Below are positions 1-64,000 of a stretch of 64,000 bases of DNA, piece by piece. Each line of letters begins with the position of its first letter. Position 1 is the stretch's first letter. Location: assembly GCF_002196705.1 (NCBI RefSeq), contig NZ_NADJ01000039.1, forward strand, positions 493,631 to 557,630, read 5' to 3'. The translations under genes and the position numbers were made by a program. This DNA is from Desulfosporosinus sp. FKB. Its GTDB lineage: Bacteria > Bacillota > Desulfitobacteriia > Desulfitobacteriales > Desulfitobacteriaceae. A model generated the notes under the pieces. The model was not told the origin of the DNA, made no database searches, and saw only the letters and a list, made by a program, of their open reading frames with translations.

Positions 1-1024
1 CAATTTGATGATGCTGGGCAAAGGCGATAAAAGAAACACCCAAGCCGATCAGGATAATCCCGATATTTTCCACGCTGTGAAAAGCTAAAAGCCGCTTGAT
101 GTTATGCTCCATTAAGGCATAGGCCACGCCGAGAACGGCAGACAGAACGCCGAGAATTAAGATCACAATTCCCCACCAGGTATTTTGGATACCCAGATAA
201 CACAGCACAAAACGAACCAGTCCATAAATTGCCGTCTTAATCATGATGCCCGACATCAGCGCCGAAACATTGCTGGGGGCCGCCGGGTGGGCGTGAGGCA
301 GCCAAATATGCAGCGGGATAACACCAGCCTTCGTTCCGAAACCAATCAAGAAGAGCACAAACACAATATTTTTAACTATCCCAGGGATTGCCATCGTGTT
401 TGCGTTTAACGCAAAGGACTTTGTATAACTATAAATGATAACAAACCCAATGAGGAGCAGGGCTGTGGCTATATGAGTCATGACGATATACACTGTCCCT
501 GCTTTGGTGTTTTCCTCTTTCTCTGCTTCGAAAACTACTAAAAAGTAGGAAAACAGAGACATGGCTTCCCAAAATATGTAGAAGCAAACTGTATTGGCTG
601 AAGTCAGGACTCCGATCATCGCAAGAATAAACATTGTATATAACAAATTAAAAAGTCCAATATTTCTTTTTCCGTTGTAATGGGAAAGATAGCCGATAGA
701 ATAGATGGAAACGCTGAACACTAAGACAGATAGGGCCAAAACAAAGAACGCCGAAAGGTTATCCAGGTTCATCTCTAGAGATATGAACGGGATGGCGGAC
801 GATAGGTTAATCAGTTCAAGAGGGTTAACTGCAAACAGAATTTTAGCCACAGCAGCTGCTCCTCCCAGACCGGAAGCGACAATACAGAAGGCATTTACCA
901 AGAAGCTGCCGGTCATACCGGTTTTATCCGGTTTCCTGAAGAAATAGATAAGAGCCGAAGCAGCGGCACCCAGTACATACAATAAAACAGACATCAAAAA
1001 TAAATTGCGCACATATAGCTCCAT
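1..1024 (-). CDS. hyfB: Hydrogenase-4 component B / complex I antiporter-like subunit (3' end outside window)
   Basis: Reading leftward from an ATG at 1024 gives about 341 codons with no stop, so the gene runs off the left edge. The product is a multi-span membrane protein of the NuoL/M/N-HyfB-MrpA family, which moves protons or Na+ across the membrane in hydrogenase-4, formate hydrogenlyase and complex I-like assemblies. The segment near residues 240-256 (PLHIWLPHAHPAAPSNVSAL) is the family hallmark and fits HyfB/HycC best. A GGAGGT ribosome site lies about 8 nt before the ATG. It sits 43 bp behind a TetR gene on the same strand, probably the same transcript. Which hydrogenase or dehydrogenase it serves cannot be seen here. 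Confidence 0.85.
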   Translation of the reverse strand, partial: MELYVRNLFLMSVLLYVLGAAASALIYFFRKPDKTGMTGSFLVNAFCIVASGLGGAAAVAKILFAVNPLELINLSSAIPFISLEMNLDNLSAFFVLALSVLVFSVSIYSIGYLSHYNGKRNIGLFNLLYTMFILAMIGVLTSANTVCFYIFWEAMSLFSYFLVVFEAEKEENTKAGTVYIVMTHIATALLLIGFVIIYSYTKSFALNANTMAIPGIVKNIVFVLFLIGFGTKAGVIPLHIWLPHAHPAAPSNVSALMSGIMIKTAIYGLVRFVLCYLGIQNTWWGIVILILGVLSAVLGVAYALMEHNIKRLLAFHSVENIGIILIGLGVSFIAFAQHHQI

Positions 1025-1067
1025 GAATAATTAGACCTCCAAAAATTTACGGATTTTCTCTTGGTAC

Positions 1068-1616
1068 TTAGCAAATCCCCTTCCAGAAATTTTCCCAAAT
1101 CTCTTCCAAATGAACTGTAACATTTTCAGCTTGATAGATAATGACGCTTGATAAGATGCCATGAATCAAAGCCATATAGGAAATTGCCACTGTTTCCGGA
1201 TTTTGATTGCGAATAATCCCCTCCTTCATATTGGCCCGAATGATATCTTTGACGATTTGAAAGCGCTCCTCAGATAAGGTATGTATTTTGGCAATCAACG
1301 TTTGCGCAAAGGCTTGCGGCGGAAACAAAAGCAACCTTTTCCAAAAATACAGCTTCGTTTGAGATCTATCGTAATAATTCAAAATCATAAAAAACATGCT
1401 TTTCAAATCCCGATAGTGCTCATTGATTTCTAAAAAATATTGATTGATCTCTTGATCAATCACCTCATACAACAGCTCCTCTTTACTGGCAAAATGAGCA
1501 TAAATAGAGGCTTTTTGTATCCCGACTTCACTTGCCACTTCGGATAAGGAAAACTCGTTTCCTTTATAAGCAAACAATTTGAAGGCAGAATCCATAAGTC
1601 TTTTCTTTGTTTCCAT
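1068..1616 (-). CDS. TetR/AcrR family transcriptional regulator
   Basis: The 182-residue product starts METKKRLMDSAFKLFAYKG, the usual first helix of TetR proteins, followed by the helix-turn-helix (about residues 20-45, with GIQKASIYAHFASKEELL). The ATG at 1616 is chosen because AGGAG lies 10 nt upstream; a longer in-frame reading to 1667 has no ribosome site and overlaps the putative operator. The C-terminal ligand domain is not recognisable to a particular inducer. It is the first gene of a leftward unit that continues into the HyfB-like gene, so it may control that complex and itself through the palindrome at 1642-1659. Target and ligand are inference. Confidence 0.85.
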   Translation of the reverse strand: METKKRLMDSAFKLFAYKGNEFSLSEVASEVGIQKASIYAHFASKEELLYEVIDQEINQYFLEINEHYRDLKSMFFMILNYYDRSQTKLYFWKRLLLFPPQAFAQTLIAKIHTLSEERFQIVKDIIRANMKEGIIRNQNPETVAISYMALIHGILSSVIIYQAENVTVHLEEIWENFWKGIC

Positions 1617-1641
1617 TGCAGCAACACTCCTGACTAATTGC

Positions 1642-1659
1642 CTACCAAACGTTAGGTAG
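1642..1659. promoter_or_regulatory. Probable TetR autoregulatory operator
   Basis: An 18-bp palindrome, CTACCAAACGTTAGGTAG, is symmetrical except for one central pair (A/A). It lies 26 bp upstream of the TetR start. Length, symmetry and position match TetR-family operators; binding is inferred. Confidence 0.5.
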
Positions 1660-1797
1660 TCCTGCAAAGTATAGTCTTTGACCTTTAATCTGTCAATGTA
1701 GTCGTGATTAATTTTACTAATACTCGGTTAATATCTCATTTGATGTCGATAACATGATTTGAAGCCTTGTTTGGAACACTTTTAAAACTGAAGTGTC

Positions 1798-1978
1798 AGT
1801 GAACTCGTTCAGCTAAAGCTGAACATCGGGGCTTCGGTGACGAAAGTGTCCTGTGGACACTTTCGCCGAAAGCGCCTAAGCCATAACAAATTCTATCGCG
1901 CTGAAGGATGGACTCCCCCACCGAAGCAAGGTATGGGAAACACTCCCACTTGAAGGGGGAGTCTTACGATTCGATAAA
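1798..1978 (+). repeat. Dispersed structured repeat, copy A (full length, subfamily 1)
   Basis: Begins AGTGAACTCGTTCAGC and ends near GATTCGATAAA. It contains, in order, the hairpin GTTCAGC-TAAA-GCTGAAC, the hairpin GAAAGTGTCC-TGT-GGACACTTTC, a long-range AGCGC/GCGCT pairing, CCCCACC/GGTATGGG, and a terminal ACTCCC/GGGAGT hairpin. The same series recurs in eight other places in the window. It fills the gap between the TetR gene and the AhpD-like gene. No protein is encoded; the open frame across its right part is accidental. Confidence 0.8.
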
Positions 1979-2104
1979 TAACGGATACCCTTTTCCGACA
2001 CTCGTTCTTATTTTAGGGGATAACAAAGGGGTTCAAACTTATTATGGCTTCCTCCAGTTCTGTGATAAACTAATTAAAATCAAACACATAAAGGAGGCAT
2101 TTTC

Positions 2105-2413
2105 ATGTCACTACCTATCTATCTAAAGTTTTTAGAAACCAGTGATCCGGACTTTGCTCAGGCGATTGAAAAGGTTTTTGCATCAGCAATGGCACCGGGG
2201 GCTTTGGATCAAAAGACAAAACTATTGATTGCTCTCGCTTTGGATGCTGCTCATGGGGCGGGTCAAGGAGTATCATCGATTGCCAATCAACTAAGGGCCC
2301 AAGGGACTAGTGATGCTGAGATCGCCGAAGCTTTAAGGATTGCTTATTTCGCTTTTGGAAACTCTATTTTAGTAACATCAGCAGCAGCGTTTGCTAACAA
2401 TGATAAATCCTGA
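2105..2413 (+). CDS. Carboxymuconolactone decarboxylase/AhpD-like protein lacking the CxxC pair
   Basis: A 102-residue all-helical protein with the AhpD/CMD fold pattern (DQKTKLLIALALDAAHGAG, then DAEIAEALRIAYFAFGNSIL). In catalytic AhpD relatives the second helix carries ExxCxxCHxxxH; here the matching stretch is LALDAAHGAGQGVSS, with the His but no cysteines, so peroxidase or disulfide reductase chemistry by this site is unlikely. AAGGAGG lies 7 nt before the ATG. It stands alone, followed by the hairpin at 2531-2565. Family assignment is fair; the function is unknown. Confidence 0.7.
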   Translation: MSLPIYLKFLETSDPDFAQAIEKVFASAMAPGALDQKTKLLIALALDAAHGAGQGVSSIANQLRAQGTSDAEIAEALRIAYFAFGNSILVTSAAAFANNDKS

Positions 2414-2530
2414 TCAACAAGTTCGTTTTAGCTATCTGAATAGTTTTCTTCAGCTCGCGCTTGCTGCGTAACAAGAAACGGAGATAAGCCGGAAAGTTTA
2501 CAATAATTTAATAATTAGAGTCTAAATTTA

Positions 2531-2565
2531 GAAGAGGAAGATTAGATAACCTAGTCTTCCTCTTC
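2531..2565 (+). terminator. Hairpin terminator after the AhpD-like gene
   Basis: Perfect 10-bp stem GAAGAGGAAG/CTTCCTCTTC with a 15-nt loop, followed by AGCAATTTTA. It lies 118 bp after the stop codon. Confidence 0.6.
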
Positions 2566-2676
2566 AGCAATTTTATAGAGACAACATGAAAGTCCAACGA
2601 AAATTACCGGATCCATCGTGACCTTTTCTGATGAAACTATTATTAAGTTGGAGCGAATATAACGAGTCAAAAAATG

Positions 2677-2737
2677 AGTGAACTCGTTTAAATGGGAGCC
2701 ACTTCCACTTGAAGTGGAAATCTTACGATTGGATCAA
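2677..2737 (+). repeat. Dispersed structured repeat, copy B (minimal, internally deleted)
   Basis: Only about 61 bp: the left end AGTGAACTCGTT is joined directly to the right-end hairpin TTCCACTT-GAAGTGGAA and the tail TCTTACGATTGGATCAAA. Its stem has changed to TTCCAC/GTGGAA yet remains fully paired. The rest of the 2414-2821 gap shows nothing else apart from the terminator at 2531. Confidence 0.75.
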
Positions 2738-2821
2738 ATATTAGTTGCCTAAAGAGGCAATTTTAGTTAGTATTGAGGTTATTGATGACAGTAAATTTAA
2801 TCTATGAAGGGGGTTAAATCC

Positions 2822-4123
2822 TTGCATGACTTTCTGAAATCAATTCAAGAAAGGGTTTTATTATATGATGGCTCTAAAGGAGTTATGCTCCAAAAGAAAG
2901 GCCTAAGCGGACATGAGGCTTCCGAAGAGTGGAATTTATCGCATCCGGATGTTGTGAAAAATCTCTATGCCGAATATCAGCAAGCCGGCTCAGACATAAT
3001 TCAAACCAATACATTTCCGGGCAACAAAATAACTCTGGGCAAACATGGCCTGGGGGACAAAACCTCTGAACTTGTGGCAGCAGGCGTTAAATTAGCACGG
3101 GAGACTGTTGGCAGCCAAACCTATATAGCTGCATCGTTGGGCCCTACCGGTTCAATTATGGAACCTGCCGGTGATTTAAGTTTTGATGAGGCTTACAACG
3201 TCTTCCAAGAATCCTTAAAAGCCATCGAAGATGCCGGAGCAGACCTTGTGAACTTTGAGACCTTTATTGATTTAAATGAATTAAGGGCGGCCATTTTGGC
3301 AGCAAAAGAAACAACAAAACTTTCAATTATTGCTTCGGCGACCTTTGAAGCCAATGGACGAACAACCTTTGGTAATTCACCGGAAGCCTGTGCCATCGTC
3401 TGCCAGTCCCTCGGTGCTTCAATCGTTGGGGCAAATTGCTCAGGTGGTCCGGAAAGTTTAATTGAACCTATAAAACGGATGTATTCTGTTGCCTCCGTTC
3501 CTCTTTGCGTAAAACCTAACGCCGGCATGCCGGAGCTCATCAAGGAAGAGCTGGTTTATCGTCAAACACCGGAACAATTTGCCTCCTATACTAAAGACTA
3601 TCTGGAAAATGGCGTCCGGCTTATTGGCGGATGCTGCGGAACTACTCCGGAATTTATTCGCGAACTAAGAAAATCTCTTACCAGTCTCCAAATCCCGGAA
3701 ATCAACCTAAAATCCGCGCCAGCCCTTGCGTCAGCCTTTAATCATCTCGTACTTTCCCCTGACCAGGAACACACAGTTAAAAGGCTATCTCAAGAAGAGA
3801 TGACTTCAGTAATTGATGGTAACTTCTCTGGCTTAGCCCGCGAATGCCGGTCCGATGCTTTTGATTACCTCCTGCTGGACTTTGGGAATATCCAAGAAAC
3901 CTTTGATCTTGAGGATTTCGCCGGCCAATTTGGATCATTTATTAGAAAACCGGTGATGATTAAAGCCAAGTCTCCAGAAATCATTGAACAATTCCTAAGA
4001 TATTATCCCGGGAGAGCAGGAGTTGTTCTTTCGGCGGACTCCAGCGTCTCGCTTTCTCGCTTGCAGCATTATGGTGCAGTAATCGTCAATGACAGCTTAA
4101 AACCAACAGACGGATCTTTTTAG
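2822..4123 (+). CDS. Homocysteine S-methyltransferase with degenerate pterin-binding-like C-terminus
   Basis: Residues 1-300 form the Hcy-binding TIM barrel found in MetH and betaine/S-methylmethionine methyltransferases: LLYDGSKGVML at the start, GANCSGG (Cys about 206) and LIGGCCGTTP (Cys 271-272) supply the three zinc ligands. About 130 further residues contain PVMIKAKSPEIIEQFL and YYPGRAGVVLSA, resembling one edge of the MetH pterin-binding barrel but too short to be complete. A TTG start at 2822 is preferred because GAAGGGGG sits 8 nt upstream; the in-frame ATG at 2804 overlaps that site and has no ribosome site of its own. The stop lies in the loop of the terminator. Methyl donor unknown. 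Confidence 0.8.
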   Translation: MHDFLKSIQERVLLYDGSKGVMLQKKGLSGHEASEEWNLSHPDVVKNLYAEYQQAGSDIIQTNTFPGNKITLGKHGLGDKTSELVAAGVKLARETVGSQTYIAASLGPTGSIMEPAGDLSFDEAYNVFQESLKAIEDAGADLVNFETFIDLNELRAAILAAKETTKLSIIASATFEANGRTTFGNSPEACAIVCQSLGASIVGANCSGGPESLIEPIKRMYSVASVPLCVKPNAGMPELIKEELVYRQTPEQFASYTKDYLENGVRLIGGCCGTTPEFIRELRKSLTSLQIPEINLKSAPALASAFNHLVLSPDQEHTVKRLSQEEMTSVIDGNFSGLARECRSDAFDYLLLDFGNIQETFDLEDFAGQFGSFIRKPVMIKAKSPEIIEQFLRYYPGRAGVVLSADSSVSLSRLQHYGAVIVNDSLKPTDGSF

Positions 4124-4138
4124 ATCCGTCTGTTGGTT
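4100..4138. terminator. Bidirectional terminator between metH-like gene and lysR
   Basis: Long inverted repeat AAACCAACAGACGGATC/GATCCGTCTGTTGGTTT; the upstream gene's TAG is in its loop. A second hairpin, AGGGAGA/TCTCCCT, follows at 4141-4162. It can serve both convergent genes. Confidence 0.8.
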
Positions 4139-4181
4139 TAAGGGAGATCTTTTCTCTCCCTTAAGCTTCTATCAAGGGAAC

Positions 4182-5066
4182 TTATTTTTCATGGAGAAAA
4201 TGCTCCATCACAAATTCTTTGAAACGCTTGGCGGCAGGTGAAAGGTATCGTCCCTCGACCCAGGCCATTCCTATGACCCTCTGGCATAGAGGTGCTGACA
4301 CATGGACTTGGGATAGTCCGCTCATATCAAAGGCCTTGACCTTGGGAATAAGGGCAATCCCAAGTTTTGCCGCCACTAATCCCATAATCGTTCCAATCTC
4401 TTCACCCTCAAAAGTTACCTTGGGGGTAATTCCTGCTTCTCGAAAAAGCCGATCAGTGATCTCGCCTAAAGATAATTCTTTTTTATAAGCAATGAAGGGC
4501 TCTTCCGACAACTCTGCGAGTTTTACCGTCTTTCGTTGGGCTAGAGGATGTTCACGAGGGACAATTAGAATAATCTCTTCGGTGAACAGCTGAATCCAAT
4601 GGACATTTTCATGGGCCAAAGGCTGGGAACAAAAACAGAAATCAATATCCCCGGTCTCTAATTGATCTATGACTTGATTTGTTAAATTTTGATAAAGCAT
4701 GAAGCGAATACCCGGAAAATTTTTGTGAAAGGTGCCTAATAAATCCGGAACAAGATTTGAACCCTGAGAATGAATGAATCCCAAAGAAACGCTGCCTTGG
4801 GAAGGATCAATCAAATCCTGAATTTCTTGCTGTCCTAAAGTAACTTCCTGAATCGCGCGGTTCACTCGATTAAGAAAGATTCTGCCATAGCCATTTAGAA
4901 CTACTGTGCGTCCCTGTCGTTCAAACAAGGGAACACCCAGTTCTTCTTCAAGTCTGGCAATCGAGCGACTCAGCGCCGGCTGGGAAATATTCAAGGTTTC
5001 TGCGGCTTTCGTAAAGTGCTGCAGTTGAGCTACAACTTGAAAGTATTGAAATTGTGTCCATTCCAT
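4182..5066 (-). CDS. LysR family transcriptional regulator
   Basis: The 294-residue protein has the LysR winged HTH at the N-terminus (FTKAAETLNISQPALSRSIA, about residues 18-37, then LEEELGVPLFERQGRTVVL) and a periplasmic-binding-protein-like effector domain. It is divergent from an MFS transporter, with a 145-bp shared intergenic region, the standard LysR-target arrangement, so it probably controls that gene. The arrangement recalls E. coli YnfL/YnfM. The inducer cannot be told from sequence. Confidence 0.88.
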   Translation of the reverse strand: MEWTQFQYFQVVAQLQHFTKAAETLNISQPALSRSIARLEEELGVPLFERQGRTVVLNGYGRIFLNRVNRAIQEVTLGQQEIQDLIDPSQGSVSLGFIHSQGSNLVPDLLGTFHKNFPGIRFMLYQNLTNQVIDQLETGDIDFCFCSQPLAHENVHWIQLFTEEIILIVPREHPLAQRKTVKLAELSEEPFIAYKKELSLGEITDRLFREAGITPKVTFEGEEIGTIMGLVAAKLGIALIPKVKAFDMSGLSQVHVSAPLCQRVIGMAWVEGRYLSPAAKRFKEFVMEHFLHEK

Positions 5067-5211
5067 GAAAATTGCCTCTCCGAAATCATCTAAATTACTG
5101 TCTTATTATTCATTACTGATAGTTATTAATTTAATGCAAATTATAAATTAGACGTAATAAGGTGTCAAGGTGTAGGATAAGTAAGCGAAATAATTATTGG
5201 AGTGAACTTTC

Positions 5212-6456
5212 ATGAATGAGATGCCTTACATTAAGAAAGGAACAAAGACCTTTCGCAGAACAACCTTAGCCATGTTTTTCGGTGGTTTTAATACCTTTGC
5301 CATTATGTACAGTACACAACCACTACTGCCAGTGTTTTCCCGGGAATTTCATATCTCCCCGGCAATAGCAAGTTTATCCCTTTCTTTAACAACCATGGCT
5401 CTGGCCATTAGTATGCTTTTTGTTGGATCCTTGTCAGAAGTCAAAGGGCGTAAGCCGCTGATGATTTTTTCTCTCGTTTCGGCTTCGGTTTTAGCCATGT
5501 TCACTGCTTTCGTCCCAAATTATCATATGCTTCTTCTCTTTCGCGTTCTTCAGGGCATCGTTCTGGCAGGTTTGCCCGCTGTAGCCATGGCTTATCTCAG
5601 CGAAGAGATTGAACGTGGGGACTTAGGAATTGCCATGGGGCTCTATATCAGCGGAATCTCAGTTGGCGGGATGAGCGGCCGGATTATTATTGGAATCCTG
5701 ACTGATTTCTTCAATTGGCGGGTGGCTCTTGGCACCGTTGGGATTTTAAGCGTTCTGGCCAGTTTGCTTTTCTGCTATCTCTTGCCGCCATCAGAACATT
5801 TCCAACCACGCCCACTGGAAATTAAAATGCTGACAAAATCCATGATTGACCATCTGAAAGATCCCAGCCTTCTTTGTCTATATGGAATTGCCTTTTTTAT
5901 TTTAGGAAGTTTTGTAACACTTTATAATTATATCGGCTTTCAATTAATGGCCCCGCCCTATTCCCTGAGTCAAACAATTGTTGGCTTTATTTTCATCTTA
6001 TATATTGTCGGCACGTTTAGTTCCACTTGGATGGGCCGTCAGGCAGATATGCACGGCCGAAACAAAATGCTTTGGATTGGATTATTGCTTATGGCTTTAG
6101 GAGCTTGTCTCACCCTACAGACATCTCTGGCCATTAAAATTCTCGGGATTGCATTCCTCACCTTTGGGTTTTTTGGCAGTCATTCCATCGCCAGCAGCTG
6201 GGTTGGCCACCAAGCCATTCGTGACAAAGCCCAAGCCTCATCGCTCTATCTCTTTTTCTATTATGCAGGTTCGAGTACGGGCGGAACCGTCGGCGGTACC
6301 TTCTGGCAAGCATTTGGCTGGGGGGGCGTGATTAGTCTAATCTTAGGTTTCGTAAGCTGCGCTTTCCTGTTGTCGCTTTACCTGAACCATGTTGCTTCCA
6401 AACACCAGCAGCTAAAGACGAATCTTACTCCCAGAAAACAAACAGTTCATGTGTGA
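5212..6456 (+). CDS. MFS transporter, YnfM-like
   Basis: A 414-residue major facilitator superfamily carrier with about 12 hydrophobic segments. Loop 2-3 carries VGSLSEVKGRKPLMI, the conserved G-x-x-D/E-x-x-G-R-K/R motif A. The overall pattern (QPLLPVFSREFHISPAIASLSLSLTTMA in shortened form QPLLPVFSREFHISPAIA) fits the YnfM group of inner-membrane exporters. It is divergent from the LysR gene and its end overlaps a GTG that could start the downstream small membrane protein. Substrate is unknown. Confidence 0.82.
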   Translation: MNEMPYIKKGTKTFRRTTLAMFFGGFNTFAIMYSTQPLLPVFSREFHISPAIASLSLSLTTMALAISMLFVGSLSEVKGRKPLMIFSLVSASVLAMFTAFVPNYHMLLLFRVLQGIVLAGLPAVAMAYLSEEIERGDLGIAMGLYISGISVGGMSGRIIIGILTDFFNWRVALGTVGILSVLASLLFCYLLPPSEHFQPRPLEIKMLTKSMIDHLKDPSLLCLYGIAFFILGSFVTLYNYIGFQLMAPPYSLSQTIVGFIFILYIVGTFSSTWMGRQADMHGRNKMLWIGLLLMALGACLTLQTSLAIKILGIAFLTFGFFGSHSIASSWVGHQAIRDKAQASSLYLFFYYAGSSTGGTVGGTFWQAFGWGGVISLILGFVSCAFLLSLYLNHVASKHQQLKTNLTPRKQTVHV

Positions 6457-6527
6457 AAAAGCAGTCCACACTTTTACCTATCGGAGCATATGATGGACTA
6501 GATATACTCTTTGATAGGGTGAGGATA

Positions 6528-6779
6528 ATGTTAGACATCAGTGTCCTTATAGTAATTGTTTATAGTATCGTAGAAACTTTCGAGAAATATGGAGTTAGCC
6601 GAATAACAGCCCATCTCTTTGCGATTCCTTTGGGCCTTATCAGCAGTTTTTTGCTTTTACATGGCACTATAAAGGAACGTCTCCTCGAAGGGTTATTAAT
6701 TGGATTTGGGGCTGTCGGGGTATGTGATACCGCTAGTAACCTTTTGAACCGGGTAAAGTCTAAATTGCTTAACAGCTAG
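6528..6779 (+). CDS. Small membrane protein of unknown function
   Basis: From the ATG at 6528, with AGGGTGAGG just upstream, the product is 83 residues with two or three hydrophobic segments (MLDISVLIVIVYSIVE; ITAHLFAIPLGLISSFLLL; GLLIGFGAVGVC) and a basic tail. A longer reading from a GTG at 6453 overlaps the MFS stop and adds a non-hydrophobic stretch; translational coupling there cannot be excluded. It resembles holin-sized membrane proteins but no family is recognised. The terminator at 6787 follows. Confidence 0.55.
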   Translation: MLDISVLIVIVYSIVETFEKYGVSRITAHLFAIPLGLISSFLLLHGTIKERLLEGLLIGFGAVGVCDTASNLLNRVKSKLLNS

Positions 6780-6786
6780 TCCCTAC

Positions 6787-6812
6787 ACCGGCTCTTACGA
6801 GTCGGTTTTTAA
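6787..6812 (+). terminator. Terminator after LysR-linked MFS unit
   Basis: ACCGGCTC-TTAC-GAGTCGGTTTTT: a GC-rich stem ending in a T run, 8 bp after the stop codon. Confidence 0.8.
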
Positions 6813-6864
6813 ATTTATAGATAACGCCCCATCTATTCCAGGAATAGATATAAAGTTATAAAGA

Positions 6865-6899
6865 AAAGTCAGATTGTCAAAATTAACCAATCTGACTTT
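6865..6899 (-). terminator. Hairpin terminator for the flavin reductase pair
   Basis: AAAGTCAGATT and AATCTGACTTT form an 11-bp stem with A-rich left and T-rich right arms. It lies 50 bp past the leftward gene that ends at 6949. Confidence 0.6.
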
Positions 6900-6948
6900 C
6901 AGCGTATTGAATATTTTAAAGGGAAACATCCAGGGAGAGCAGTTGCAA

Positions 6949-7617
6949 TCAGTCTTGTTTATAGGGCTGGGCATAGCTTTCTTCAAATACGCCATTGTTC
7001 TTAAGCTCCGCTCCCCAGTAATACTTATTGGCAAGCTTGACAAAGGATTTCATCATGATTCTTGAAAGCATCGTCTGAGTCTCAGGCTTGGAATATTGAT
7101 CCAGAAGGTCCCGACTGAACTTGCCTGTTTCTCCAAAGACTTTGCCGATGTCAAAGATTCCATTCAGCACTTTTTTTGTGCGGGAAGAATTTAATTCTTT
7201 CGCCAGTCCGTCACACCCGCCTTTAATAATGGTTCCTAAGTATTCCCCGTTTAAGAGAGATGTTACCTTCTCAAGATATTTCTCCAATGCCCGAGCGTGT
7301 ATGGCCTCTCTAAACCCAAATTGCACTAGAAATCCTATCTTCTTATTGCCGCAATTCCCACATAAAGGTTCCAGTTCTTCAATCAATTCCTTAACCCCTG
7401 CCGGCATGGAATAAGAATACAAAGGAAAGGCCAGCAATATATACTCCGACTCTTGAATTATGCTTACAGCTTCCTTCACAGATTTTAAGTGATTAAGTTT
7501 AAACACCCTGGACCCATTACCCGGTGTCTTCTCAAAACCTTCAAGAAACCCATTCACCATCAGCTCTGTATTACTTTTCCCAAGCTTTGGTGATCCGTTA
7601 AATACTGTTAATTGCAT
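6949..7617 (-). CDS. NADPH-dependent FMN reductase/flavodoxin-fold protein
   Basis: A 222-residue protein with the flavodoxin-like phosphate-binding start LTVFNGSPKLGKSNTE (about residues 3-18) and the second flavin loop ILLAFPLYSYSMPAGVKELI. It is longer than most members because of about 80 extra C-terminal residues without a known domain. It overlaps the end of the upstream flavoprotein gene by 20 bp, so the two are translated together, probably under the PadR protein at 8223-8792. It has two cysteines, CGNCG, around residue 85, which might bind a cofactor; that is inference. Confidence 0.72.
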   Translation of the reverse strand: MQLTVFNGSPKLGKSNTELMVNGFLEGFEKTPGNGSRVFKLNHLKSVKEAVSIIQESEYILLAFPLYSYSMPAGVKELIEELEPLCGNCGNKKIGFLVQFGFREAIHARALEKYLEKVTSLLNGEYLGTIIKGGCDGLAKELNSSRTKKVLNGIFDIGKVFGETGKFSRDLLDQYSKPETQTMLSRIMMKSFVKLANKYYWGAELKNNGVFEESYAQPYKQD

Positions 7618-8140
7618 AAGCGACCTCCTCAGGACTATTGTTCATCGTTTTCGTAAAAAGAAACTTACGACTGTTGCTGCTTCGGAAGACCTTTTCTATG
7701 ATTTCGGCGCTGACCTGATCATAATCTTCCGAATGATCAAGAAGCAAGGCAATTGCCGGATACTTCTCATACCTGGATATATGCTGCATTCTATCGTTCT
7801 TAACATACAAAAACGGAAGCACCAGGGGCAAGCATCGTTCTTGTACACGTTTCAACAAACTACTGATAAAACCCATAATAATAGGCGAAGCAAATAGTAC
7901 CAAATCCGCTTTCAAATATTCCTTTAATATTTGGGGATCATCATCGTTAAAAATACATTTACCGGGGGTTTTTAGCCAACAAGAATAACAACCAATACAA
8001 CGGTTTATTTCCATTTCCTTTAGATTTAACACAATGGTATTATGACCATTCTGTTTCAAATCAAGAGCTAACTCTTGAATGTATTCCTCGAACCTCTCGT
8101 TCTCTGCTTTCGGGTTTCCATTGAGTATCAGCACCTTCAT
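7598..8140 (-). CDS. NAD(P)H-dependent FMN oxidoreductase with a CxxC-rich motif
   Basis: 180 residues beginning MKVLILNGNPKAENERFEEY, the flavodoxin-fold FMN site. The motif NRCIGCYSCWLKTPGKCIF at about residues 47-65 is typical of iron-sulfur flavoprotein/multimeric flavodoxin relatives that often accept electrons from ferredoxin. The ATG at 8140 is preferred over the upstream GTG at 8149 because AAAGGAGGG stands 8 nt before it, while the GTG lies inside that spacer. It is the first gene of a two-gene unit with the 222-residue flavoprotein. Substrate unknown. Confidence 0.75.
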   Translation of the reverse strand: MKVLILNGNPKAENERFEEYIQELALDLKQNGHNTIVLNLKEMEINRCIGCYSCWLKTPGKCIFNDDDPQILKEYLKADLVLFASPIIMGFISSLLKRVQERCLPLVLPFLYVKNDRMQHISRYEKYPAIALLLDHSEDYDQVSAEIIEKVFRSSNSRKFLFTKTMNNSPEEVAYAINSI

Positions 8141-8222
8141 AGCCCACACCCTCCTTTAATCCTTATTACGCTCTTCTGTGGATTTTTATTTTCTAATACA
8201 TCCCGGAAACATGGCATCATAG

Positions 8223-8792
8223 TCAATCTCCTTCAATAGCGAAGTTATTTGTCAGGGATTTTATCGTCTCCCTGCACCATTTAATCCTTGCCTCAGAATT
8301 GTATCTTCCACAACTAAGGGTCGCGAGCCAAAGCGGAAGATTTTTGCTGTTTTTTACCTGCTCATCTGCTTTCAGAATTTCTTCCATCTGCAAATAGTCA
8401 GCGATAAGTTTCTCGTGCTTTACTTTTTCTTCCTCAAGCTTCTCGATGATATTTTCCTGAGGCACTTCGGAGGAAAAGAATAATTTGAGAAGAAGCTCAT
8501 TCCTCCCCATGATGCTTTGAACCGGTTCCAAAAGCCAGGCATCCAATTCATGTTTACCTGCTTCAGTGATCGAATAAACATTCTTCAGGGGTCTTCCTTC
8601 GGTTTGTTCCGTTTTCTTAACAACCAGCCCTTCTTTCTCCATCTCCTTTAGTACAGGATAAATCCGTGCATAATTTTCATTCCAAAAATGGGATATAGAA
8701 GAATCACAGAACTTTTTAATGTCATATCCAGAACAAGGCATTATGTTTAAAACACCAAGAAGTGCATATTTAGTTTTATTAACAGTTGCCAT
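8223..8792 (-). CDS. PadR family transcriptional regulator
   Basis: 189 residues. The N-terminal winged helix is clear: YALLGVLNIMPCSGYDIKKF, then ARIYPVLKEMEKEGLV and the wing TEGRPLKNVYSITEAGK. The C-terminal half is the helical dimer region of the Vir-type (PF10400) PadR proteins. It is followed on the same strand, 83 bp later, by the two flavin reductases, which are the likely targets, as PadR regulators often sense phenolic or redox ligands. An AT-rich region with partial palindromes lies directly upstream at 8815-8870. Confidence 0.85.
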   Translation of the reverse strand: MATVNKTKYALLGVLNIMPCSGYDIKKFCDSSISHFWNENYARIYPVLKEMEKEGLVVKKTEQTEGRPLKNVYSITEAGKHELDAWLLEPVQSIMGRNELLLKLFFSSEVPQENIIEKLEEEKVKHEKLIADYLQMEEILKADEQVKNSKNLPLWLATLSCGRYNSEARIKWCRETIKSLTNNFAIEGD

Positions 8793-8814
8793 AAATTGCT
8801 CACCTTACCTCATA

Positions 8815-8870
8815 GTTTTATATACGTATAATTATTATATATACAACTATGATATATATAATAATATTAT
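8815..8870. promoter_or_regulatory. AT-rich promoter/operator region of the PadR gene
   Basis: The sequence is almost wholly A/T with overlapping dyads such as TATACGTATA (8821-8830) and ATATATAATAATATTATATAT. The 13-mer ATATACAACTATG at 8839-8851 recurs exactly at 9222-9234. PadR-type operators are AT-rich dyads in this position; binding is inferred. Confidence 0.35.
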
Positions 8871-9019
8871 ATATTGTAAATATATTTTTTATGCAAGTCA
8901 ATATAAGCTAAAGAGATTTTTTCTAATAGCTTAGTATTACCCTTTACCAGCTTCATTTCGTAAGAGTAATAATACAAAGGTTCACAGGCAAGGCATTCAA
9001 TAATAAAACTTATCTTGGG

Positions 9020-9046
9020 CAAAAAAAAGCCCCTCATGGTGAGGGG
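9020..9046 (-). terminator. Leftward terminator, end of a possible small RNA
   Basis: Read on the minus strand it is CCCCTCA-CCA-TGAGGGG followed by eight T. No coding region ends in front of it; the nearest leftward transcript source is the region 9047-9235. Confidence 0.65.
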
Positions 9047-9235
9047 AGTAAAGGAAGGACGACGGAAGAAAAGTGAGAATATGTTAACCGCTTAGCGGAT
9101 AACAGGTTTTTGTTTGCTTCGGTCTCAAAACCTTAAGCTCTTGCCTTTATCATAGATTATTTTTGTTATAGTTCCATGAACTTTAATTAAAAAATATGTT
9201 AAACCTAAAGAACATCTTCTAATATACAACTATGC
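9047..9235 (-). ncRNA. Possible small non-coding RNA
   Basis: This 190-nt stretch lies between two leftward terminators and holds no open frame with a ribosome site. On the minus strand it contains a short hairpin CCGC-TAA-GCGG (9098-9110 region) shortly before the terminator at 9020-9046. The exact 13-mer shared with the PadR promoter sits at its upstream edge (9222-9234). This is a position-based guess; it may equally be a read-through region of the DUF1906 gene. Confidence 0.3.
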
Positions 9236-9262
9236 AAAAAAAGCCCCCTCAGCATGGAGGGG
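9236..9262 (-). terminator. Terminator after the DUF1906 gene
   Basis: On the minus strand CCCCTC-CATGCT-GAGGGG followed by seven T. It lies 94 bp past the stop of the gene ending at 9356. Confidence 0.75.
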
Positions 9263-9355
9263 TTAAAATGACGTGTGTTGTTACCCTTATAATAAACCCT
9301 GAAAGTTACCTTTCCGTGAAGGGGCTGTAAAGAGTAGGTTAAACATTTTTAGATC

Positions 9356-10183
9356 TTAGCCTAAATATTTTTTTACTGCTGCAGCTGTGTCATACTTGTC
9401 ATTGCCGCTCAGAAGCACCTCGTTTGGATGCCCCGTCGTAGGTCCGCCGACAACAATCAGTGTTGCTGCGCTCATAGCAGTCTTGGGGACAGAATGATCG
9501 TCCGGTCTCACAAATAAAGCACAATTTCCATTTTTAACAGCTACGTCGTTTCCTGCCCAAAAGTCTTCCTTTGTATATAATAAGACCGCTATATCTAAGC
9601 CCATATTGTCACTCCTCTTCCATAAGCCTGCGTCTTCATTCACATAATCTTGATCGACAAATACACCTGCCAAATAAATATTGTTATTATATTGATAAAT
9701 ATGGTTTGGCGCTTTTTGACCATTGGACCAGGCATAGGTTTGAAAATATTTATCTGCCAGAATACCATTCATGACCGCATAAGATCCATAGACTCCCGTT
9801 AGAAACTGACCGCCTAATCCATCCTTCACTCCATTGAAATAGTCTTGGATAGAGGACATATCTCCGGCTTGAGCATCATAGTCAACTGCAAAATAGATTG
9901 CCGCACCCTTGGGAGCACTGAGAAACTCAGCCTCAATCACAGCTTGTTTGGCATCAGCTGCTCCTTGGTCATAGGTGAAGTAACTCCTGTTGATCGGATT
10001 GGACTCCCAAATAAGAAAGATGTCTAACCCGGCCACAAAAATTAATTGAACTTCATCAGGAGACAACGATTTCGTCCAACCTTGTTTGTAGCCAAGGTAT
10101 CGTCCAACCGCTAAAACTCCCGATATTTTTAAGCTTTGAACATTTGTCAAATTCAGCCTAGTAGCACAGTCAATTCCATTCAT
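9356..10183 (-). CDS. DUF1906 glycoside hydrolase-like protein with a CWB2-like C-terminal segment
   Basis: 275 residues. Residues 1-190 match the DUF1906/Rv2525c-like TIM barrel related to GH25-type hydrolases: GIDCATRLN at the start, YLGYKQGWTKSLSP, AIYFAVDYDA and VDQDYVNEDAGLW. The last about 40 residues, LIVVGGPTTGHPNEVLLSG followed by DKYDTAAAVKKYLG, look like part of a putative cell-wall-binding repeat 2 (CWB2). No signal peptide is present although such proteins act on the cell wall, so export by another route, or release by lysis, must be assumed. It is a single gene. Catalytic residues were not verified. Confidence 0.72.
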   Translation of the reverse strand: MNGIDCATRLNLTNVQSLKISGVLAVGRYLGYKQGWTKSLSPDEVQLIFVAGLDIFLIWESNPINRSYFTYDQGAADAKQAVIEAEFLSAPKGAAIYFAVDYDAQAGDMSSIQDYFNGVKDGLGGQFLTGVYGSYAVMNGILADKYFQTYAWSNGQKAPNHIYQYNNNIYLAGVFVDQDYVNEDAGLWKRSDNMGLDIAVLLYTKEDFWAGNDVAVKNGNCALFVRPDDHSVPKTAMSAATLIVVGGPTTGHPNEVLLSGNDKYDTAAAVKKYLG

Positions 10184-10305
10184 CTTCCACCCCTCCTTTC
10201 TCTTTGATTAAAGCAACATTTGCGAGAACAGTGATTCTCAAACAATTCCCCAATGTGAGCCATAAACTAATATACTCACGGATATCACTGCCTGCTCTAA
10301 CAAAG

Positions 10306-10409
10306 AGTGAACTCGTTCAGCTAAAGGATGGACTCTACCCCCACCGAAGCTAGGTATGGGGGCCACTCCCACTTGAAGACAGGAAGCGGGAATCTTACGA
10401 TTGGATAAA
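10306..10409 (+). repeat. Dispersed structured repeat, copy C (internally deleted, subfamily 1)
   Basis: AGTGAACTCGTTCAGCTAAAG is joined directly to GATGGACTCTACCCCCACC, losing the second hairpin and the long-range helix; CTAAAG/CTGAAG microhomology marks the joint. It keeps ACCCCCACC/GGTATGGGGG pairing and the tail CTTACGATTGGATAAA, with a small insertion in the last hairpin. It lies in the gap 10184-10726, which otherwise holds the promoter at 10498-10525. Confidence 0.75.
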
Positions 10410-10497
10410 AGGATTCTGCACAGTAGGTTACGCTCATTTAGAACCAATAGTTACAATTTCAAAGGCGAAAAAGGAAGACGCATACTTTAGTGTACTA

Positions 10498-10525
10498 TTG
10501 ACAAAATAGACTTCGTTGATAGTAT
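10498..10525 (+). promoter_or_regulatory. Probable sigma-A promoter of the UBA-like/two-component unit
   Basis: TTGACA (10498-10503), 16-bp spacer, TAGTAT (10520-10525). It would give a leader of about 195 nt before the ATG at 10727. Confidence 0.4.
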
Positions 10526-10726
10526 TTATATGAGCTGATCTTACCAGCGATTTTTTAGACATCTGCAAGTCCAGCACTTTAATTTTTTAATCAAATTTTA
10601 ATTTTTATCAAATTATCCTTGAAGTTTTCGAGGTTAGAATACAAACATAGTCAGTTGCGGCACCAGAACACACATTGAAATGTTACAAAGAGGTATTCTA
10701 ACAGAAAACAAGGAGGAATTCTTAAA

Positions 10727-11287
10727 ATGACAACCCTGGAACAAGTCGAAAAATTATGTACGATGGCAAATATTAGTTATGAAGAAGCCAAAGCTGCCCT
10801 CGATGCAGCAAATGGAGATTTGCTGGATGCCATTATCTATTTGGAAAAACAGGGAAAGGTTTCTGCCCCGACCGGAGGCGGTTATTACAGCAGTGAAAAA
10901 ACGATTGACCCCAATGCCGAGGCTTATCAAGACAATTGTTGGGGAAAGCAGCATTATCACCAACATCATCATTGTCACAACGGAAAAACCTTTTTCTCCG
11001 TTATAAAAAAAGTCGGGGAATTTTGCCTGAAAATTATCCGCAAGGGAAATGCCAATTCCTTTGAAGTGCTTAAGGGAGAGGAAGTCAAAGGCTCTTTCCC
11101 GGTTACGGTACTCGGCTTGCTCCTGATCTTCGCTTTCTGGGTTACCATTCCCCTTCTTATCATCGGGCTCTTCTTCGGTTTACACTATCGCTTCAATGGG
11201 CCTGACTTAGGCAATAATACTGTCAATAGGGCAATGGATAGCGCAGCCGACGCTGCCGAAAATCTCAAGAAATCTATTAACATCTAA
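10727..11287 (+). CDS. UBA-like domain plus DUF4342-type membrane protein
   Basis: 186 residues. The first 45 (EQVEKLCTMANISYEEAKAALDAA..., ending AIIYLEKQGK) form a UBA/EF-Ts-like three-helix domain. A His-rich linker (HYHQHHHCH, about residues 76-84) follows, then a beta-rich DUF4342-like region (GNANSFEVLKGEEVKGSFPV), one long hydrophobic span (about 130-155) and a polar tail. AAGGAGG precedes the ATG. It leads an operon with an OmpR regulator (36 bp gap) and a kinase, so it may be a sensor accessory or the regulated output. Function not known. Confidence 0.7.
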   Translation: MTTLEQVEKLCTMANISYEEAKAALDAANGDLLDAIIYLEKQGKVSAPTGGGYYSSEKTIDPNAEAYQDNCWGKQHYHQHHHCHNGKTFFSVIKKVGEFCLKIIRKGNANSFEVLKGEEVKGSFPVTVLGLLLIFAFWVTIPLLIIGLFFGLHYRFNGPDLGNNTVNRAMDSAADAAENLKKSINI

Positions 11288-11322
11288 GTCTCTAGAAAAT
11301 TCGAGAAATGACGTGAGGTTTC

Positions 11323-12000
11323 ATGAGTTCTAAAATATTGATTATCGAGGATGAGGAAAAAATTGCCCGCTTTATCGAGCTGGAGCTCGGCTATGAGGGC
11401 TATATCACAACAAAGGCCTTCGATGGCAGAACAGGGCTTGAACTCGCCGAAACTGGCGAGTTCGACCTTGTTTTGTTAGATGTTATGCTGCCAAAATTAA
11501 GCGGCATGGAGGTCCTGCGCAGACTTCGCCGAACCTCCTCAGTTCCTATCATTATGCTGACAGCTCGGGACAGTGTGATGGATAAAGTTTTCGGACTTGA
11601 CAGCGGAGCGAGCGATTATATCACGAAACCTTTTGCCATTGAGGAGCTATTGGCCCGAATCCGCACCGCCCTGCGCAAAACAACAATTGAAAATGCAGAA
11701 GTATTGTCCGCCTCCGGCCTGTTGCTGGATACCGGCCGTCATAAGGTTACGATGGAGGGGAAACCTATCGACCTGACAAAACGGGAATTTGATCTTCTGC
11801 ACTATCTGCTCAAAAATAAGGGAATGGTCGTTTCGCGGGAAGCGCTGCTGGAGAATGTCTGGGGCTTTGATTTTACAGGGGAAACTAACGCTGTTGATGT
11901 TTACGTGCGTTTTCTCCGCGGCAAAATTGATGAGGTCTTCAATGTCAAGCTGATTCATACGGTAAGGGGCGTGGGATACGTGATTAAGGATGAAAAATAA
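11323..12000 (+). CDS. OmpR/PhoB family response regulator
   Basis: 225 residues: receiver domain (ILIIEDEEKIARFIELEL; acceptor Asp in FDLVLLDVMLPK; TARDS and YITKPF switch residues) followed by a winged-helix OmpR DNA-binding domain (LTKREFDLLHYLLKNKG, then VDVYVRFLRGKID and IHTVRGVGYVI). Its last 11 bp overlap the kinase gene, so the two are translationally coupled. Targets are unknown; the upstream UBA-like protein gene is in the same unit. Confidence 0.93.
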   Translation: MSSKILIIEDEEKIARFIELELGYEGYITTKAFDGRTGLELAETGEFDLVLLDVMLPKLSGMEVLRRLRRTSSVPIIMLTARDSVMDKVFGLDSGASDYITKPFAIEELLARIRTALRKTTIENAEVLSASGLLLDTGRHKVTMEGKPIDLTKREFDLLHYLLKNKGMVVSREALLENVWGFDFTGETNAVDVYVRFLRGKIDEVFNVKLIHTVRGVGYVIKDEK

Positions 12001-13453
12001 ATCCCTAAGTGATTCCTCGAATTCCTCCAGTAGTATTAGTACCAGAATACGTTTTTCTATCGTCTGGAAGCTCAACATAACCTTGTTTTTCCGTCTGCTG
12101 GGACTTTTTCTTGTCCTGGATATATTTTTATGCCTGCTGGGAGCCGCAGGCTTATTTATACGCGCCGAAGAAACTGTGACATCGGCAGCACAACTAATCG
12201 CCCAATCAGGTTTACCTACTCCGGAGGCTGAACAATGGCTGACCATTAATGAATGCAGTATAGCCCCCCCAACGGGAGAACCTGGAGGTATCCAAATCCC
12301 CCCGCCTTTGAAGACTTATTTCTCCAAACAAACCGCCTCAGGGATTCGGAGTATTGAACTGCCGAATTCCAAAGGCTTAAATGAATGGGGACGATTTTTG
12401 GGAATTACGTATAATGTGACCATTGAAACCGGTGATCATCCTTATCGAATATCTTTCCACCTGCAAAAGACACTTGGGATCCTTATGGTAATGTTTGCCA
12501 TAATAGTAATCCTTGAGCTTTTGCTGCTGATGCGCAGCATTTTTACGGGTGCAAGAATAATCCGCAATACCTTCCGCCCAATTCAGCAATTGGCTCAAGC
12601 AGCCCGAAACCTGAGTACTGAAGGCGTTTTTTCTCCGGGACAATTGGAAGTTCTGGCCGGCAAGTTAGACGATATTAATGCTACTCGTCTCGACACAAGA
12701 ATCTCCGTGGAAGATACGCAAAGCGAACTTAAAACCCTCGCAGCAGCCATCAATGGCATGCTGGACAGAATCAACGAATCCTATCGTTCCCAAGTACGGT
12801 TTGTCTCCGATGCTTCCCATGAATTAAGGACACCAATTTCGGTTATCCAAGGGTATGTCAATCTCTTGGATCGTTGGGGAAAAAACGATGAAAAAACGTT
12901 GCAGGAATCTATTGATGCTATCAAAGATGAAACTGCGAATATGAAGGGCTTGGTAGAACAGCTTTTGTTTTTAGCTCGAGGGGACAATAACACGATGGCT
13001 CTGCAAATTGAGCGATTTGAGCTGTCTGCCCTGGTCGAAGAAGTACTGCGGGAGACGCAGATGATTGATGAAGGCCACGATTATGCTGCGAAAATCACGA
13101 CAGTTTTGATTAACGCTGACAAAAGTCTTATTAAACAAGCCCTGAGGATACTGATAGATAATGCTATGAAATATACTCCCACGGGTAAAAAAATTACGAT
13201 TTTAGTTTCTAATTCAGATAATCTAGCCCGCCTGACCGTTCAAGATGAAGGAATAGGTATTGCCCCTGAAGCAGTCCCCAAAATCTTTGACCGCTTCTTT
13301 CGGACCGATGAGTCCCGAGCCCGAGCCACAGGCGGTACAGGGCTGGGCTTGTCGATTGCTAAGTGGATCACCGAACGTCATGGCGGACACATGGAGGTTT
13401 TAAGCAGACAAGATATCGGCACAAGGATTTCCATTATCCTTCCGGCTGGATAA
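11990..13453 (+). CDS. Membrane sensor histidine kinase
   Basis: 487 residues: transmembrane span at about 28-55, an extracytoplasmic region of about 110 residues, a second span at about 160-185, a HAMP-like linker, the HisKA box with VSDASHELRTPISVIQGY, and the HATPase domain (N box LIDNAMKYTPTG, G1 VQDEGIGIAPEAV, F box FDRFFRTDESRA, G2 GGTGLGLSIAKW). It is the cognate kinase of the overlapping OmpR regulator. The ligand is not evident. The terminator at 13459 follows by 6 bp. Confidence 0.93.
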   Translation: MKNKSLSDSSNSSSSISTRIRFSIVWKLNITLFFRLLGLFLVLDIFLCLLGAAGLFIRAEETVTSAAQLIAQSGLPTPEAEQWLTINECSIAPPTGEPGGIQIPPPLKTYFSKQTASGIRSIELPNSKGLNEWGRFLGITYNVTIETGDHPYRISFHLQKTLGILMVMFAIIVILELLLLMRSIFTGARIIRNTFRPIQQLAQAARNLSTEGVFSPGQLEVLAGKLDDINATRLDTRISVEDTQSELKTLAAAINGMLDRINESYRSQVRFVSDASHELRTPISVIQGYVNLLDRWGKNDEKTLQESIDAIKDETANMKGLVEQLLFLARGDNNTMALQIERFELSALVEEVLRETQMIDEGHDYAAKITTVLINADKSLIKQALRILIDNAMKYTPTGKKITILVSNSDNLARLTVQDEGIGIAPEAVPKIFDRFFRTDESRARATGGTGLGLSIAKWITERHGGHMEVLSRQDIGTRISIILPAG

Positions 13454-13458
13454 TACAA

Positions 13459-13497
13459 AAGGCAGCTTCTGTTCAAAGTACATAAGCTGCCCCTTAT
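13459..13497 (+). terminator. Terminator of the UBA-like/two-component operon
   Basis: GGCAGCTT and AAGCTGCC form an 8-bp stem with flanking AAAA/CCTTATT; immediately after the kinase stop. Confidence 0.65.
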
Positions 13498-13518
13498 TGA
13501 TTATAATTGGCTGTATTA

Positions 13519-13703
13519 AGTGAACTCGTTCAGCTAAAGCTGAACATCGGGACTTCAGATACAATAATGTCCAGTGGACATTATTGCCGAGCCGCCTTTC
13601 CCAATAGGAATACTTAGCGGCGAAGGAGGACTCTACCCCACCTGAAGTTAACGAAGGAACCACCCCCACTTACAAGAAGTGGGGATCTTAAAAACTGGAT
13701 AAA
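13519..13703 (+). repeat. Dispersed structured repeat, copy D (full length, subfamily 2)
   Basis: Same left end and GTTCAGC-TAAA-GCTGAAC hairpin as copy A, but the second hairpin is AATAATGTCC-AGT-GGACATTATT, the long-range helix is GCCGC/GCGGC, and the terminal hairpin is CCCCACTT/AAGTGGGG with tail CTTAAAAACTGGATAAA. Three base pairs of helix 2 and two of helix 3 differ from copy A by compensatory change. Confidence 0.85.
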
Positions 13704-13745
13704 CATATTGTATCTTGAGCTAAGGATTGATTATCCAGGCAGAAA

Positions 13746-14828
13746 TTAATCAGTGGCCTCTTTGAAACGATCACCATTCGAGATAAACTTCCAACTATCA
13801 CCTTTGCCTAAATCCACATCTTGTCCCACCGCCTGAATTCTTCGCTCAATACAATAACGGCAATCCTCTGGATGATCATCACCGCAAATTTTATTTTCAT
13901 AAAGTGCATACTGTTTCCTTACCGATGTCGGGGTGATAATAGGCATAACAACATTGGCGCCTGCTTGTAAGGCCAGCTCCCTCCCAAGAGGGTGGAGAGT
14001 GCCTAAGGCCGTTGTAGCCGGAATAAGGCTGTCCGGAACAAGGAGTCGTGCTAAGGCCACCATTACTAAAGTATCGTCTACCGTTCCACCCTTCTCTCCT
14101 CCCAGAGGCGTTTCGCTGTGGGGAATGAAAGGCCCGATTCCAATCATGTCGGGATGAAGTTCTTTTAAATAATGGAGGTCTTCTGCCAAATCAGCTGGAG
14201 TCTGTCCGGGGAGTCCAACCATAAACCCTGCTCCCACTTGATACCCAATCTCTTTTAAAGCATTTAAACAAGCCCTGCGATTAGTAAAGCTCATCGTCGG
14301 ATGCAGTGATTCATACAATCCCTCCGTGGCAGTTTCATGGCGCATCAAAAAACGATCAGCCCCGGAAGCAAAAAGACTCTGATACGTTTCCGCTCCCCGC
14401 TCGCCGATGGATAGGGTGACGGCCACCTCTTGGTCATAGCGTTTCTTAATCTGACGAATCAGCTCACTAAGTATCTCAACTGTGTACCAAAGATCTTCAC
14501 CGCTTTGCAAAACAAAGGTCCGATAACCTAATTCATAGCCTTTATCACAGCAAGCCAATATTTCCCCCGGTGTCAGCCGATATCGTTCCACCTTAGTATT
14601 GGAAGCCCGAAGACCGCAATATAAGCAATCTTGACGGCAAATGTTGGAAAACTCAATCAGCCCTCGCAAATAAACCTTGTTTCCATAATAGTTTTGTTTT
14701 GTCTTAAGGGCGTTTTTATAGAGAATCTCCCTTTCCTCAGGTGTTATAGTTTCTACGAGAGCTATTATTTCCTCTTTTGAGAGATCATTGGTCTGATAGG
14801 CTTTCTCGATTAAATTATGCATAGTCAC
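13746..14828 (-). CDS. hydE: [FeFe] hydrogenase maturase HydE (radical SAM)
   Basis: 360 residues with the radical-SAM cluster motif CRQDCLYC (Cys 64, 68, 71) and the HydE-typical LQSGEDLWYT and GFMVGLPGQTPADLAEDL. HydE helps build the di-iron subcluster of the H-cluster from the HydG-made Fe(CO)2(CN) synthon. The GTG at 14828 is preferred since GGAGG sits 9 nt before it; the ATG two codons later is less well spaced. It is the last gene of the leftward hydrogenase/maturation cluster and is 68 bp from hydF. Confidence 0.93.
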   Translation of the reverse strand: MTMHNLIEKAYQTNDLSKEEIIALVETITPEEREILYKNALKTKQNYYGNKVYLRGLIEFSNICRQDCLYCGLRASNTKVERYRLTPGEILACCDKGYELGYRTFVLQSGEDLWYTVEILSELIRQIKKRYDQEVAVTLSIGERGAETYQSLFASGADRFLMRHETATEGLYESLHPTMSFTNRRACLNALKEIGYQVGAGFMVGLPGQTPADLAEDLHYLKELHPDMIGIGPFIPHSETPLGGEKGGTVDDTLVMVALARLLVPDSLIPATTALGTLHPLGRELALQAGANVVMPIITPTSVRKQYALYENKICGDDHPEDCRYCIERRIQAVGQDVDLGKGDSWKFISNGDRFKEATD

Positions 14829-14896
14829 TACTCATTTCCTCCATTAAGGGTAGCATTTTTTCTGCTTGAATCTCTCAAATTGCCAGATTGCAACTA

Positions 14897-16141
14897 TTAA
14901 CCAAGCTCTTCTTCCAAGACCATCTTAGCTAAGGGGAACGGTTCAAGAGCTCTGCTCACCAATCCCTGTACATAGGCAATCAAAATTCCATAGTTGACAA
15001 TAGGTACGCCCAAAGCTTTAGCACTCGCTATTCTGCTGAGCATGCCGGTTCGGTTCATCATACAAGCTCCACAGTGAACGATTAAAGCATATTTCTGGAC
15101 ATCCTCGGTAAAGGTTACGCCGGATGTGAATTCAAACTCTAGCTGTTTACCTGTTCTTTGACGTATCCACCTGGGTATCTTCACACTGCCGATATCATCA
15201 GATTGCCGGTGATGGGTACAGCCCTCGGCAATTAATACTTTGTCTCCATTCTTGAGGCGGTCGATGGCTTTCGCTCCTCGGATAAATTCGGTGAGATCTC
15301 CTTTTTGCCGGGCAAACAAGATTGAGAAGGAGGTCATTAAGATATCCTTAGGTGTATCTGCAGCAACCTTTAGAAACACTTGGGAATCCGTAATAACGAG
15401 TTTGGGCTTTTTAGCGAGATTGCTTAAGGTTTCTCTCAGCTCATATTCCTTGGTTACAATTGCCATGGCATCGCTCTCCAAGACATCGCGTATCGTCTGC
15501 TGTTGAGGAAGAATCAGACGTCCTTTAGGAGCGGCTTTATCGATGGGAGTAACCAATACAACAAAATCGCCGGGATTAATCAAATCTCCAACAATTTTGA
15601 AGGTATCCTCGTTCTCCGGGATCACTGAGACAATTGCGCTTTTTAAATCTTTAATTCCTTGTTTCGTGAGAGCCGATAGGGCAACAACCGGAGTATTTAA
15701 GGTTTCCTGCAGTTGAGCCGCTTTTTTTCCCGCCTCTGACTTGTCCAGAGTATCCATCTTATTTAAGACAACAATGACTGGCTTTTTCTTATCTCTTAAC
15801 GTTTTAAGAATTAAATTGTCATCGTCACTGATTCCAAGATTAATGTCTATGATAAGCAGGGCAACATCGGTCTTATCAAGAACCTCCAGGGTCTTTTTGA
15901 TCCTTAGCTCTCCTAATTCTCCTACATCATCGAAGCCGGCCGTATCAATGATCACACAAGGCCCTATAGGTAAGATTTCTATCGCTTTGAAAACAGGATC
16001 TGTTGTTGTTCCTTTTACCTCGGAAACGATAGCTGTCTCCTGTCCTGTCAGGGCATTGATAACACTGGATTTCCCCGCATTTCTTTTACCGAAAAGCGCC
16101 AGGTGAACTCTCACCCCTCTTGGTGCATCATTTAAGCTCAT
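14897..16141 (-). CDS. hydF: [FeFe] hydrogenase maturation GTPase HydF
   Basis: 414 residues. N-terminal Era-like GTPase with Walker A GKRNAGKSS (residues 18-26), the G3 motif DTAGFDD and NKMD. The C-terminal cluster-binding part has CTHH (about 307) and HCGAC (about 355), the CxH...HCxxC ligands of the HydF [4Fe-4S] cluster. HydF is the scaffold that hands the di-iron precursor to apo-HydA. GGGGGA lies before the ATG; hydE follows. Confidence 0.95.
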   Translation of the reverse strand: MSLNDAPRGVRVHLALFGKRNAGKSSVINALTGQETAIVSEVKGTTTDPVFKAIEILPIGPCVIIDTAGFDDVGELGELRIKKTLEVLDKTDVALLIIDINLGISDDDNLILKTLRDKKKPVIVVLNKMDTLDKSEAGKKAAQLQETLNTPVVALSALTKQGIKDLKSAIVSVIPENEDTFKIVGDLINPGDFVVLVTPIDKAAPKGRLILPQQQTIRDVLESDAMAIVTKEYELRETLSNLAKKPKLVITDSQVFLKVAADTPKDILMTSFSILFARQKGDLTEFIRGAKAIDRLKNGDKVLIAEGCTHHRQSDDIGSVKIPRWIRQRTGKQLEFEFTSGVTFTEDVQKYALIVHCGACMMNRTGMLSRIASAKALGVPIVNYGILIAYVQGLVSRALEPFPLAKMVLEEELG

Positions 16142-16159
16142 TAAAATTCCCCCAGCAAA

Positions 16160-17566
16160 TCATTTTTCCAGTCCTCCCGGTATACCCGGTTTCGTGACTT
16201 CCCAAGGATTGAGGATTTCGGCAATCCGGGAGTCCGATAAGGTTGTTTCTTCTTTTAAAACGTCACCTATAGATTTATTTCCCCTTAAGGCTTTTCCAGC
16301 GAGCTCAGAAGCCCGATCATAACCGATATGATGAACAAGAGCCGCAGCTAATGCTGTTGACCTTTCAAGATTGGCTTGGCATTTTTCTTTTTGGGCCTGA
16401 ATTCCCTCGATACATTTTTCCCGGAAGAGGATAACTCCCTGATTCAACAATTCGAGGGATTCCAATAAGCTTTCTGCGATCAAGGGCATAAAAGAATTAA
16501 GTTCCAACTGTCCGGAAGAAGCCGCTAAAGTAATCGCATAATCATTCGCCATAACCTTCATGGCCACTTGACCGATCATTTCCGGGATGACAGGGTTTAT
16601 TTTGCCGGGCATTATGGTTGAACCTGCTTGCCTTTGAGGAAGTTCTATTTCTCCCAACCCCCCTTTAGGTCCGGAAGCCATTAGACGCAGGTCATTGGAA
16701 ATTTTCAGCAAATTTGTACTGCAAGCTTTTAAAAGGCCAGATACTTCAACAAAAACATCATTATTTTGGGTTATGTCTATCGGATAGTCAGACCGGGCTA
16801 AGCCCAGTCCTGTCAGTTCCTGAATAGTATCCGTGATCATAAAAATATAGTCATGCGAAGCATTCATGCCAGTGCCAATAGCGGTACCACCCAAGTTAAT
16901 CTGCCTAAGCCGTTCTTCGCCTTTATAAACTCGCCAGCGGTCCCTTTCGATGCCCTTGGCATAGGCACCGAATTCCTGCCCCAGCATCATTGGCAGAGCG
17001 TCCATCAGCTCTGTCCGGCCAAGTTTAAGGACATCACTAAATTCATTTTCTTTCTTCTGGAGAGCTTCCTGCAGATCTGCCAGAGAATAGCTTAACCTTC
17101 GCAGCAGACGTATGGCTGCAATTCGCAAGGCAGTAGGGTAAACGTCATTAGTCGATTGAGACATATTGACGTCGTTTAAGGGGTGGATAAGATGATAATC
17201 TCCTTTTTCTCCGCCAAGAATCTCAAGGGCTCTGTTGGCGGCGACCTCATTGACATTCATATTTGTGGAGGTTCCCGCTCCCCCTTGCAAAGCATTGACG
17301 ATAAATTCCTGATCGAATTTACCCTCAATGATTTCTTCGCAGGCTTTAATGATAGCTTGTGCCTTGTCCTTCGTCAATTTCTTCAAACGATGATTGACCA
17401 TTGCTGCTGCTTTTTTAATTAAGGCTATTTCATAGATCAGCTTTCGATTAACACTTCTCGTCCCTAAATCGAAGTTTTCAAGAGCCCGTTTTGTATTAAC
17501 TCCGTAATAACTTGATTCTGGAATTTCCAGTTTACCAATATTGTCCTTTTCTATTCTAACGTTCAC
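16160..17566 (-). CDS. aspA: Aspartate ammonia-lyase
   Basis: 468 residues of the fumarase/aspartase superfamily. The signature AGSTIMPGKINPVIPE lies at about residues 313-328, with the catalytic Ser in the GSxxMP loop; MNVNEVAANRALEILG and SQSTNDVYPTALRIA are further conserved blocks. It converts aspartate to fumarate and ammonia. A GTG start at 17566 follows GGAGG by 7 nt. It lies between hydG and hydF, 18 bp from each neighbour, so it is co-transcribed with the maturases; it may supply ammonia for the amine bridge of the H-cluster, which is inference from context. Confidence 0.9.
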   Translation of the reverse strand: MNVRIEKDNIGKLEIPESSYYGVNTKRALENFDLGTRSVNRKLIYEIALIKKAAAMVNHRLKKLTKDKAQAIIKACEEIIEGKFDQEFIVNALQGGAGTSTNMNVNEVAANRALEILGGEKGDYHLIHPLNDVNMSQSTNDVYPTALRIAAIRLLRRLSYSLADLQEALQKKENEFSDVLKLGRTELMDALPMMLGQEFGAYAKGIERDRWRVYKGEERLRQINLGGTAIGTGMNASHDYIFMITDTIQELTGLGLARSDYPIDITQNNDVFVEVSGLLKACSTNLLKISNDLRLMASGPKGGLGEIELPQRQAGSTIMPGKINPVIPEMIGQVAMKVMANDYAITLAASSGQLELNSFMPLIAESLLESLELLNQGVILFREKCIEGIQAQKEKCQANLERSTALAAALVHHIGYDRASELAGKALRGNKSIGDVLKEETTLSDSRIAEILNPWEVTKPGIPGGLEK

Positions 17567-17583
17567 GTTACATCCTCCAGGAG

Positions 17584-19002
17584 TTAGAAGCGGAAATCTC
17601 GCTTGCCATCCTTAATTTCGTTCAAATGCGTTGAAGCAATTGTTCGAACCTTTTCATTAGGTATATTGGGAATTTCTTTTTCAATGACTGCCTCACCCTT
17701 TTTCTTGGTATCCGGCGAAGCATAATCCTCCAGATATTCTTTGAGAGTCATTAAAGCATTGGGCTGACAGCAGTTGGCAATCTGCCCGGACTTAACAAGT
17801 TTCATAAAACGATCCCCTGTACGCCCTTCACGATAACACGCAGTACAGAAGCTGGGGATATACCCCATTCCCAGGAGCCAGTTTAAAATCTGATCCAAGG
17901 TACGGGTATCATTAACTTCAAATTGTGCCGAGTTATCATCCTCTGCTTCCGGCTCGACATATCCGCCAACACTGGTGCTTGAGCCTCCGCTTATCTGAGA
18001 TATACCCAAGCCCAGTACACGCTCACGGGTTGCTTGCGATTCACGGGTGGAAATAATCATTCCCGTATAAGGGGTGGCAATACGAATTACGGCCACGATC
18101 TTTGCAAAAATATCATCTGAGATGGCATTGGAAAAGTTTTTAGGATCAATATCATCGGCAGGACGGATGCGCGGAACGCTGATAGTATGCGGCCCCACGC
18201 CCATTGCTGCCTCTAAATGCTCAGCATGCATGAGTAGACCTACAAAGTCATAACGATACATATTTAAGCCGAACAAAACTCCGATTCCCACATCATCAAT
18301 ACCGCCCTCCATGGCACGATCCATCGCTTCAGTATGATAGGCGTAGTCGTGCTTTGGTCCTGTGGGATGCAGTTCCTCATAGCTTTTTTTGTTATAGGTT
18401 TCCTGGAATAGAATATAAGTACCGATACCTGCTTCTTTAAGCTTGCGATAGTTTTCCACGGTTGTTGCAGCAATATTAACATTGACTCGACGAATAGCTC
18501 CGTTTTTATGCTTAATACCGTAAATAGTCTTGATACTCTCCAGAACATATTCAATGGGATTGTTCACAGGATCTTCTCCTGTTTCTAAAGCCAAACGCTT
18601 GTGTCCCATATCCTGCAAAGCAATGACCTCTCGTTCAATATCCTCCTGCGAAAGTTTTTTGCGAGATATGTTCTTATTTTTATGGTGGTAAGGACAATAC
18701 ACACAGCCATTTATGCAGTAGTTTGAAAGATAGAGCGGAGCAAACATGACAATACGGTTGCCATAAAGCTTTTGCTTAATCTCCTTGGCGAGTTTGAACA
18801 TTTTCTCATTTTCATCTTCCAAATCACATTCCAACAGAACGGCAGCTTCTCGATGGGTTAAGCCTTTGCAGTCTTTGGCACGTTCTATTAGAGCATCAAT
18901 CAGTTCACGATTTCTTTTGTTTTCCTGGGCATAGGCAAGGGTGGTCAGAATTTCACCGTCATCTATAAACTCCGTTGCGATTTTTGACTTACTATTATAC
19001 AT
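17584..19002 (-). CDS. hydG: [FeFe] hydrogenase maturase HydG (tyrosine lyase, radical SAM)
   Basis: 472 residues. Radical-SAM motif CINGCVYC (Cys 96, 100, 103) and the C-terminal second-cluster motif CTACYREGRTGDRFMKLVK with a following CC pair, which binds the auxiliary cluster where CO and CN- are released from tyrosine. ALETGEDPVNNP and the GxGxS-like stretch SQISGGSSTSVGG are typical HydG blocks. AAGGAG precedes the ATG. It lies between the TM1266-type regulator and aspA. Confidence 0.95.
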   Translation of the reverse strand: MYNSKSKIATEFIDDGEILTTLAYAQENKRNRELIDALIERAKDCKGLTHREAAVLLECDLEDENEKMFKLAKEIKQKLYGNRIVMFAPLYLSNYCINGCVYCPYHHKNKNISRKKLSQEDIEREVIALQDMGHKRLALETGEDPVNNPIEYVLESIKTIYGIKHKNGAIRRVNVNIAATTVENYRKLKEAGIGTYILFQETYNKKSYEELHPTGPKHDYAYHTEAMDRAMEGGIDDVGIGVLFGLNMYRYDFVGLLMHAEHLEAAMGVGPHTISVPRIRPADDIDPKNFSNAISDDIFAKIVAVIRIATPYTGMIISTRESQATRERVLGLGISQISGGSSTSVGGYVEPEAEDDNSAQFEVNDTRTLDQILNWLLGMGYIPSFCTACYREGRTGDRFMKLVKSGQIANCCQPNALMTLKEYLEDYASPDTKKKGEAVIEKEIPNIPNEKVRTIASTHLNEIKDGKRDFRF

Positions 19003-19104
19003 AGCCCAAACTCCTTTTTTTATAGTTATTTTTAATTATCTTATCTATCAACGCTCAACTGAGATTCAGATGAGGTCCAAACTCCACCTGTATCAAGTTT
19101 CACT

Positions 19105-19359
19105 TTACCTCTCCGACTTTTTAGTCAAAGCTGATTTGACGTTAACTCCTTTAATTTTCCCGAGCCTTCCTGTGAGAGCACTAATTTCATCAGTAGTGCC
19201 TTCAACAATCAACGAAATAATTGCTATTCCTCTCTCCTTGCGCGGAACGCCCATTCTCCCAACGATAATACTCGCTAATTCATGCAGCGTTTCGTTGACT
19301 AGATTTGCGCTTTCAAATTCTTCGATAACGATCCCTACCACTCCGATTCTACTATCCAT
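19105..19359 (-). CDS. TM1266-type iron-only hydrogenase system regulator (ACT-like)
   Basis: 84 residues starting MDSRIGVVGIVIEEF. It matches the small ferredoxin-fold/ACT-like proteins (TM1266 family, NikR C-terminal-like) that are found next to [FeFe] hydrogenase maturation genes and are annotated as putative regulators; there is no HTH. GGAGG lies 9 nt before the ATG at 19359. The frame is open further upstream to a GTG at 19464, but that part runs through a terminator-like hairpin and is basic and hydrophobic rather than ACT-like, so the shorter start is preferred. It precedes hydG by 102 bp. Confidence 0.82.
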   Translation of the reverse strand: MDSRIGVVGIVIEEFESANLVNETLHELASIIVGRMGVPRKERGIAIISLIVEGTTDEISALTGRLGKIKGVNVKSALTKKSER

Positions 19360-19371
19360 GCTTTCATTTCC

Positions 19372-19415
19372 TCCAAAAAAAAGAAAGCCTTCCCCAAAAG
19401 TAAGAAGGCTTTCCA
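19372..19415 (-). terminator. Terminator-like hairpin abutting the ribosome site of the TM1266 gene
   Basis: On the minus strand GGAAAGCCTTC, an 11-nt loop, GAAGGCTTTC and eight T run straight into GGAGG of the next gene. It could end the hydCBA transcript (whose stop is about 200 bp upstream) or act as an attenuator for the maturation operon. Confidence 0.75.
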
Positions 19416-19611
19416 ACATTAGCATTAATTTCACCCTTCTCCTCTTGCTCAGATTAATCTTCACAATTAGATCATTGTTTTTATGAATCCACTATGGCGG
19501 AAATCTTCCAACACAGTCGATGATTATTATGAAATTAGTCTCATTTCATGGAGTATTATGCCAACAAAAAGCTGAAAGCACTCCTAGACATGGCATGATC
19601 GGGTACAACCA

Positions 19612-21354
19612 TTAGATTTTTCTGCGCGCCGTATAACTGGTATGCAGTAATTGGTGAGCTCTCTCTCCGTAAGGTTCACCCAAGTAATCCTTATACAAAG
19701 CAACTATCGCCAGGTTTTCATGGGACTTACGCAAAGGCTTAGCACGGTCTTCGCGATAAATAGCAGCCGCTCGGGATTTAAGGATTTCCATATTGCCATG
19801 ATGATAAGGTTGACCACCGCCGCCGATACATCCTCCCGGACAAGCCATGATCTCTATCACATCATAATCGCTTTCTCCGGCCCGTATTTTCTCCAGCACA
19901 GTGCGAGCATTGCCCAGACCATGAATAACTGCAATTCGATAGTCTTTTCCTGCGATAGGGATAACGGCTTCTTTAATTCCATTCATACCTCTGAGAGCTT
20001 CAAATTCTACTTTTTCCAGAGCTTCCCCTGTCAGCATTTCATAGGCTGTCCTTAGGGCCGCTTCCAGAACTCCTCCTGTTGTTCCGAAAATAATGGCTGC
20101 ACCTGTTGATTCCCCTAACGGATGATCAAACTCTTGATCCTTGAGATGATCGAAATGAATGCTGGCTTCACGGATCATGCGAGCAAGTTCACGAGTCGTG
20201 ATAACGATGTCCACATCAGCAGTATCGGCACTTTGGCCTAATTCAGGACGAGCCGCTTCGTATTTTTTAGCGACACAGGGCATTACGGAAACAACCGTGA
20301 TGGATTTGGGATCGATACCTAACGTCTTAGCATAATAGCTCTTGATCAAACTTCCCATCATTTGATGCGGAGATTTACACGTTGAAGGGATGTCTAAGAG
20401 ATCAGGAAATTGATGCTCAAAGAATTTAACCCAGGCTGGGCAGCAGCTTGTCAACAAAGGTAAGCGGCCGCCATGTTGTATTCGGTGTACAAGTTCGCTG
20501 GCTTCTTCCATAATCGTCAAGTCCGCCGCGAAATCCGTGTCGAAAACTCGATCGAATCCAAGCCGTCGCAAGGAAGCCACCATTTTTCCTGTAACAATCT
20601 CACCAGGTTCCATACCAAATTCCTCTCCCAGAGCAACCCGTACAGCTGGTGCAGTTTGGACAACTACAAATTGATTAGGATCGTTGAGAGCTTTCCAAAC
20701 TTTATCTACTTGGTCCACTTCAGTTAAAGCACCTGTCGGACATACCGCCAAACACTGTCCGCAAAACGTACAGGCCGTTTGGCTAAGCGGTAAATCAAAG
20801 GCGGTTTTGATTACAGTCTCAAAGCCACGCCCCATAGCAGAGTATACCCCGACTGTCTGAACTTCATTACACATTGTTTCGCAGCGGCGGCAGCGAATGC
20901 ATTTATTCGGATCACGTACAATTGAGGAACTGGATTGATCAATTTCAAACTCAGATTCCACCCCTTCATAGCCGATCGTCCGCACACCTAATTCTGCAGC
21001 CAGCTTTCTCAGGTCACAATCCATGTTCTTGGCACAGGTTAAACAAGATTTCGGATGGTCCGAGAGCAGCAGCTCAACCATGGCTCTTCGAGCTTGAATG
21101 GCTCGCAGGGAATCAGTTTTCACAACCATTCCCTCCATGACAGGGGTCGAACATGAAGAGGCTAAATTGCGTCGCCCTTCAATCTCAACAACACAGACCC
21201 GGCAAGAAGCTATATTATTATTATAATGCATTTCATGGAGTTTCATATGGCATAATGTCGGAATATCTATATTTATAGTTCGTGCTGCTTCTAGAATTGT
21301 CGTTCCCTCTGGGACTGTCAAGGGTATATCGTTGATAGTTAGATGTATATCCAT
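19612..21354 (-). CDS. hydA: [FeFe] hydrogenase catalytic subunit HydA of a trimeric NAD-linked enzyme
   Basis: 580 residues from the ATG at 21354 (AAAGGAGG upstream). Order: [2Fe-2S] plant-type domain (CHMKLHEMHYNNNIASCRVC), His-ligated [4Fe-4S] (HPKSCLTCAKNMDC), two [4Fe-4S] sites (CIRCRRCETMC and CTFCGQCLAVCPTG), then the H-cluster domain with TSCCPAW, MPCVAKKYE and MACPGGCIGGGGQP, and a short small-subunit-like tail. The three signature motifs are intact. Together with HydB and HydC it forms the HydABC type that couples H2 to ferredoxin and NAD(P) by bifurcation or confurcation; that activity is known for the family and inferred here. Confidence 0.95.
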   Translation of the reverse strand: MDIHLTINDIPLTVPEGTTILEAARTINIDIPTLCHMKLHEMHYNNNIASCRVCVVEIEGRRNLASSCSTPVMEGMVVKTDSLRAIQARRAMVELLLSDHPKSCLTCAKNMDCDLRKLAAELGVRTIGYEGVESEFEIDQSSSSIVRDPNKCIRCRRCETMCNEVQTVGVYSAMGRGFETVIKTAFDLPLSQTACTFCGQCLAVCPTGALTEVDQVDKVWKALNDPNQFVVVQTAPAVRVALGEEFGMEPGEIVTGKMVASLRRLGFDRVFDTDFAADLTIMEEASELVHRIQHGGRLPLLTSCCPAWVKFFEHQFPDLLDIPSTCKSPHQMMGSLIKSYYAKTLGIDPKSITVVSVMPCVAKKYEAARPELGQSADTADVDIVITTRELARMIREASIHFDHLKDQEFDHPLGESTGAAIIFGTTGGVLEAALRTAYEMLTGEALEKVEFEALRGMNGIKEAVIPIAGKDYRIAVIHGLGNARTVLEKIRAGESDYDVIEIMACPGGCIGGGGQPYHHGNMEILKSRAAAIYREDRAKPLRKSHENLAIVALYKDYLGEPYGERAHQLLHTSYTARRKI

Positions 21355-21376
21355 AGGAAGTCCTCCTTTACGAGCC

Positions 21377-23263
21377 TTAATGACGAATAATGGCACCATC
21401 AACCCGGCATTGTTCCATACAGGCCCCACACTTTAGACAACGTTCTTGGTCAATAACATGGCGTTTCTTAGGCGAACCGCTGATGGCGCGCGTGGGGCAT
21501 TGTTTGGCACAACGACCGCAGCCAACGCATTTATCAGTAATTTCGTATTTTAACAAGCTTTTACATACGCCCGCTGGGCAGGTTTTATCGACAATATGAG
21601 CAACATATTCATCCCGGAAATATTTCAGGGTTGAAAGAATTGGGTTCGGAGCACTTTGCCCCAAGCCGCAAAGGGCAGTATCCTTGATAATATTGCACAG
21701 TTTTTCTAAGTTTTCCAGATCCTCTAAGGTGCCGCGGCCTTCGGTAATTTTTTGTAAGATTTCATGCAGCCGTTTTGTTCCCACACGACAAGCGGTACAG
21801 CGGCCACAGGATTCATCCATGGTGAATTCCAGGAAAAACTTGGCGATTTCAACCATGCAGTCATCTTCATCTAAAACAATAAGCCCTCCGGAACCCATCA
21901 TGGAACCAATGGCCATTAACGATTCATAATCTATGGGCGAGTCCAAATATTTTGTCGGAATACATCCGCCGGAAGGGCCCCCGGTTTGAGCCGCTTTAAA
22001 GGTTTTATGGCGTTTAATCCCTCCGCCGATGCCAAAAATGATTTCGCGAAGGGTTGTTCCCATAGGAACTTCCACTAAACCAACATTATTTACTTTTCCG
22101 GCCAGAGCAAATACTTTTGTTCCTTTGCTTTTTTCAGTCCCGATTTTGGCGAACCATTCTGCACCTTTTAAAATAATTGGAGGAATATTAGCTAACGTTT
22201 CCACATTGTTGACACAGGTGGGCTTACCCCATAGTCCCTTTTGGGCAGGGAATGGAGGTTTGACGGTAGGTTCTCCCCTTAATCCCTCAATTGAATGAAT
22301 AAGTGCCGTTTCTTCACCGCAGACAAAAGCACCGGCTCCGTATTTAAGTTCAATATCAAAGTCAAAATCGCTTCCCAAAATCTGTTTGCCAAGCAAACCG
22401 TATTCGCGTGCTTGATCAATAGCGATTTTTAAGCGATGGATAGCTGCAGGATATTCTGCCCGAACATAAATATAGCCCTGTGAAGATCCAATCGCTGCAC
22501 CTGCAATAAGCATTGCCTCAAGAACACTGTGAGGGTCCCCTTCCAAAACTGAGCGATCCATAAAAGCACCCGGATCACCTTCATCGGCGTTACAGATAAT
22601 ATATCGTTGATCTGCCTCGCTCCTGCGGGTAAATTCCCACTTTACACCTGTTGGGAACCCAGCCCCGCCGCGTCCTCGCAGCCCGCTGACTTTAAGCGTA
22701 TCGATAACTTCCAGAGGAGTCATGTGGAAAAGAACTTTGGCTAGTGCTTGATAACCATCTGCAGCGATATATTCCAGAATATTTTCCGGTGCAATATAGC
22801 CAACGTTGCGCAGGGCAATACGCAGTTGATTATTATAGAAGGGAATATTCGCAGCAAAACGTTCTTTAGTGTTGGGGTCCATATAAAGAAGGCGTTCAAC
22901 TTGCTTTCCTTCAAGCAAATGTTCTTGCACAATAGTTGAGACATCTTCAGGAGAAACTTCACAATACGTAACATTATCAGGATGGATCTGTATCATAGGA
23001 CCTTTTTCACAAAATCCGAAGCAACCTGGTTCAAAAACCTTTATTTGATCCGCTAATCCTGCACGATCCAGTTCCTCTTCCAAAACTTCAGCAATTCGCG
23101 GACTGCCTGAGGAATGACACCCAGGTCCACCACAGACCAAAATATGTCTGACTAAACCGGGGGCATTTTTGGTATCCACCGCTTCTTTGGCTCGGCGTGT
23201 CTCAATAAGCTTGAGACTTTGAGCTTTCAAAACATTTAATTCTTCGGTATCTTTAAGTTTCAT
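21377..23263 (-). CDS. hydB: NuoF-like hydrogenase subunit HydB (FMN, NAD-binding)
   Basis: 628 residues. N-terminal thioredoxin-like [2Fe-2S] domain (CGGPGCHSSGSP and PGCFGFCEKGP), then the NuoF core with the NADH/FMN motif LRGRGGAGFPTGVKW and NADEGDPGAFMDR, the [4Fe-4S] site ESCGRCTACRVGTKRL, and a C-terminal 2[4Fe-4S] ferredoxin (CVGCGRCAKQCPTRAI; CLKCGACMEQCRVDGAI). Start at 23263 is chosen for the AAGGAAGGG upstream; a longer frame lacks one. It lies 22 bp before hydA and 84 bp after hydC. The fused N-terminus replaces a separate HndB subunit. Confidence 0.95.
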   Translation of the reverse strand: MKLKDTEELNVLKAQSLKLIETRRAKEAVDTKNAPGLVRHILVCGGPGCHSSGSPRIAEVLEEELDRAGLADQIKVFEPGCFGFCEKGPMIQIHPDNVTYCEVSPEDVSTIVQEHLLEGKQVERLLYMDPNTKERFAANIPFYNNQLRIALRNVGYIAPENILEYIAADGYQALAKVLFHMTPLEVIDTLKVSGLRGRGGAGFPTGVKWEFTRRSEADQRYIICNADEGDPGAFMDRSVLEGDPHSVLEAMLIAGAAIGSSQGYIYVRAEYPAAIHRLKIAIDQAREYGLLGKQILGSDFDFDIELKYGAGAFVCGEETALIHSIEGLRGEPTVKPPFPAQKGLWGKPTCVNNVETLANIPPIILKGAEWFAKIGTEKSKGTKVFALAGKVNNVGLVEVPMGTTLREIIFGIGGGIKRHKTFKAAQTGGPSGGCIPTKYLDSPIDYESLMAIGSMMGSGGLIVLDEDDCMVEIAKFFLEFTMDESCGRCTACRVGTKRLHEILQKITEGRGTLEDLENLEKLCNIIKDTALCGLGQSAPNPILSTLKYFRDEYVAHIVDKTCPAGVCKSLLKYEITDKCVGCGRCAKQCPTRAISGSPKKRHVIDQERCLKCGACMEQCRVDGAIIRH

Positions 23264-23347
23264 TTGGTTTCCCTTCCTTCGATGACGCTTCTCACACATC
23301 CATCTACTTTGTCAGCATACAACTTAGTTGGTGTTGGTTTGATTCAT

Positions 23348-23836
23348 TTAACCTTCCGGACGGTACTTCGCCAGAACCTCATTAATTTCTTGGGGCTCAT
23401 GCATTTTTCCATGGACTTCTCCGTCAACGATCATGACAGGGGCAAGACCGCAGGCTCCAACACAGCGCAGAGTTTCTAACGTAAAGAGATTATCCGGAGT
23501 AGTCTCACCGGCTTTGATTTTTAATTGATTTTCAAGTTCATTTTTTAATTTTTCCGCACCACGTACGAAGCAGGCTGTGCCCATACACACATTAACCACA
23601 TGTTCTCCTCTTGGTTTCATGGTGAAATACGAATAAAAGCTCACCACTCCGTAAACCTTGGCCGAGGGTATATCAAGCTTTTGAGCAATATGCCACTGCA
23701 CGTTATCAGGCAGCCAACCATATATTTCCTGAGCATAATGCAAAATTGCAATTAAGTTTTCCTTTTTATTCGGCAAGCTGTCAATAAAATTATCTAACTT
23801 TTGCGCGAACTCATTAGGCGAATCGCTGTTGCACAT
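23348..23836 (-). CDS. hydC: NuoE-like hydrogenase subunit HydC ([2Fe-2S])
   Basis: 162 residues with the NuoE arrangement: N-terminal helices (LIAILHYAQEIYGWLPD), then a thioredoxin-like [2Fe-2S] domain whose ligands are CMGTAC and CVGACGLAPVM (C-x4-C ... C-x3-C). GAGGAGGAGG precedes the ATG. It opens the hydCBA operon, behind a 200-nt leader and a candidate promoter at 24046-24074. In HydABC enzymes the subunit stands next to the FMN site. Confidence 0.95.
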   Translation of the reverse strand: MCNSDSPNEFAQKLDNFIDSLPNKKENLIAILHYAQEIYGWLPDNVQWHIAQKLDIPSAKVYGVVSFYSYFTMKPRGEHVVNVCMGTACFVRGAEKLKNELENQLKIKAGETTPDNLFTLETLRCVGACGLAPVMIVDGEVHGKMHEPQEINEVLAKYRPEG

Positions 23837-24045
23837 TTAAATCCTCCTCCTCTTAAATTTATTTTAGCAAAGTAGTACTACCCTCCATCTGCCTCCCTAT
23901 ACTTTTTAGATACTTCTTTCACACCTTTCAAAACAGCCAACCTATAAACTGAAATTACAGAAAAGTTTTTAATGTAAATATAGTTTAGCGTGATTAGTTT
24001 GAATTGTCTTGTTTTTTAACATAATTAAAATAATTAAAATGCTTT

Positions 24046-24074
24046 ATTAAAGCAACCTTAATTATTAAAGTCAA
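24046..24074 (-). promoter_or_regulatory. Candidate hydC promoter
   Basis: On the minus strand TTGACT (24074-24069), 17-bp spacer, TTTAAT (24051-24046). The rest of the 23837-24311 gap is AT-rich with no gene seen; the leader before hydC is about 200 nt. Confidence 0.35.
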
Positions 24075-24207
24075 CAGGCTCCACGATTCATTAAGATTAT
24101 TCAAGCTGAAAGACTTTCAACTTCAATAGGCAACAATTTAATGGTTCCCTTTCTAATACAAATCAATATTATTTAATCACTAGAAGAACCAAAGTAACCC
24201 ATAAATA

Positions 24208-24238
24208 AAAAGGCGAGTAAAAATAAACTCGCCCTTTA
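24208..24238. terminator. Terminator between the Cache-HTH regulator and hydC
   Basis: AAAAAGGCGAGT and ACTCGCCCTTT pair around AAAAATAA. A and T runs flank it on both sides; on the minus strand it would end the regulator's transcript. Confidence 0.7.
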
Positions 24239-24311
24239 TTTCTAAAATAAAATAACCAGTTTTATTGAGTGAACACCTTCCTGAACTCTTCACAAAGATT
24301 TTGTGCTCATT

Positions 24312-25478
24312 TTAAAGCGGGATGAAAATTTTCACAGGCCGTCCCACCGTGCCGCATTTCTGTTCGGACCTTAAAACTCCACACTGTTCTAAAAATTCGA
24401 GGTAACGGCGTACAGTAACTCGAGTCAGCTTAACCCCTTCTGCTACCTCTTCTGTGGAAATTGGCCGACGATTTTTTTCCAGATAATGTACGATCTGGTT
24501 GAGAGTTGCCTTGTTTAGACCCTTGGGTAAGGCATCTGCCCCATTGTTCCAAGGAGTATCCAGTCCAAATAATGGCTCAAATTCTTGAGAAACAGTTTCA
24601 ACTGAGGAAAATTCATTGCTTGGTTCAAAATCCTTGAGTTGCTCAAGCATAGCATTAAGGCTCCCTTTTGGCGGGCTGCTTTCATGAATGGTAGTTGTTG
24701 ACCTGTTAATTTCACCTGTTAAGGTTTGAATTTGCTCTGCCATTTGGATAAAAGCATCTTCAAGTTTCTCGATCTCCGCAGCACCAGGAGGACTTTGAGG
24801 ATTTTGCTCAGTGGCAGTTTCCGGCTGCCTTCCTACATCCTCCGGGGAAGGAGAGCTAACCAGTTTTCGCAGGAAAAGCCCAGCGAGGAGCGCTATTAAG
24901 GCCGTTAAGGCTAGACCTATACCCCCCATTGTTATCAAGGATCTTTTCAGAGATTCCTGCTCTGAGGCTTGGGAAATCCCAACATAGAGCATCCCAATAA
25001 TCACACCGTTTTCCGCTCGTAAGGGAGCATAAGCTGATTGGTACGGCTGGCCAATGACATCAGCATTTCCAACATACACCTGGCCATTTTTAAGAACTGT
25101 TGTGGCCACATTCTCTGAAGCCTTAGTTCCAATGGCTCGATCACCATTTGAACTGCGAACTGTAGTCGCTGCTCGCGTATCTCCTATGAATACTGTGACA
25201 TTATCTCCCGTTATCTGGGCGATATGATCCACTATATCACTGTTGAGACTGATTTTAGTAGTCCCTTTATACAGCTCACCGTCTCTTACAACCCATGAGC
25301 CTGGATACTTCAAATCAATAAATTCCTTACATATTGTCAAATCTGATTGGGCTTTTGAAGAAGTTTCAACTATTAGACGATCCTTCATGTACCAGCCAAA
25401 AATCATTACTAAGCTCGCTGCCAAAATAATAAGCGAAACCAGCATCAAGATTGACATTTTATGTCTGAGCGAACGCAC
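24312..25478 (-). CDS. Membrane-anchored one-component regulator: Cache sensor fused to CitB/DcuR-type HTH
   Basis: 388 residues. Transmembrane span 8-29; extracytoplasmic single Cache domain of about 150 residues (VTVFIGDTRAATTV, GQVYVGNADVIG, YAPLRAENGVIIGMLYVG), as in citrate/fumarate-type kinases and chemoreceptors; second span 181-203; Pro-rich linker with a short coiled coil (236-255); and at 320-388 the C-terminal HTH found on CitB/DcuR/MalR response regulators (LNKATLNQIVHYLEKN, EEVAEGVKLTRVTVRRYLEF, KCGTVGRPVKIF). No HisKA, HATPase or receiver domain is present. It lies just upstream of hydCBA on the same strand, separated by a terminator, so it is a candidate regulator of that cluster. 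Confidence 0.82.
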   Translation of the reverse strand: MRSLRHKMSILMLVSLIILAASLVMIFGWYMKDRLIVETSSKAQSDLTICKEFIDLKYPGSWVVRDGELYKGTTKISLNSDIVDHIAQITGDNVTVFIGDTRAATTVRSSNGDRAIGTKASENVATTVLKNGQVYVGNADVIGQPYQSAYAPLRAENGVIIGMLYVGISQASEQESLKRSLITMGGIGLALTALIALLAGLFLRKLVSSPSPEDVGRQPETATEQNPQSPPGAAEIEKLEDAFIQMAEQIQTLTGEINRSTTTIHESSPPKGSLNAMLEQLKDFEPSNEFSSVETVSQEFEPLFGLDTPWNNGADALPKGLNKATLNQIVHYLEKNRRPISTEEVAEGVKLTRVTVRRYLEFLEQCGVLRSEQKCGTVGRPVKIFIPL

Positions 25479-25766
25479 GGGTGCACCTCTTTCGTTGAAC
25501 CTAAAAAACTTTATACTTTATACAATATATTCACGAATTAATCAGAAAAACCTCTTTTTTTGAGAAAATAATAACTAATTTTTTAGAGGGACAACTATTA
25601 TTTAAGATTTAATCTTGTATAATAAACGCCCTATCTTGATTCAAAGATCACTTTATTATCTGCATCATTCCGCTAACTTTTTGATATCTGCTTTAACTGA
25701 ATCTCAATATGAACAAATGATCATAGCACTAATTTACCTGTTATATTTGAAAGAAAGTGTATAAGC

Positions 25767-25787
25767 AAAAAAGCAGGAACACTGCTT
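25767..25787 (-). terminator. Short terminator after the ParR-like gene
   Basis: On the minus strand AGCAG-TGTTC-CTGCT then six T, 77 bp past the stop of the ParR-like gene. The rest of the 25479-25863 gap shows nothing recognisable. Confidence 0.5.
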
Positions 25788-25863
25788 AAATTTAAACAGC
25801 ATACCTACTCTTTGCCATTACCAGCAATCATATTGACTATCCTTTGCTTATAAACCCTGAGAA

Positions 25864-26289
25864 TTATTTAGTTTTCCGCTTCGAAAGGTCATGAAATACC
25901 TTTAGTACCTCTTCATCATCTTCAAGTCCAATAATATTATTCATAAGATGCTGATATCCCAGAGATGATTTAGATTGGTATTCACTTTTGCTAAGGGCCG
26001 TCCCTTCAGTAAACAATGCCTCCAGAGAAAAGGAGTCTGCTTGGGAATCGATTGGAGTATCTTCCTCAATCTCTTTTGAACCGTTATGTTCATGAACATC
26101 GCTGCTTCCTATCATGTTTGACTGTGTCAGGAACCTCTTCGCGGCGTGACAACTTTTAAACATTATGCGCAAGGCTTCTTTAATAAAATCATTTCGCAAA
26201 TCCGGCTCTATTTGTTGCAAATCCTGCCAAAGTTCAATGTCAGCCTCATTAAAATCCAGAGGAATAGAGGACGGTAAAGGCGTTATCAT
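25864..26289 (-). CDS. ParR-like adaptor of the actin-type partition pair
   Basis: 141 residues. The N-terminus, PLDFNEADIELWQDLQQIEP followed by DLRNDFIKEALRIM, has the spacing of the ribbon-helix-helix region seen in ParR/StbB-type partners; the middle is acidic and low-complexity, and the C-terminus (EEVLKVFHDLSKRKTK) is a short helix like those that cap ParM filaments. Its ATG overlaps the ParM-like stop by 4 bp (ATGA), so the two are coupled. The assignment rests mainly on this context. Confidence 0.55.
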   Translation of the reverse strand: MITPLPSSIPLDFNEADIELWQDLQQIEPDLRNDFIKEALRIMFKSCHAAKRFLTQSNMIGSSDVHEHNGSKEIEEDTPIDSQADSFSLEALFTEGTALSKSEYQSKSSLGYQHLMNNIIGLEDDEEVLKVFHDLSKRKTK

Positions 26290-27395
26290 ACGGTGGAATT
26301 TTCCTTCTTAGTTAATGAGTTGATTAAGGTCGAAGCCATTATTCTAAATCCCGCAGCATTCCCAAACTGTGGATTGTCAATTAAGACTTTGTTTTCTATT
26401 TGAATATGGTTAAATACCTTTTCGCCAACATTTCCGGCAACTAGAACCGTGTGTATCTTGCCAAGCATTGGTTTCAGGGTTTTCTTTACTTCTCGGGTAA
26501 TATCTGCTCCCAACTGAGCTAACATGGTTTGCATAATTGGATTGAGATTTAAGGACCCATTATTCCACGGATATTGTCCTTGATTAACGCGGAAAATTTT
26601 ATCCAGTTCTTTATCATCCGTCTCAATAGAATTTGCGTGAGAACTTGTCATTTCTTTAAGCTTTTCCGCCACACCGGTGTATGCCCATTTCAAGCCTTTC
26701 TCAATACTGAAGGAGTTTGGCGGATCAAGCATAACACCATCATAAAACGTTGCGATATCCGTTGTTCGAAAACCGGCATCAATGACAACAACATAGCCGT
26801 TAAAAAGCTTCTCATTCGTCGGAAGTCCGTATTCGTCGAGAGTTTCTTTTATAAACACGCCATAACTCTGCGGAAGCACCCGTGAGCGAAGAATATTCAG
26901 ATGACGTGTCGTTCCTTCTAAAGGACCGGAAAGGAACTTTACAGAAAAGGACCCCTTTAGCTCAGCTTCATATTTTTCCTTCAAGCTCGAATAGTATTTT
27001 ACCGGTACACCTGTCCCCAGATAGACATTAACCTTTGGATTTTGTTGAGCTAGGGCTAAAGCAACTACTAATAATGAGGTAGCCTCCTCATCAGAAGATT
27101 TATCTTCATCCCAACAATAGTGAGCTTCGTTAGGGTTTAAGCTTTCCGCTAAACTCCCCATAAAATAATGGTTTTCTACACCTGTTGAATTATTCTTAAC
27201 AATCACATCAAGCGAAGAGACTTGGGTTTCAATATCTGAACCCTTATCCATTAAAATGTTCCCTAAGGTTGAGAAAATCCGTTCATTGCCTTTACAGATT
27301 ACCGCAGGAAATAAGATCTTCGTATCGCGGGTGTCCAGTTTAATTGCTCCAAATCCCGGATCAGCTCCGGCTATGAGAATATCACTGTCAAGCAC
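26286..27395 (-). CDS. ParM/Alp-type actin-like ATPase
   Basis: 369 residues from a GTG at 27395 that follows GGAGG by 7 nt; the frame is open upstream but that part has no ribosome site and is not ParM-like. Phosphate-1 loop ADPGFGAIKL (Asp 12), phosphate-2 DAGFRTTDIATF (about 205) and the adenosine motif VLVAGNVGEKVF (about 317) define the actin-like ATPase fold of plasmid-segregation ParM/Alp proteins. Such proteins polymerise to push DNA apart. No replication gene lies nearby, so this is a chromosomal or integrated copy. It is divergent from a lipoprotein gene. Confidence 0.85.
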   Translation of the reverse strand: MLDSDILIAGADPGFGAIKLDTRDTKILFPAVICKGNERIFSTLGNILMDKGSDIETQVSSLDVIVKNNSTGVENHYFMGSLAESLNPNEAHYCWDEDKSSDEEATSLLVVALALAQQNPKVNVYLGTGVPVKYYSSLKEKYEAELKGSFSVKFLSGPLEGTTRHLNILRSRVLPQSYGVFIKETLDEYGLPTNEKLFNGYVVVIDAGFRTTDIATFYDGVMLDPPNSFSIEKGLKWAYTGVAEKLKEMTSSHANSIETDDKELDKIFRVNQGQYPWNNGSLNLNPIMQTMLAQLGADITREVKKTLKPMLGKIHTVLVAGNVGEKVFNHIQIENKVLIDNPQFGNAAGFRIMASTLINSLTKKENSTV

Positions 27396-27570
27396 ACTCG
27401 TTCCTCCTCGCCAAGATTCTATTAAATTCCACATAATCTTTGTCAAACTACTAATACTTACCATTATATACGAATTTTTGACGCTTGTAAAAATGAATGT
27501 ATTTAATTTTGTAATCATTAAAAAATGTATTAAAATAGTAGTGATAAAATTGTTTTTGGGGTGACTGAGA

Positions 27571-27963
27571 ATGAAAAAAATAGCAACGTTTATTCTTCTT
27601 TTTCTTCTTGTAGTTGGATTAACCGCCTGTAATTCAAAAACGCCATCGGACACTTCTCAAAATACGGTTACTTATACAAAAGAATTTTCGTATCTTCCGG
27701 CTTACAATAATATGCAATACCAGAGTTTAACCCAAACCGACCAAAGTCAAACTGCTAGGTACCTAATTAAAAATACAATCGTCGATAAAGTTTTAAAGGA
27801 CTATGGGGATATCCTCAAAAATGACGGCTGGACTCTAAGCTGGAGTTATACGAAAGATAAAAAGCCCGCAAGCCTCGTTGCCCAGAAAGACAATCATACC
27901 ATCGCCTTGCTGCCGCGGCAAAGCAATAAAGACGTTTTATTGATGATCTCGGGTCCGAAGTAA
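27571..27963 (+). CDS. Small lipoprotein of unknown function
   Basis: 130 residues with a lipoprotein signal peptide: KK, a hydrophobic core (IATFILLFLLVVGL) and the lipobox LTAC with Cys 20. The mature part is polar, with alternating strands (TKEFSYLPAYNNMQYQSL; TLSWSYTKDKKPASLVAQKD). No family is recognised. GGGGTGA precedes the ATG. Copy E of the dispersed repeat begins at the very next base after the stop codon. Confidence 0.7.
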   Translation: MKKIATFILLFLLVVGLTACNSKTPSDTSQNTVTYTKEFSYLPAYNNMQYQSLTQTDQSQTARYLIKNTIVDKVLKDYGDILKNDGWTLSWSYTKDKKPASLVAQKDNHTIALLPRQSNKDVLLMISGPK

Positions 27964-28146
27964 AGTGAACTCGTTCAGCTAAAGCTGAACATCGGGGCTT
28001 CAGATACAATAATGTCCAGTGGACATTATTGCCGAGCCGCCTTTCCCAATAGAAATACTTAGCGGCGAAGGAGGACTCTACCCCGCCTGAAGTTAACGAA
28101 GGACCACCTCCACTTATAGAAGTGGGAGTCTTAAAAATTGGATCAA
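27964..28146 (+). repeat. Dispersed structured repeat, copy E (full length, subfamily 2)
   Basis: Nearly identical to copy D: hairpin 2 AATAATGTCC-AGT-GGACATTATT, helix 3 GCCGC/GCGGC, terminal hairpin with CCACTT/AAGTGG, tail CTTAAAAATTGGATCAA. Its first base follows directly on the TAA of the lipoprotein gene. Confidence 0.85.
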
Positions 28147-28147
28147 G

Positions 28148-28182
28148 CATGCCCTCGACAAAGCATCTTTGCCGAGGGCATG
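28148..28182. terminator. Strong bidirectional hairpin before nfo
   Basis: CATGCCCTCG-A-CAAAG and CTTTG-C-CGAGGGCATG form a 16-pair stem with one mismatch. It lies between the converging lipoprotein and endonuclease IV genes. Confidence 0.75.
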
Positions 28183-28197
28183 TTTGACTCTCTGATA

Positions 28198-29031
28198 TTA
28201 TTCCGTATAAAGATCTCTCAATAGGGCTATCTCTTGAGCGTAACCGTTCGTATCGTTTGGTGTTTCAAGGAAAAAGGGCAGATGACGAAGTTTGGGATGG
28301 TTGATCACTCGGGTTATAGCTTCCAGGCCAATCGACCCTTCACCAATTTTGGCATGGCGGTCTTTGTGGCTGCTCTTAGAATTCATACTATCATTAAGAT
28401 GAATGGCATACAGTCTCTCTAAACCGATAACTTTGTCAAAGGAAGTAAGCACGCCGTCAAGGTCATTGACAATATCGTACCCGGCGTCATAAACATGACA
28501 AGTATCTAAGCAAACGCCCACTTTTTCAGTGAGAATTACACCCTCTAAAATCTGCTTAATCTCTTCAAAAGTACGGCCCACCTCTGTGCCTTTGCCCGCC
28601 ATGGTTTCCAGCAGTACTTTAGTTGTCTGTTCGGGTTTCAAGAGATTATTAAGTTGGTCAATTATTTGTTGAATACCAACATCACTACCTTGTCCTCCAT
28701 GGCTGCCCGGATGAAAATTATACAGGTTGCCCGGTATATATTCCATTCGAATCAAATCGTCAGCCATTACTTCTGCCGCAAATTCTCTTGTTCTTCCCTC
28801 CGGCGAGCAGGCATTAAGAGTGTAAGGGGCGTGAGCCAAAATTGACGCAAATTGATTTTCCTGGATTATCTTAAGTAATCCCTCAACATCCTTAGGATCA
28901 ATTTCTTTGGCTTTGCTGCCTCTTGGATTACGGGTGAAAAATTGAAAGGTATTAGCGTTGATTTTCAGTGCCTCATTTCCAATCGCCTTGAATCCTTTGG
29001 AAATTGAAAGATGGCAGCCAATGTTCAGCAT
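28198..29031 (-). CDS. nfo: Endonuclease IV (deoxyribonuclease IV)
   Basis: 277 residues beginning [20 protein letters not shown]. The family's metal-binding blocks are visible: [55 protein letters not shown] and [12 protein letters not shown]. It cleaves AP sites in base-excision repair with three zinc ions. The ATG follows AAGGATAACT, and its start lies 2 bp behind the stop of the phosphoesterase gene, forming a two-gene unit. Confidence 0.95.
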
Positions 29032-29033
29032 AG

Positions 29034-29774
29034 TTATCCTTCTTTCTTAGGTTTGGTTAGACTGCGATAAATCCCTGTTCTCAATTCCTGAATGTATTCC
29101 TGTTTCTCAGGCATGTCGGTTAAGCCGGCCTGGTTAACAGCCAGATCGATATCATAAGGTACTCTTACAAGAGCTATAGAAAAGGAGGATGGATGTTTGC
29201 CATTTAATATTCCTTCAATTATGCCATAGGAAGCTTGGGTTATATCAAGAGGATTGCCCACACTACCAACATTAAAAATTGTCTTTCCAGCGAAATGATC
29301 GATGTGAGCTCCATGAATATCCCCATATCCAACCACATCTGCTTCGATATCAAGGGTAGGAGTGGCTTCAAATAGTTTTAGTCGTTCTTGACGCTTCGTA
29401 GAAAGATAAACTCTATGAAAAAGATCATTAGGGGAAGCATGACAGAGCCTTAGGAGCTTACCGCTAATATAAAATTCTTTGTACATCGGCAAGTCTCTCA
29501 GATACTTTAATCGTTCTGCTCCCAGCCTGCTCTGATGCCAGGTTAATACTTCCCGCCCCTTGTGTTCGGTTAAAAAATGATCCCAGTTGCCTTTAATGAC
29601 GACTTCACAGTTTTCCCTAATAGTATCGACTGCTTCTGCCGGGTTAGGTCCCTTCCCCGCTAAATCACCCAGGCAGTAAATGCTCTGAATATTCTTGTTT
29701 CTAATATCAGCCAACACCGCTTCTAAAGCAGGCATATTACCATGAATATCCGATATTATTGCAATTCTATCCAT
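29034..29774 (-). CDS. Calcineurin-like metallophosphoesterase
   Basis: 246 residues with the metallophosphatase motifs DIHGN (residues 9-13), [15 protein letters not shown] and GDIHGAH/NVGSVG. The build matches YfcE/MJ0936-type phosphodiesterases. The ATG at 29774 has AAGGAG upstream. It is co-oriented with nfo and leads that unit. The physiological substrate is not known. Confidence 0.88.
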
Positions 29775-30056
29775 ATTGTCTCCTTGCATCATCTTTTATA
29801 CTACTTACTTTACACCTTTTTATAGTTACATAGAAGTATTTGGAATAAGAAAACGTGGGGACAGGCATTACTGCTGTGAACAATAAACCATCCCCACATT
29901 CTTTGTTGGCCAATTTTCTTTTCTCCAGGAATATATTTTATCCTTAACTATACAATGATTAATAAGGGCTTCCGGTGCTCCTTTTTACTCCTGTTATGTC
30001 ATATCGCTAATAACAAACGGGATAGATTAGGCGTTAAATGCGAGGAGGTGGAAATA

Positions 30057-30638
30057 ATTCCAGAGCTTTCAAGGAAAAACTTCGTCTCAGTTAATTCCCT
30101 TGTCTATAATTTTGGAGAAAGACAATCATTCATCTCCACGTTAAATGATCTTACCTTCGGGAAAAAGGTTCTCTTCGCCTGTATAGGTACGGACCGAGCA
30201 ACGGGTGATTGTCTGGGACCACTGGTCGGCACAAATTTAAAGCGTTTAGGGTATACAGTATCAGGGACATTAGCCGAACCACTGCACGCACAAAATTTAA
30301 TTTCAGAAATCAATAACGTCCTGGCGATCCAGCGGCCCGATATAGTTATTGCTGTTGATGCCTGCCTCGGTAAGACTGAAGATATTGGCATGATCACCCT
30401 CGCTGATTCTCCCTTAACCCCTGGTTCTGCGGTACACAAAAATTTGCCCTCAGTAGGTGATGTTTCTATTTTAGGGGTTGTGAATGTCGGAGGTTTTTTT
30501 GAATTTCAGGTTCTGCAAGGAACCCGTCTACATACGGTTATGAAACTTGCTGCTGATATTACCCATTTAATTTGGCGGGCAATACCAGTCTCCTCTGGGG
30601 CACACACAAGCTATCAACAGAAGGGAACTGGGTCATAA
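30057..30638 (+). CDS. yyaC: Spore protease YyaC family protein, apparent ATT start
   Basis: About 193 residues: FACIGTDRATGDCLGPLVG, AEPLHAQNL, PDIVIAVDACLGKTEDIG and NLPSVGDVSILGVVN match YyaC, a sporulation protein with the hydrogenase-maturation-protease/GPR-like fold. AGGAGG at 30043-30048 is spaced 8 nt from an ATT (30057), with no ATG, GTG or TTG at a usual distance downstream. The frame stays open upstream to an ATG at 29955 that has no ribosome site and gives a non-YyaC extension. A GTG overlapping the ribosome site is the other option. Supports a spore-forming host. Confidence 0.78.
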   Translation: MPELSRKNFVSVNSLVYNFGERQSFISTLNDLTFGKKVLFACIGTDRATGDCLGPLVGTNLKRLGYTVSGTLAEPLHAQNLISEINNVLAIQRPDIVIAVDACLGKTEDIGMITLADSPLTPGSAVHKNLPSVGDVSILGVVNVGGFFEFQVLQGTRLHTVMKLAADITHLIWRAIPVSSGAHTSYQQKGTGS

Positions 30639-30663
30639 TTTTTACTCAATGTCAATGGGGGAT

Positions 30664-30885
30664 TTATAAACCCGAAACTGACTGTAAGATATTAACCCTT
30701 TCTTCGAGCTCTTTACTGTATCTGAATCTATCTAATATTTCCGATTCTAAGCCCAATTGATCCAACGTTGATTTCCCTCGCAGGAACCAATAGATGCATC
30801 TGCAGTCTTGAACTTTGCAGCCCATTTCTAAGAGCTTTGAGCCTTCTTCAATTAAATTTTTTAGATCCTCTGCCTGAATCTCCAT
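30664..30885 (-). CDS. Small conserved-looking protein of unknown function
   Basis: 73 residues from the ATG at 30885, which follows AAGGAGGATAAG. It is helical and charged (MEIQAEDLKNLIEEGSKLLE) with three cysteines in KVQDCRCIYWFLRG and an upstream GCK. It converges with yyaC. No family recognised; the good ribosome site and composition support a real gene. Confidence 0.6.
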   Translation of the reverse strand: MEIQAEDLKNLIEEGSKLLEMGCKVQDCRCIYWFLRGKSTLDQLGLESEILDRFRYSKELEERVNILQSVSGL

Positions 30886-30981
30886 TCTTATCCTCCTTAG
30901 CTTACTTAAACTAAATGATAAGTAAACAGTCAAATAGAGCTAACTTAAAATAATTTATTGAACCCGGACTTGTTTTAAGCC

Positions 30982-31041
30982 ACTTAAGAAGTAAGAAGGC
31001 CATAAATTCTGATTTCATCTCAGAGTATTGGCCCCTTAAGC
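30982..31041 (+). other. Imperfect long hairpin in the gap before the HPt gene
   Basis: ACTTAAG ... GGCCA ... CTGA/TCAG ... TGGCC ... CTTAAG nest within 60 bp, followed at about 31069 by GTGCC-TAAT-GGCAC. The 30886-31287 gap holds no open frame with a ribosome site. It may be a structured leader or small RNA. Confidence 0.3.
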
Positions 31042-31287
31042 ATACTTAAATTCATGGATCTTGGGAAGTGCCTAATGGCACAAAAACAGTATGCCAAAAG
31101 CACAATTTTATAGGACTAAAGATTTAAGCTGATTGGGAGGAACTAGACGGTTTGTGATCCACAACAAGAGAAAAAGAGTTATCGGAACTTTTTAATTCTA
31201 AAGATAAAGAAAAAATTAGAGAATCATATTACACATTGTCGTATATTGAGGTATACTAAAATTAATTTGATAAAAAGGAGTGCCTTT

Positions 31288-31659
31288 ATGAACCCCTCCT
31301 GTAGGTACGATCTTAAAGGTTTTTCAGATGAACTTGGACTTCCTTTAAAAGATACAGCTGACCTGTTCTCTGAGTTTATTACAGAAATCAAAAATGAATT
31401 GTCTCAAGCAGAAAACGTCTTGACAAACAATAACCTTGAGGAACTTCAACGGATTAACCATAACATCAAGGGAATATCCGCAAACTTTAAGATTTTAGAC
31501 CTATATGAACAAACTTGCAAAATAAGTAAGGTCTTAAAGAGCAGCTGCGATAATCTGTCTCTGCAATCACTATTAAATAATCTTTTTATCATTTATGAAA
31601 ATGCTGTTCAGGAAATAACAGCTTTCTTTGCGTATCAAGGTATCGATATCAAGCAATAA
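31288..31659 (+). CDS. HPt-domain histidine phosphotransfer protein
   Basis: 123 residues, all helical. The phospho-acceptor is His 58 in INHNIKGISANFKILDL, the HxxKG motif of HPt modules. AAGGAG precedes the ATG at 31288. It is followed 71 bp later by a LuxR-type regulator and faces a hybrid histidine kinase, so the three make a phosphorelay (kinase, receivers, HPt, output regulator). Confidence 0.85.
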   Translation: MNPSCRYDLKGFSDELGLPLKDTADLFSEFITEIKNELSQAENVLTNNNLEELQRINHNIKGISANFKILDLYEQTCKISKVLKSSCDNLSLQSLLNNLFIIYENAVQEITAFFAYQGIDIKQ

Positions 31660-31730
31660 TTTTAGTTCACTGGCTGACCTATTTTAATTTAGAAGAATTG
31701 ATTATCTTTATACATATTAAAGAGGTAATT

Positions 31731-32390
31731 ATGTTGAAGGTTCTAATAGCAGATGATCAAAAGCTCTTAAGAGAAAGTTTCAAAACGATTATTGAAAAAA
31801 ATAGCGAGATGCAGGTTGTAGCATGTGCTGCCAATGGCAAAGAGGCCTACGAATTATGTACTAAACTTAAACCGGATGTTGTACTCATGGACATCTCGAT
31901 GCCTTTATGCAATGGAACTGAAGCAACCAAATTGATTAAATCAAAATATCCCGACATTAAAGTTCTAATAGTTACTGCCTCCGACGACGAAAGCGATGTT
32001 TCACAAGCGATAATCAATGGGGCGGACGGTTATATTCTCAAGACTGTTGGAACAGAAGAATTAATTCTTTCCATAAAAAGCACATACCTTGGCCTGCAAA
32101 TTATTCACAAGGATGTTTTTAAACCTGCAGCATTCGCCGGCTCTTCTGAAGAACCGAATACGATAAGACACAACCAAGTAACCATTGAGGGAATTGACGT
32201 AAGACTAACAGATCGAGAATTAGACATTGTCCAAATGATTGTTGAGGGAAAAGATAACAAAGAAATAAGCGCCACCCTGTTCATTGCCGAAGGGACCGTT
32301 AAAAATATAATTACCACGATAATCTCTAAACTTCACCTTAAGGACAGGACACAACTCGCAGTGTTCGCCCTCAAAAATTTATTAGTGTAA
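31731..32390 (+). CDS. NarL/LuxR family response regulator
   Basis: 219 residues: receiver domain (VLIADDQKLLRESF; acceptor Asp in PDVVLMDISMPL; DGYILKTVG) and a C-terminal LuxR-type HTH (LTDRELDIVQMIVEGKDNKE, then IAEGTVKNIITTIISKLHL). It is the likely output of the phosphorelay with the HPt protein before it and the convergent hybrid kinase. The ATG at 31731 has AAAGAGG 6 nt upstream. Copy F of the repeat begins a few bases after its stop. Confidence 0.92.
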   Translation: MLKVLIADDQKLLRESFKTIIEKNSEMQVVACAANGKEAYELCTKLKPDVVLMDISMPLCNGTEATKLIKSKYPDIKVLIVTASDDESDVSQAIINGADGYILKTVGTEELILSIKSTYLGLQIIHKDVFKPAAFAGSSEEPNTIRHNQVTIEGIDVRLTDRELDIVQMIVEGKDNKEISATLFIAEGTVKNIITTIISKLHLKDRTQLAVFALKNLLV

Positions 32391-32396
32391 TCTAAG

Positions 32397-32497
32397 CGTG
32401 AACTCTTCAGCTAAAGCTGAACATCGGTGCTTCGGTGACGAAGCAAGGTATTGGAACCACTCCTACTTGTGGAAATGGGAGTCTTACGATTGGACAA
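32397..32497 (+). repeat. Dispersed structured repeat, copy F (internally deleted, subfamily 1)
   Basis: Left end GTGAACTCTTCAGCTAAAGCTGAAC, then GCTTCGGTGACGAAGC joined to AAGGTATTGGAAC by a deletion at a shared CGAAG, then ACTCC/GGGAGT and the tail CTTACGATTGGACAAA. It lies between converging genes. Confidence 0.75.
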
Positions 32498-32532
32498 AGC
32501 TATGTAAAAAGCTTTATCTGTTTAAGTTCAAT

Positions 32533-35271
32533 TCAATTACCCTTAATCTCCAAATATTTGTGAATTTTTTCTTTAAGGATGGCTAGGGTAATTGGTTTAC
32601 TAATATAATCATTCATTCCCGCCGCAAGACACTTTTCGCGATCGCCTTCCATAGCGTGGGCGGTCATTGCAATAACAGGAGAGTTCTTGTTTAATAGACT
32701 CAATTTTCTTATTTTATCCGTTGCTTCGTAGCCATCCATCACAGGCATTTGACAATCCATAAAAATAATATTGTATTTTTTAGTATCACATAGTTCAACG
32801 GCCTGCTTCCCATTACTTGCTAAGTCCGCAGAAAAACCAAGCTTATTCAGCATAATCATTTCCAGCCGTTGATTGATCACCTTATCCTCAACAAGCAGGA
32901 TGCAGCTATCTGAAGCTTGTTGCCGGTCTTCCTTTATAGTATGGGGCATAACTTGCTCCTTCCTCGTTGCGGCAGCTTCTGGAAAGGCAAAATTAGAAAT
33001 CGCATCAAGCAGCTCCAACTTTCGGACAGGCTTAGAAATATAACCATAAAACCCCATTGTTTTGGTTAATCTTACCTCTCCTTGCATAACAGCAGAAATA
33101 AGTAAAATTAGTTTGATCTTCCTGTACCTTTCATCTCCCATCACCTGTTTACCAAATTCAAAGCCGTTCATTCCGGGCATTAAATAGTCAACAAGAATAA
33201 ACTGAGGTAATAAATTCTCATCGTCCAGCCCCTTAAGAAACTCAAGGCCCTCAATACCATCTGTAACACTCATGACCTCACAGCCGGTCTCTTTCAAATA
33301 TTCCTGAAAGATCATTCTACTGCTTTCATTGTCATCAACGATCATGATCTTTAATCCTTTTAAGCTGGCGGGAAGAAGTTTTTGTTCTTCATTCCCAACG
33401 GCAATGTTACTTTTTATCATCTCAAGAGTTATAGTAAACGTGCTGCCTTTATTGAGCTTGCTATCTACTGTAATACTTCCGCCCATAAGCCCCAAAATTC
33501 TGCGGGATATGACAAGTCCAAGCCCGGTTCCCTCATACTTCCGTGTTGTAGAAGCATCTGCCTGAGAGAACACTTGAAACAAATGCTGCATGTCCTCCTC
33601 AGAAATACCTATGCCCGTATCCTGAACGTCAATTTGCAAAAGGACATTATCGTCACCTTCCCCTAGTGCTCTTGCTCTGAGGGTTACTTCACCTTGATCT
33701 GTAAATTTAACAGCATTGCCAATAATATTATTCAAGACTTGCCGCAATCTGGCAGGATCTCCTTGAACATGACTCGGAACTCCTGCCGCAATAAAGGATA
33801 GAATTTCGATTCCCTTACCATGGGCTTTCGGCGAAAATAAAGAAACGACGTCTTCGATCAGTCTGGGCAAGTTAAAGGAAATGTTGTCAATCATCATTTT
33901 ACCGGCTTCGATCTTCGAGTAATCCAAAATATCATTTATCAGTACAAGAAGAGCGTCCGTTGAAGCCTTAACCTCAGCCATATAGCTTGCCTGTTCTCTT
34001 TCCAAAGGCATGGCGGAGAGGAGCTCTATATAACCAATAATCCCATTCATAGGGGTCCTTATTTCATGAGACATGTTGGCAAGGAACTGACTTTTGGCTA
34101 TATTCGCCGCTTCGGCAGCTTCCTTAGCCTTTACCAGTTCTTCTTCCGTCTTTTGCTTTTGTTCAAGACTTTGCAGAAATACATTAAACCATTTATATAA
34201 ATCTCCCATTTCGTCACTTAATGTAACAGGTAAGCGAGTTTTAAAATCGATACTGTCCTTTTGGATTTCCTTAAAATAATTAGTTACTTTCTTAATGCGG
34301 CTTACAAATCTCCTGCCGATTAGGAAAGCAGAAAGGAATACGAGGATGATAGAAATGCCAAACAGCAATCCCAGACTTGTATCCTTAATTTTGTTGATAA
34401 TGCTTTGTTCAGAAATAAGTGAGAGAAGGATCCAGGAGTTCCTCTTTGATTTTTCATAAAGAACCACCTTATCATCGCCATCAAAATGTGTTTTAAAGCT
34501 TCCGGAATCAGCATTAACACTCCGCAATAAATCCTCGTTCACTTTACTGCCGATTTTTGACTTATCTGGGCTGTAAACAATTCTGTTTTCCTTATCCAGA
34601 ATCAAATACTCTATGTCATTATAAGTGCTCGTAAAATGATTGTAGAAAACGTCAATATTATAATTCAATACAAGCAAACCGACGGGCTTTTCTATGCGGG
34701 AATTCGGATCTATTGTTTTAAGAATTGTCCCAATAACTATAACCCTTTTAGAGCTTGATTGAAGGTTGATATTGTCTTCAAGGCCCTGCCAAAGAATCGG
34801 GGTTTCAGAGTTCAAGACCTTTTGGTATAAACCAGCCAACGCTTTTTGATTAATTTTTTGTCCGCCCAAAACATCCCCGGCATGATAATGCTGGCCGTTT
34901 AACGAGAAAAGATCAATCGAAACGAGACCTTTAAGATTGGTAAAGCTGCCGAGAATAGAATTTATCATAATTTGTGTCCTTTGCCTCTCCTGCTGAGAGA
35001 CTATCTTTTCATCCTTTGCCAACACCATTTTGATAAAGTTAATACTTGATATGTTGGCGAACAGCCCTTCAACATCATCCGTCAGATCATCCAAGCCGCG
35101 TTGTTTCTCAGTCATCAAGTTTTGTGCAGACATGGTCATTTCGTTTGTCATTGCCGCTTTCGTTTTAACATAAGACATCCTGCCTAAAAGAGCCAAAGGA
35201 AGAACACAGGACAATACTAAAAAAATAGCGAGCTTTTGAGTAATGTTTAGTCTGATTGGTCTTTTTAACAT
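32533..35271 (-). CDS. Hybrid sensor histidine kinase with two receiver domains
   Basis: 912 residues: transmembrane span about 12-32, a large extracytoplasmic Cache-type region to about 285, a second span ([18 protein letters not shown]), HAMP, HisKA with [17 protein letters not shown] (His 402), HATPase ([37 protein letters not shown]), then two receiver domains ([10 protein letters not shown] ... [11 protein letters not shown], and [10 protein letters not shown] ... [14 protein letters not shown]). There is no HPt of its own; the stand-alone HPt at 31288 probably completes the relay. Ligand unknown. Confidence 0.93.
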
Positions 35272-35476
35272 AGACTTATCCTTTCGCTCCTATTACCACA
35301 AAGGCATAGGTGGTACCTCTGTCAATTCTTCATTCTTCTAATATTTCCTGCAAGATTTTCCTGGTATCACCCTGGTAAATTGCTTCTAAAACTAGATTCG
35401 CAAAGCTCCCAAGCATCTAAATAGGGCAGAGGTAAATAATAGAGATTAACAAATACTGCAAACTAGGGTGTGAAGA

Positions 35477-36409
35477 ATGAGCGAATCGAAAATGATGTTT
35501 GGAACCGAAAAACTTGGCCGGTTGAGAAAAGTCTTACTCCATAACCCCATCGAATCCCTCTCTGCAGTTTCTGAAGAGAATTACAAGTATCATTTGTTCA
35601 ATTTTGTTCCCAAGGTTGATCAATACCTGAAAGAACATGAACAATATGCTCAGATGCTGCGAGAACACGATGTCGAAGTCCTGCTTGTGAGAGATTTTGT
35701 CCAACAAACTAAAGACTTGTTGGACAAACTTCCTAATTTGCCCTATCTTCACGATACCGCTGTCATCACGAGCAAAGGTGCCATTTTATCCGAAATGTGT
35801 CCCGGCACCAGGGCCGGAGAGGAACAGGTCGTAAAAGAGGCTCTCACGAATATCGGCATACCTATCTTTCATGAATTTAAAACCCAGGAACAGTTTGAAG
35901 GTTGTTTAATGTTATCTCCCTCAACCTTAATCATCGTAAATACCGAACGATCAAGCCCAAATACTATTGAGGGCTTTTTTAGCAAAGCCCTGGAGATTTT
36001 TGCGGAGGTCATTTATATTGAGGCACCACAAGCCCGCCGGTATATGCATGCAGATATGATTTTTAACAGGATTAGTGAAGACTTGGCCCTGTATTTCCCT
36101 CCGGCATTTCTCCATGCTTACTTAATTAATCGGCAGACGAGAAAAGAAATTGACTTTAAATCGTACTTAGAAGGAAAGTCTATAGAGCTGATACCAATCA
36201 GTGATGAAGAACAAAGAAATTGGGGCTGCAGCTTTGTCCCTTTAGAACCTAAAAAACTTATTCACTATGATTTGGCTTTAAGTATTAAGACAAAAAAGTT
36301 GCTGAAGAAACACGGGGTTCAAATCTATGAATTTCATCCCGCTGCACTGTTAGCCGGCGGCGGCAGCCTTCGCTGCCTGACCTTAAGGCTATGGAGAACC
36401 GCCTTGTAA
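35477..36409 (+). CDS. Arginine deiminase / amidinotransferase-family protein
   Basis: 310 residues of the guanidine-modifying superfamily. Visible active-site blocks: LPYLHDTAVIT (Asp), EGCLMLSPST, HADMIFNRI (His) and the C-terminal nucleophile loop AGGGSLRCLTLRLWR (Cys). The nearest pattern is arginine deiminase, which makes citrulline and ammonia, but at 310 residues it is shorter than classical ArcA (about 400), and some members are dimethylarginine or peptidyl enzymes. No arcB/arcC lies nearby, so the pathway is open. GGTGTGAAGA precedes the ATG. Confidence 0.78.
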   Translation: MSESKMMFGTEKLGRLRKVLLHNPIESLSAVSEENYKYHLFNFVPKVDQYLKEHEQYAQMLREHDVEVLLVRDFVQQTKDLLDKLPNLPYLHDTAVITSKGAILSEMCPGTRAGEEQVVKEALTNIGIPIFHEFKTQEQFEGCLMLSPSTLIIVNTERSSPNTIEGFFSKALEIFAEVIYIEAPQARRYMHADMIFNRISEDLALYFPPAFLHAYLINRQTRKEIDFKSYLEGKSIELIPISDEEQRNWGCSFVPLEPKKLIHYDLALSIKTKKLLKKHGVQIYEFHPAALLAGGGSLRCLTLRLWRTAL

Positions 36410-36534
36410 ACAGGCAGGCCATACTATTCATTCTTCGGCCAAAAGTATATAATGGAAAAAACATGACACTCGGTCGTTCATTGCCAGCTGAAAGTCAGCG
36501 GCAGTTATGATAGAGGAAAGCAAGCAACCGAAAG

Positions 36535-36572
36535 TTACACTTTATTTACACTTTATTTACACTTTATATAGT
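36535..36572 (+). promoter_or_regulatory. Three tandem 11-bp repeats with promoter-like end, upstream of yojF
   Basis: TTACACTTTAT occurs three times without a gap (36535-36545, 36546-36556, 36557-36567). A -35-like TTTACA (36545-36550) and TATAGT (36567-36572) with a 16-bp spacer fall within or just past it. The 11-bp period places each copy on the same DNA face. Confidence 0.45.
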
Positions 36573-36616
36573 ATAAAATAGTCTGGAATGATCCTTGGTT
36601 AAGGTGGTTGATAGTC

Positions 36617-36967
36617 ATGAATCCAATCGAAAGGTCAATTGTGCAACCGGCACTGGACAGTTTTCTCAATCAAGAGGTTTACCTCCATCTTGAGACAACG
36701 AATGGGGCCTATGCCGCTCATAGACAAGAGAGCAAGATGACAATAGGGGCCTACATCCGCAATGGCCGTATTTCTTATATCCGGGGAACCATTACAGGTG
36801 AGGGACCCTACCGGGTAGGACTGAAGATGAAAGACGGCTGGGTTTACGCCGAAGGGCTGACCGATTTTGATCTAGAACAAGAAGGTAAACTTTTGCTCGC
36901 CGGTCATGATGAAGAGGGTCGGCTGGCTGTAGCTCTGGAACTTAGTTTAGAACCCTTTGAATTGTAG
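36617..36967 (+). CDS. yojF: YojF family protein (DUF1806)
   Basis: 116 residues beginning MNPIERSIVQPALDSFLNQE followed by VYLHLETTNGAYAAH, matching B. subtilis YojF, a small beta-barrel-like protein encoded next to BshB2 there as here. Its role is not established; the pairing suggests a part in bacillithiol-related deacetylation. The ATG at 36617 with AGGTGG upstream fits the family start; a TTG nine bases earlier is possible. A fragment of the dispersed repeat separates it from bshB2. Confidence 0.82.
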   Translation: MNPIERSIVQPALDSFLNQEVYLHLETTNGAYAAHRQESKMTIGAYIRNGRISYIRGTITGEGPYRVGLKMKDGWVYAEGLTDFDLEQEGKLLLAGHDEEGRLAVALELSLEPFEL

Positions 36968-36974
36968 CAGCCTT

Positions 36975-36994
36975 AGTGAACTCGTTCAGCTGCA
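36975..36994 (+). repeat. Dispersed repeat, copy G (left end only)
   Basis: AGTGAACTCGTTCAGCTGCA matches the conserved left end and then diverges. It lies between yojF and bshB2; a right-end-only copy (H) lies just after bshB2. Confidence 0.6.
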
Positions 36995-37039
36995 GCGAAA
37001 ACTCTTTTAATTAGTCAATTAACGTGGGAGGAGTATTCT

Positions 37040-37666
37040 TTGGACCAACACGTTCTAGTAGTTTTTCCTCATCCAGACGATGAAACCTTTGGATGCGGCG
37101 GGACTTTGGCACTCTTTGCCAAGTCAGGAATTCCGATCACATATATATGCGGAACTTTAGGACAAATGGGACGAAACATGGGAAAACCTTTTTTTGCTAA
37201 TCGAGAGACATTGCCTAAAATTCGGGAAGCGGAGTTGGAGAAAGCTTGCAAAGCTATTGGGATTCGACATTTGATCAAGCTTGGCTTACGCGATAAAACC
37301 ATCGAATTTGAGGACCCTGAACCTATTGTCACCCGAATTGAACAGATTCTCCGGGAGGTTCGGCCATCTCTGGTGCTTACTCATTATCCCGGATATGCAG
37401 TACATCCGGATCATAATGCCCTGGGGGGATTGACCATCAGGGCTGTATCTCGTCTTTCCATGCAAGATCGCCCTACCGTCTATGCCCATGCTTTTGCCCG
37501 AAACTGTCAGGACGTGATCGGTCCCCCGGATATTGTCAACGATATTTCAAAAGCGGCTGACGTTAAATACGCTGCCATCCTGGCACACCGCTCACAATCC
37601 CAAGTGATGTTGCCCCGTGATAACATGCTCCAGCGAGAATCCTTCTGGACCTATCGTTGTTCATAA
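37040..37666 (+). CDS. bshB2: BshB2-type bacillithiol deacetylase (PIG-L/LmbE family)
   Basis: 208 residues. The zinc motif FPHPDDETFGCGGT has His 11, Asp 13 and Asp 14, and the third ligand is in GYAVHPDHNALGG (about residue 120). This is the YojG/BshB2 branch, which removes the acetyl group from GlcNAc-malate in bacillithiol synthesis and can act on thiol conjugates. TTG start at 37040 follows GGGAGGAG. The YojF partner is upstream. bshA and bshC are not in the window. Confidence 0.88.
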   Translation: MDQHVLVVFPHPDDETFGCGGTLALFAKSGIPITYICGTLGQMGRNMGKPFFANRETLPKIREAELEKACKAIGIRHLIKLGLRDKTIEFEDPEPIVTRIEQILREVRPSLVLTHYPGYAVHPDHNALGGLTIRAVSRLSMQDRPTVYAHAFARNCQDVIGPPDIVNDISKAADVKYAAILAHRSQSQVMLPRDNMLQRESFWTYRCS

Positions 37667-37680
37667 AAACGTATTCAATG

Positions 37681-37712
37681 GACTCAGCCGCGCAGCAACG
37701 GCTGAGTCTCTT
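37681..37712 (+). terminator. Terminator after bshB2
   Basis: GACTCAGCCG and CGGCTGAGTC form a perfect 10-bp stem followed by TCTTCT, 14 bp after the stop. Confidence 0.75.
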
Positions 37713-37723
37713 CTGTAGATTGC

Positions 37724-37806
37724 AGTGAAGGAGGACTCTACCCCACCTGAAGTTAACGAAGGACCCACCCCCACTTATAGAAGTGGGGGTCTTAAAAACC
37801 GGATAA
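37724..37806 (+). repeat. Dispersed structured repeat, copy H (right half, subfamily 2)
   Basis: From AGTGAAGGAGGACTCTACCC through CACCTGAAGTTAACGAAGGA to a perfect terminal hairpin CCCCCACTT-ATAG-AAGTGGGGG and tail CTTAAAAACCGGATAAA. The left half is missing. Confidence 0.8.
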
Positions 37807-37840
37807 AAAACTTACCTTGAGAGGAGACCCTGCCGCATTT

Positions 37841-39589
37841 ATGAATATCTTCAAACAATTTATCGGCTATTATAAACCTCATAAATTCCTTCTGTTTACA
37901 GACTTATTCTGCGCACTTATTGTATCGGTCATTGACCTGGCATTTCCGCAGATACTTAATTACCTGACTAAAACTCTCTTTACTCATGACGCACCTGCTA
38001 TTCTACATGCCTTACCTTTTATCGGTATAGCCTTAGTAGCAATGTATGTTATCAAATATTTTTGTCAGTATTTCATCATTTCCTGGGGACACATCATGGG
38101 AGCAAGGATGGAGAACGCAATGAGAAACGATCTCTTCGATCATTATCAGCATCTATCCTTCTCCTATTATGATCAAAACAACACTGGTGAAATGATGTCT
38201 AAACTGGTCTCGGACCTATTCGATATTTCTGAATTGGCACACCACGGTCCGGAGAACCTTTTTATCTCCGCTCTGAAAATTCTTGGTTCCTTTATCCTTT
38301 TGATGCTGATCAATACCAAAATGACGTTGATTTTATTAATTGTCACGGTATTTATGGTTCTCTACACTGTACACAACAATGTAAAAATGGCACCTATCTT
38401 TACCGATAACCGTGTGAAAATCGCCACCGTTAATTCCAGTGTCCAGGACAGCCTTGCAGGAATCAGAGTCGTTAAATCCTTCGCAAATGAAGATGTAGAA
38501 CGCGAGAAATTTCATCAAAGTAATCAGGGGTACCTGGTTTCCAAAATCAGAACCTACAAGACCATGGGCAAATTTTTTGCTTGGGATTCTTTCTTTGAAG
38601 GATTACTCTATGTCGTTGTCATTGTCTCAGGCGGGTTATTTATCGCCCAAGGATCGCTCAAAATCACGGATCTGGCGATTTATGTCCTTTACATTAACAT
38701 CTTTATTAATCCTATTGATGTCTTAATCAACTTTACAGAACAGTTTCAAAAAGGATACGCGGGTTTTAAACGTTTTGTTGAAGTATTGGAAACACAGCCG
38801 GACATTATCGATAAACCAAAAGCTAAGCCTCTAACCAAGGTTTTAGGGGATATTGAATATAATGACGTGTCCTTCCGCTATAATGATGACTATAATGTTT
38901 TAAATAATGTCAGCCTGTCGATAAAAGCGGGTAAAACGGTTGCTTTAGTTGGGCCGTCAGGCGGCGGCAAAACAACCTTATGTTCACTTTTGCCAAGATT
39001 TTATGATGTAACCTCAGGTTCTATAACGATTGACGGAAAGGACATTAGAGATATTACTCTAAAATCTTTAAGAAACGCTATTGGCATTGTGCAGCAGGAT
39101 ATCTATTTGTTTGACGGCTCCATTAAGAAGAATATTGCTTACGGAAAAATGGATGCAACGGATGACGAAATAATAGAGGCAGCGAAAAGCGCCAATATTC
39201 ATGAGTTTATCATGTCACTTGAAGAAGGCTATGATACTTATGTTGGAGAACGCGGCGTCAGGCTCTCGGGCGGCCAAAAACAACGACTTTCTATTGCTCG
39301 GGTGTTTTTGAAAAACCCTCCAATCTTAATCTTAGATGAAGCTACCTCAGCACTCGACAATGAAAGTGAACTCTATATTCAAAAATCGCTGGAAAGGCTT
39401 TCAATGAATAGAACTACTATTGTAATTGCTCACAGATTAAGTACCATAAAAAATTCAGACGAGATTATCGTCGTTACCGATGAAGGTATTCAAGAAAGGG
39501 GCAGTCATAGGGAGTTAATTGAAAAGAACGGAATCTATGCTCATTACTATAATATGCAGTTTGAAGGTCTGGAACCGCAGGCAACATAG
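37841..39589 (+). CDS. ABC exporter, fused membrane and ATPase domains
   Basis: 582 residues. Residues 1-320 form the six-helix exporter membrane domain; the ATPase has Walker A GPSGGGKTTL, Q-loop QQDIYLFDGSI, signature LSGGQKQRLSIAR, Walker B ILILDEATSALD and the H-loop IVIAHRLSTI. It is of the MsbA/LmrA-type half-transporter class, so a homodimer is expected. The ATG at 37841 matches the usual family N-terminus; GAGGAG is 13 nt upstream, rather far, and a TTG at 37817 is an alternative. Substrate not inferable. Confidence 0.88.
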   Translation: MNIFKQFIGYYKPHKFLLFTDLFCALIVSVIDLAFPQILNYLTKTLFTHDAPAILHALPFIGIALVAMYVIKYFCQYFIISWGHIMGARMENAMRNDLFDHYQHLSFSYYDQNNTGEMMSKLVSDLFDISELAHHGPENLFISALKILGSFILLMLINTKMTLILLIVTVFMVLYTVHNNVKMAPIFTDNRVKIATVNSSVQDSLAGIRVVKSFANEDVEREKFHQSNQGYLVSKIRTYKTMGKFFAWDSFFEGLLYVVVIVSGGLFIAQGSLKITDLAIYVLYINIFINPIDVLINFTEQFQKGYAGFKRFVEVLETQPDIIDKPKAKPLTKVLGDIEYNDVSFRYNDDYNVLNNVSLSIKAGKTVALVGPSGGGKTTLCSLLPRFYDVTSGSITIDGKDIRDITLKSLRNAIGIVQQDIYLFDGSIKKNIAYGKMDATDDEIIEAAKSANIHEFIMSLEEGYDTYVGERGVRLSGGQKQRLSIARVFLKNPPILILDEATSALDNESELYIQKSLERLSMNRTTIVIAHRLSTIKNSDEIIVVTDEGIQERGSHRELIEKNGIYAHYYNMQFEGLEPQAT

Positions 39590-39693
39590 TCTACCATCTT
39601 CCTGTATATGGGGATGTTTTTTTGAGCATTTTATCTACGACGGTTTATCGAAGCTAAAATTCAGCAATTCCAGGAAAGAAGGCGGTTCAATTG

Positions 39694-40296
39694 ATGACTC
39701 AAACGTTACTTTATGTTAAAGCCAATCCCAAAGCTGATTCGCAATCCAATACTCTTACTCTGGCAAATGTCTTTGTGCAGGAGTATCAAAAGAAAAATCC
39801 AGAATCCGAAATCATCGTTCTGGATCTTTACAAAGAAGACATTAAACCTTTGGATGCCGATACTCTGGCAAAAATGTTCAGCAGTGAGAGAAATAAGGCG
39901 CTTGACTATGCCAATCAGTTTGCCTCCGCTGATAAATACGTTATAGCTGCGCCCATGTGGAACCTTGGGATCCCAGCTATCTTAAAGGCTTATTTTGATT
40001 ATGTTTCCTATGTTGGTGTTTCCTTCAAATACACACCAACAGGACCAATCGGGCTGCTTGCCGATAAGCCTCGTAAAGCGGTTCATATAAGCTCCAGAGG
40101 CGGTGCATATAGCGAAGGAGCTGCTAAAGAATTCGATCTCAGTGACAAATATGTCAGAACTATTCTTGGCTTCTTTGGCATAACTCAAGTAGAATCCCTG
40201 TTCCTCGAAAATGCTAATGTATTACAAGGCGATGATTTACAAAAGGCCGTCGACCAAAGCCATCAAGCGGCACGAAACCTCGCTGCAAATTTCTAA
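39694..40296 (+). CDS. azoR: FMN-dependent NADH-azoreductase
   Basis: 200 residues of the AzoR/NQO-like flavodoxin family: LLYVKANPKADSQSNTLTLA at the N-terminus and the flavin loop AAPMWNLGIPAILKAYFDYV, then FKYTPTGPIGLL and HISSRGGAYSEG. It reduces quinones and azo compounds with NADH. The ATG at 39694 follows GAAGGCGG. It is a single gene followed by a terminator. Confidence 0.92.
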   Translation: MTQTLLYVKANPKADSQSNTLTLANVFVQEYQKKNPESEIIVLDLYKEDIKPLDADTLAKMFSSERNKALDYANQFASADKYVIAAPMWNLGIPAILKAYFDYVSYVGVSFKYTPTGPIGLLADKPRKAVHISSRGGAYSEGAAKEFDLSDKYVRTILGFFGITQVESLFLENANVLQGDDLQKAVDQSHQAARNLAANF

Positions 40297-40314
40297 ATAC
40301 GGGCTGTACACTTA

Positions 40315-40345
40315 AAGGGTGTCTATTTGGGACACCCTTTATATT
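40315..40345 (+). terminator. Terminator after azoR
   Basis: AAAGGGTGTC-TATTTG-GGACACCCTTT followed by ATATTTTAG, about 20 bp past the stop. Confidence 0.8.
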
Positions 40346-40491
40346 TTAGTAAATTTTGATTTAATTTTTTATTTATTCACTCTCTTTCTAATTTTTAAAC
40401 TTTATTAAGAAGGGCCAACTACTGAGTTAAACGTTGTATAATAATAGCGTCATTTGTAAAACTCAATCCAGCTTAAGCAAGGTGATTTTTG

Positions 40492-40767
40492 ATGAGTATT
40501 TTTGAAATTATTATGTTAGTTTGTTTTGGTGCTGCCTGGCCCCTGTCAATCTATAAATCCTACACTTCCCGATCCACCAAAGGTAAAAGCGCTTCGTTTC
40601 TAGTCGTCATCTTAATCGGTTATGCTGCCGGAATTATGCATAAAATTTTTCATCAATATGATGGAGTTGTGTATTTATACTTGCTTAACTTTCTGATGGT
40701 CTTGACAGACCTTCTTATTTACCTACGAAATAGTCGTTTAGCCGCTAAAACCTTAGAAATGCCCTAG
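40492..40767 (+). CDS. PQ-loop/SemiSWEET-like small membrane protein
   Basis: 91 residues with three hydrophobic segments. The first carries CFGAAWPLSIYKSYTSRSTK, the proline-loop followed by S-x-x-x-K-G-x-S typical of PQ-loop half-transporters (SemiSWEET and relatives), which dimerise to move small solutes. Substrate unknown. The ATG follows AAGGTGA. The TAG stop is built in part from the first bases of repeat copy I. Confidence 0.65.
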   Translation: MSIFEIIMLVCFGAAWPLSIYKSYTSRSTKGKSASFLVVILIGYAAGIMHKIFHQYDGVVYLYLLNFLMVLTDLLIYLRNSRLAAKTLEMP

Positions 40768-40899
40768 TGAACTCGTTCAGCTAAAGCTGAACAGCCCATA
40801 ACAAATTCTATCGCGCTGAAGGATGGACTCTACCCCCGCCGAAGCAAGGTATGAGAACAACCCCTACTTGTAGAAGTGGGAGTCTGCCGATCGGATCAG
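40766..40899 (+). repeat. Dispersed structured repeat, copy I (partial deletion, subfamily 1)
   Basis: Left end and first hairpin are intact (AGTGAACTCGTTCAGC, GCTGAAC). Hairpin 2 and the left arm of helix 3 are missing; it resumes at AGCCCATAACAAATTCTATC as in copy A and ends CTGCCGATCGGATCA. Its AG belongs to the stop codon of the PQ-loop gene. Confidence 0.8.
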
Positions 40900-40943
40900 C
40901 ACTCTGGGAAAAATAGTTAAACCAAAAAAGTAATTTTCTTAAA

Positions 40944-40975
40944 AAAGACTTGCAGACATTAATGCATGTCTTTTT
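40944..40975 (+). terminator. Hairpin after the PQ-loop gene and repeat I
   Basis: AAAAAAGAC and GTCTTTTTC pair around TTGCAGACATTAATGCAT; the T run follows. Weak GC content. Confidence 0.45.
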
Positions 40976-41045
40976 CTTTTGCACTTTTTCTTCTGGCTTC
41001 TGGAATTATCGACTTATTTAAATGGGGGTATATAAAATAGGCTAA

Positions 41046-41095
41046 TTGACATATGCCCGATATTTAGTATAATTAACCTGAAAAGGACATATGCC
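41046..41095 (+). promoter_or_regulatory. Promoter and paired GACATATGCC operators of the DsrK-like gene
   Basis: TTGACA (41046-41051), 16-bp spacer, TATAAT (41068-41073). GACATATGCC overlaps the -35 box (41048-41057) and recurs at 41086-41095 just past the expected start of transcription; the CATATG centres are 38 bp apart. The same layout occurs on the minus strand at 45875-45926. The following leader to 41314 is AT-rich, with AAGGAGG at 41105-41111 not followed by a normal start codon. Confidence 0.75.
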
Positions 41096-41313
41096 AATAA
41101 CAAAAAGGAGGTTGAAACTTAACTTTATTAATTTGATACTTTATCAGCCTTATTGCCTTATTATTTTTTATTTTACTCTATTACTTTATTACTTAATTCA
41201 CATTTACATTAGTTTTTAATGATTTACATAGTCCAGCCAAACTATATCAAGAGACAGCGGGAACCTCACCATGAGTTTTTGAACGTTAACGTTGGGGAAG
41301 AGGAGAGTCGAGT

Positions 41314-42930
41314 ATGATAGATCACAAAAATTTACGCCCCAAGGATATGGGACGATCGGATGAACAACTGGTCAGAGTGAATCCCCGGGAGCTCATGCCT
41401 TTACTGCCGCCTTATGATCAACCGGGAATGGAACCTCCGCTTACAGATCCTAAACCTGCTTGGAGAGAAAAATTCTGCACTTCTTTGGATGGCTATGTGG
41501 GCATTGACACCTTAACACGGCCAAAAACTAAAGAAGAAGAGAACAAATTCGTTCAGATGTTCCTCAACGGCTTAGAAAAAAGTTTTTCGGATGGTAACAA
41601 TGGAGCGCTGCAACCCTTCTTATTGTCCTTTGAATATTGTGCCAAGTGTGATACCTGTTCTTCAGCCTGTCATGTCTACGAAGCATCAGGAAAGAATGAA
41701 GTATATCGTCCAATTTTCCGTTCCGAAGTTCTAAGAAAAATCGTAAAAAAATACTTCACCAAAAGCGGGAAGCTGTTAGGAGGTTTTGTCGGCGCAGATA
41801 TTGACGTAAACTGGGAAACTATAGCCCGGCTCGGGGAACTAGCTTATCGCTGTAATCTTTGCCGCCGTTGTGCCCAGACTTGTCCCCTGGGTTTAGATAA
41901 TTCAATTCTTACCAAAGAAATTCGTAAGATCTTCAGTCAGGAAATGGGCATTGCACCCCTGCCTCTCCACACTAAAGGTACTGTCCTGCAGCTCAAAACA
42001 GGCTCATCAACAGGAATTACCAAACCCGCTTTTTTAGATACCATTGAATTTCTGGAAGAGGATATCGAGGAAAAGTATGGTTATAAAATCAAATTCCCCA
42101 TTGACAAAAAAGGTGCCGATATTCTTCTCATCCACAATGCCGGTGAATTTATGGCTTGGCCTGAAAACCCTATTGCCTTTGCCATCCTTTTCGAAGAAGC
42201 AGGTTTAGACTGGACGCTTAGCAGTGAAATTGCAGGTTATGATAATGTAAACTACGGTATTTGGTATGATGATTTCCAGGCCAAGAAGCTTGCCTTACTG
42301 CAAATGAAAGCCGCGAAAGAGCTGGGGGTTAAGCGAATTGTTATTGCTGAATGCGGCCACGCTCATAAAGCTGCAATGATTGTAGGCGACCGCATGACTT
42401 ACGGTGATGACAAGATTCCGGTGGAAAGCTGCCTGCCTCTGCTTTGGGATTTAGTTGAGAATAAACGCCTAAAATTGGACTCCAGCAAAAATAATTTTCC
42501 GGTAACCCTTCATGACCCATGTAATTATGTTCGAGGCATGGGAATTGTTGAACCACAGCGCAATGTCTTGAAAGAGATTTGCCCTCAGTTTAGGGAAATG
42601 ACACCTCACGGGGTTAATAATTATTGCTGTGGCGGGGGCAGCGGTTTTGCTATTACAAATTCCGTCAACTTCAGCGAATGGAGAAATAAAGTAAGCTCCC
42701 GTATGAAGTTTAATCAGATCCTTGGAGCCTTCCAGGATACAATGGCGGATTCCAATCAGCCTAAATATGTATGTGCTCCTTGTTCTAACTGTAAAGGAGC
42801 AATTAGAGATATTCTGGAGTTCTACGAAGCAACGACAAAATTTAATGTTCAGTATGGTGGTTTAGTAGAATTAATGGTCAATGCTCTTGTGAGTATGAAA
42901 AAACCGTTTATGGAGTTTTTAGAAGAATAG
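41314..42930 (+). CDS. DsrK/HdrD-like iron-sulfur protein with CCG domains
   Basis: 538 residues. Two [4Fe-4S] ferredoxin motifs (CAKCDTCSSACH from residue 109; CNLCRRCAQTCPLG from about 180) and two CCG-type blocks (AECGHAHK with HDPCNYVRGMG and NYCCGGGSGFAIT near 437; CAPCSNCKGA) that bind the catalytic [4Fe-4S] in heterodisulfide reductase-like proteins. The arrangement and length match DsrK of the sulfate-reducer DsrMKJOP complex, including FRSEVLR and GKLLGGFVGA. No dsrM or other partner lies next to it, so it is an orphan paralogue or pairs in trans. Soluble; no membrane span. Confidence 0.82.
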   Translation: MIDHKNLRPKDMGRSDEQLVRVNPRELMPLLPPYDQPGMEPPLTDPKPAWREKFCTSLDGYVGIDTLTRPKTKEEENKFVQMFLNGLEKSFSDGNNGALQPFLLSFEYCAKCDTCSSACHVYEASGKNEVYRPIFRSEVLRKIVKKYFTKSGKLLGGFVGADIDVNWETIARLGELAYRCNLCRRCAQTCPLGLDNSILTKEIRKIFSQEMGIAPLPLHTKGTVLQLKTGSSTGITKPAFLDTIEFLEEDIEEKYGYKIKFPIDKKGADILLIHNAGEFMAWPENPIAFAILFEEAGLDWTLSSEIAGYDNVNYGIWYDDFQAKKLALLQMKAAKELGVKRIVIAECGHAHKAAMIVGDRMTYGDDKIPVESCLPLLWDLVENKRLKLDSSKNNFPVTLHDPCNYVRGMGIVEPQRNVLKEICPQFREMTPHGVNNYCCGGGSGFAITNSVNFSEWRNKVSSRMKFNQILGAFQDTMADSNQPKYVCAPCSNCKGAIRDILEFYEATTKFNVQYGGLVELMVNALVSMKKPFMEFLEE

Positions 42931-42961
42931 TACCAACGTTTTTCCGGCGGACCATTTAAGC

Positions 42962-43010
42962 AAACGCCTTCTGGAGCAATCACTGCAATCGGCTCCTGAA
43001 GGCGTTTTAA
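42962..43010. terminator. Terminator between the DsrK-like gene and the ATPase operon
   Basis: AAACGCCTTC-TGGAGC and GCTCC-TGAAGGCGTTT form a long stem followed by TAATACTTTATT. It lies between convergent units. Confidence 0.75.
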
Positions 43011-43106
43011 TACTTTATTCCTATTAAATTGTATGTTAGTCACATACCTAGCGTTGTACCATATGCGAGGCAAATGATCAAGTCTATGCCCTTTTATATT
43101 AAGCCT

Positions 43107-43961
43107 TTACAGTAAACTAATTGTCTGAGCAAAAACATCCTTGACCGCACGCCCAGAAGCACAATCCATCTCGACGATGCTCTTCCCCTCATTGATTGCT
43201 TTGACAGCGGCAGGATCAAAGGGTATTTTTCCCACGATAGGAAGTTTGAGTCTTTGACAGAAAAATTCGATTTTTTCCGTATTATCCTGACTTGTATCAT
43301 ATTTATTAATACAAATCACAATTCGCGTTTGAAATTTCTCGGCGGTTTTAATGATTCGTTCCATATCACTAATGCCTGAGATGGAGGGTTCTGCCACAAC
43401 CAAAACCATATCAACACCGTTCAACGAGGCGATCACCGGACAGCCGATCCCCGGCGATCCATCAATAATTGCCAGGTCAGCGTTTATTGCTGTATACTTC
43501 ATATTCCTTTTTACTTCCGTTACCAGCATCCCGGAATTACCGCTTCCCATTTTAAGCCGCGCAGTGGAAAACACTTTATCACCAGAATAGAGCATAAGGT
43601 CGCCTGCTACGGAAGGTTGAAAGGATATGGCCTTTGCGGGGCAGATCGCTTCACAAACGCCACATCCTTCACAGGCTAAACTATCAACATTATAAGGATT
43701 ACCCGCCTGAATTGCCTCGAAACGACAATGCTGCTGACACAAACCGCATTGCACACATAATTCCAGATTAATTGCTGCCTTAGCCATTCCGTAGAAGTTG
43801 GCTCGTCTGGCTTCCGAGGACTGATGTAAAATTAAATGCAAATTGGGAGCATCGACGTCACAATCTGCGAAGGCCCCGGCTTCAGATAGCTTAATAAAAG
43901 CACTGGCAACCGTTGTTTTACCAGTACCGCCTTTACCGCTAAGGATGAGTAATTGCTTCAT
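43107..43961 (-). CDS. MinD/Mrp-type ATPase with inserted ferredoxin domain (second)
   Basis: 284 residues. Deviant Walker A LSGKGGTGKTTVASAF (residues 7-22), DCDVDAPNLHL, an inserted 2[4Fe-4S] domain (CVQCGLCQQHC; CEGCGVCEAICPAKAI), and IIDGSPGIGCPVIASL as switch. Such paired ParA/MinD-like Fe-S ATPases accompany NifX/NifB-like small proteins in many anaerobes and are thought to handle metal clusters. Its start overlaps the first ATPase gene by 23 bp. Last gene of the DUF134 operon. Confidence 0.82.
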   Translation of the reverse strand: MKQLLILSGKGGTGKTTVASAFIKLSEAGAFADCDVDAPNLHLILHQSSEARRANFYGMAKAAINLELCVQCGLCQQHCRFEAIQAGNPYNVDSLACEGCGVCEAICPAKAISFQPSVAGDLMLYSGDKVFSTARLKMGSGNSGMLVTEVKRNMKYTAINADLAIIDGSPGIGCPVIASLNGVDMVLVVAEPSISGISDMERIIKTAEKFQTRIVICINKYDTSQDNTEKIEFFCQRLKLPIVGKIPFDPAAVKAINEGKSIVEMDCASGRAVKDVFAQTISLL

Positions 43962-44796
43962 TTTGTACCCCCTTAGACACTATTTGAAGCATAGAAGAGA
44001 ACATCTCTTGATACTTCTCATTTTTTCCAATAGCAATGAGCCCTTGCGCATTTAGGGTTCCCAGCTCATTTTCAAAAGGGATCTTGGCTATGATATTGAT
44101 GCCCTTTTCCAAGCAAAATTCTTCCGCCGGATTGACTCCGTCCTGGCACTTATTGAGAACCACACCATGTGGCTTACTAAACAAAGTTACCAGTTCATAG
44201 ACCATCTTTAGATTGTGAACTCCAAACAACGTAGGCTCGGCCACCAACAAGCAATAGTCCGCATCCTTAATACTTTCCATAACCGTGCAGGCACTGCCGG
44301 GAGGACAATCAATAACTGTGAATTTCTTACTCCCATGGAGATTCTTTAAAATGGCCTTAATAACCGGAACGCCCGATTCTTTCCCGGTATGTAATATTCC
44401 TGTAATAACTTCAACATTTCCGGAAACACCTCTTCGAACCTCGCCAATGACGCTATTTTTTTCCGACAGAGCTTTTTCTGGGCAGAAGAGCACACATCCG
44501 CCGCAGGAATGACAAACTTCGTCAAAGATAAGCAAATGATTTTTGATATAGGCTAAGGCGTTAAATCTGCAAAAATCAATACATTTGCGGCATCCGCTGC
44601 AGAGCTTATGATCAACTATAGGAATCTTAACGTAAACGTTTTCTGTTTTTATATCTTTGGGGTTAAAAAAAAGATGCCCATTAGGCTCTTCGACATCACA
44701 GTCAATATAACGGGAATCTACAGCAGAGGCTGCCAAATTAACGGATACCAATGTTTTACCTGTGCCGCCCTTACCGCTGAGCACAGCTATCTTCAT
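43939..44796 (-). CDS. MinD/Mrp-type ATPase with inserted ferredoxin domain (first)
   Basis: 285 residues from the ATG at 44796 (GGAGG 8 nt before it). Walker A LSGKGGTGKTLVSVNL, DCDVEEPNGHLF, inserted [4Fe-4S] motifs (CSGCRKCIDFCRF; CHSCGGCVLFCPEKAL), then VIDCPPGSACTVMESI. It is a paralogue of the next gene, with which it overlaps, and probably forms a heterodimer. The start is 1 bp behind the stop of the NifX-like gene. Role in cluster assembly is inferred. Confidence 0.82.
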   Translation of the reverse strand: MKIAVLSGKGGTGKTLVSVNLAASAVDSRYIDCDVEEPNGHLFFNPKDIKTENVYVKIPIVDHKLCSGCRKCIDFCRFNALAYIKNHLLIFDEVCHSCGGCVLFCPEKALSEKNSVIGEVRRGVSGNVEVITGILHTGKESGVPVIKAILKNLHGSKKFTVIDCPPGSACTVMESIKDADYCLLVAEPTLFGVHNLKMVYELVTLFSKPHGVVLNKCQDGVNPAEEFCLEKGINIIAKIPFENELGTLNAQGLIAIGKNEKYQEMFSSMLQIVSKGVQNEAITHP

Positions 44797-44797
44797 C

Positions 44798-45166
44798 TTA
44801 GTTTCCTCCATGGCCATGAAATCCGGCATGAATTTCTTCTAATAAAGCTAACTTTCCTTCAATTAAAGCTGCGAGATTATCCTTGATTGAGTCGTTGATC
44901 GTTTTAAATAGTTTAATATTGGCCGCTTGAATTATTTCTGCTGCATTTTCACCGCAGCGAGGAGTAATCAAGGCGTTTACCCTATGATCAACAACGATTT
45001 GTGCAGCCTTTATCCCAGCGCCGCCTTGACTGGCAATTGCGCTATTATCGAGAAACACACTTTCCTTTGACTCTGTATCATAAATCAGATAATAGGGTGT
45101 CCGCCCAAAAGATTCACTTACACTTGCTTCCATTGATTTGTCATTGACCGGAATTGCGACTTTCAT
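44798..45166 (-). CDS. NifX/NifB C-terminal-like (dinitrogenase Fe-Mo cofactor family) protein
   Basis: 122 residues starting MKVAIPVNDKSMEASVSESF, with FGRTPYYLIYD and ALITPRCGENAAEIIQAANI, the RNase H-like fold of proteins that carry FeMo-co precursors. No nifHDK is near, and such stand-alone members occur widely in non-diazotrophic clostridia with the same ATPase pair. It ends in a Gly/His tail (HAGFHGHGGN) that could bind metal. GGGAGGA precedes the ATG. Confidence 0.85.
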   Translation of the reverse strand: MKVAIPVNDKSMEASVSESFGRTPYYLIYDTESKESVFLDNSAIASQGGAGIKAAQIVVDHRVNALITPRCGENAAEIIQAANIKLFKTINDSIKDNLAALIEGKLALLEEIHAGFHGHGGN

Positions 45167-45317
45167 AAAGAATCCTCCCAATAAAACATAGCTAAATTAT
45201 TTACTAGTTGCTAATTATTATTAGTAAAATGACATATAAACTTTATTCCCTAGTCTAGGATTATTAGCCTAGGCCAGTATTTCGGAACTCTAAATTATAT
45301 TTTCCAGAGCAATTTTG

Positions 45318-45680
45318 TCATTCTTGGAAAGCTCGGCCACATCGATGTTTCTGACAACCGCCACAACCACAGTATGGTTCAAGGCCGTCACAAAGTTTAT
45401 AATCTCCGCCTTCAATCCTTAACATTTTCCCCTTGACTAAAGATTCCGCGAGCTTTTTTCGAGCATCATTGTAAATACGCTGTACTGTCGTACGTGCAAT
45501 CTTCATTTGGTCTGCAGACTCTTCCTGAGTAAATCCTTCTAAATCAATCAGCCGTATCGTCTCATACTCATCAACGGTCATAGTCAGAACATGATCTTGA
45601 TTAATCGGAGCGTTAAGTGGCCCAAATTGGTTACTTTCCGGCAAGCAACATACTTTTCTCCATTTTCTTGGTCTTGGCAT
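45318..45680 (-). CDS. DUF134 (UPF0251) family DNA-binding protein
   Basis: 120 residues: [20 protein letters not shown], then an HTH with sigma-70 region-4-like helices ([40 protein letters not shown]) and a Cys-rich end ([19 protein letters not shown]) that may bind a metal or cluster. Members stand next to NifX-like and MinD-type Fe-S genes, as here, but their DNA target is not established. It is the first gene of the operon, about 195 bp downstream of the paired CATATG sites, which makes it the prime candidate to bind them. Confidence 0.85.
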
Positions 45681-45874
45681 AATTCGTTCTCCTCTGCTTG
45701 TGACGTAAGGAACAGAAGCGTCCTCCTGTTACTTTTCTTATATCATTATTTTACGATTATGTCATCCCCTTGCCAAATATAGAAGCAATTTCGCCGAAAA
45801 GGTATGTGCCTTTGATTATGCATTAACGATAACGACCCATTAACCTCTATCGCTGATTGTCTCCTTTCAGATTA

Positions 45875-45926
45875 TTGACATATGCCTTTTTCAAACTTAT
45901 TATACATTATTATAGGCATATGTCAA
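45875..45926 (-). promoter_or_regulatory. Promoter and paired CATATG operators of the DUF134 operon
   Basis: On the minus strand TTGACA (45926-45921), 16-bp spacer, TATAAT. The operator GACATATGCC overlaps the -35 box, and an inverted copy lies at 45877-45886 past the likely transcription start. CATATG centres are 38 bp apart, as at 41046-41095. The leader to 45680 is about 200 nt and contains no convincing gene. Confidence 0.75.
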
Positions 45927-45969
45927 TAATGATAACTCTTGCTAGATAGTGTTCTCTGGAACATAAAAT

Positions 45970-46010
45970 GCCCTCAGACAAGTTGTCGTCAAACAATCTG
46001 TCTGAAGGCT
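45970..46010 (-). terminator. Terminator of the CotF-like gene
   Basis: On the minus strand CCTTCAGACA and TGTCTGAGGG with an inner TTGT/ACAA pairing, then CATTTTATG. It lies 34 bp past the stop. Confidence 0.65.
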
Positions 46011-46043
46011 AGAAGTAAAGCTATTTTGCTGCCACGGACTTGG

Positions 46044-46511
46044 TTACTGAATAGGATAGGCTCCTCTGCTGCTAAGGTAATTGAATAAGTCCTCACCATG
46101 CTGCTGCTCTTCCTTTTGAATATGATTCAGGGCCTGGCGAATATTATGATCTTGGCACTCGAAGATAACCGTATCATAGGCACCCGAAATATACTTCTCT
46201 GTTACGAGCATATCTTTAGTCAAGGCAACATCATTTTGATTTATAGTTTGTCCGGCAGGGTTTGTTTGCGTTGCTTGATTCTGCCCTCCGGTTTGCTGAC
46301 CTTGGCCCTGACCGCTTAAGGTTGGCGTTTGACCGTTCAATATTTCGTTAAGAGTGTTAAAATGTTGTTTTTCATGAGAGGCATGATCATTAAATAATTG
46401 TTTGAGTTGTTGATCCTGGGCTTCATTAGCATATTTTGTATATTTCTGAACACACATCTCTTCATGGCTTTTTTGATCTTGAAGCAGCATCCGTTCTTTT
46501 TGACTGATCAT
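46044..46511 (-). CDS. CotF-like spore coat protein
   Basis: 155 residues from the ATG at 46511 (AGGTGG upstream). Two ferritin-like helical halves typical of the CotF family (MLLQDQKSHEEMCVQKYTKY; FNDHASHEKQHFNTLNEIL and, after the linker, LVTEKYISGAYDTVIFECQD) are joined by a Gln/Gly/Thr-rich linker (about residues 70-100). Coat proteins of this type are common in clostridia and Bacilli and are made in the mother cell. Single gene. Supports sporulation. Confidence 0.82.
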   Translation of the reverse strand: MISQKERMLLQDQKSHEEMCVQKYTKYANEAQDQQLKQLFNDHASHEKQHFNTLNEILNGQTPTLSGQGQGQQTGGQNQATQTNPAGQTINQNDVALTKDMLVTEKYISGAYDTVIFECQDHNIRQALNHIQKEEQQHGEDLFNYLSSRGAYPIQ

Positions 46512-46627
46512 GGGGAACCACCTTCCTATGTAAACGTATAGGCGCACCTACCTGATTTATATTATTCACTTTGTCAGATGGAACTATGTATAGTTTAAGC
46601 GAAAGGTATATTTTAAACTCCTTGTAT

Positions 46628-47329
46628 TTAGACTCTAAAGCGATAGCCTGCGCCCCATACAGTTTCTATGTATTGGGGATTGGAGGGATCGCTTTCAATT
46701 TTCTCCCGCACCCTTGCAATATGTACCGTCACTGTTGATGAGTCCCCTAAGGCTTCTAAACCCCAAACACGTTCAAATAACTCTTCGCGTCCAAACACAC
46801 GATTTGGATTTTGGGCCAGATATAAAAGTAAACTAAATTCTTTCTGAGCTAAGCATACTTCCCGGCCGAGCACAAAAACTCTATGGGATTCTTGATCGAT
46901 CTTCAACCCACGAATCGTCAACGTATTCCCCTTTTTAACACTGTCTCGGAATCTCTGTTTTAATCGTTCATAATTCTCTAGATGAGCTTTTACTCTAGCG
47001 ACTAATTCGCCGGGACTAAAGGGTTTGGTAATATAATCATCGGCACCCAGGCTGAGGCCTTTAATCTTATCGATTTCTTCCTTTTTGGCAGAGACTAAAA
47101 GAACGGGAATATCTTTATCCACTTTCATACTCTTTAAAATTTCCAAACCATCCATTCCCGGAAGCATGATATCCAAAATCAACAAATCTATGTCGTTTTC
47201 CTGAAAAATTCTCAAACCCTCTGAGCCGTCTGCACACACAAGAACCTCAAAGTCGGCAACTTCAAGATAGTCTCTTTGTAATTCTGCGATACTCAAATCA
47301 TCTTCAATTATCAAAATCTTTTTCTTCAT
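46628..47329 (-). CDS. OmpR/PhoB family response regulator
   Basis: 233 residues: receiver (ILIIEDDLSIAELQRDYLEV; acceptor Asp in IDLLILDIMLPGMDG; VSAKKEE; DDYITKPFSPGELV) and winged-helix output (LAQKEFSLLLYLAQNPNRVF, then VTVHIARVREKIE and IETVWGAGYRFRV). It is the last gene of the five-gene leftward operon that starts with the secreted protein at 51578, 15 bp behind its kinase. Confidence 0.93.
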   Translation of the reverse strand: MKKKILIIEDDLSIAELQRDYLEVADFEVLVCADGSEGLRIFQENDIDLLILDIMLPGMDGLEILKSMKVDKDIPVLLVSAKKEEIDKIKGLSLGADDYITKPFSPGELVARVKAHLENYERLKQRFRDSVKKGNTLTIRGLKIDQESHRVFVLGREVCLAQKEFSLLLYLAQNPNRVFGREELFERVWGLEALGDSSTVTVHIARVREKIESDPSNPQYIETVWGAGYRFRV

Positions 47330-47344
47330 TTAACCTTCTCAGTA

Positions 47345-48769
47345 TTATGATTTACTCAGAGAAATCATAATACTCGTTCCCTCCTCCCCATGACTGGTAG
47401 CCCAAATTCTTCCTTCATGGCCTTCGATAATTTGCTTAGCTATTGCCAATCCCAGACCGCTTCCTTTACTTCGAGCCCTATCAGACCTATAGAATCGGTC
47501 AAAAATATAGGGCAAATCCCCTTCGCTGATACCCGAACCATTATCCCGCAGTTCAATAATGATGCTGGTCGACGTATCTCGAAGAAGAATTTCGATTTCG
47601 CCCTGATCTTTGTTCATATATTTACGAGAATTATCAAGAATGTTCACGATGACTCGTTTCATTCTCGCACGATCCAGGAAAACAAATTGCTTTTGGCGCA
47701 GATCATTTCGAAAAGAAGCCTTGATCTGACTCCTTTCCAATTCCGGCTCGCTTTCAAGCAGGCAGAGTTTAAGATAATCTTCAATATCTGTTTTTTCAAA
47801 ATCAAAAGGAATTTGGTTTAAGTCAAGTTTAGCATAAAGAAGTAAATCATCAATCATTTGGTCAACTTGATGAGCCTTCAAAGAGATTGTTTTGAGATAT
47901 CGTTCCCTTTTCTCGGGTGTATTGGCAATCCCGTCTAAAATCCCTTCAATATATCCTTTGATAGAGGTTACAGGGGTTTTTAAATCGTGAGATATACTTG
48001 AAATTAACATTTTACGATTATCCTCATACTTCAGTTGAGTATGAACAGAATCCTTTAGTCTGAGGCGCATAACTTCAAGGTCGCGGCATAAAGCCTGAAT
48101 TTCTTGATCCCCTTCTTCTACGATGGCCTGATTGAGATTCCCTCGGCTAATTTCCGCAGCGGCACTTTGCAAATTACGGAGTGGTTTAAGAATTGTGCGC
48201 GAAAAATGATATGATACAAGACTATTCGTTAACATAAAGACAAGCACAAAGGTTACTCCAATGATGATTATGAATCTCGTAAAGTTTGTTGCCGCTTGAT
48301 CTAAAGGTGCTAACAACAACACGTTTCCCTTCGTACCATCCTTGAACTGCAGGCTTATGGATTGAACGGTATAGGTATCGTCTCCAATAACAACGGGTGC
48401 TGTTCTCTTCATATTCCCTGCATCCAAAGTCTTTTCTAAATCGATTTTACTTAGATTAAGGGAAGAAAAGATTACCTTTTCGTCTTTTACAACCACAAGC
48501 TGCCCATGAATTTCTGCCAGCTGTTCTTGAAGATGTTTTTGAAACCCCTCGTCTTCGATGACTTCCGGGGTTTGTTGAAGAACATTTGTTTCGGTATTCA
48601 AAAGCTCAAACTTAATTTCTGACAAACGTTGATAATTTTTAAAGGATAGATCATTACCGAAAAACTTTCCGCAGATAAAAAGAAAAGCCACGGCAATAAA
48701 AACAGTAATCACCGTTGGAATGATGACTGTTGAAGCGTTGGCTAAAATCATCCGTTTTTTGAGGTCCAT
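47345..48769 (-). CDS. Membrane sensor histidine kinase
   Basis: 474 residues: span about 8-32, extracytoplasmic domain to about 160, second span (FIIIIGVTFVLVFMLTNSLV), HAMP (LKPLRNLQSAAAEISRGNLN), HisKA (SSISHDLKTPVTSIKGYIEG), HATPase (NILDNSRKYMNKD, DNGSGISEGDLP, FDRFYRSDRARS, GSGLGLAIAKQI). Pairs with the OmpR regulator downstream. With the ABC transporter and secreted protein in the same unit it may sense envelope stress or a peptide; that is inference. Confidence 0.93.
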   Translation of the reverse strand: MDLKKRMILANASTVIIPTVITVFIAVAFLFICGKFFGNDLSFKNYQRLSEIKFELLNTETNVLQQTPEVIEDEGFQKHLQEQLAEIHGQLVVVKDEKVIFSSLNLSKIDLEKTLDAGNMKRTAPVVIGDDTYTVQSISLQFKDGTKGNVLLLAPLDQAATNFTRFIIIIGVTFVLVFMLTNSLVSYHFSRTILKPLRNLQSAAAEISRGNLNQAIVEEGDQEIQALCRDLEVMRLRLKDSVHTQLKYEDNRKMLISSISHDLKTPVTSIKGYIEGILDGIANTPEKRERYLKTISLKAHQVDQMIDDLLLYAKLDLNQIPFDFEKTDIEDYLKLCLLESEPELERSQIKASFRNDLRQKQFVFLDRARMKRVIVNILDNSRKYMNKDQGEIEILLRDTSTSIIIELRDNGSGISEGDLPYIFDRFYRSDRARSKGSGLGLAIAKQIIEGHEGRIWATSHGEEGTSIMISLSKS

Positions 48770-48780
48770 TAATTGTCACC

Positions 48781-49533
48781 CTATAATTCCTTTTTATCAA
48801 ATAAATAGAATCCCGCTGTAAATAACATAACGCTTGACCCCAGCATAATCAAGAACTGGCGAATAATTTTTGCCAAAGGAAAGGATTTCATAAGAAATAA
48901 ATTATACCAGTCCAGTTGCGTTGTCATCAATATACTTGAGTACTGTGAAAAGAACACTCCCAATACTTTTAAGCCTAAAAAGATCAAGATTGATACAAAA
49001 AAAACAGAAATTCCACTCTTAAGTAAATTTGTCAAAAGAACAATTCCTAAGGCTAAAACGACCATGGGAAACAAGCTAACGATATAAGAGAATACAGTTC
49101 TAACTAGGGAATCCAGAGTTGCTGAATTGGTATTAAAAACAAAACCGGCTATGATCGAAAAAATTAGCAGCAAGAGAAGAGTTGCTAAAATGAATAGACT
49201 GATAGCCGCAATTTTAGCTGCAAAGATCTTCAAACGGCTCACGGGCCGGGTTAAAGTTATACGCATATTATTATGAGCAAACTCTCCTGAGAAACTATCA
49301 ATGGTTACTAACGCAGTAAACAAGGGCAAGATAGTGTTGACAACAACTGACAATACAAGCATGGGAAATTCCATACTGCCTGCCGTTCTGAGTCCAAAGC
49401 CGCTCCTTACCCCTACAATGATAATTTGACCTATAACAATAACAGCCAGAGAAAGCAAAAAGGCGGCCAAAGCCTTTTTCTTTTTATAAAGCTTCTCTAG
49501 TTCATTAACCAACGCTGCTTGAAAGACGGCCAT
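48781..49533 (-). CDS. ABC-2 type transporter permease
   Basis: 250 residues with six hydrophobic segments after an amphipathic start (ALVNELEKLYKKKKALAAFL), the pattern of ABC-2 permeases such as those of bacitracin/lantibiotic-type efflux systems: FSGEFAHNNMRITLTRPVSR is the conserved cytoplasmic loop. Its start overlaps the ATPase gene by 29 bp. It works with that ATPase. GAGGTAGAACG precedes the ATG. Confidence 0.85.
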   Translation of the reverse strand: MAVFQAALVNELEKLYKKKKALAAFLLSLAVIVIGQIIIVGVRSGFGLRTAGSMEFPMLVLSVVVNTILPLFTALVTIDSFSGEFAHNNMRITLTRPVSRLKIFAAKIAAISLFILATLLLLLIFSIIAGFVFNTNSATLDSLVRTVFSYIVSLFPMVVLALGIVLLTNLLKSGISVFFVSILIFLGLKVLGVFFSQYSSILMTTQLDWYNLFLMKSFPLAKIIRQFLIMLGSSVMLFTAGFYLFDKKEL

Positions 49534-50245
49534 TTCGTTCTACCTCACTTACAAAATAGTTCTCAAGTGTCGCATAGTTTCTCAAAATTGTCTTAGTGCT
49601 CTCGACATTAAGTATTTCGCCATTATAAATCACCCCAATACGATTACACGTCAACTCGACATCATGAATCAGATGACTGGAGATAAAAAATGTGGTCTTT
49701 TCTTCATCGGCTAATTTCTGAATCAGCTTACGGATATCAATCATTCCCTCGACGTCAAGACCATTTAATGGTTCATCCAAAATAACGACTTTAGGCCGGG
49801 ATAAAATAGCTGCCGCTAAACCAAGTCGCTGCTTCATTCCTAAGGAGAATTTCTTCGGTTTTTCATGTTTATATTTAGACATACCCGTTAGTTCCAGAAC
49901 TTCATCAATACGTTGATAATCCACATCCGGGTAAAATCTTGCCAGCTGTTTCAAGTTATCAAAAGCACTAAGATAAGAATAAGCTTCAGCGATTTCGATA
50001 AGACAGCCAACCTTAGCCATCGCTCGTTCATAGTCTTCCGTTATGCTGTGTCCGAAGATTTTTACATCCCCATAATCAGGCCGAATAAGTCCTGTCATAA
50101 GTTTCATGGCGGTGGTTTTTCCGGCACCGTTCGGCCCCAGGAAGCCAAAAATATCTCCTTCAGAGATTTCTAAGTTAATATTCTTAATTCCCCGCCCATT
50201 TTCATATTGTTTTGTTAAATTCTTGATCTCTATAATCGGTTCCAT
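49505..50245 (-). CDS. ABC transporter ATP-binding protein
   Basis: 246 residues: Walker A GPNGAGKTTAMKLM, Q-loop region VGCLIEIAEAYSYL, signature FSLGMKQRLGLAAAI, Walker B VVILDEPLNGLD, H-loop FFISSHLIHDVE. It belongs to the CcmA/NatA-type group that pairs with ABC-2 permeases. The ATG at 50245 follows GGAGG; a TTG at 50260 overlaps that site. A hairpin at 50270-50292 separates it from the secreted-protein gene. Confidence 0.92.
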   Translation of the reverse strand: MEPIIEIKNLTKQYENGRGIKNINLEISEGDIFGFLGPNGAGKTTAMKLMTGLIRPDYGDVKIFGHSITEDYERAMAKVGCLIEIAEAYSYLSAFDNLKQLARFYPDVDYQRIDEVLELTGMSKYKHEKPKKFSLGMKQRLGLAAAILSRPKVVILDEPLNGLDVEGMIDIRKLIQKLADEEKTTFFISSHLIHDVELTCNRIGVIYNGEILNVESTKTILRNYATLENYFVSEVERNGRLSSSVG

Positions 50246-50269
50246 ACCTGCCTCCTTCAATGGTAAGAG

Positions 50270-50292
50270 GACTGCCGGGGTAACCGGCAGTC
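50270..50292 (-). other. Intra-operon hairpin between the secreted-protein and ATPase genes
   Basis: GACTGCCGG-GGTAA-CCGGCAGTC, a perfect 9-bp stem, 20 bp upstream of the ATPase ribosome site. It lacks a T run on the minus strand, so it is more likely to stabilise or partly attenuate the mRNA than to end it. Confidence 0.5.
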
Positions 50293-50327
50293 ATGGCTAT
50301 TTTCCACAGTAGTTTAAGGCAAATGGG

Positions 50328-51578
50328 CTATTCAAAATCCGGGCTGAAGGTGGAATCGAGGATAATACCGCCCTCAGAGAATGTAGTGCTTTCATTTAGA
50401 TATATTTTCCCGGAATGTTCGTCGAGGAAGAAAGCCTTATTTATTCCTGCATCTGTTCTAAACTTATATTCTGGAGAATTTTTATCCTTTGACTTCGTGG
50501 CATTAAAGCTAAAATCTCGTTTCGTAGTAGCATATTGATCAAAACCTGGTTTATACACCTCGTAATATCGTCCGGTTGCCGATGTTTGATCAATCTGTGT
50601 GATCTCAATAATTCGTTCCCCGACTTTAACAAACTTACCGTCTTTCATGATTAGAATGTCGTTTTTAAACTTACCCATAAACTCTTGAGGATTCGAAATT
50701 TCAGGCACGGAATTTTCATTTTTAACGACATTTTTGACAACTTTCTTTCCACTAAGATCGGGCTTAGTTACTACCGTGGAGTTTACGTCGGTCAGTTTTG
50801 CTAAAACCTCTATCGTTATGTCGTGAACGGTCCCCTGCTCATCCTTCCCGGAGACCACTGCAGACCCCAAAATGCTCTCCATTACGCCATCTTTATTAAC
50901 CTTTGCCGTTCCGTCAATAGTTTTGACAAAAACATCCTTGCTGAGATGAGGCACATTATCTTGTTGCCCGTCTTGCCCATTAAAGCGTTGTTTCATTTCA
51001 AAAGAGGCAAGTGCATTGATCAATGAAGGGATCTGTACTTCTGAGAGTGAGCCGGAAAGAACTTTGCTTCCGTCTGGGTTCTCCGTAACCACAACATTAT
51101 CCTTAAGATTTCCGACAATAGCATCCGCTATTTTTTCAACATCGTCAGCATTATTATTTTTGAAGGGATCGGAAAAGGCCATATCTTTTCGCTCTTGAGT
51201 ATATTCCGTAACATAGTAGGTGGGATCATCATTAGACAACCTAATATACGTTGTCTTATCAAAATAGGTTTGATTACTGTAATTATTTCCGCTGATAGTT
51301 TGTTCGGATGTCGTCTCTTCTCTGGCACTCTTTGTCCTATCGCACTTCTCGGTTTGATTCATAGAAGATAATGTCTTCCCATTATCCTTTACATTATAAG
51401 ATATATCCATTGTAAAACTACTGAGATTATTGCTACATTGAGCAGCAGTAACTTTAAGGGCATCTTTCAATTGATCATATCCGCTCTTGGCTGCGATATC
51501 GGCCAGGGCCGTCGTGGCAAGCAGCATTGCCCCGAGGGTAAAGCTCAAAACCATGGTCGTTTTCTTGGTTAATTTCAT
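50328..51578 (-). CDS. Secreted protein of unknown function, first gene of an ABC/two-component operon
   Basis: 416 residues with a signal peptide (KLTKKTTMVLSFTLGAMLLA, cleavage near ALA-DIAA at about 26). The rest is hydrophilic and beta-rich, with a pair of cysteines (AAQCSNN and EKCDRT) and no known domain. It is followed on the same strand by ABC ATPase, permease, kinase and regulator, so it may be the exported or sensed partner. AAGGAGTTGGGTCC precedes the ATG. The gap 51579-51803 upstream is AT-rich and shows no gene. Confidence 0.7.
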   Translation of the reverse strand: MKLTKKTTMVLSFTLGAMLLATTALADIAAKSGYDQLKDALKVTAAQCSNNLSSFTMDISYNVKDNGKTLSSMNQTEKCDRTKSAREETTSEQTISGNNYSNQTYFDKTTYIRLSNDDPTYYVTEYTQERKDMAFSDPFKNNNADDVEKIADAIVGNLKDNVVVTENPDGSKVLSGSLSEVQIPSLINALASFEMKQRFNGQDGQQDNVPHLSKDVFVKTIDGTAKVNKDGVMESILGSAVVSGKDEQGTVHDITIEVLAKLTDVNSTVVTKPDLSGKKVVKNVVKNENSVPEISNPQEFMGKFKNDILIMKDGKFVKVGERIIEITQIDQTSATGRYYEVYKPGFDQYATTKRDFSFNATKSKDKNSPEYKFRTDAGINKAFFLDEHSGKIYLNESTTFSEGGIILDSTFSPDFE

Positions 51579-51803
51579 GGACCCAACTCCTTATCCGTTT
51601 TCTAGAAGCTTCCGTAACTTTATTTTAGCAGTTTGCCCTTGAATTTCTCTTAACGATTTATTAACAAATTATTAACTGTTCATGCCAATATTAGTAGATA
51701 TACCAGAAATTCTTTTGGAAAATTATATCATAAGATTTGGTTGAGAACGTCTGTTTGATATCTGGACAATTCAATTTTCTTGCATGACTATTATAATTAG
51801 AGA

Positions 51804-51852
51804 TATAATAAAAATAGAAAGAGCATCATGTGCTGCAAACACATCATGCTCC
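51804..51852 (-). terminator. Terminator of the holin-like toxin mRNA
   Basis: On the minus strand GAGCATGATGTG and CACATGATGCTC pair with one mismatch, followed by TTTCTATTTTTATTATA. Confidence 0.75.
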
Positions 51853-51904
51853 CCGTACAACGAACCGCTCTAAATGGGCGGCTAAATAGGAACGACGTAA
51901 ATGC

Positions 51905-51945
51905 AAAGTAGCTTCCTTTTGTCAGGGGTGGGCTACTTTTGCTTT
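51905..51945 (+). terminator. Inverted repeat at the toxin 3' end; possible terminator of an antisense RNA
   Basis: AAAGTAGC (51905-51912) and GCTACTTT (51932-51939), then TGCTTTTC on the plus strand. The right arm contains the toxin stop codon. In type I toxin loci of this kind the antitoxin RNA overlaps the toxin 3' end; no clear plus-strand promoter was identified. Confidence 0.45.
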
Positions 51946-52013
51946 TCACGTAATATCAACACCATCAACGTTGCGAACGCGATCATCAATGACATCACAT
52001 GATAATCATCCAT
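51933..52013 (-). CDS. Putative holin-like toxin peptide (type I toxin)
   Basis: 26 residues, MDDYHVMSLMIAFATLM followed by VLILREKQK. The short acidic start, one hydrophobic helix with LMIAFATL and a basic tail match the Hol-Tox family of small membrane toxins in Firmicutes. AGGAGGT is 7 nt before the ATG. A TATAAT (52086-52081) upstream on the same strand and a strong terminator at 51804-51852 give a small transcript of about 270 nt. The peptide is expected to depolarise or perturb the membrane; regulation by antisense RNA is inferred. Confidence 0.72.
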   Translation of the reverse strand: MDDYHVMSLMIAFATLMVLILREKQK

Positions 52014-52144
52014 TGGCCTCACCTCCTTTCCATCGGAGGCTTGACCGCCCACCCTTTGCCCTATTCATTGTACTATTAATATTATACTATTAACTTAAGG
52101 ATACATCATTATAAAGAAACTGTCTTACCTCTAATAAAGGAGCA

Positions 52145-52315
52145 ATGACCGTTTCTTTTTTTATAGAAAAACTTCTTTTCTTTCCAATTATCAGAACAGC
52201 AATCGAGTCCTATGGGCGCAAAATCCTTCAAATTGATTTAAATCTTCCCTTGATAAAGGAACGAATTAATTTAGCTGTTATTTATAAGAAATATTTCACA
52301 AAAGCTTGTGAATAA
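52145..52315 (+). CDS. Possible 56-residue protein
   Basis: ATG at 52145 opens 56 codons (MTVSFFIEKLLFFPIIRTAI ... YKKYFTKACE). AAAGGAG is present but only 2 nt before the ATG, which is too close. Composition is protein-like (mixed hydrophobic and charged helices) but no family is recognised. It may be a chance frame or a gene remnant upstream of the lct promoter. Confidence 0.2.
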   Translation: MTVSFFIEKLLFFPIIRTAIESYGRKILQIDLNLPLIKERINLAVIYKKYFTKACE

Positions 52316-52322
52316 ATAGATT

Positions 52323-52351
52323 TTGAACAACTATGAATCTTATGCTATATT
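52323..52351 (+). promoter_or_regulatory. Promoter of the lactate dehydrogenase operon
   Basis: TTGAAC (52323-52328), 17-bp spacer, TATATT (52346-52351). The start of transcription would lie near 52358, directly before the palindrome at 52369. Confidence 0.6.
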
Positions 52352-52368
52352 AAAATCAATCGGTCTGA

Positions 52369-52379
52369 TGGTCTGACCA
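52369..52379. promoter_or_regulatory. GntR/FadR-type operator TGGTCTGACCA
   Basis: A perfect 11-bp palindrome with the TGGTNNNACCA form used by FadR-subfamily GntR regulators (PdhR, LldR). GGTCTGA is repeated just before it at 52362. It lies about 10 bp past the predicted start, where a bound repressor would block the polymerase. No GntR gene lies in the window. Confidence 0.6.
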
Positions 52380-52467
52380 CATACCAAATTTCACAAACTT
52401 TTATTTTCCTTCCTTTCATTATTCGATTCCTTTTTTACCATCTTAAATCAACAGGGAGGTTTTACTC

Positions 52468-53256
52468 ATGGAAATTCTCGTATGTATTAAGCAAGTTCCA
52501 GGAACCTCGAAAATTGACGTAGACCCAATTACAGGGGTCTTAAAACGCGACGGCGTTGACTCCAAAATGAATCCCTACGATCTATACGCCCTTGAAACCG
52601 CTTTAAGACTTAAAGAACAACATGGCGGAACTATTAAAGTCATTAGCATGGGACCGCCACAGGCTAAAGACGTTATCAGAGAAGCTTATATGATGGGAGT
52701 CGACGAAGGGGCTTTAGTTTCAGATCGTAAATTCGCGGGAGCCGATGTTCTGGCCACCTCCTATACAATTTCTCAAGGAGTCCGCCAACTTGGCAGCTTC
52801 GATCTCATACTTTGCGGTAAGCAGACGACGGATGGAGATACAGCCCAAGTGGGCCCGGAGATGGCTGAGTATTTGGGCGTTCCCCATATAGCCAACGTTT
52901 TAAATATTATTGAAGTCAACGATACTTCCATCCTTATAGAAATGGATATGGCTAATACCATAGAAGTTGCCGAAATTAACTTTCCCTGTCTTTTAACTGT
53001 AGAAAAGGATATTTTTCAGCCCAGACTTCCTTCCTATAAGAAAAAATTAAGCACCAAGGACAGGGAAATTAAAATCATTTCTTTTAAAGATTTCGAAGAT
53101 CAAAATGAACACAGATATGGACTCGCAGGTTCACCCACTCAAGTAGAACGCATCTTTCCTCCGTCCGCTAATACTGACAGAGAGACCTGGACGGGCACCC
53201 CAAGAGAATTAAGTTCCCAAATTGTTACTAAGCTAAGACAGTTAAAGTTTGTTTAG
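52468..53256 (+). CDS. lctB: Electron transfer flavoprotein beta subunit, lactate dehydrogenase-linked
   Basis: 262 residues, starting MEILVCIKQVPGTSKIDVDP, with DLILCGKQTTDGDTAQVGPE and MANTIEVAEINFPCLLTVEK, the EtfB blocks that bind AMP or the bifurcating FAD in this class. GGGAGG precedes the ATG. It is followed by EtfA with a ferredoxin domain and a FAD lactate dehydrogenase, the same order as the Acetobacterium woodii lctBCD operon, in which NAD+-dependent lactate oxidation is driven by reduced ferredoxin. Function is inferred from that order. Confidence 0.88.
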   Translation: MEILVCIKQVPGTSKIDVDPITGVLKRDGVDSKMNPYDLYALETALRLKEQHGGTIKVISMGPPQAKDVIREAYMMGVDEGALVSDRKFAGADVLATSYTISQGVRQLGSFDLILCGKQTTDGDTAQVGPEMAEYLGVPHIANVLNIIEVNDTSILIEMDMANTIEVAEINFPCLLTVEKDIFQPRLPSYKKKLSTKDREIKIISFKDFEDQNEHRYGLAGSPTQVERIFPPSANTDRETWTGTPRELSSQIVTKLRQLKFV

Positions 53257-53269
53257 AGGGGGAAGATTC

Positions 53270-54478
53270 ATGAGTAAATTAATTTGCCATCAAGAAAATC
53301 TGGACGAATCCAAAATTCAAGAATTAGTGAATATTTGCCCCTTTGGAGCTCTTGAAGCTAAAAACGGGACCCTTGAAATCACAGCCGGATGTAAAATGTG
53401 TAAGTTATGCGTTAAAAAAGGTCCGCAAGGGGTTATGGAATTCATCGAAGAAGCCGTGCCTTCCGTTGATAAGAGTTTATGGAAGGGTATTGGAGTCTAC
53501 GTTGATCATATCGAAGGAGAGCTTCATCCTGTAACCCTGGAATTAATCGGCAAGGCCAGAGAACTTGCCTCTGCCGTCAATTTTCCGGTTTATTGCGTTT
53601 TTATAGGCTACAACATTAAAGATAAAGCTCAAGAATTACTTCATTATGGTGTCGATGAAGTCTTTGTCTATGATTATGAAGAATTAAAACATTTTCGTAT
53701 TGAACCTTATACCGCAGCCTTTGCAGACTTTATTCAAAAAGTAAAACCATCGTCTTTGCTCGTCGGTGCAACTACCATCGGTCGTTCTCTGGCTCCCAGA
53801 ATCGCGGCAAGATTTCGAACCGGATTAACCGCTGATTGCACAACCCTTGAAATGAAGGAAAATACTGACCTGGTGCAGATCAGACCCGCTTTTGGAGGCA
53901 ACATTATGGCCCAGATCATTTGCCCTAATACAAGACCTCAGATGGCAACGGTGCGCTATAAGGTTATGACTGCTCCGGAAAGGCAATGTGAGCCCAGCGG
54001 TAAGATCACCCATTGTGAATTAGATCCGGCAAAATTAGTGTCTGGAATTAAAGTCTTAAAAGTAACTCGCAAAGAGGTCGAAGAAAATATCTCTGATGCA
54101 GAAGTGATTATCGCTGTCGGACGAGCCCTCAAATCCGAAAAAGATCTGACGATGATTGAAGAATTAGCTCAATTATTAGGCGCCCAAATTGCGGGCACGC
54201 GCCCCTTAGTTGAAGCAGGTTGGTTAAATGCCAAACGGCAAATTGGCTTATCTGGACGAACTGTTAAACCCAAACTGATCATCACCCTCGGAATTTCGGG
54301 TGCTGTCCAGTTCACTGCCGGCATGAACGGTTCAGACCAAATTTTTGCCATCAATAAAGACCCCCAAGCGTCAATTTTCAATATTGCTCATTATGGGATC
54401 ATTGGAGATATCTATGAGATTGTTCCTCAACTAATTGAAAATCTGAAAAGCTCTAAGTCTCTGGCTTGCGCGCGTTAA
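53270..54478 (+). CDS. lctC: Electron transfer flavoprotein alpha subunit with N-terminal ferredoxin domain
   Basis: 402 residues from the ATG at 53270 (AGGGGGA upstream). Residues 1-65 carry a [4Fe-4S]-type segment (NICPFGALEA and CKMCKLCVKKGPQG), then the EtfA domain with the FAD-binding C-terminus (GRALKSEKDL, GLSGRTVKPKLIITLGISGA, INKDPQASIFNIAHYGI). The ferredoxin extension is found in the confurcating lactate dehydrogenase EtfA. It is 13 bp behind etfB. A three-hairpin spacer separates it from the oxidase. Confidence 0.9.
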   Translation: MSKLICHQENLDESKIQELVNICPFGALEAKNGTLEITAGCKMCKLCVKKGPQGVMEFIEEAVPSVDKSLWKGIGVYVDHIEGELHPVTLELIGKARELASAVNFPVYCVFIGYNIKDKAQELLHYGVDEVFVYDYEELKHFRIEPYTAAFADFIQKVKPSSLLVGATTIGRSLAPRIAARFRTGLTADCTTLEMKENTDLVQIRPAFGGNIMAQIICPNTRPQMATVRYKVMTAPERQCEPSGKITHCELDPAKLVSGIKVLKVTRKEVEENISDAEVIIAVGRALKSEKDLTMIEELAQLLGAQIAGTRPLVEAGWLNAKRQIGLSGRTVKPKLIITLGISGAVQFTAGMNGSDQIFAINKDPQASIFNIAHYGIIGDIYEIVPQLIENLKSSKSLACAR

Positions 54479-54514
54479 GGATCAGAGCAGGTCAACTCAA
54501 AAGAAAACTATGCA

Positions 54515-54606
54515 GGCCGTCCCTGGCTTCAGAGACATTCGGCCAATCCGCACTGCAGGAGTATCGTAATGCGCTGCAGTGTGGCGATAAGCTCGTCCGC
54601 TTATCG
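54515..54606 (+). other. Three adjacent hairpins between etfA and the lactate oxidase gene
   Basis: GGCCG/CGGCC (54515-54544), CCGCACTGCAG/CTGCAGTGTGG (54548-54584) and CGATAAGC/GCTTATCG (54585-54606) follow one another without gaps; the second and third stack directly. The block is much richer in GC than the flanks and lacks a T run. A short ACTTT/AAAGT hairpin at 54629 precedes the next ribosome site. Confidence 0.6.
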
Positions 54607-54660
54607 TTATGGGCAGGGAGCTGTTGTACTTTCGGAAAGTAAAAACGCGGAGGTATTTTC

Positions 54661-56061
54661 ATGAATAACTATAAAACGCTGGATGCTAATGATAGAGAGT
54701 TTTTAGTCTCTTTATTAGGGGAAGAACGAGTCTTCACGGGTGAAGCAATTAGTGACGATTTCAGTCATGATGAATTAGGAGGCATCAGTAAACTTCCGGA
54801 GGTTTTAGTAAACGTTTTGACCACCGCTGAAGTCTCTGAAATTATGCGCTATGCCTATGAAAACAATATTCCTGTGGTGGCCCGCGGTTCAGGAACAGGT
54901 CTTGTTGGAGCTTCGGTTCCTATCTTCGGAGGTATCATGCTGAATATGTGCGGCATGAACAAGATCCTGGAACTGGATGAAGAAAACTTAACCCTCACCT
55001 TAGAACCCGGAGTACTCTTAATGGAAATCAGCAAATATGTCGAAGATCGTGATTTGTTTTACCCGCCGGATCCTGGTGAAAAGTCAGCTACCATTGGAGG
55101 AAATATTAATACTAATGCCGGCGGCATGAGAGCCGTTAAATACGGCGTAACCAGGGACTATATTCGTGGTCTGGAGATTGTCCTGCCTAACGGCAGCGTT
55201 ATTAATGTCGGTGGAAAAGTTGTTAAAAACTCATCCGGTTACAGCATAAAAGATTTAATATGTGGATCAGAGGGAACACTGGGCATTGTTACCAAAGCAA
55301 CCTTAAAGTTAATTCCGCTGCCGAAAAAAGCGATTTCCCTCTTATTACCCTTTCCTGATCTTGATAAAGCCATTAGTACTGTTCCGAAGATTATTAAGTC
55401 CAAAAGTACTCCTACGGCCATAGAGTTTATGCAGAGGGAAGTTATTCTTGCAGCCGAGGAATTTCTGGGCAAAAAGTTCCCTGACAACTCTTCAGATGCC
55501 TATCTCTTGCTGACTTTTGATGGCAATAGCACCGAAGAATTAGAAAAGGACTACGAGAAAGTGGCTAATATTTGTCTCGAGGAAGGTGCTCTGGATGCCT
55601 TTATTATTGATACCGACGAGCGAAAAGAAGCTGTCTGGTCTGCCCGGGGCGCATTCCTGGAGGCAGTAAAAGCTTCCACCACTGACATGGACGAATGTGA
55701 TGTTGTCGTTCCGCGTAATAAAGTTGCTGAGTTTATTAAATACACCCATCTCCTACAGGAACAATTTAAGGTTAGAATTAGAAGCTTTGGTCATGCCGGT
55801 GATGGCAACCTGCACGTCTATGTCTTAAAAGATAACCTTTCTGATGAAGCTTGGCCAAAGAAACTTGCGGAAGTTTTTGACGCAATGTATCGAAAATCTC
55901 AGGAACTTCAGGGACTGGTATCCGGAGAACACGGTATTGGCTATGCCAAAAAGCAATACATGTTCGACCAATATGAACCTGAGTATGTAGCGCTGATGAA
56001 AAATATCAAATTAGCCTTTGACCCCAAAAACATCCTCAATCCCGGTAAAGTGTGTGAGTAA
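54661..56061 (+). CDS. lctD: FAD-linked lactate/glycolate dehydrogenase
   Basis: 466 residues of the GlcD/D-lactate dehydrogenase family. The PCMH FAD site is clear ([60 protein letters not shown]), and the C-terminal part has [15 protein letters not shown] and [14 protein letters not shown], the substrate/metal-binding histidines. As the partner of EtfBA it oxidises lactate to pyruvate. GGAGG precedes the ATG. It lies 182 bp behind etfA, far for an operon gene, with the hairpin block between. Confidence 0.9.
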
Positions 56062-56077
56062 GATTATACTATGATTG

Positions 56078-56124
56078 AAAGAGTTGCAGCAAACGACAAA
56101 AATTGTTCGCTGCAACTCTTTTCG
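56078..56124 (+). terminator. Terminator of the lactate dehydrogenase operon
   Basis: AAGAGTTGCAGC and GCTGCAACTCTTTT, a 12-bp stem ending in a T run. The remainder of the 56062-56363 gap shows nothing else but the repeats at 56317. Confidence 0.85.
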
Positions 56125-56316
56125 TTTTCATAGGGATAATTTTAAGATTCCTGAATCTTCGCATGAGTTAGTACCGGTTTAAGTAATTACTTCGCAAGCC
56201 AAAATATTCGACTCATTTTCAACGATTTATAACTTATATACCAGCATTTACCAAAACCTTTGCCTTGGCAAATACAAAGCTCAACATCTTTCGCCTGACT
56301 CCAGTAGTATACTAGA

Positions 56317-56341
56317 CTTGTTCGATACTACTTGTTCGATA
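56317..56341 (+). repeat. Two 11-bp direct repeats before the receiver gene
   Basis: CTTGTTCGATA at 56317-56327 and 56331-56341, with a 14-bp period, directly before the ribosome site of the gene at 56364. They may be a regulator site. Confidence 0.45.
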
Positions 56342-56363
56342 ATGACTAAATTGGAGGATTTTC

Positions 56364-56738
56364 ATGGCTAAGATTTTAGTGATTGAAGACAATCCTGCGA
56401 TCGGGTTAGTTATTCAAATAACTTTAACCGACCAAGGACATCAGGTGGACTTGCGAAAAAATGCCTTAGATGCTTTGACTTTAATGAGAAATGGGACAAT
56501 TCCCGATTTAATATTAACGGACCTAATAATGAAGGAAATGAGCGGCAAAGATTTAGTGAGAAGAATAAGGGAGGATCATCTATTACATGATCTCCCCGTG
56601 GTAATCATTACGGGCTGCTTCCCCGATTCTAAAATCTTACCAGATCCTGACGAATTTCAGGGACTACTGATGAAACCCTTTGATATTAATGACCTGATAA
56701 CTATTGTTGCTGATCTTACGTCAACAAAAGCTGCCTAA
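56364..56738 (+). CDS. Stand-alone receiver-domain protein
   Basis: 124 residues forming a single receiver (KILVIEDNPAIGLVIQITLT; acceptor Asp in PDLILTDLIMKEMSG; Thr in VVIITGC; Lys in LLMKPFDIND). No output domain follows. Such proteins act in phosphorelays or chemotaxis-like signalling, or bind a partner. No kinase lies next to it. GGAGG precedes the ATG. Partner unknown. Confidence 0.88.
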   Translation: MAKILVIEDNPAIGLVIQITLTDQGHQVDLRKNALDALTLMRNGTIPDLILTDLIMKEMSGKDLVRRIREDHLLHDLPVVIITGCFPDSKILPDPDEFQGLLMKPFDINDLITIVADLTSTKAA

Positions 56739-56756
56739 AGACTATTTTGATCTTAC

Positions 56757-56936
56757 CTAATGTACAAGAAACGGTCTAACTTCTTCAAGGGCCTTTTTTA
56801 ATTCCTCAAGGGCATGTTCATCCATTCTTCCAGAATTACGCATTCTTTGAATTAAGTCTTCAGGAGTAATCCCTTGCATTCGCATAGCTGAAACAATCTC
56901 TTTTTCGTCTTTCGTTAAATCCTTCCATTCCCGCAC
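56757..56936 (-). CDS. Small helical protein of unknown function
   Basis: 59 residues from a GTG at 56936, 7 nt behind GGAGGT; a TTG earlier in the frame lies on the ribosome site itself. All-helical and charged (REWKDLTKDEKEIVSAMRMQ; GRMDEHALEELKKALEEVRP). It converges with the receiver gene. No family recognised. Confidence 0.55.
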   Translation of the reverse strand: MREWKDLTKDEKEIVSAMRMQGITPEDLIQRMRNSGRMDEHALEELKKALEEVRPFLVH

Positions 56937-57132
56937 GGTAAACACCTCCAAATATTAAACGAATTGTCGTTCTAGTCTTTGAATTGCCGTTTGGTTCTAT
57001 TCATAGATTTTAAAGAGTGTTTCGCATACCTTTGAGTTTCACAAATTCTTGACATTTTCTTAAAATTTTCTCCTCCAAAATTGGGCATTCTAAGTTACGT
57101 TCCAGTTAAATAACTACAAGGAGGAGTGCAAA

Positions 57133-57456
57133 TTGTTAAGAAAGTTTGCAGTGACTTCATTAACCGTAGCTTTCCTGGCTTTAGGTGCCGGAACCTGTTT
57201 AGCTGCTCCGGATCCTGCGAAACTTGATGAGCTTAAAGCCTTAAACCAGCAAATGTTCACGCTGAAAAAGCAAATGGTGGATAAACAATTGGAAGCTGGA
57301 CTCCTTGATCAGGAAAAAGCAGCCAAAATAAAAACCTTCATTGAAGAGCGTCAAAAGCAGGTTGAAGATGATTTTGCTAAAGGACAATATTCCGGCTTCG
57401 GAAAGAAACACGGTCATGGCTTTAGTAAAACAAGCCCTTCTCCAAGTAACAGTTAG
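57133..57456 (+). CDS. Secreted DUF2680-type protein
   Basis: 107 residues from a TTG at 57133 with AAGGAGGAG upstream. Signal peptide (MLRKFAVTSLTVAFLALGAG, ending CLA-AP at about 25), then a helical region (LKALNQQMFTLKKQMVDKQL, AAKIKTFIEERQKQVEDDFA) of the DUF2680/YckD type and a Gly/His/Ser tail. Small exported proteins of this type are common in Firmicutes; the role is unknown. Confidence 0.7.
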   Translation: MLRKFAVTSLTVAFLALGAGTCLAAPDPAKLDELKALNQQMFTLKKQMVDKQLEAGLLDQEKAAKIKTFIEERQKQVEDDFAKGQYSGFGKKHGHGFSKTSPSPSNS

Positions 57457-57488
57457 TCTTAAGTAACCTTACAGATTATCAACTGGAA

Positions 57489-57523
57489 CAGCCCCTCGGC
57501 TTATAAGCTGAGGGGCTTGCTTA
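57489..57523 (+). terminator. Terminator before the CODH cluster
   Basis: AGCCCCTC-GGCTTATAAGCT-GAGGGGCT followed by TGCTTAATTTATT; 33 bp after the DUF2680 stop. Confidence 0.85.
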
Positions 57524-57623
57524 ATTTATTGGCAACAAAGAATATGGTAAACTCCTTGCAAAAATGCCATAAAATGTAAACCTTTATCGTAAGATAACTT
57601 AGGAGTATTAAGGAGGGATAAAT

Positions 57624-58118
57624 GTGAGACATATTTTAGCCAGAAGCGAACTTTGCCTCGGATGCAAGAGCTGTGAACTGGCCTGCGCAGTTGCTCATTC
57701 AACCAGCAAAACCTTATTTCAAGCACTTGCTGAACCCAAGTTACCCCAAAAAAGAATCTTTGTCGAGTCCAATGGTGAACAAAATTTCCCCTTGCAATGC
57801 CGTCAGTGTTTAGATTCTCCTTGTGTTCATGCCTGTATGAGTGGAGCTATGCAAATTGACATCAAGACTGAGCTTATACAAGTTGACAGCCAAAAGTGTG
57901 TTGGATGTATGATGTGCGTCATGGTCTGTCCCTATGGAGTTATTGCTGAAATTCCATCAATCCGCCAAGTAGCAAAGTGCGACCGCTGCCTTGACTTAGA
58001 TTATAATCCCGCCTGTGTCTCAGCTTGCCCCACGAAAGCTTTGCAGTTTGTGGAGGTTCAGGAATTCACTCACAGCGGGAGAAGGGCCTTTCTAGAATTA
58101 ATGAAGGGAGTTAATTAA
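57624..58118 (+). CDS. cooF: CooF-like ferredoxin partner of CO dehydrogenase
   Basis: 164 residues from a GTG at 57624. Four [4Fe-4S] motifs (CLGCKSCELAC; CRQCLDSPCVHAC; CVGCMMCVMVCPYG; CDRCLDLDYNPACVSACPTK) as in CooF/HycB-type polyferredoxins, which take electrons from CooS. It ends one base before the cooS ATG, so the pair is co-translated. No CooA-like regulator gene or hydrogenase of the Coo type is near. Confidence 0.92.
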   Translation: MRHILARSELCLGCKSCELACAVAHSTSKTLFQALAEPKLPQKRIFVESNGEQNFPLQCRQCLDSPCVHACMSGAMQIDIKTELIQVDSQKCVGCMMCVMVCPYGVIAEIPSIRQVAKCDRCLDLDYNPACVSACPTKALQFVEVQEFTHSGRRAFLELMKGVN

Positions 58119-58119
58119 G

Positions 58120-60027
58120 ATGAAGTCTGCAAAATCAATCGATCCTGCCGTTATAGAATTATTGCCCAAAGCCTCTCTGGATGGAGTTGAAACGGTTTGG
58201 GATCGTTACGAAGCTCAACAACCTCAGTGTGGCTTTGGGAGCTTGGGAGTTTGTTGCCGGCACTGTGTTCAAGGCCCTTGCCGGATTGATCCCTTTGGTA
58301 ATGGCCCGAACAAAGGAATTTGCGGAGCTAGTGCGGAAACCATTGTAACACGCAATTTGCTGAGACAAGTGGCAGGCGGGGCGGCAGCTCATGTCGACCA
58401 TGCCTATGAGGCTGTTGAAGCATTAGAGTCAGCCGCCAAAGGAACGATTAATTACCCCATCGCGGATGAAATGAAACTTAAGCAACTTGCCCAAGGCTTA
58501 GGCATAGATGTCTCAGATAAAGACAAACAGGAACTTGCCCTGAAGATCGTTGAAGTTGCTTATAGCGATTTGGCGAACCATGAAAATAAGCCTGTTCAGT
58601 GGTTAATGGCTCACGCCCCCAGAGAAAGAATCGGTGTTTGGAAAAATCTGGGTATTCTTCCGCGCAACCCGGATCGGGAAATTCGTGAAGCCATGCACCA
58701 AACGACTATGGGAATGGATGCCGACCCCGTAAATCTCGTTTTGGCGACAGCTAAACAAGGTCTCGTAGATGGCTATTCCGGTTTAAAACTAGCAACAGAC
58801 ATGCAGGATATTCTATTTGGAACTCCTACACCCGTTATCACTGAAGCTAATTTAGGGGTTCTCAAAGAAGACTTTGTCAATCTGGTTGTCCATGGGCATG
58901 TCCCCCTGCTTTCGGAAAAAATCGTTTATTGGTCGAAGAAGCTTCAAGCAGAAGCTATTGCTGCCGGAGCTAAAGGAATTCAAGTCGCGGGAATTTGCTG
59001 CTCAGGCAACGAAGTCTTAATGCGCAACGGCATTCCACTTGCTACGAACTTCTTAGCCCAAGAATTAGCCATAGTTACAGGGGCAGTTGATGCTATGGTC
59101 GTCGACGTTCAATGTATTATGCCTTCTTTGGCCCAAGTCGCTTCTTGTTATCATACGGAAATCATCACAACTATGCCGATTGTCAAAATACCCGGAGCAA
59201 GCCACATACCCTTTACTTTGGAAAACGCAGATCAGGCTGCTCAAGAAATTGTGCGCAGGGCAATTACAGCTTATAGCCGAAGAGACAAGGAGAAAGTTAA
59301 AATTCCGAATCACAAATGTAAGATTATGGCTGGGTTTAGCGTGGAGGCTATCATTGGAATATTGAAAAGAATAGATCCCGAAGACCCACTCAAACCTCTC
59401 GTGGATAATATGGTTAAGGGCAATATATTAGGAGTGGTGGGCACAGTAGGCTGCAACAATATCAAAGTTACTCAAGATCTGATCCATGTAGAACTTGTGA
59501 AGGAACTTGTGAAAAATAACGTTTTAGTCGTTGCCACGGGATGTTCTGCCCACGCCCTGGCGAAAGCGGGGCTTATGAATTCCGAGGGAACGGAAAAGTA
59601 TGCTGGGGAAGGCCTAAAGACAGTCCTAACGGCCTTAGGCCAAGCTGCCGGTCTCAGTGCTCCCCTTCCACCGGTCCTGCATATGGGAAGCTGCGTTGAT
59701 AACTCAAGAATCGGGGATTTAGTCACAGCTATTGCCGCCTACCTGAAAACGGATTCTGCCGCATTGCCTGTGGCTGCAAGCGCTCCTGAACTCCAACATG
59801 AAAAGGCTCTAAGTATTGGGACTTGGGCCGTAACCTTGGGACTCACAACTCACCTTGGTGTTGTTCCGCCTGTTCTCGGGAGTAAAATGGTAACCGAGTT
59901 GCTTACCAAGGGCCTCAGTGATGTAATTGGCGGAAAATTCTATGTCGAAACCGATCCCCTTAAAGCGGCTGAAGGACTTCTTGAGGATATCCGGGCCAAG
60001 CGAAAAAAGCTCGGACTTCCTTGTTAA
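58120..60027 (+). CDS. cooS: Anaerobic Ni-containing carbon monoxide dehydrogenase catalytic subunit
   Basis: 635 residues, the usual CooS length. N-terminal B- and D-cluster cysteines (CGFGSLGVCCRHCVQGPCR and GICGASAETI), His in AAAHVDHAYEA, and C-cluster ligands in ICCSGNEVLMR, VDVQCIMPSL, VGTVGCNNIK, VVATGCSAHAL and HMGSCVDNSR. It oxidises CO to CO2 at the Ni-Fe C-cluster. The gene lies between cooF and a FAD oxidoreductase, a known arrangement (CooF-CooS-NADH/FAD oxidoreductase) suggesting NAD(P) or oxygen/peroxide-linked roles; which one is open. Confidence 0.96.
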   Translation: MKSAKSIDPAVIELLPKASLDGVETVWDRYEAQQPQCGFGSLGVCCRHCVQGPCRIDPFGNGPNKGICGASAETIVTRNLLRQVAGGAAAHVDHAYEAVEALESAAKGTINYPIADEMKLKQLAQGLGIDVSDKDKQELALKIVEVAYSDLANHENKPVQWLMAHAPRERIGVWKNLGILPRNPDREIREAMHQTTMGMDADPVNLVLATAKQGLVDGYSGLKLATDMQDILFGTPTPVITEANLGVLKEDFVNLVVHGHVPLLSEKIVYWSKKLQAEAIAAGAKGIQVAGICCSGNEVLMRNGIPLATNFLAQELAIVTGAVDAMVVDVQCIMPSLAQVASCYHTEIITTMPIVKIPGASHIPFTLENADQAAQEIVRRAITAYSRRDKEKVKIPNHKCKIMAGFSVEAIIGILKRIDPEDPLKPLVDNMVKGNILGVVGTVGCNNIKVTQDLIHVELVKELVKNNVLVVATGCSAHALAKAGLMNSEGTEKYAGEGLKTVLTALGQAAGLSAPLPPVLHMGSCVDNSRIGDLVTAIAAYLKTDSAALPVAASAPELQHEKALSIGTWAVTLGLTTHLGVVPPVLGSKMVTELLTKGLSDVIGGKFYVETDPLKAAEGLLEDIRAKRKKLGLPC

Positions 60028-60041
60028 GGAAGGTAGAAAAT

Positions 60042-61295
60042 ATGAGGTACATCGTAGTTGGCAACAGCGCTGCCGGCCTGTTTGCTGTCGAAGAAATTCG
60101 CAGGCATGACACCCAGTCAGAACTCCTCGTTCTCACAGTAGAACAAAAGCCAAGTTATTCCCGCTGCCTTACCACCTATTTTTTAGCAGGTGATATTCCC
60201 GCTTCCCGACTTTACTTACGGAATGATGATTTTGCTGAACAACTGAACTTGAACATTATTTATGGAGTCAACATTAATAGGGTTAACCCGGTACGTCAGA
60301 TGGTTCAGAGCACAGACGGGCGGGAGTGGCATTATGATAAACTTCTGTTTGCTATGGGATCTTCGGCAAAAAAACTCACCATTCCCGGTAAAAGTCTTCC
60401 GGAAGTTTTTACTCTGCGTACCCTAGAGGATGCGGAAGCCATCAATAAGGTCATAGAACGAGGATCGAAAAAAGCTGTCGTCGTCGGAGGAGGTTTAGTC
60501 AGTTTAAAATGTGCTTACGCCTTGAGAAAACGGGGACTTGAAGTCATTGTAGTAGTCTCCTCCGGACAGATCCTCTCTCAGATGCTTGATGACAAAGCTG
60601 CCGGTATCATCGAAAATCATTTAAGAGCAAACGGGATTCAATTTCTTTTCAAGACTGAGGTGATAGCTATTTCAGGCAAGGACCATGTGCAGGTTGTCCT
60701 GCTCTCACCTCAAACAGAACTTGCCGCTGATCTAGTAATCATAGGTAAAGGCGTATGCCCTAATATTGGCGAACTAAGGCAATGCGGCTTTAATATTGGC
60801 AAGGGGATTCAGGTAGATGCTTTTATGGCCACCAACCTGCCCAATATTTACGCAGCCGGGGATATTGCCGAAACCTGGGATATAGTTCGCCAAACGTTCA
60901 CAGTAAACGCCACCTGGCCGAATGCAGCGACTCAGGGCAGAATTGCCGGAGCAAATATGTGCGGAGTCCATAAAGTTTATCCGGGATCATTGAGCCTAAA
61001 TTCGGTTGACTTTTTCGGCCTCTCAGCCATGTCTGCCGGTATTACCAAGCTTAATAAAGCCATGGAAACAGGAGATTGGGAAGAAGAACTAGCGCAAGGA
61101 ATCATTGATGGCAGAACCGTCTACCAAAAACTAATTTGGCAGGGGGACGTCCTCAAGGGCTTTATCCTCGTTGGTAACACCTCCCAGTGTGGTGTTTTGA
61201 CAGCTTTAATCAAATCAGAGCGGCCTTTAACCCAGGCCCAAAAGAAAGTCGCACTGGGGAAACGGGGAAGCTTAGCAGCGGAACTGATAATGTGA
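60042..61295 (+). CDS. FAD/NAD(P)-binding oxidoreductase of the CODH cluster
   Basis: 417 residues from the ATG at 60042 (AAGGAAGGT upstream, inside the end of cooS). FAD motif YIVVGNSAAGLFAVEEIRRH, AMGSSAKKLTIPG, NAD motif AVVVGGGLVSLKCAYALRKR, and IYAAGDIAETWD. The class covers rubredoxin/NADH reductases and CoA-disulfide reductase relatives. As the third gene of the coo unit it may pass CooF electrons to NAD(P)+. Substrate specificity is not evident. Confidence 0.88.
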   Translation: MRYIVVGNSAAGLFAVEEIRRHDTQSELLVLTVEQKPSYSRCLTTYFLAGDIPASRLYLRNDDFAEQLNLNIIYGVNINRVNPVRQMVQSTDGREWHYDKLLFAMGSSAKKLTIPGKSLPEVFTLRTLEDAEAINKVIERGSKKAVVVGGGLVSLKCAYALRKRGLEVIVVVSSGQILSQMLDDKAAGIIENHLRANGIQFLFKTEVIAISGKDHVQVVLLSPQTELAADLVIIGKGVCPNIGELRQCGFNIGKGIQVDAFMATNLPNIYAAGDIAETWDIVRQTFTVNATWPNAATQGRIAGANMCGVHKVYPGSLSLNSVDFFGLSAMSAGITKLNKAMETGDWEEELAQGIIDGRTVYQKLIWQGDVLKGFILVGNTSQCGVLTALIKSERPLTQAQKKVALGKRGSLAAELIM

Positions 61296-61376
61296 ACATG
61301 CTCCCACCACTGGCTTGTTCACCTCCCTTGTGAGTTTATTATGCTAAAACGAAGAGACAATAATTTGTTGAGAAAC

Positions 61377-61431
61377 GCAATTCATCCCCTCCCTAATCGT
61401 TTGCGACGATTTGAGGAAGGGGACGAATTGC
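61377..61431. terminator. Long inverted repeat between the CODH cluster and the Nudix gene
   Basis: CGCAATTC-A-TCCCCT..CCT-AATCG and CGATT-TG-AGG-AAGGGG-AC-GAATTGC nest into one long stem. It can serve both convergent genes. Confidence 0.6.
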
Positions 61432-61460
61432 TGACGTGGTTTAAGCCTTCAATACTTTGT

Positions 61461-62033
61461 TTACAAATTAAGCGGAGAATCAGGCAAATCCTTGATTTTA
61501 GCTATTAGTTTCGTATAGACCTTATGCATATGAGGTTCGGTACTATAGGTGTTGATTTCAGCTAAAGGAATCCATTTAACGCCGCTGTTTTCATCTTCCT
61601 TAACCCTGAGCAAATCCTTTTCATCCGCTTCGATTAAGAAAGCAACGGATAAATGCAAGTGAGGGGATACGTAAATTCCGCGTTTTATGTGTCCTAAAAC
61701 AGTTAATATATCCAAGGAAAAAATAGCGTTGGAAACCGGATGAATAGTCTCTACGCCCGTCTCTTCCCTCAGTTCTTTTATTGCTACAGCCAATAAATCT
61801 TCATCCCCGTCAGCATGGCCTCCTATCCATGACCAGGAGTTATAAATATTATGATGGACCATAAGCACCTTATCTTTGCGACTGTTGACCGTAAAGGCCG
61901 AACAGGTAATATGTGCTGCTTCATTGTTCCTCGTCAAAATATCTTCAAATGCTTCTGCGCAAGATAAAAAGACCTCTTTATCCTTCGCTTCTTGTTCATT
62001 ATAGGGAGAATATTGCTTTATTAATTCAAACAT
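61461..62033 (-). CDS. Nudix hydrolase
   Basis: 190 residues. The Nudix box is GGHADGDEDLLAVAIKELRE followed by ETGV (about residues 71-94), intact G-x5-E-x7-REUxEExGU apart from D for the first E. An N-terminal extension of about 35 residues precedes the domain. It hydrolyses a nucleoside diphosphate linked to some other group; specificity cannot be told. Single gene converging with the coo cluster. Confidence 0.88.
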   Translation of the reverse strand: MFELIKQYSPYNEQEAKDKEVFLSCAEAFEDILTRNNEAAHITCSAFTVNSRKDKVLMVHHNIYNSWSWIGGHADGDEDLLAVAIKELREETGVETIHPVSNAIFSLDILTVLGHIKRGIYVSPHLHLSVAFLIEADEKDLLRVKEDENSGVKWIPLAEINTYSTEPHMHKVYTKLIAKIKDLPDSPLNL

Positions 62034-62264
62034 GTTCCTCTCTCTTTCTTTATAACTTCTAATAACTTACTCTGGTAACTAAAACCAGATTAATCTTCCT
62101 TGCCAAAAATATCCCTTATTTTTCTTTATCATAATACAACGCGGTTTCAGCTATATGACATTGCATTACATCACTTAACATTGACACAGCGGCGAGACAC
62201 TCGGCATGGCCAGCAGCTGCGCTGCATTTATGCTCAGAAAGTTTATACTTCCTGATAGTAAAAG

Positions 62265-62287
62265 AGACCGGGATCAAACCCGGTCTT
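62265..62287 (-). terminator. Terminator of the small basic peptide gene
   Basis: AGACCGGG-ATCAAA-CCCGGTCT, followed on the minus strand by CTTTTACT. The stop codon of the peptide gene is in the loop. Confidence 0.8.
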
Positions 62288-62384
62288 TGGCGACATCTTT
62301 TCCAATTTTATCAGAATCGAAGGGAAGGGGAATCTTCTCTGTGTTGTCTGGCTTCCGTGACTTGTTGTTCGTTTTTTTAGCCAT
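62274..62384 (-). CDS. Small basic peptide, 36 residues
   Basis: MAKKTNNKSRKPDN opens a hydrophilic 36-residue product ending KIGKDVAKDRV. AAAGGGGG lies before the ATG and a strong terminator overlaps the stop, so it is probably a real small gene. It resembles small spore or stress peptides in size and charge but no family is recognised. The 62034-62273 gap beyond it shows no gene. Confidence 0.5.
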   Translation of the reverse strand: MAKKTNNKSRKPDNTEKIPLPFDSDKIGKDVAKDRV

Positions 62385-62438
62385 AGCCAATTTACCCCCT
62401 TTAACGTTTCACAAATAGGATTCTCTGATTAATAAATT

Positions 62439-63200
62439 CTATACATTCCTTTTTCCATTCAACAAATCTAACAAGTGTTTTTTAATGTTAATGGCTTCAC
62501 TGGAAAGGAGAAGGTCCTGCTCACGAGGCCTGGAGAAGGGAACTTGGATCTTATCTAAAATTCGAGCAGGGCTATGGCTTAGAACAACAGCTTCATCTGA
62601 CAAAAGAATTGCTTCTTCAATATCATGGGTAATAAAGACAACCGTCGGACGGCTTTGGCTCCACACATTAAGAAGCCATTCCTGCATTTCCCGCCGGGTC
62701 AAAGCATCCAGTGCTCCAAAAGGTTCGTCCAGGATCAAAGTATTCTGTCCAAATAGAAAGGTTCTTAGAAGGGCTCCCCTTTGCCTCATTCCACCGGATA
62801 ATTGATGCGGGTAATGCTCCGCAAACTTACCCAACCCGAAACGATCGAGCCAGTGGCGTGCTGTCTCCCTGGATTTACGTTTATCCTCACGACGAATATC
62901 GCTGCCTAAAGCGACATTGTCCAGCAATGTACGCCAGGGCAATAGTAAATCTTTTTGAGGCATATATCCCACTTGACCCGGGATACCCTTAATGGATCGG
63001 CCCTCTAAAAAAATATCACCTTGAGCAGGGACCTCCACTCCGGCGATCAAATTACAAATCGAACTCTTTCCACAACCGGAAGGACCAATCAGAGATACGA
63101 ATTTTCCCGTTTCTACCTCAAGGTTAATATTTTGCAAAACATCCAGAACAGATTTTCCGCCGTCCTGATAAGACAAGGACACATCTTTAAGTACTAGCAT
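62439..63200 (-). CDS. ABC importer ATP-binding protein (SsuB/TauB/ThiZ type)
   Basis: 253 residues: Walker A GPSGCGKSSICNLIAG, Q-loop MPQKDLLLPWRTLLDNV, signature LSGGMRQRGALLRTF, Walker B TLILDEPFGALDALTR, H-loop VVFITHDIEEAI. The QKDLLLPW segment is typical of the nitrate/sulfonate/taurine/pyrimidine importer group. It lies 3 bp after the substrate-binding protein gene. The permease is not in the window. Confidence 0.92.
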   Translation of the reverse strand: MLVLKDVSLSYQDGGKSVLDVLQNINLEVETGKFVSLIGPSGCGKSSICNLIAGVEVPAQGDIFLEGRSIKGIPGQVGYMPQKDLLLPWRTLLDNVALGSDIRREDKRKSRETARHWLDRFGLGKFAEHYPHQLSGGMRQRGALLRTFLFGQNTLILDEPFGALDALTRREMQEWLLNVWSQSRPTVVFITHDIEEAILLSDEAVVLSHSPARILDKIQVPFSRPREQDLLLSSEAINIKKHLLDLLNGKRNV

Positions 63201-63203
63201 AAT

Positions 63204-64000
63204 CTAAGCCTTGGGCAGGAAGTTATTAGTAAACGCCTTATCTGTGTCGATCATTTTATCCAGTAGTTTGTGATCAAACATCCATTGAGCATAATTGTGC
63301 CAAACAGAGGCTTTCTGGACGCCCCATTGTGAAGCATCAGCCTGATACTGCTGACTAATCCAGGCTTGACTCTTCTTGATAAGCTGCTTATCTTCTTCCG
63401 GTGCGTTCTTGATCAGAATGTTAGCCGCATCATCCGGGTTTTTAATAGCATATTGGTAGCCTTCACTGACAGCTTGAGTGAAGCGGCGAACAACATCGGG
63501 TTTTCCCTGAATCATTTTTTCACTTGTAACTAAAACAGGCGTATAATCGTCAAGTGCCGGATTAATATCTTTCAGCCATATCATATTGAGAGGTGTACCG
63601 GCCAATTCAGCCTGAATCCCTTCCCAACCATAGAAAATCCAGGTCAGATCGATAGAACCTTTTGACATACTGGCAATGGGATCAGCATCTCCAATATTTA
63701 TCATTTTGACTTTATTAAAATCCGCATGTTCCTTCTCCATCAAGGCTTTAATGGTTTCTGTCTCCGACGGCAGACCCCAGCCGCCGTAAGTCTTACCTTC
63801 AAAATCCTTCGCAGTTTGGATATTCTTACTCTTCAGTGAAGCAAAACCCGATGTGTTATGCTGCAAGATTGTAGCTATAGAAACTAAGGGCAGCCCTTGG
63901 ACGCGGGCATCGGTAACCTGTTCCTGAGCGCTTATTCCGAAATCGGCTTTGCCGGTCGCCACTAACTGTTCCACCGTCCCTTGGCTCGAAGGAGGAACGA
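63204..64000 (-). CDS. NMT1/THI5-like ABC substrate-binding protein (5' end outside window)
   Basis: The frame is open to the right edge (about 265 residues visible), so the signal peptide and start are missing. Visible blocks: VEQLVATGKADFGISAQEQV, LPLVSIATILQHNTSGFASL, FEGKTYGGWGLPSETETIKA, GSIDLTWIFYGWEGIQAELA and VTSEKMIQGKPDVVRRFTQA. This is the ThiY/SsuA-like class, most like pyrimidine (HMP, thiamine precursor) binders because of the GWG and WIFYGWEG stretches. Its ATPase follows directly. Confidence 0.85.
   Translation of the reverse strand, partial: VPPSSQGTVEQLVATGKADFGISAQEQVTDARVQGLPLVSIATILQHNTSGFASLKSKNIQTAKDFEGKTYGGWGLPSETETIKALMEKEHADFNKVKMINIGDADPIASMSKGSIDLTWIFYGWEGIQAELAGTPLNMIWLKDINPALDDYTPVLVTSEKMIQGKPDVVRRFTQAVSEGYQYAIKNPDDAANILIKNAPEEDKQLIKKSQAWISQQYQADASQWGVQKASVWHNYAQWMFDHKLLDKMIDTDKAFTNNFLPKA

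Follow-up and report, generated by a model that had tools for sequence, protein, structure and literature searches.

The dispersed repeat found at positions 13519–13703 of the 64-kb window (the whole stretch of 64,000 nucleotides of Desulfosporosinus sp. FKB DNA analysed here) is very probably a palindrome-associated transposable element (PATE), a gene-less and non-autonomous element of the IS200/IS605 kind, presumably moved in trans by a Y1 transposase. We place it in the PATE class because it has sharp ends and subterminal hairpins, lacks inverted terminal repeats, does not duplicate its target and carries no gene. An earlier note on this DNA had remarked that the anatomy recalls IS200/IS605 elements, and this is now supported by empty insertion sites as well as by terminal sequences common to IscB–Y1 elements. 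The family also contains an inner module, a separable hairpin passenger that entered hairpin loops, and it is this which sets it apart from the published PATEs we found.

In the mechanism we propose, both subterminal hairpins would be recognised in single-stranded DNA by a Y1 (HUH) transposase supplied in trans. The strand excised would be the one complementary to the orientation presented here (TTTAT^CC...GAGTTCAC^T), and it would then be inserted 3' of TTTAT without duplication of the target. Both the transposition of single-stranded DNA and the identity of the transposase are what we infer here. Any selection on the structure would then act in the mobile source lineage, as opposed to the individual landing sites.

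Copies of the repeat within the window

A family profile search of the window identified three full copies, five partial copies and one sub-threshold stub, all on the plus strand, with the three near-full-length matches (13519–13703, 27964–28146 and 1798–1978) having E-values of 1e-52 or better. Two of the full copies are D-type (13519–13703, and 27964–28147 with the right end GGATCAA) and the third is A-type (1798–1980, right end CGATAAA). Three of the partial copies are internally deleted (40766–40897, right end GGATCAG; 10306–10409, right end GGATAAA; and 32397–32498, right end GGACAAA, with the profile match starting at 32398), one is a right half with no left end (37719–37807, right end GGATAAA), and one has lost its core but kept both ends (2677–2737, right end GGATCAA, with the profile match covering 2691–2737). 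The stub (36975–36998; E 0.065) is a left end with no clear right end. The dispersed repeat of nine full or partial copies described earlier is therefore borne out, with eight above the profile threshold. The ends said to be common to all nine hold in part, as the left end AGTGAACTCG begins seven of them (the copy at 32397 reads CGTGAACTC) and the right end is exactly GGATAAA in only three (13519, 10306 and 37719).

None of the nine copies overlaps any of the 56 likely-gene ORFs which together make up 81% of the window. These were hand-picked out of 70 ORFs of at least 100 amino acids, and of the 14 mostly overlapping ORFs left out, one (27815–28150, minus strand) overlaps the copy at 27964.

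The full D-type copy at 13519–13703 illustrates the anatomy of the family. Judged by the empty sites of sister copies, A13519 and the ATAAA at 13699–13703 (TTTAT on the presumed transposase strand) would belong to the target sequence, and the element proper would cover about 13520–13698. Hairpin 1 lies at the left end (13528–13545; GTTCAGC TAAA GCTGAAC) and is followed by a central stem (13553–13647) in which CTTCAG at 13553–13558 pairs with CTGAAG at 13642–13647. This stem surrounds the inner module (13561–13627, with borders inferred from comparison with short forms), within which are found hairpin 2 (13562–13586) and helix 3 (13591–13595 with 13617–13621). The right-end hairpin (CCCCACTT ... 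AAGTGGGG) is located at 13664–13684.

Repeat ends and target sites

The elements are about 110–190 nt in length, contain no gene, and are too short to encode a transposase. As AGTGAACTCG and GGATAAA are not reverse complements, there are no inverted terminal repeats, and the two subterminal hairpins (hairpin 1 and the right-end hairpin) are paired in 93–97% of cells. The ends of the full copies are sharp, with no common sequence in the flanks on either side, and of 53 full copies (one duplicate row having been removed from an initial 54), 37 have ATAAA at the right end and 45 fit the looser ATNAA.

We joined the flanks of ten copies without the element and sought these sequences in six relatives. 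Four of the ten sites (loci L021, L022, L023 and L025) were found to be empty in relative G008. In two of them (L022 and L023) the empty site consists of exactly the left flank, A, ATAAA and the right flank, in L021 there is TTAAA where ATAAA was expected, and L025 is empty in both G008 and G009 with a target too altered to read. The flanks of five further sites, including those of the copies at 13519 and 1798, were matched only in part. We note that the remaining site, L060, is occupied in G008 too, where a D-type copy is found on the opposite strand (L275, 1300–1560). The empty sites indicate insertion at A^ATAAA, which on the other strand corresponds to a position immediately 3' of TTTAT, and show that the target is neither lost nor duplicated. 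Such an insertion habit is well established for IS200/IS605 elements, and is also described in PMC7290912.

Structure and covariation between subfamilies

A single copy folds much more stably than its shuffles, with z-scores of −6.5 as plus-strand RNA and −6.3 as minus-strand DNA. Across 22 sequences (both subfamilies plus relatives) and 45 pairs, 92.0% of cells were paired compared to 36–44% for slid partners, a control that is biased in favour of the structure as this was derived from the same 22 sequences. Both sides had changed in 15 of the 45 pairs, and the covariation score of 0.260 (0.142 in shuffles) was reached by none of 500 shuffles, confirming the earlier claim that the hairpins covary between subfamilies. 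The number of further pair types in these 22 sequences was not in excess, with 449 of 500 shuffles reaching the observed number. Two-sided variation was seen in two pairs of helix 3 and in six pairs of hairpin 2, and the latter has nine distinct arms which each have a perfect partner (five of the nine occur once). The compensated changes noted previously between copies A and D/E, three pairs in hairpin 2 and two in helix 3, were also found to be correct.

Decay of resident copies within subfamilies

In the host genome, 40 of 219 candidates were scored for the D-type query and 40 of 266 for the A-type query, with 78 of these 80 main places taken with 400-base flanks and the other two being the query copies in the window. 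Divergence from the consensus in subfamily A (37 copies) was 5.6% at paired and 6.5% at unpaired positions (p 0.14), and in subfamily D (40 copies) it was 2.15% and 2.95%, respectively (p 0.04), with the stems slightly spared. One-sided changes, counted after the pairs had been placed by their sequence, outnumbered compensated changes by 123 to 6 in A (1258 cells) and by 63 to 0 in D (1486 cells), while an alternative count based on a predicted fold with doubtful pairs gave 10 compensated out of 13 double changes in A and none out of two in D.

Resident copies are thus drifting under very little constraint, their stems being spared slightly at most. As the stems decay within each subfamily almost as fast as the loops, the copies are not being maintained as RNA genes where they reside, and the earlier suggestion that the folded form is selected is not supported for resident copies acting as RNA. 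Covariation without conservation in place would not be predicted for copies that each worked as an RNA gene. It would be predicted if folding (as hairpins in single-stranded DNA) is important for transposition, or if template switching repairs the palindromes. We consider that the covariation mostly belongs to the sources of successive waves, and selection in a source lineage fits both the covariation between subfamilies and the near-neutral decay within them.

Template-switch repair could also account for the compensated changes by perfecting imperfect palindromes, with no selection for structure involved. We think this unlikely, though in its favour the pairs flip from A-U to U-A and from G-C to C-G with few wobble intermediates, perfect arms occur within otherwise altered modules, and some modules are inverted relative to the ends. 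However, the compensated pairs are seldom seen in resident copies (the six in A and none in D counted above), which suggests that correction in place is infrequent, although it may act on source copies. Covariation between subfamilies together with near-neutral decay within them offers a simple test by which a mobile repeat can be told from a non-coding RNA. The PATE reading would also explain a class of strongly structured and covarying intergenic repeats that could be mistaken for new non-coding RNAs.

Comparison with known RNA families

The comparison with Rfam proposed in the earlier note did not place the repeat in any family, as no match was found over the window at the gathering threshold, and HEARO (RF02033) did not match the full copy at E-values up to 10. 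As a positive control, HEARO from the same library matched nine of 14 IscB loci of relatives. Six Rfam matches were seen around the copy at E-values up to 10, all far under their gathering scores, and the only one on the repeat itself, Fibrobacter-1 (E 1.3, minus strand), was taken to be due to chance.

These results also bear on whether the copies might be guide (omega) RNAs of IscB or TnpB, in which case the left flank would be the guide and ATAAA the target-adjacent motif. The geometry is suitable, since the element lies between the would-be guide and ATAAA, and the IscB–HEARO elements of the genus have the same terminal GTGAACT and ATAAA. However, the copy has no Rfam or HEARO match where most of the IscB loci do match HEARO, no IscB was found in the host genome, and the stems of the copies decay nearly as fast as the loops, so that we regard a guide-RNA function as extremely improbable.

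The inner module and its nesting

The inner module consists of hairpin 2 and helix 3 and is about 67–69 nt in length. It is absent from the shortest relatives (about 110–120 nt), which have only the left hairpin, central stem and right hairpin, and compared to these short forms, the full copies of the window carry the module within the central stem, where it interrupts GTG^GG or GAT^GG and some two Gs have been lost. The anatomy given in the earlier reading of this one window stands, but a separable module could not have been recognised there.

Amongst the loci examined we found 130 module matches, with 88 on the same strand as the left end, 12 inverted, and 30 with no clear left end within 260 bases, nearly all of which appear by eye to be decayed or variant copies of the repeat. 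Nested arrays of modules with no recognisable PATE ends were also observed (L187, about 5019–5138, and L204, 158–228; Desulfosporosinus sp. BRH_c37). In a further four loci, one from the host (L059) and three from relatives (L109, L113 and L132), everything enclosed by the arms of the central stem is inverted relative to the ends.

Two loci (L195 and L212) have two facing modules which occupy mirror slots of one central stem. The most elaborate arrangement is found in D. nitroreducens (L235, minus strand from 5400), where a series of seven left arms leads into seven closers, forming an unusually long nested palindrome. The outermost pair, TGGCATAAGTCT and AGACTTATGCC, matches at 10 of 10 positions, compared to six to eight when set against other partners, and three inner closers have one extra base each and match at only five of 10 positions in an ungapped count. 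Each of the inner copies is located at a hairpin tip, TCC(A/G)GT^, with the GG lost. We read this layered nesting as the probable outcome of stepwise insertion.

Two explanations of the nesting need to be considered. The first is that it results from template switching at hairpin tips, with micro-homologies (GGTG and GGA) at the borders, and does not involve a second mobile element; here we find the arguments evenly balanced. All six nested junctions in L235 lack the GG at the loop and follow GGT or AGT, and nearly all module matches, judged by eye, lie in repeat or decayed copies, with L187 and L204 the only arrays in which no ends were seen. On the other hand, the single precise junction rule, the occupation of the two symmetric slots in one central stem (L195 and L212) and the seven ordered layers all look more like targeted insertion. 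The second, which we advance more tentatively, is that the module may be a second-tier mobile unit that enters hairpin loops at GT^GG, first in one or other of the two mirror slots of the central stem and then at the tip of its own hairpin 2, growing in this way as nested palindromes. If this were true, we would be dealing with a transposable hairpin that nests within itself, the conserved loop TCCNGTGGA acting as its own target. The nested modules provide a natural and ordered record of long palindromes being built up and tolerated in bacterial chromosomes.

Search for the mobilising enzyme

Two Y1 genes were found in the host genome, and both encode proteins closest to the REP-associated tyrosine transposases (RAYTs) but just under the family cut-off (NF047646; 75.3 and 74.3 bits compared to 80). 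No element or module was found within 1.5 kb of either gene. The host also has nine TnpB matches, fragments among them, and searches for the repeat ends around these loci (extended by 1.5 kb on each side unless the contig ended sooner) produced only matches with E-values of 0.1 and above. A TnpB or TnpA gene with the same ends elsewhere in the host, which the earlier note had envisaged, was not found at these nine TnpB and two Y1 loci.

REP/BIME repeats with their RAYT transposases are dispersed intergenic hairpins served by a Y1 enzyme, and the repeat described here is alike in both respects. It might then be a REP/BIME-like sequence moved by the resident REP-type transposases, and in addition to the affinities of the two host proteins, Y1 frames of similar size are found in many relatives. 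We nevertheless judge this to be very unlikely, as neither host protein reaches the RAYT cut-off, no copy was found within 1.5 kb of either gene, and no copies were found in two relatives (G003 and G006) with a Y1 frame of that size (judged by size only). Furthermore, the possession of two different ends and a TTTAT target is characteristic of IS200/IS605 elements and distinguishes the repeat from REP/BIME sequences, and neither of the two host genes was found to be flanked by the repeat.

For the PATE that we propose, a more suitable source of transposase is suggested by the IscB elements of the genus. The IscB-type RRXRR domain is present in seven of 45 genomes of the family, and two Desulfosporosinus IscB–HEARO–Y1 elements (L119 and L121) align in two pieces, the outer limits of which are exactly GTGAACTACC and TTATAAA, the terminal sequences of the repeat, and have the same CTAAAG tip to the left hairpin. 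The Y1 gene of L119 is truncated and that of L121 has no normal start. A third IscB–Y1 element (L127), the left of which is cut off by the end of the contig, retains a Y1 frame of full length and terminates in TTATAAA, and proteins from L222, which is on the same contig as L121, match the IscB and IS200/IS605 transposase families. The terminal sequences are common to the repeat and these elements, but the hairpin sequences differ. The Y1 enzyme of these IscB elements, as kept at full length in L127, is therefore our leading candidate for the transposase that would move the repeat in trans.

At 30 Y1 loci of the family (out of many more Y1 places listed) and at 22 Y1 loci in six further genomes, we found no transposase enclosed by matching hairpins, and none between repeat ends among the 97 listed loci with the exact left end, the ORFs of which were screened using profiles built from proteins of this analysis. 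A complete copy in L132 is beside a Y1 gene and not around it, and likewise the Y1 gene pieces in L253 and L256 and the IscB–Y1 element in L222 lie beside repeat ends and not between them. No full-length TnpA of IS200/IS605 size was found in G024 or in some copy-rich metagenome-assembled genomes (MAGs), which are possibly incomplete.

Orientation was not significantly linked to replication in either of two relatives. In G001, with dnaA at 503.6 kb and the terminus assumed to be opposite, 24 of 59 copies were on the expected side (p 0.19). The right arm had 23 copies in plus and 15 in minus orientation, and the left arm nine and 12, respectively. In G009, 12 of the 18 copies listed (out of 71) were on the expected side (p 0.24).

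Relationship to other elements

The closest published parallel is provided by the PATEs of Haloquadratum walsbyi which, as described in PMC3119063, have ends that resemble IS605-type transposons in a host where the IS200-type transposases are nearly all disrupted. Both groups lack inverted terminal repeats, have palindromes near their ends, do not duplicate the target, are too short for a transposase and include core-deleted versions, and they differ in that our repeat has a bacterial host, an ATAAA target and a covarying central stem. Small SMR-A repeats are described as inserting into the Haloquadratum PATEs (PMC3119063), and the present family differs from what is described there in having an inner module that occupies hairpin loops, among them its own. 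A single PATE-like sequence from Halanaerobium hydrogeniformans, described as an ends-only IS605 derivative, is alike in being so reduced and unlike in being present as one copy with a tnpB remnant (PMC7290912).

Amongst Desulfosporosinus sequences, the IscB–HEARO–Y1 elements resemble the repeat in their terminal GTGAACT...ATAAA (apart from the missing left end of L127) and, in L119 and L121, in the CTAAAG-tipped left hairpin. In contrast to the repeat, these elements are about 1.8–2 kb and carry iscB and a Y1 gene, and L119 and L121 include a HEARO RNA that the repeat does not match. A literature search of mostly non-subscription journals, in which some matches were represented by the start of the abstract, found no report of such repeats in Desulfosporosinus, and nothing on point about nested hairpin repeats among the matches listed.

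Distribution amongst genomes

We searched the host genome (5.12 Mb in 40 contigs) and found at least 163 left ends with no more than three mismatches to a 27-base pattern, compared to none for the reversed control pattern, which excludes a chance origin. The full repeat was matched in 36 of the 45 genomes of the host's family, including the host itself, and no match was found among the plasmid and phage sequences searched, nor was the exact left end found in the viral contigs searched. At least 97 stretches of named genomes carry the exact left end, many of them Desulfosporosinus, and the matches listed also include Desulfotruncus arcticus, Acididesulfobacillus acetoxydans and Tepidibacillus decaturensis, as well as MAGs labelled Halothermothrix, Dethiobacter, Clostridiales, Candidatus Hydrogenedentes and unclassified Bacillota. 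The contig binned as Candidatus Hydrogenedentes (L247) reflects either transfer or mis-binning. Finally, one 2.2 Mb Bacillota MAG, SKS1.bin35, in which only a Y1 remnant was found, has many near-identical short forms of about 118 nt (L162, L168, L182 and others) that look to be the product of a recent burst.
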